This document shows, in pieces, positions 1-6,117 of a stretch of DNA of 6,117 bases. Origin of the DNA: a bacterium (GTDB lineage Bacteria; Planctomycetota; J058; JAJDCP01); contig JAUIEM010000487.1 of the NCBI GenBank assembly GCA_030428695.1, forward strand, positions 1-6,117, written 5' to 3'. The notes beneath the pieces were generated by a model. It searched no databases and was not told where the DNA came from. It was given only the letters and a program-made list of their open reading frames with translations. Positions within the stretch are counted from its first letter, which is position 1; the number at the start of each line of letters is the position of its first letter. A program made the translations under genes and the position numbers.

Positions 1-77
1 AGGGAAGAGGGGAAGAGGGAAGTGGGGAAGAGGGAAGTGGGGAAGAGGGAAGAGGGAAGAGGGAAGAGGGGAAGAGG
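1..77. repeat. Purine-rich 7-bp tandem repeat
   Basis: The + strand is almost purely purine, built from variants of the heptamer GGGAAGA with interspersed GGGAAGT and an extra G in some units. It runs into the left window edge, so its full length is unknown. Open frames across it only give Gly/Lys/Arg/Glu-rich low-complexity translations, and I do not regard them as genes. Such arrays are prone to slippage and to variation in copy number. Confidence 0.85.
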
Positions 78-78
78 C

Positions 79-178
79 CGCACATCCCCCAACAACCGCC
101 CGCGCCCTCCACCCGGCCCTCGGTTACGGCCACGGCCACGGCTACGACGCGACGGATCACGGCCCACGGCCCACGGTC
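79..178 (+). repeat. Dispersed repeat, copy A
   Basis: This stretch matches 4280-4372 in the same orientation. The first 40 bases (79-118) agree at 36 of 40 positions by eye, and a 19-base block, ACGACGCGACGGATCACGG, is identical (144-162 here, 4333-4351 there). Between these blocks copy A carries extra bases made of ACGGCC units. The right end degenerates into a 7-bp period (CACGGCC, CACGGCC, CACGGTC). No coding potential is evident. It lies about 80 bp upstream of the kinase-FGE gene. Confidence 0.8.
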
Positions 179-200
179 CGGCCGTTCCCAGAAAAATCCA

Positions 201-233
201 ACACCGTCCCGCACACTTCAACGAAAACGGTGT
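201..233 (+). promoter_or_regulatory. Inverted repeat in the leader of the kinase gene
   Basis: ACACCGT (201-207) and ACGGTGT (227-233) are perfect 7-bp inverted repeats around a 19-bp A-rich spacer. The right arm ends 24 bp before the chosen start codon. It could be an operator half-site pair or a leader hairpin; a 7-bp match with this spacing may also be chance. I see no convincing -35/-10 pair next to it. Confidence 0.3.
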
Positions 234-245
234 AACGGGGACCAG

Positions 246-251
246 AGGAGG
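246..251 (+). promoter_or_regulatory. Ribosome binding site deciding the kinase start
   Basis: A perfect AGGAGG ends directly against an ATG at 252 and lies 6 bases before a second in-frame ATG at 258. A Shine-Dalgarno with zero spacing would not work for the first ATG, so 258 is the likely start. The difference is only two residues (Met-Pro). Confidence 0.8.
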
Positions 252-257
252 ATGCCG

Positions 258-3050
258 ATGCCCGCTACCACCCTGTGCTCCCGTTGCAATCATGAACCCG
301 CCGGCCCGCTCGGCGTCTGCGCTCCCTGCCTGGGCCCCGCGGTCGAGGCGGACGTGCAGCGCGGACGGCTCGAGCGTTTCGTGCGCGACGCGATCGTGCT
401 CGCGCTGGTCAACTTCAGCCCCGCTCCGCTCGGCTTCGCCGTGCAGCTCGGCCTGAGCTTCTGGGAGAACTTCTGCCGCCGCGCTCCGGCCGACCGCGCC
501 CGGCTGATCGGCGCGGCCGCCGCCCCGGACGCGCCCGGAGAGCTCGCCGCCAGCCTAGGCCCCGAGCTGGCGGCGGGTCCGGGACTGGAGCCGGAGGCGG
601 CCGAGCAGCTCGTCGAGCGGCTGGTCGGCGCGGTCGCGGCCTGCCCGGCAGACGCCGACCCGGCGACGGTCGAGACGGTGTTGCGGGAGCGCCTGCTGCC
701 CGAGGGCTCGCGCCTGTGCCTGCCGCCGACCCGGGTCCAGCCCGTCAGCACCCGCCTGCTCGGACGCCGCGCCCGGCGTGTCGAGCCGGCGGTCGCGCTG
801 CCCGGGGTGCCGGGCTACCGCGTGCTCGACGTCCTCGGCCGGGGCGGGCAGGGCACCGTCCTGCTCGTGCTGCGCGAGGAGACGGGTGCGCACTGCGCGT
901 TGAAGCTCCGGCCCTGGAGCGCGCGCGCCGCCCAGGCCAACGAGGTGTCGCGAAAGCTCGAGAAGCACCCGCAAGTGATCGAGTGGGTGGACGACGGCGA
1001 GCTGCTCGACGGCGGCCGCTGGAGCTACGTCGTCCAGCGCCCGGTCTGCGCCGGGACGGTGCGCCAGGCGATCGACCAGGGCCTCGACCGCGAGACCGCC
1101 CTGTGCTTCGCCGGCCAGATGCTCGAGGGCCTCGCCTCCGTGCACGGGCAGAACGTCGTCCACCGCGACCTCAAGCCCTCGAACCTGCTTTTGCAGTTCG
1201 TCGGGCGCGAAGAGGAGGGGCTGTTCGGGAGCGACCTGCGGTTGCGCATCACCGACCTCGGCCTGGCCCGCGATCTCGCCCGGACGCGGCTGACGCGGAC
1301 CGGCGCGGGCGGCGGCTGGACGCACCTGTACTTCTCCCCGGAGCACATCCGGGCGGAGGACGGGACGAGCGTCGGCTTCGCCTCGGACATCTGGTGCTGC
1401 GGGCTGGTGATCCACGAGCTCCTGACCGGGAGCCTGCCCTACAAGCGCAGCTGGTCCGAGTGGCGGCTGTGCATGCACCTCACCCCCTCGGAGTGGAAGT
1501 ACACGCCGCCCGAGGACCTGCCGGCGCCCCTGCAGAGCTTCCTCCGCGACTGCCTGCACATCGACCCGGACAAGCGCTGGCGGAGCGGGCAGGAGGCGCT
1601 GGAGGCGTTCCGCGAGGCCGGTGGTGATCTGCTCGCCCGGCTGCGCCACGAGCGCTACCGCGCGGGCTGGAAGGAGGTGCTCGAGCGTGGCCTGCTGCGC
1701 GACTTCCTCCGGGACCGCGACGGCGTGCTCGGCGAAGATGCGGCGACGGACTGCGCGCGCGCCCTGGCGGCGGCGGGGGTGGAGGCCTTCGATGCGCGGC
1801 GCCTGCCCGGGCTGCTCGAGGGGCTCGCTCCGGCGGTGCGGGCGGGGCTCGCGAAGCAAGCGGTGGCGCGGCGTCTCGACGAGGCCTTGCGCGATGCGGT
1901 CGCCGGGCTGCCCGAGGATCCTGGCGGCGCGGACTGGAGCGCGCTGGGCGCGCAGCTCATGAAGGGCGGAGAGGCGATCGCGGCGCGCCGGGCCGAGGCC
2001 GACCGCGTGCAGCAGGAGGCGGCGGAGGAGCTGCTCGCGCCCCTCGGCGCGGACTGGGCCGGAAGCGAGCGGCCGGCGCGCCGGCCGCGGGCTCAACGGC
2101 CGCTCCCCGGCCTGGAGGCGAGAGAGCGCTGGTGGAGCCCCGCCCCGGAACAGAGGGCTGAGGCGGCGCGGTGCGGATGGCCCGTGGCGGTGCGGAACAC
2201 TCGGGAGATGGACTTCGCGCTGATTCCGGCGGGGTCCTTCCGGATGGGGTCGCCGGAAGCTGAGCCGGGGCGGGACAGTGACGAAGAGTTGCACAACGTC
2301 ACGCTCACGCGCAGGTTCTACCTCAAGGCGACGCCGGTCACCCAGGGCGAGTTCGCCGGGCTGATGGGGTACAACCCCTCCTGGTTCAAGGGAGCGGGGC
2401 TCGAGGCGCCGGTCGAGATGGTGAGCTGGTTCGACGCCGTGGCCTTCTGCAATGCGCTGTCCGAGGCCGAGGGGCTGGTGCCTGCCTACGTCCTCGACGA
2501 GGTCGAGAAGGACGAGGGCGGAAGCATCACCGCCGCGACGGTGCGCTTCCATGGGCTGCACAGCCCGGGCTACCGGTTGCCGAGCGAGGCGGAGTGGGAG
2601 TACGCCTGCCGGGCGGGCACGGCGAGCGCGCTGTACACGGGGGCGTTGACGATCCGCGGCGAGCGGGACGGACCCGAGCTCGACCCGATCGCCTGGTACG
2701 GGGGAAACAGCGGCGTCCGTTACGAGGGAGCCGTCGACAGCTCCGACTGGAAGGAGAAGCAGCACGCGCACGAGCGGGCGGGAACCCATGCCGTCGGGCA
2801 GAAGCTTCCGAATGGCTGGGGACTGTTCGACATGCTCGGCAACGTCTGGGAATGGTGCGGTGACTGGTTCGGTTCGTACGAAGGAGATGTGACGGACCCC
2901 GGCGGGCCGGCGACGGGCGTGGGCCGCGTGCTTCGTGGCGGATCCTGGTACGACTACGCCAGGAGGTGCCGCTCGGCCTACCGCGGCTACAGGAGGCCGA
3001 GGAGCCGCTACAGTAATCTGGGCTTCCGCCCCGCGAGGTGTCTCCCTTAG
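258..3050 (+). CDS. Zinc-ribbon / Ser-Thr protein kinase / FGE-like (SUMF1) fusion protein
   Basis: A 930-residue, probably cytosolic, signalling protein; no signal peptide or membrane segment is visible. Residues 7-24 form a CxxC-x10-CxxC zinc ribbon. A Hanks-type kinase spans about 184-452: glycine loop GRGGQGTV (194-201), ATP-binding Lys216 in CALKL, catalytic HRDLKPSN (302-309, Asp304), DLG in place of DFG (333-335), SPE in place of APE (360-362) and DIWCCG (377-382). All catalytic residues are present, so it should be active. A helical linker (about 455-640) follows, then an FGE-sulfatase/SUMF1 domain (about 650-928) with IPAGSFRMGSP, RLPSEAEWEYACRAG, NVWEW (862-866), LRGGSW (892-897) and LGFRPAR. 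Aligned to true formylglycine-generating enzymes by eye, the first active-site Cys is Asp899; the second is kept as Cys904. The domain therefore more likely binds a ligand or protein than makes formylglycine. The gene converges on an ECF sigma gene. Its last codons look like a DGR variable region. Confidence 0.95.
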   Translation: MPATTLCSRCNHEPAGPLGVCAPCLGPAVEADVQRGRLERFVRDAIVLALVNFSPAPLGFAVQLGLSFWENFCRRAPADRARLIGAAAAPDAPGELAASLGPELAAGPGLEPEAAEQLVERLVGAVAACPADADPATVETVLRERLLPEGSRLCLPPTRVQPVSTRLLGRRARRVEPAVALPGVPGYRVLDVLGRGGQGTVLLVLREETGAHCALKLRPWSARAAQANEVSRKLEKHPQVIEWVDDGELLDGGRWSYVVQRPVCAGTVRQAIDQGLDRETALCFAGQMLEGLASVHGQNVVHRDLKPSNLLLQFVGREEEGLFGSDLRLRITDLGLARDLARTRLTRTGAGGGWTHLYFSPEHIRAEDGTSVGFASDIWCCGLVIHELLTGSLPYKRSWSEWRLCMHLTPSEWKYTPPEDLPAPLQSFLRDCLHIDPDKRWRSGQEALEAFREAGGDLLARLRHERYRAGWKEVLERGLLRDFLRDRDGVLGEDAATDCARALAAAGVEAFDARRLPGLLEGLAPAVRAGLAKQAVARRLDEALRDAVAGLPEDPGGADWSALGAQLMKGGEAIAARRAEADRVQQEAAEELLAPLGADWAGSERPARRPRAQRPLPGLEARERWWSPAPEQRAEAARCGWPVAVRNTREMDFALIPAGSFRMGSPEAEPGRDSDEELHNVTLTRRFYLKATPVTQGEFAGLMGYNPSWFKGAGLEAPVEMVSWFDAVAFCNALSEAEGLVPAYVLDEVEKDEGGSITAATVRFHGLHSPGYRLPSEAEWEYACRAGTASALYTGALTIRGERDGPELDPIAWYGGNSGVRYEGAVDSSDWKEKQHAHERAGTHAVGQKLPNGWGLFDMLGNVWEWCGDWFGSYEGDVTDPGGPATGVGRVLRGGSWYDYARRCRSAYRGYRRPRSRYSNLGFRPARCLP
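2946..3041 (+). other. Candidate DGR variable region in the FGE-like domain
   Basis: After the LRGGSW motif the protein reads YDYARRCRSAYRGYRR, then PRSRYSN and LGFRPAR. This matches the layout of C-type-lectin-fold DGR target proteins, where a fixed RGGSW and a fixed GFR bracket Asn-derived variable positions. The codons fit an A-rich AAC/AAT-type template with A substitutions: TAC, GAC, TAC, GGC, TAC, AGC, TAC, AGT, AAT. Codon use breaks sharply here. Scanning the frame, I count six AGG arginine codons in the last 35 codons, against two AGG and one AGA in the roughly 890 before. No template repeat or reverse transcriptase is in the window, so this is an inference from pattern. Confidence 0.5.
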
Positions 3051-3092
3051 CGCTCTTACCCTCTTTCCCTCTACGGGTCTTCGGAGGTTCCT

Positions 3093-3181
3093 GCAGGGCA
3101 GCGCCGGCACGGATCAAGCGCGGCGCGGAGAACCGAAGCGGAGCCGGTCGCGCCGAGCGGTCCGGGCCGGCGCTGCCCTGC
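3093..3181. repeat. Long foldback (21-bp arms, 20/21 matching)
   Basis: The arms at 3093-3113 and 3161-3181 are complementary at 20 of 21 positions. The 47-bp spacer folds again: 3118-3127 pairs with 3149-3158 (9 of 10), and ACCG (3132-3135) with CGGT (3145-3148). Nearly the whole 89 bases could therefore pair on either strand. It starts 42 bp after the kinase stop codon and ends exactly where the next hairpin begins. It may be a structured RNA, a transcription-blocking structure, a short palindromic mobile element, or the structure often found after a DGR variable region. Confidence 0.75.
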
Positions 3182-3214
3182 TCCCGGGCACTTCCTCTGA
3201 GGAAGTGTCCGGGA
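3182..3214. terminator. 16-bp stem hairpin between convergent genes
   Basis: The arms 3182-3197 and 3199-3214 pair at 15 of 16 positions around a single central base; the exception is G3188 against T3208, a G-U pair in RNA. A TTTT run (3221-3224) follows on the + strand, 6 bases past the stem. There is no T-run on the - strand side. It lies between the kinase stop (+) and the ECF stop (-) and could end transcription from both sides, best from the +. The single-base centre means real RNA would open to a slightly larger loop. A role in a repeat element is equally possible. Confidence 0.55.
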
Positions 3215-3267
3215 TGTCGATTTTCGGGGATAGTTGATGTTCGGACAAAACCATGCCAGATGGTCGC

Positions 3268-3990
3268 TCACCGCCCGACCCGAGGCAACGCATCCTCGAG
3301 CAGTTGCAGCAATTCCTCTTCGCACTCTGCCGGGTCCGCCACCGTGTCGGCGACAAGCCCGCGCAGGACCGCACGGAGGCGCTCGCGGGTCCGACGGATG
3401 CTGTTCTGGACCTCCTTGACCGTCAGCCCGAGCTCTTCGGCGATGGCCGGAGCCTTTTTTCCCGCCAGGTAGAGCCGAAACACGGCGAGCTCTTCCTCTG
3501 TCGCCTGCTCGGCGACCTTTGCCTGCGCCTCGTCCAAAAGCTGCCAGGCCAGGCGCCGATCGAGGATGCGGTCCGGTGTCTCGAGGTCGTGCGGCTCCGC
3601 CCCGAGCGCGTCGAGCGGGACGTGGGCGACGCCGCCGCCGCGCTTCTGCCTGCCCTGGTCCCGCCAGACGTTCTTGATCGCGTTCTGCAAGCAGGTCTTG
3701 AGGAACCAGCGAAGCTTGCCCTCCCCCCGGCAGGCCGTCAGCGTCTCCGGCGATTCGACGAAGCGCATGAACACCTCCTGGAGCGCATCTTCGGCCCCGC
3801 TCCGCGCCCGCTCCGCGTCGTCCTTCCCGTGGCTCCGCACCCAGGCGCTCAGGGCGAAGAGCAGCGGCTCCCGGTACTTCTCGAACAGCTCGCGCAGGGC
3901 GTCCCGGGCCTCCGCCTCCGAGCCGCCGCGCACCCGGGAGACCAGGCTCCAGCGGGTGGCGGGGAAGTTTCTCTGCAGGGAGTCGGGCAT
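3268..3990 (-). CDS. ECF-type RNA polymerase sigma factor
   Basis: A 240-residue sigma-70 family factor of the extracytoplasmic-function type, which directs RNA polymerase to a small regulon. The N-terminus carries FPATRWSLV (residues 9-17), an opening I associate with ECF factors of Planctomycetota and relatives. Sigma region 2 spans about 27-117 with EDALQEVF (67-74) and a basic, aromatic WFLKTCLQNAIKNVWR stretch (95-110) for -10 melting. Sigma region 4 spans about 140-212 with the helix-turn-helix KKAPAIAEELGLTVKEVQ (178-195) and an Arg-rich recognition helix. An acidic tail (211-240) follows. An in-frame GTG at 4026 would add 12 residues, but the ATG at 3990 has GAGG five bases upstream and leaves TRWSLV near the N-terminus. 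No anti-sigma gene is adjacent. The convergent neighbour is a protein kinase gene, so control by phosphorylation is a plausible alternative. Confidence 0.93.
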   Translation of the reverse strand: MPDSLQRNFPATRWSLVSRVRGGSEAEARDALRELFEKYREPLLFALSAWVRSHGKDDAERARSGAEDALQEVFMRFVESPETLTACRGEGKLRWFLKTCLQNAIKNVWRDQGRQKRGGGVAHVPLDALGAEPHDLETPDRILDRRLAWQLLDEAQAKVAEQATEEELAVFRLYLAGKKAPAIAEELGLTVKEVQNSIRRTRERLRAVLRGLVADTVADPAECEEELLQLLEDALPRVGR

Positions 3991-4017
3991 GGTCGCCTCG
4001 GGCTGGGGTCTTCGTTG

Positions 4018-4023
4018 TCTATA
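4018..4023 (-). promoter_or_regulatory. Possible -10 element of the ECF sigma gene
   Basis: On the - strand TGTATAGA contains an extended -10-like element (TG directly before TATAGA), 27 bases upstream of the ATG at 3990. No good -35 hexamer lies 16-18 bases further upstream. It is an isolated AT-rich spot in GC-rich DNA, and that is the only reason to list it. Confidence 0.25.
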
Positions 4024-4084
4024 CACCCTTTTGCGGGGGCTGGTCGGTAGAACTTTGGGACGGCGCTCGCCCCAAGCGACGGAA

Positions 4085-4108
4085 GGCGGGGGTAAACCCC
4101 GCCACTAC
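4085..4108 (-). repeat. GTAG-type REP palindrome, left copy
   Basis: Read on the - strand this is GTAG followed by a hairpin: GGCGGGG (4085-4091) pairs perfectly with CCCCGCC (4097-4103) around a 5-base loop. It matches the copy at 4187-4210 at 23 of 24 positions in opposite orientation. A GTAG tetranucleotide next to a short GC-rich stem is the hallmark of REP elements mobilised by REP-associated tyrosine transposases (RAYTs), as described in several bacterial groups. The family assignment is inferred from form. Confidence 0.75.
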
Positions 4109-4186
4109 ATGAGAAATCCGTTGAGGAAGGCGAGCTCAAAGAGAACTTGGAAACCTGGCAACCGCACACTTACATTGCAACCGAAT

Positions 4187-4210
4187 GTAGGGGCGGGGTT
4201 TACCCCCGCC
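4187..4210 (+). repeat. GTAG-type REP palindrome, right copy
   Basis: GTAG (4187-4190) is followed by GGCGGGG (4192-4198), loop TTTAC and CCCCGCC (4204-4210); G4191 and C4211 extend the stem to 8 bp. With the left copy it forms an inverted pair 78 bp apart, the two GTAG ends facing inward, like a BIME (paired REP unit). The 78-bp centre shows no gene. No transposase is in the window, so any mobilisation would be in trans. Confidence 0.75.
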
Positions 4211-4279
4211 CGTCGTACCGAGGGAACACGCGCCCCAACCGCCGAGGAAACCCACCGCGTGGACCGAAAACCCGAACCC

Positions 4280-4387
4280 CGCACATCCCCCAACCACCGC
4301 CCGCAGCTTCCACCCGGCCCACGGCCACGGTCACGACGCGACGGATCACGGATCACGGACCACGGACCACGGATCACGGCCACGGTT
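4280..4387 (+). repeat. Dispersed repeat, copy B, with 7-bp tandem array
   Basis: This is the direct-orientation partner of 79-178. It starts with the same CGCACATCCCCCAAC and shares the 19-base identical block at 4333-4351. From 4340 it continues as a heptamer array: GACGGAT, CACGGAT, CACGGAC, CACGGAC, CACGGAT, CACGGCC. The array differs in unit order and number from copy A, as expected for slippage-prone repeats. It lies 4,201 bp from copy A and 290 bp upstream of the ECF sigma start. Confidence 0.8.
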
Positions 4388-4439
4388 CGAGGGTCGGCGG
4401 GATGCGCAAAGGAATGGCGTGCATGCGATTCTCCCCCTG

Positions 4440-4454
4440 CCCCCCGGTGGGGGG
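4440..4454. terminator. C6-GGT-G6 hairpin followed by TTT
   Basis: CCCCCC (4440-4445), a 3-base loop, then GGGGGG (4449-4454) and TTTC. On the + strand it resembles a minimal intrinsic terminator, but I see no + strand gene ahead of it, and the T-run is only three bases. It may belong to the surrounding repeat cluster instead. Confidence 0.35.
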
Positions 4455-4471
4455 TTTCACTTCATCAACTT

Positions 4472-4493
4472 GTCGGACACCACCGTGTCAGAC
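4472..4493. repeat. 9-bp imperfect hairpin
   Basis: GTCGGACAC (4472-4480) and GTGTCAGAC (4485-4493) pair at 8 of 9 positions around CACC. It lies 17 bp after the C6/G6 hairpin and 23 bp before the larger inverted repeat, so the three may be parts of one structured element. No function can be assigned. Confidence 0.5.
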
Positions 4494-4516
4494 GCAGGCT
4501 GCCCGAAGAAGGCCCG

Positions 4517-4593
4517 TCCAAACCTGGAGCCAGCTCCGGGGCACGTCACTTCGCGGAAGATCGTCGCTGGCCGGAGCTGTCTCCAGCTTTGGA
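4517..4593. repeat. 23-bp inverted repeat with 31-bp loop
   Basis: Arm 4517-4539 and the reverse complement of 4571-4593 agree at 21 of 23 positions. The arms contain the perfect 9-bp pair CAGCTCCGG / CCGGAGCTG. Each arm is itself partly palindromic (CTGGAG/CTCCAG, CTCCA/TGGAG), so alternative folds exist. A 31-base loop separates the arms. It could be a short palindromic mobile element or a structured RNA; no gene overlaps it convincingly. Confidence 0.7.
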
Positions 4594-4722
4594 GGGCAAC
4601 CTGGTCCTCTGGAACGCTTCTCTCGTTGATGTTGCGCCCTCCCGGGCGCCCGGAAGGGACCCACGCCGTCGCGCCTCGCGGACAAACAGGACCCGCGAAC
4701 CGACATCCGGCGGAGTCGAACC

Positions 4723-4754
4723 GCTCTGCGCCTCCGCGTCTCTGCGCCTCTGCG
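4723..4754. repeat. Four-unit 8-bp tandem repeat
   Basis: Four consecutive octamers on the + strand: GCTCTGCG, CCTCCGCG, TCTCTGCG, CCTCTGCG, followed by TTGAATTC. On the - strand they translate to NAEAQRRGGAE-like peptides, a familiar spurious translation of a repeat that recurs in many unrelated bacterial genomes. The array lies 28 bp beyond the stop codon of the 4783-5346 gene. Confidence 0.75.
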
Positions 4755-4782
4755 TTGAATTCCTCCCCGATCGGCTCCCCGC

Positions 4783-5346
4783 TCACGCCCGCTCGTCATC
4801 CCCGTCCCCGACCCGCTCCGCAAACGGCTCGAACCACTGGTCGAAGACCAGGTGCACCGGCTGCAGCTCCTCGGCGACCGTCGTCGGGGCCTGCTCGATG
4901 CCGTCGAGCCGCAGCTCCCAGAGCCACAGGACGTCGAAGTCCTCGACGATGCGCGCGTGGACCTCCTCGAGCTCCTCCCGCGTCAGCGGATCGGTCTCCG
5001 GTTCGTCGCCCCCGCCCGGCCAGGGGTCGTCGAGCTTCGCCTCGTCGTGCAGGGAGGCGCGCAGGCCGCTGAAGATGTCGACCAGCAGCAGCTCCTCGGC
5101 GGTCGAGCCCGGCCGCCACTCCTCCGTGCCGCGCATCTTCTCCAACAGGCCGCGCGCGGCCTCCAGCAAGCGTTCGAAGAAGGCGAGGTCGTAGCGGAGC
5201 ACGTGCTTGGGCGGCAGGTCCAGCGGCTGCTGGTGATGGAACTCCTCGTGGGCGAGAGATCCTTCGATGGTGTCGACGAGAATCTCCGCCTGGCTCACCA
5301 GGTGGCTCGCCACCTCGTCGCGCAGGTGATGGCCGTTGACGTGCAA
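4783..5346 (-). CDS. Unrecognised acidic protein (187 residues)
   Basis: I do not recognise the family. The protein is rich in Glu, Asp and Leu and looks mostly helical, with no signal peptide, membrane segment or cysteine. Distinct stretches are [20 protein letters not shown] (50-69), a Pro/Gly/Asp-rich hinge (about 105-120) and a Trp-rich helical part with [18 protein letters not shown] (135-152). The frame is closed by an in-frame TGA upstream, and the earliest start is TTG at 5346, with GGGGGAA four bases before it as a weak ribosome site. Later GTG codons (for example residue 12) are possible. Third codon positions are strongly GC throughout, supporting a real gene. It is divergent from HU across a 173-bp gap holding a perfect palindrome. 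The overlapping 398-codon frame at 4796-5992 also crosses the HU gene antisense and is a shadow. Confidence 0.72.
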
Positions 5347-5357
5347 GGTGTTCCCCC

Positions 5358-5373
5358 GGGTGGACGTCCACCC
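5358..5373. promoter_or_regulatory. Perfect 16-bp palindrome, candidate operator
   Basis: GGGTGGACGTCCACCC is a perfect dyad, located 11 bp upstream of the TTG start of the 4783-5346 gene and 146 bp upstream of HU. It overlaps the expected leader of the - strand gene. A dimeric repressor bound here would block that gene; an mRNA hairpin is the alternative. A second short dyad, CCCTCAGGG, overlaps its right end (5371-5379). Confidence 0.5.
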
Positions 5374-5462
5374 TCAGGGTACGCGTTGCCCGTCCGGAAC
5401 GACCAGCCCCGCGACCGGTCGCGTCGAAGCCGCGCATCCGGCGCGGGCGCACGCGTTTTCGC

Positions 5463-5491
5463 TTGTCAGATATCCCCGCAACGCCTACGCT
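5463..5491 (+). promoter_or_regulatory. Housekeeping-type promoter of the HU gene
   Basis: TTGTCA (5463-5468) matches the -35 consensus TTGACA at 5 of 6 positions. After exactly 17 bp comes TACGCT (5486-5491), a weaker -10 that keeps the key first two and last bases of TATAAT. Transcription would start near 5498, giving a leader of about 22 bases before the ATG at 5520. Position and spacing fit; the -10 is the weak point. Confidence 0.45.
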
Positions 5492-5519
5492 GGCAATAAC
5501 CAAGGGCGCAGGGGAAACC

Positions 5520-5804
5520 ATGACCAAGAAGGAGATCGTCAAGAAGATCGCCAACAAAGTCAACATGCCCCAGGTCGAGACCAAGGCGATCGTGCAGAGC
5601 ACCTTCGACGCGATCGTCGACGCGATCGTCGAGAACGGGCGGATCGAGCTGAGGAACTTCGGCGTCTTCAAAGTCAAGAAGCGCGCCCCCCGCAAGGCGC
5701 GCAACCCCAAGACCAACAAGCCCGTGCACGTGCCCGAGAAGTCGGTCGTGCTGTTCAAGCCCGGGCGGGTGATGGAAGAGCGCATCCGCGCCACCGAGAT
5801 CTGA
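5520..5804 (+). CDS. HU/IHF-family DNA-binding protein
   Basis: A 94-residue nucleoid protein of the usual HU length, expected to form a dimer that bends DNA and compacts the nucleoid. The N-terminal half is the helical dimerisation part ([15 protein letters not shown], then [15 protein letters not shown]). The family signature follows: [11 protein letters not shown] (40-50) and the DNA-gripping arm with [13 protein letters not shown] (55-67), whose Pro63 would insert between bases. The C-terminus closes with [12 protein letters not shown] (71-82). The frame extends upstream to a TTG at 5463, but the ATG at 5520 is preceded by AGGGG five bases away and opens in the family's standard way. HU versus IHF subunit cannot be separated by eye; the sequence looks more like HU. 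It appears to be transcribed alone, with hairpins downstream. Confidence 0.96.
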
Positions 5805-5832
5805 TCCCATCGTCCTTCTCTTCCGCACGGCA

Positions 5833-5849
5833 CCACGGCGAGCCCGTGG
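5833..5849. terminator. Short hairpin after HU
   Basis: CCACGG (5833-5838), a 5-base loop, then CCGTGG (5844-5849), 28 bp after the HU stop. There is no T-run, so it is at best a weak or factor-dependent terminator. Confidence 0.3.
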
Positions 5850-5885
5850 CGGCTTCGCGTGCCCGTCCCCGGGGCGAATGATCGA

Positions 5886-5917
5886 TCCGCCGCGCCGATT
5901 TTGTTGAACGCGGCGGA
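5886..5917. terminator. 9-bp GC-rich hairpin between HU and the second sigma gene
   Basis: TCCGCCGCG (5886-5894) and CGCGGCGGA (5909-5917) are perfect 9-bp arms around a 14-base AT-rich loop containing GATTTTGTTGAA. There is no T-run after the stem. It may end HU transcription or act in the leader region of the downstream sigma gene, whose start codon is 49 bp away. Confidence 0.4.
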
Positions 5918-5966
5918 CGCCGGCGGGAACCTGAGGGTAGTGAACGCTCCCCGACGGAGGCCCCCG

Positions 5967-6117
5967 ATGACCGGCGCAGCACGCTTCAGCACCTACCTCG
6001 AGAAACAGGACCCCCAGCTCTTCCGGCAGCTCGTCGAGCGCTGGCGGCCGCGGGTCTTCGGACTGTGCGCGCGGCTGTTCCCCGACCGCGCCGACGCGGA
6101 GGACATCACCCAGGAGG
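5967..6117 (+). CDS. ECF-type sigma factor, N-terminal part (cut by window edge)
   Basis: Fifty codons are visible before the window ends. The start is clear: GGAGG (5956-5960) lies six bases before the ATG. The protein begins MTGAARFSTYLEKQD and enters sigma region 2 with LFRQLVERWRPRVFGLCARLF, then DRADAEDITQE (40-50), the conserved acidic region 2.2 that contacts the RNA polymerase beta-prime coiled coil. Region 4 and any anti-sigma gene lie outside the window. It is distinct from the factor at 3268-3990: it lacks TRWSLV and has the compact region 2 of ordinary ECF factors. It is probably not in an operon with HU, given the 162-bp gap with two hairpins. Confidence 0.9.
   Translation, partial: MTGAARFSTYLEKQDPQLFRQLVERWRPRVFGLCARLFPDRADAEDITQE

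Follow-up and report, generated by a model that had tools for sequence, protein, structure and literature searches.

The C-terminus of the kinase–FGE protein encoded in the window (that is, the whole stretch of DNA that was analysed, a complete contig of 6,117 bp) appears to be a sensor tail of DGR lineage joined to a protein kinase, and we hold, with somewhat better than even confidence, that this tail is most likely settled in the copy at hand. The homology of the domains, the correspondence of the variable slots with those of DGR repeats that are accompanied by templates and the occurrence of kinase fusions among such targets are all evident from the comparisons described below.

Organization of the kinase–FGE protein and its contig

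The features on which the analysis is based are the following:

252..3050, forward strand: kinase–FGE protein of 932 aa (ORF; Pfam Pkinase and FGE-sulfatase)
816..1583, forward strand: Hanks-type protein kinase domain, residues 189-444 (Pfam PF00069, E 1.3e-33)
2211..3038, forward strand: FGE-type C-type-lectin domain, residues 654-929 (Pfam PF03781, E 1.2e-47; TvpA 2y3c, E 3.5e-31)
2934..3029, forward strand: 32-codon module, homologous to verified DGR variable repeats (slot homology; template adenine content)
2961..3038, forward strand: six AGG arginine codons, 904, 905, 914, 915, 917 and 929 (codon count)

The translated kinase domain contains GRGGQGTV, ALK, HRDLKPSN and DLG, which we take to be the catalytic motifs of a Hanks-type Ser/Thr kinase. 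The N-terminal stretch ahead of it (252-815) carries a CxxC...CxxC motif at its start, and the hydropathy maximum of the 932-aa protein (1.68, residues 48-66) is borderline as a membrane segment. The search with residues 1-650 was passed by 298 proteins, and among the 120 listed the best match besides the window itself scored 97 bits; the matches are 26-38% identical over 19-64% of these residues and lie mostly in the kinase domain, past which few of them extend. The best 25 of the 31 PADLOC matches all lie on the kinase domain, one of them extending to residue 601. Among genome contigs (80 of 87 loci), no close full-length relative of the protein was found: 77 loci match the FGE region only and one the kinase only (L080), and in the remaining two (L019 and L024) the match spans both kinase and FGE, with a best-segment identity of 32%.

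Five genes of the contig were submitted to Pfam. The contig carries a HU-like gene and an ECF factor that has one relative at 58%, its remaining matches being at or below 37%; the HU-like gene and the type of ECF factor may point to Planctomycetota or a neighbouring group. Two direct copies of an intergenic dispersed repeat (57 and 50 nt, 86-88% identity) lie within 78-179 and 4279-4368, and a MITE-like inverted repeat with 26-nt arms that are 96% complementary and spaced by 74 nt (4085-4110 / 4185-4210) is located upstream of the ECF gene. Another inverted repeat, with 21-nt arms that are 95% complementary (3093-3113 / 3161-3181), lies between the kinase gene and the ECF gene, which converge, and reads as a terminator or a mobile remnant. 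The contig starts with a GGGAAGAGG-type simple repeat (1-77), which is perhaps the reason why the assembly ends there. No Rfam family matched the window at the gathering score.

The top match of the FGE domain among solved structures (PDB) is Treponema TvpA, a DGR variable protein (2y3c, E 3.5e-31) that shares with the window protein an FGE-type C-type lectin with a variable C-terminus but, according to the excerpted text of PMC6328139, consists of a single domain, without a kinase. The Pfam FGE-sulfatase match and the presence of human FGE among the PDB matches are what one would expect of a catalytic formylglycine-generating enzyme. We nevertheless consider this assignment highly improbable and reject it, because the active-site cysteines of human FGE, 336 and 341 (excerpt of PMC6328139), which we located on the human FGE alignment, align with Ala903 and Ser908 of the window protein; with this pair replaced, a binding domain is likelier than an enzyme.

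Template/variable pairs and kinase fusions in related loci

Pairs of template and variable repeats were regarded as verified, by sequence, when a second copy was present on the same contig and the repeat differed from it at the adenines of that copy, the Prosthecochloris plasmid DGR serving as the first control. The search for Avd covered 294 sampled genomes from the phylum of a Pirellulales genome, and thus from Planctomycetota; Avd was detected above the curated cut-off in 20 and at E 1e-10 in 32. From the 41 Avd places listed, 32 regions were fetched (all 24 above the cut-off and eight below), and 21 of these 32 contain a pair. Three regions from Acidobacteria, six from plasmids and one viral contig bring the number of scanned loci to 42, of which 28 hold at least one template/variable pair. 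Pairs of the FGE module number 30, in 20 loci; those lacking the FGE motif, some of which are antisense duplicates and some FGE repeats cut by the chosen stretch, were left out. Slot statistics were computed on the 17 same-length pairs, the 13 omitted being two of L081, with a template deletion, and 11 others of different length. In these 17 pairs, template adenines are represented in the variable copy by A (0.386), T (0.289), G (0.225) and C (0.10), and changes affect 22 of the 1,192 non-A sites. One Acidobacteria locus (L171) has a single template with four variable repeats of the FGE type, all inside 12.9 kb, and in L166 one template is accompanied by two targets on opposite strands, the first with kinase, NACHT and FGE domains.

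Pfam was run on nine of the 30 target ORFs, and kinase and FGE domains co-occur in four of these nine multidomain targets (L140, L149, L162 and L166), the L166 target carrying NACHT as well; the other multidomain targets have NACHT or TIR-nSTAND1. Like the window protein, these four, all from sampled Planctomycetota, combine an N-terminal Hanks kinase with a C-terminal FGE domain and the same 32-codon module; unlike it, they have a template on the same contig, beside Avd, and slot codons that match this template. Their overall similarity to the window protein is low: L140 is 38% identical over 305 residues, linker included, whereas L149, in which kinase and FGE are placed similarly to those of the window, is distant (23%). 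The domain reading offered in the preliminary description, namely an FGE or C-type-lectin tail of DGR type fused to a kinase, was thus right, and this architecture is ordinary for FGE-type DGR targets, given the 30 FGE pairs, the four kinase–FGE fusions among nine targets and the correlation reported below (Spearman 0.87).

Comparable systems are already known, since kinase–lectin targets and remote targets have been published for cyanobacterial DGRs. As far as the excerpted text of PMC7517822 goes, cyanobacterial DGRs have kinase–CLec targets, including remote ones far from the RT, and a Nostoc paralogue retains remnant template homology without an RT nearby. These proteins resemble that of the window in that a kinase is joined to a C-terminal hypervariable CLec; they are scattered away from the RT, and one of them keeps no more than a remnant of template homology. 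They differ in that the host is a cyanobacterium and that the template was demonstrated in the same genome. The Prosthecochloris aestuarii pPAES01 DGR (L081) likewise has FGE targets with the RGGSW..LGFR module, with 66.7% DNA identity to the window over 135 nt at an E of only 0.5, but differs from the window contig in being a complete DGR composed of Avd, RT and template. FGE-containing DGR targets within conflict systems have also been described (excerpts of PMC10907252 and PMC7159879). Two further proteins came to light in the course of the comparison. In phage ctSAF950 (MW202622; L095, 12001-12753), an FGE protein whose C-terminus is VR-like is encoded on the other strand from the genes annotated there, and L176 (7320-10082; L174 in the slot table) encodes a 920-aa FGE fusion in which 13 of the 14 VR-like slots are pyrimidine-ending; neither a template copy nor a DGR RT was found in the genome of L176.

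Variation at template-adenine positions

Within the 32-codon module of the window, 14 slots are variable (900-902, 905, 910, 912-915, 917, 918 and 920-922) and the framework between them is fixed. Variation among relatives of the window protein is concentrated at the positions that carry adenines in templates instead of being evenly spread: the adenine content of 14 distinct templates correlates with the per-position entropy of the relatives with a Spearman coefficient of 0.87 (32 positions, 342 alignments), a result that holds at the level of the family only. The motif expression used to pick the pairs itself fixes eight framework positions; when these were removed and identical modules collapsed (342 alignments to 313 distinct modules, from 119 proteins), the coefficient was 0.80 (24 positions, p 2.5e-6). 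The 119 proteins are the best 120 of 7,977 homologues minus the window itself, and several of them are near-identical. At template-A positions the relatives are 17.3% identical to the window; the figure is 84.4% for the other module positions and 50.7% for the remainder of the domain (342 alignments), the unfixed framework positions being 78% identical (313 modules). For the slots chosen by eye, the corresponding values are 12.5%, 80.7% and 50.7% (330 alignments). The module of the window has 16 non-A mismatches to the nearest template, which is inside the range of 15-22 that separates the 17 verified variable repeats from their nearest non-cognate templates. These comparisons support homology of the C-terminus, down to the individual slots, with DGR variable repeats that have templates, although the correlation with template adenines, as a family-level result, would bear on the lineage rather than on rewriting of the window copy.

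The same data bear on the alternative that the tail is an ordinary FGE-like binding domain, shaped by duplication and selection without any DGR ancestry, its AGG cluster being due to codon drift or an imported segment. The relatives vary chiefly at the template-A positions of independent DGRs, for which drift alone would be insufficient unless the patch were under selection for binding, and the framework is as good a match to DGR templates as that of verified repeats. More in keeping with such an origin, the slot codons of the window fall outside the verified range and place it among the nine of 26 other modules with a median mismatch of at least 0.60, and five relatives come from genomes in which no DGR was detected (both described below). 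On balance, we regard an origin without DGR ancestry as unlikely.

Codon pattern of the C-terminus

The C-terminal segment is delimited, as earlier noted, by a fixed RGGSW, which starts at 2934 (codons 895-899), and a fixed LGFRPAR (923-929), and the codons listed between them in the preliminary description are all present. Their reading as the product of an A-rich template did not hold up: the stretch has 16.7% A against 13.2% for the ORF, which does not make it A-rich, and among the 901 in-frame segments of 96 nt in the ORF, 212 hold at least as much A. Furthermore, the Tyr, Asp and Asn codons are all pyrimidine-ending, so that the residues themselves account for most of the codons listed.

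The clustering of AGG was confirmed. Eight AGG codons occur among the 932 of the ORF, six of them within the last 35, as had been claimed, and only three AGR codons, one of which is AGA, precede codon 895. The proposed switch of arginine from CGN to AGG is likewise borne out by the AGR:CGN ratio of 6:5 in codons 895-932 versus 3:82 earlier (Fisher p = 3.6e-5), but it is incomplete, five of the 11 C-terminal arginines remaining CGN. When the nine AGR codons were permuted over the 96 arginines, a run of 11 arginines with at least six AGR arose in 311 of 200,000 permutations. At the 14 variable slots, which were picked by eye, all six Arg or Ser codons are AGN, compared with one of eight at the other 18 positions of the module (p = 0.0047); no other single sign points as strongly to an ancestral template bearing adenines.

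Part of the codon pattern, in contrast, would speak against recent rewriting of the window copy. AGG occupies four of the 14 slots (905, 914, 915 and 917) versus none or one in the 17 verified repeats; second-base C or T is absent from the window slots versus 3-11 occurrences in these repeats, an absence with a neutral chance of about 0.003; and 10 of the 14 slot codons end in a pyrimidine versus 11-14. Speaking against the window as an outlier, L112, a DGR-locus repeat that is not among the 17, shows only one second-base C or T. All four AGG slots misfit the codons of verified templates, AAC or AAT being the commonest at 905 and 914 and, at 905, the template codon in 17 of 17 verified pairs. 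Given that AAC and AAT templates cannot yield AGG, the AGG cluster cuts both ways. The median slot mismatch to templates is 0.62 for the window versus 0.35-0.53 for verified repeats; this measure separates poorly, given that, among 26 further modules that are themselves unpaired, nine score at least 0.60 and 17 lie below.

A DGR located elsewhere might nonetheless still be rewriting the repeat, using a template whose codons at 905, 914, 915 and 917 are AAG or AGG, a scenario that we consider possible but rather doubtful. It is consistent with the framework and slot homology to verified repeats, with the uniform use of AGN at the six Arg/Ser slots, with the presence of Avd above the cut-off in 20 of the 294 sampled Planctomycetota genomes and with the targets distant from the RT published in cyanobacteria (excerpt of PMC7517822). 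Moreover, a template rich in Lys and Arg codons, of which AAG or AGG at some slots is known, would remove the AGG anomaly: AAG occurs at 915 in the L171 template and AGG at 904 and 913 in several templates, and two template-like modules (L113 and L157) have two AGR slots. The consistent AAC or AAT at 905 weighs against this scenario, however, as do the 14 distinct templates, with none or one AGR slot each. Its more specific form, a DGR acting in trans on a stand-alone kinase, whose sensor tail it would rewrite from a template with AAG or AGG in place of AAC at several slots, is more doubtful still; such a template would be predicted to bias the repertoire towards Tyr, Arg, Ser, Gly, Asp and Asn, with purines only at the second base.

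Searches for a template, RT and Avd

As already pointed out in the preliminary description, the 6,117-bp contig itself contains no RT, Avd or template, judging from a Pfam comparison of five of its genes and a repeat scan, and the search for a near-copy within the window yielded none with mismatches mainly at template adenines. Among viral contigs, the exact 21-base 3' end had no match, and two degenerate template patterns produced one match (L102, without a pair) and none, respectively. A distant DNA search of phages and plasmids recovered only short or weak matches, including the DGR plasmid of P. aestuarii (E 0.5), and the consensus template peptide had no match in plasmids and phages, perhaps through the low-complexity filter. 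The 16 modules in L001-L080, each compared within its own locus, gave no pair.

FGE domains related to that of the window at E 1e-50 or better were found in three of 199 sampled genomes (G097, G121 and G154) and in two of 297 (G367 and G381), being the nearest among at most 12 and eight candidates scored per genome, respectively. They are 44-53% identical to the window over most of the FGE domain, G367 reaching 60% over its second half. The RT probe recovered all 20 control genomes, themselves selected for Avd plus a template pair, with 2.8e-26 as the weakest of their best E values, and its matches in the five related genomes, at most 5.9e-22 with 29% identity, included no DGR-type RT; this strongest match, in G154, was rejected as a DGR RT, its length and sequence, inspected by eye, reading as those of a group II maturase. 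None of the five has Avd above the cut-off, with weak sub-threshold matches resembling four-helix bundles in three, and in G154 no further copy of the VR-like C-terminus was found, apart from short chance matches. Because these genomes are in many contigs and the domains only 44-53% identical, little can be concluded from them on the genome to which the window belongs. Taken together, the proposal that this copy is retuned by a DGR acting from elsewhere found no support, considering the contig without RT, Avd or template, the four atypical slot codons of 14 and the five related genomes without a detected DGR, and, going by the codons, present rewriting of the window copy appears somewhat less probable than its absence.

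Implications

We favour, instead, a settled sensor tail. The C-terminus would be a ligand-binding C-type lectin of FGE type, from the lineage of DGR variable proteins and borne by a serine/threonine kinase. It most likely serves as a sensor, in which a hypervariable surface patch of about 14 residues would bind a ligand and the fused kinase would relay the signal, with ligand binding, coupling to the kinase, surface position and cellular location all inferred. In the window copy, the patch would descend from DGR-written ancestors and would have seen no recent rewriting from an AAC/AAT template, comparable to the Nostoc paralogue mentioned above. If the repeat were active after all, the protein would be one more kinase among the signalling proteins retuned by retroelements, served by a template of a type unseen among the 14 compared. 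When no genome is available, slot codons can help to distinguish a settled variable repeat from one that is still live, and the pairs found in sampled Planctomycetota, with their kinase, NACHT and TIR-STAND fusions, may serve the field better than the window itself.
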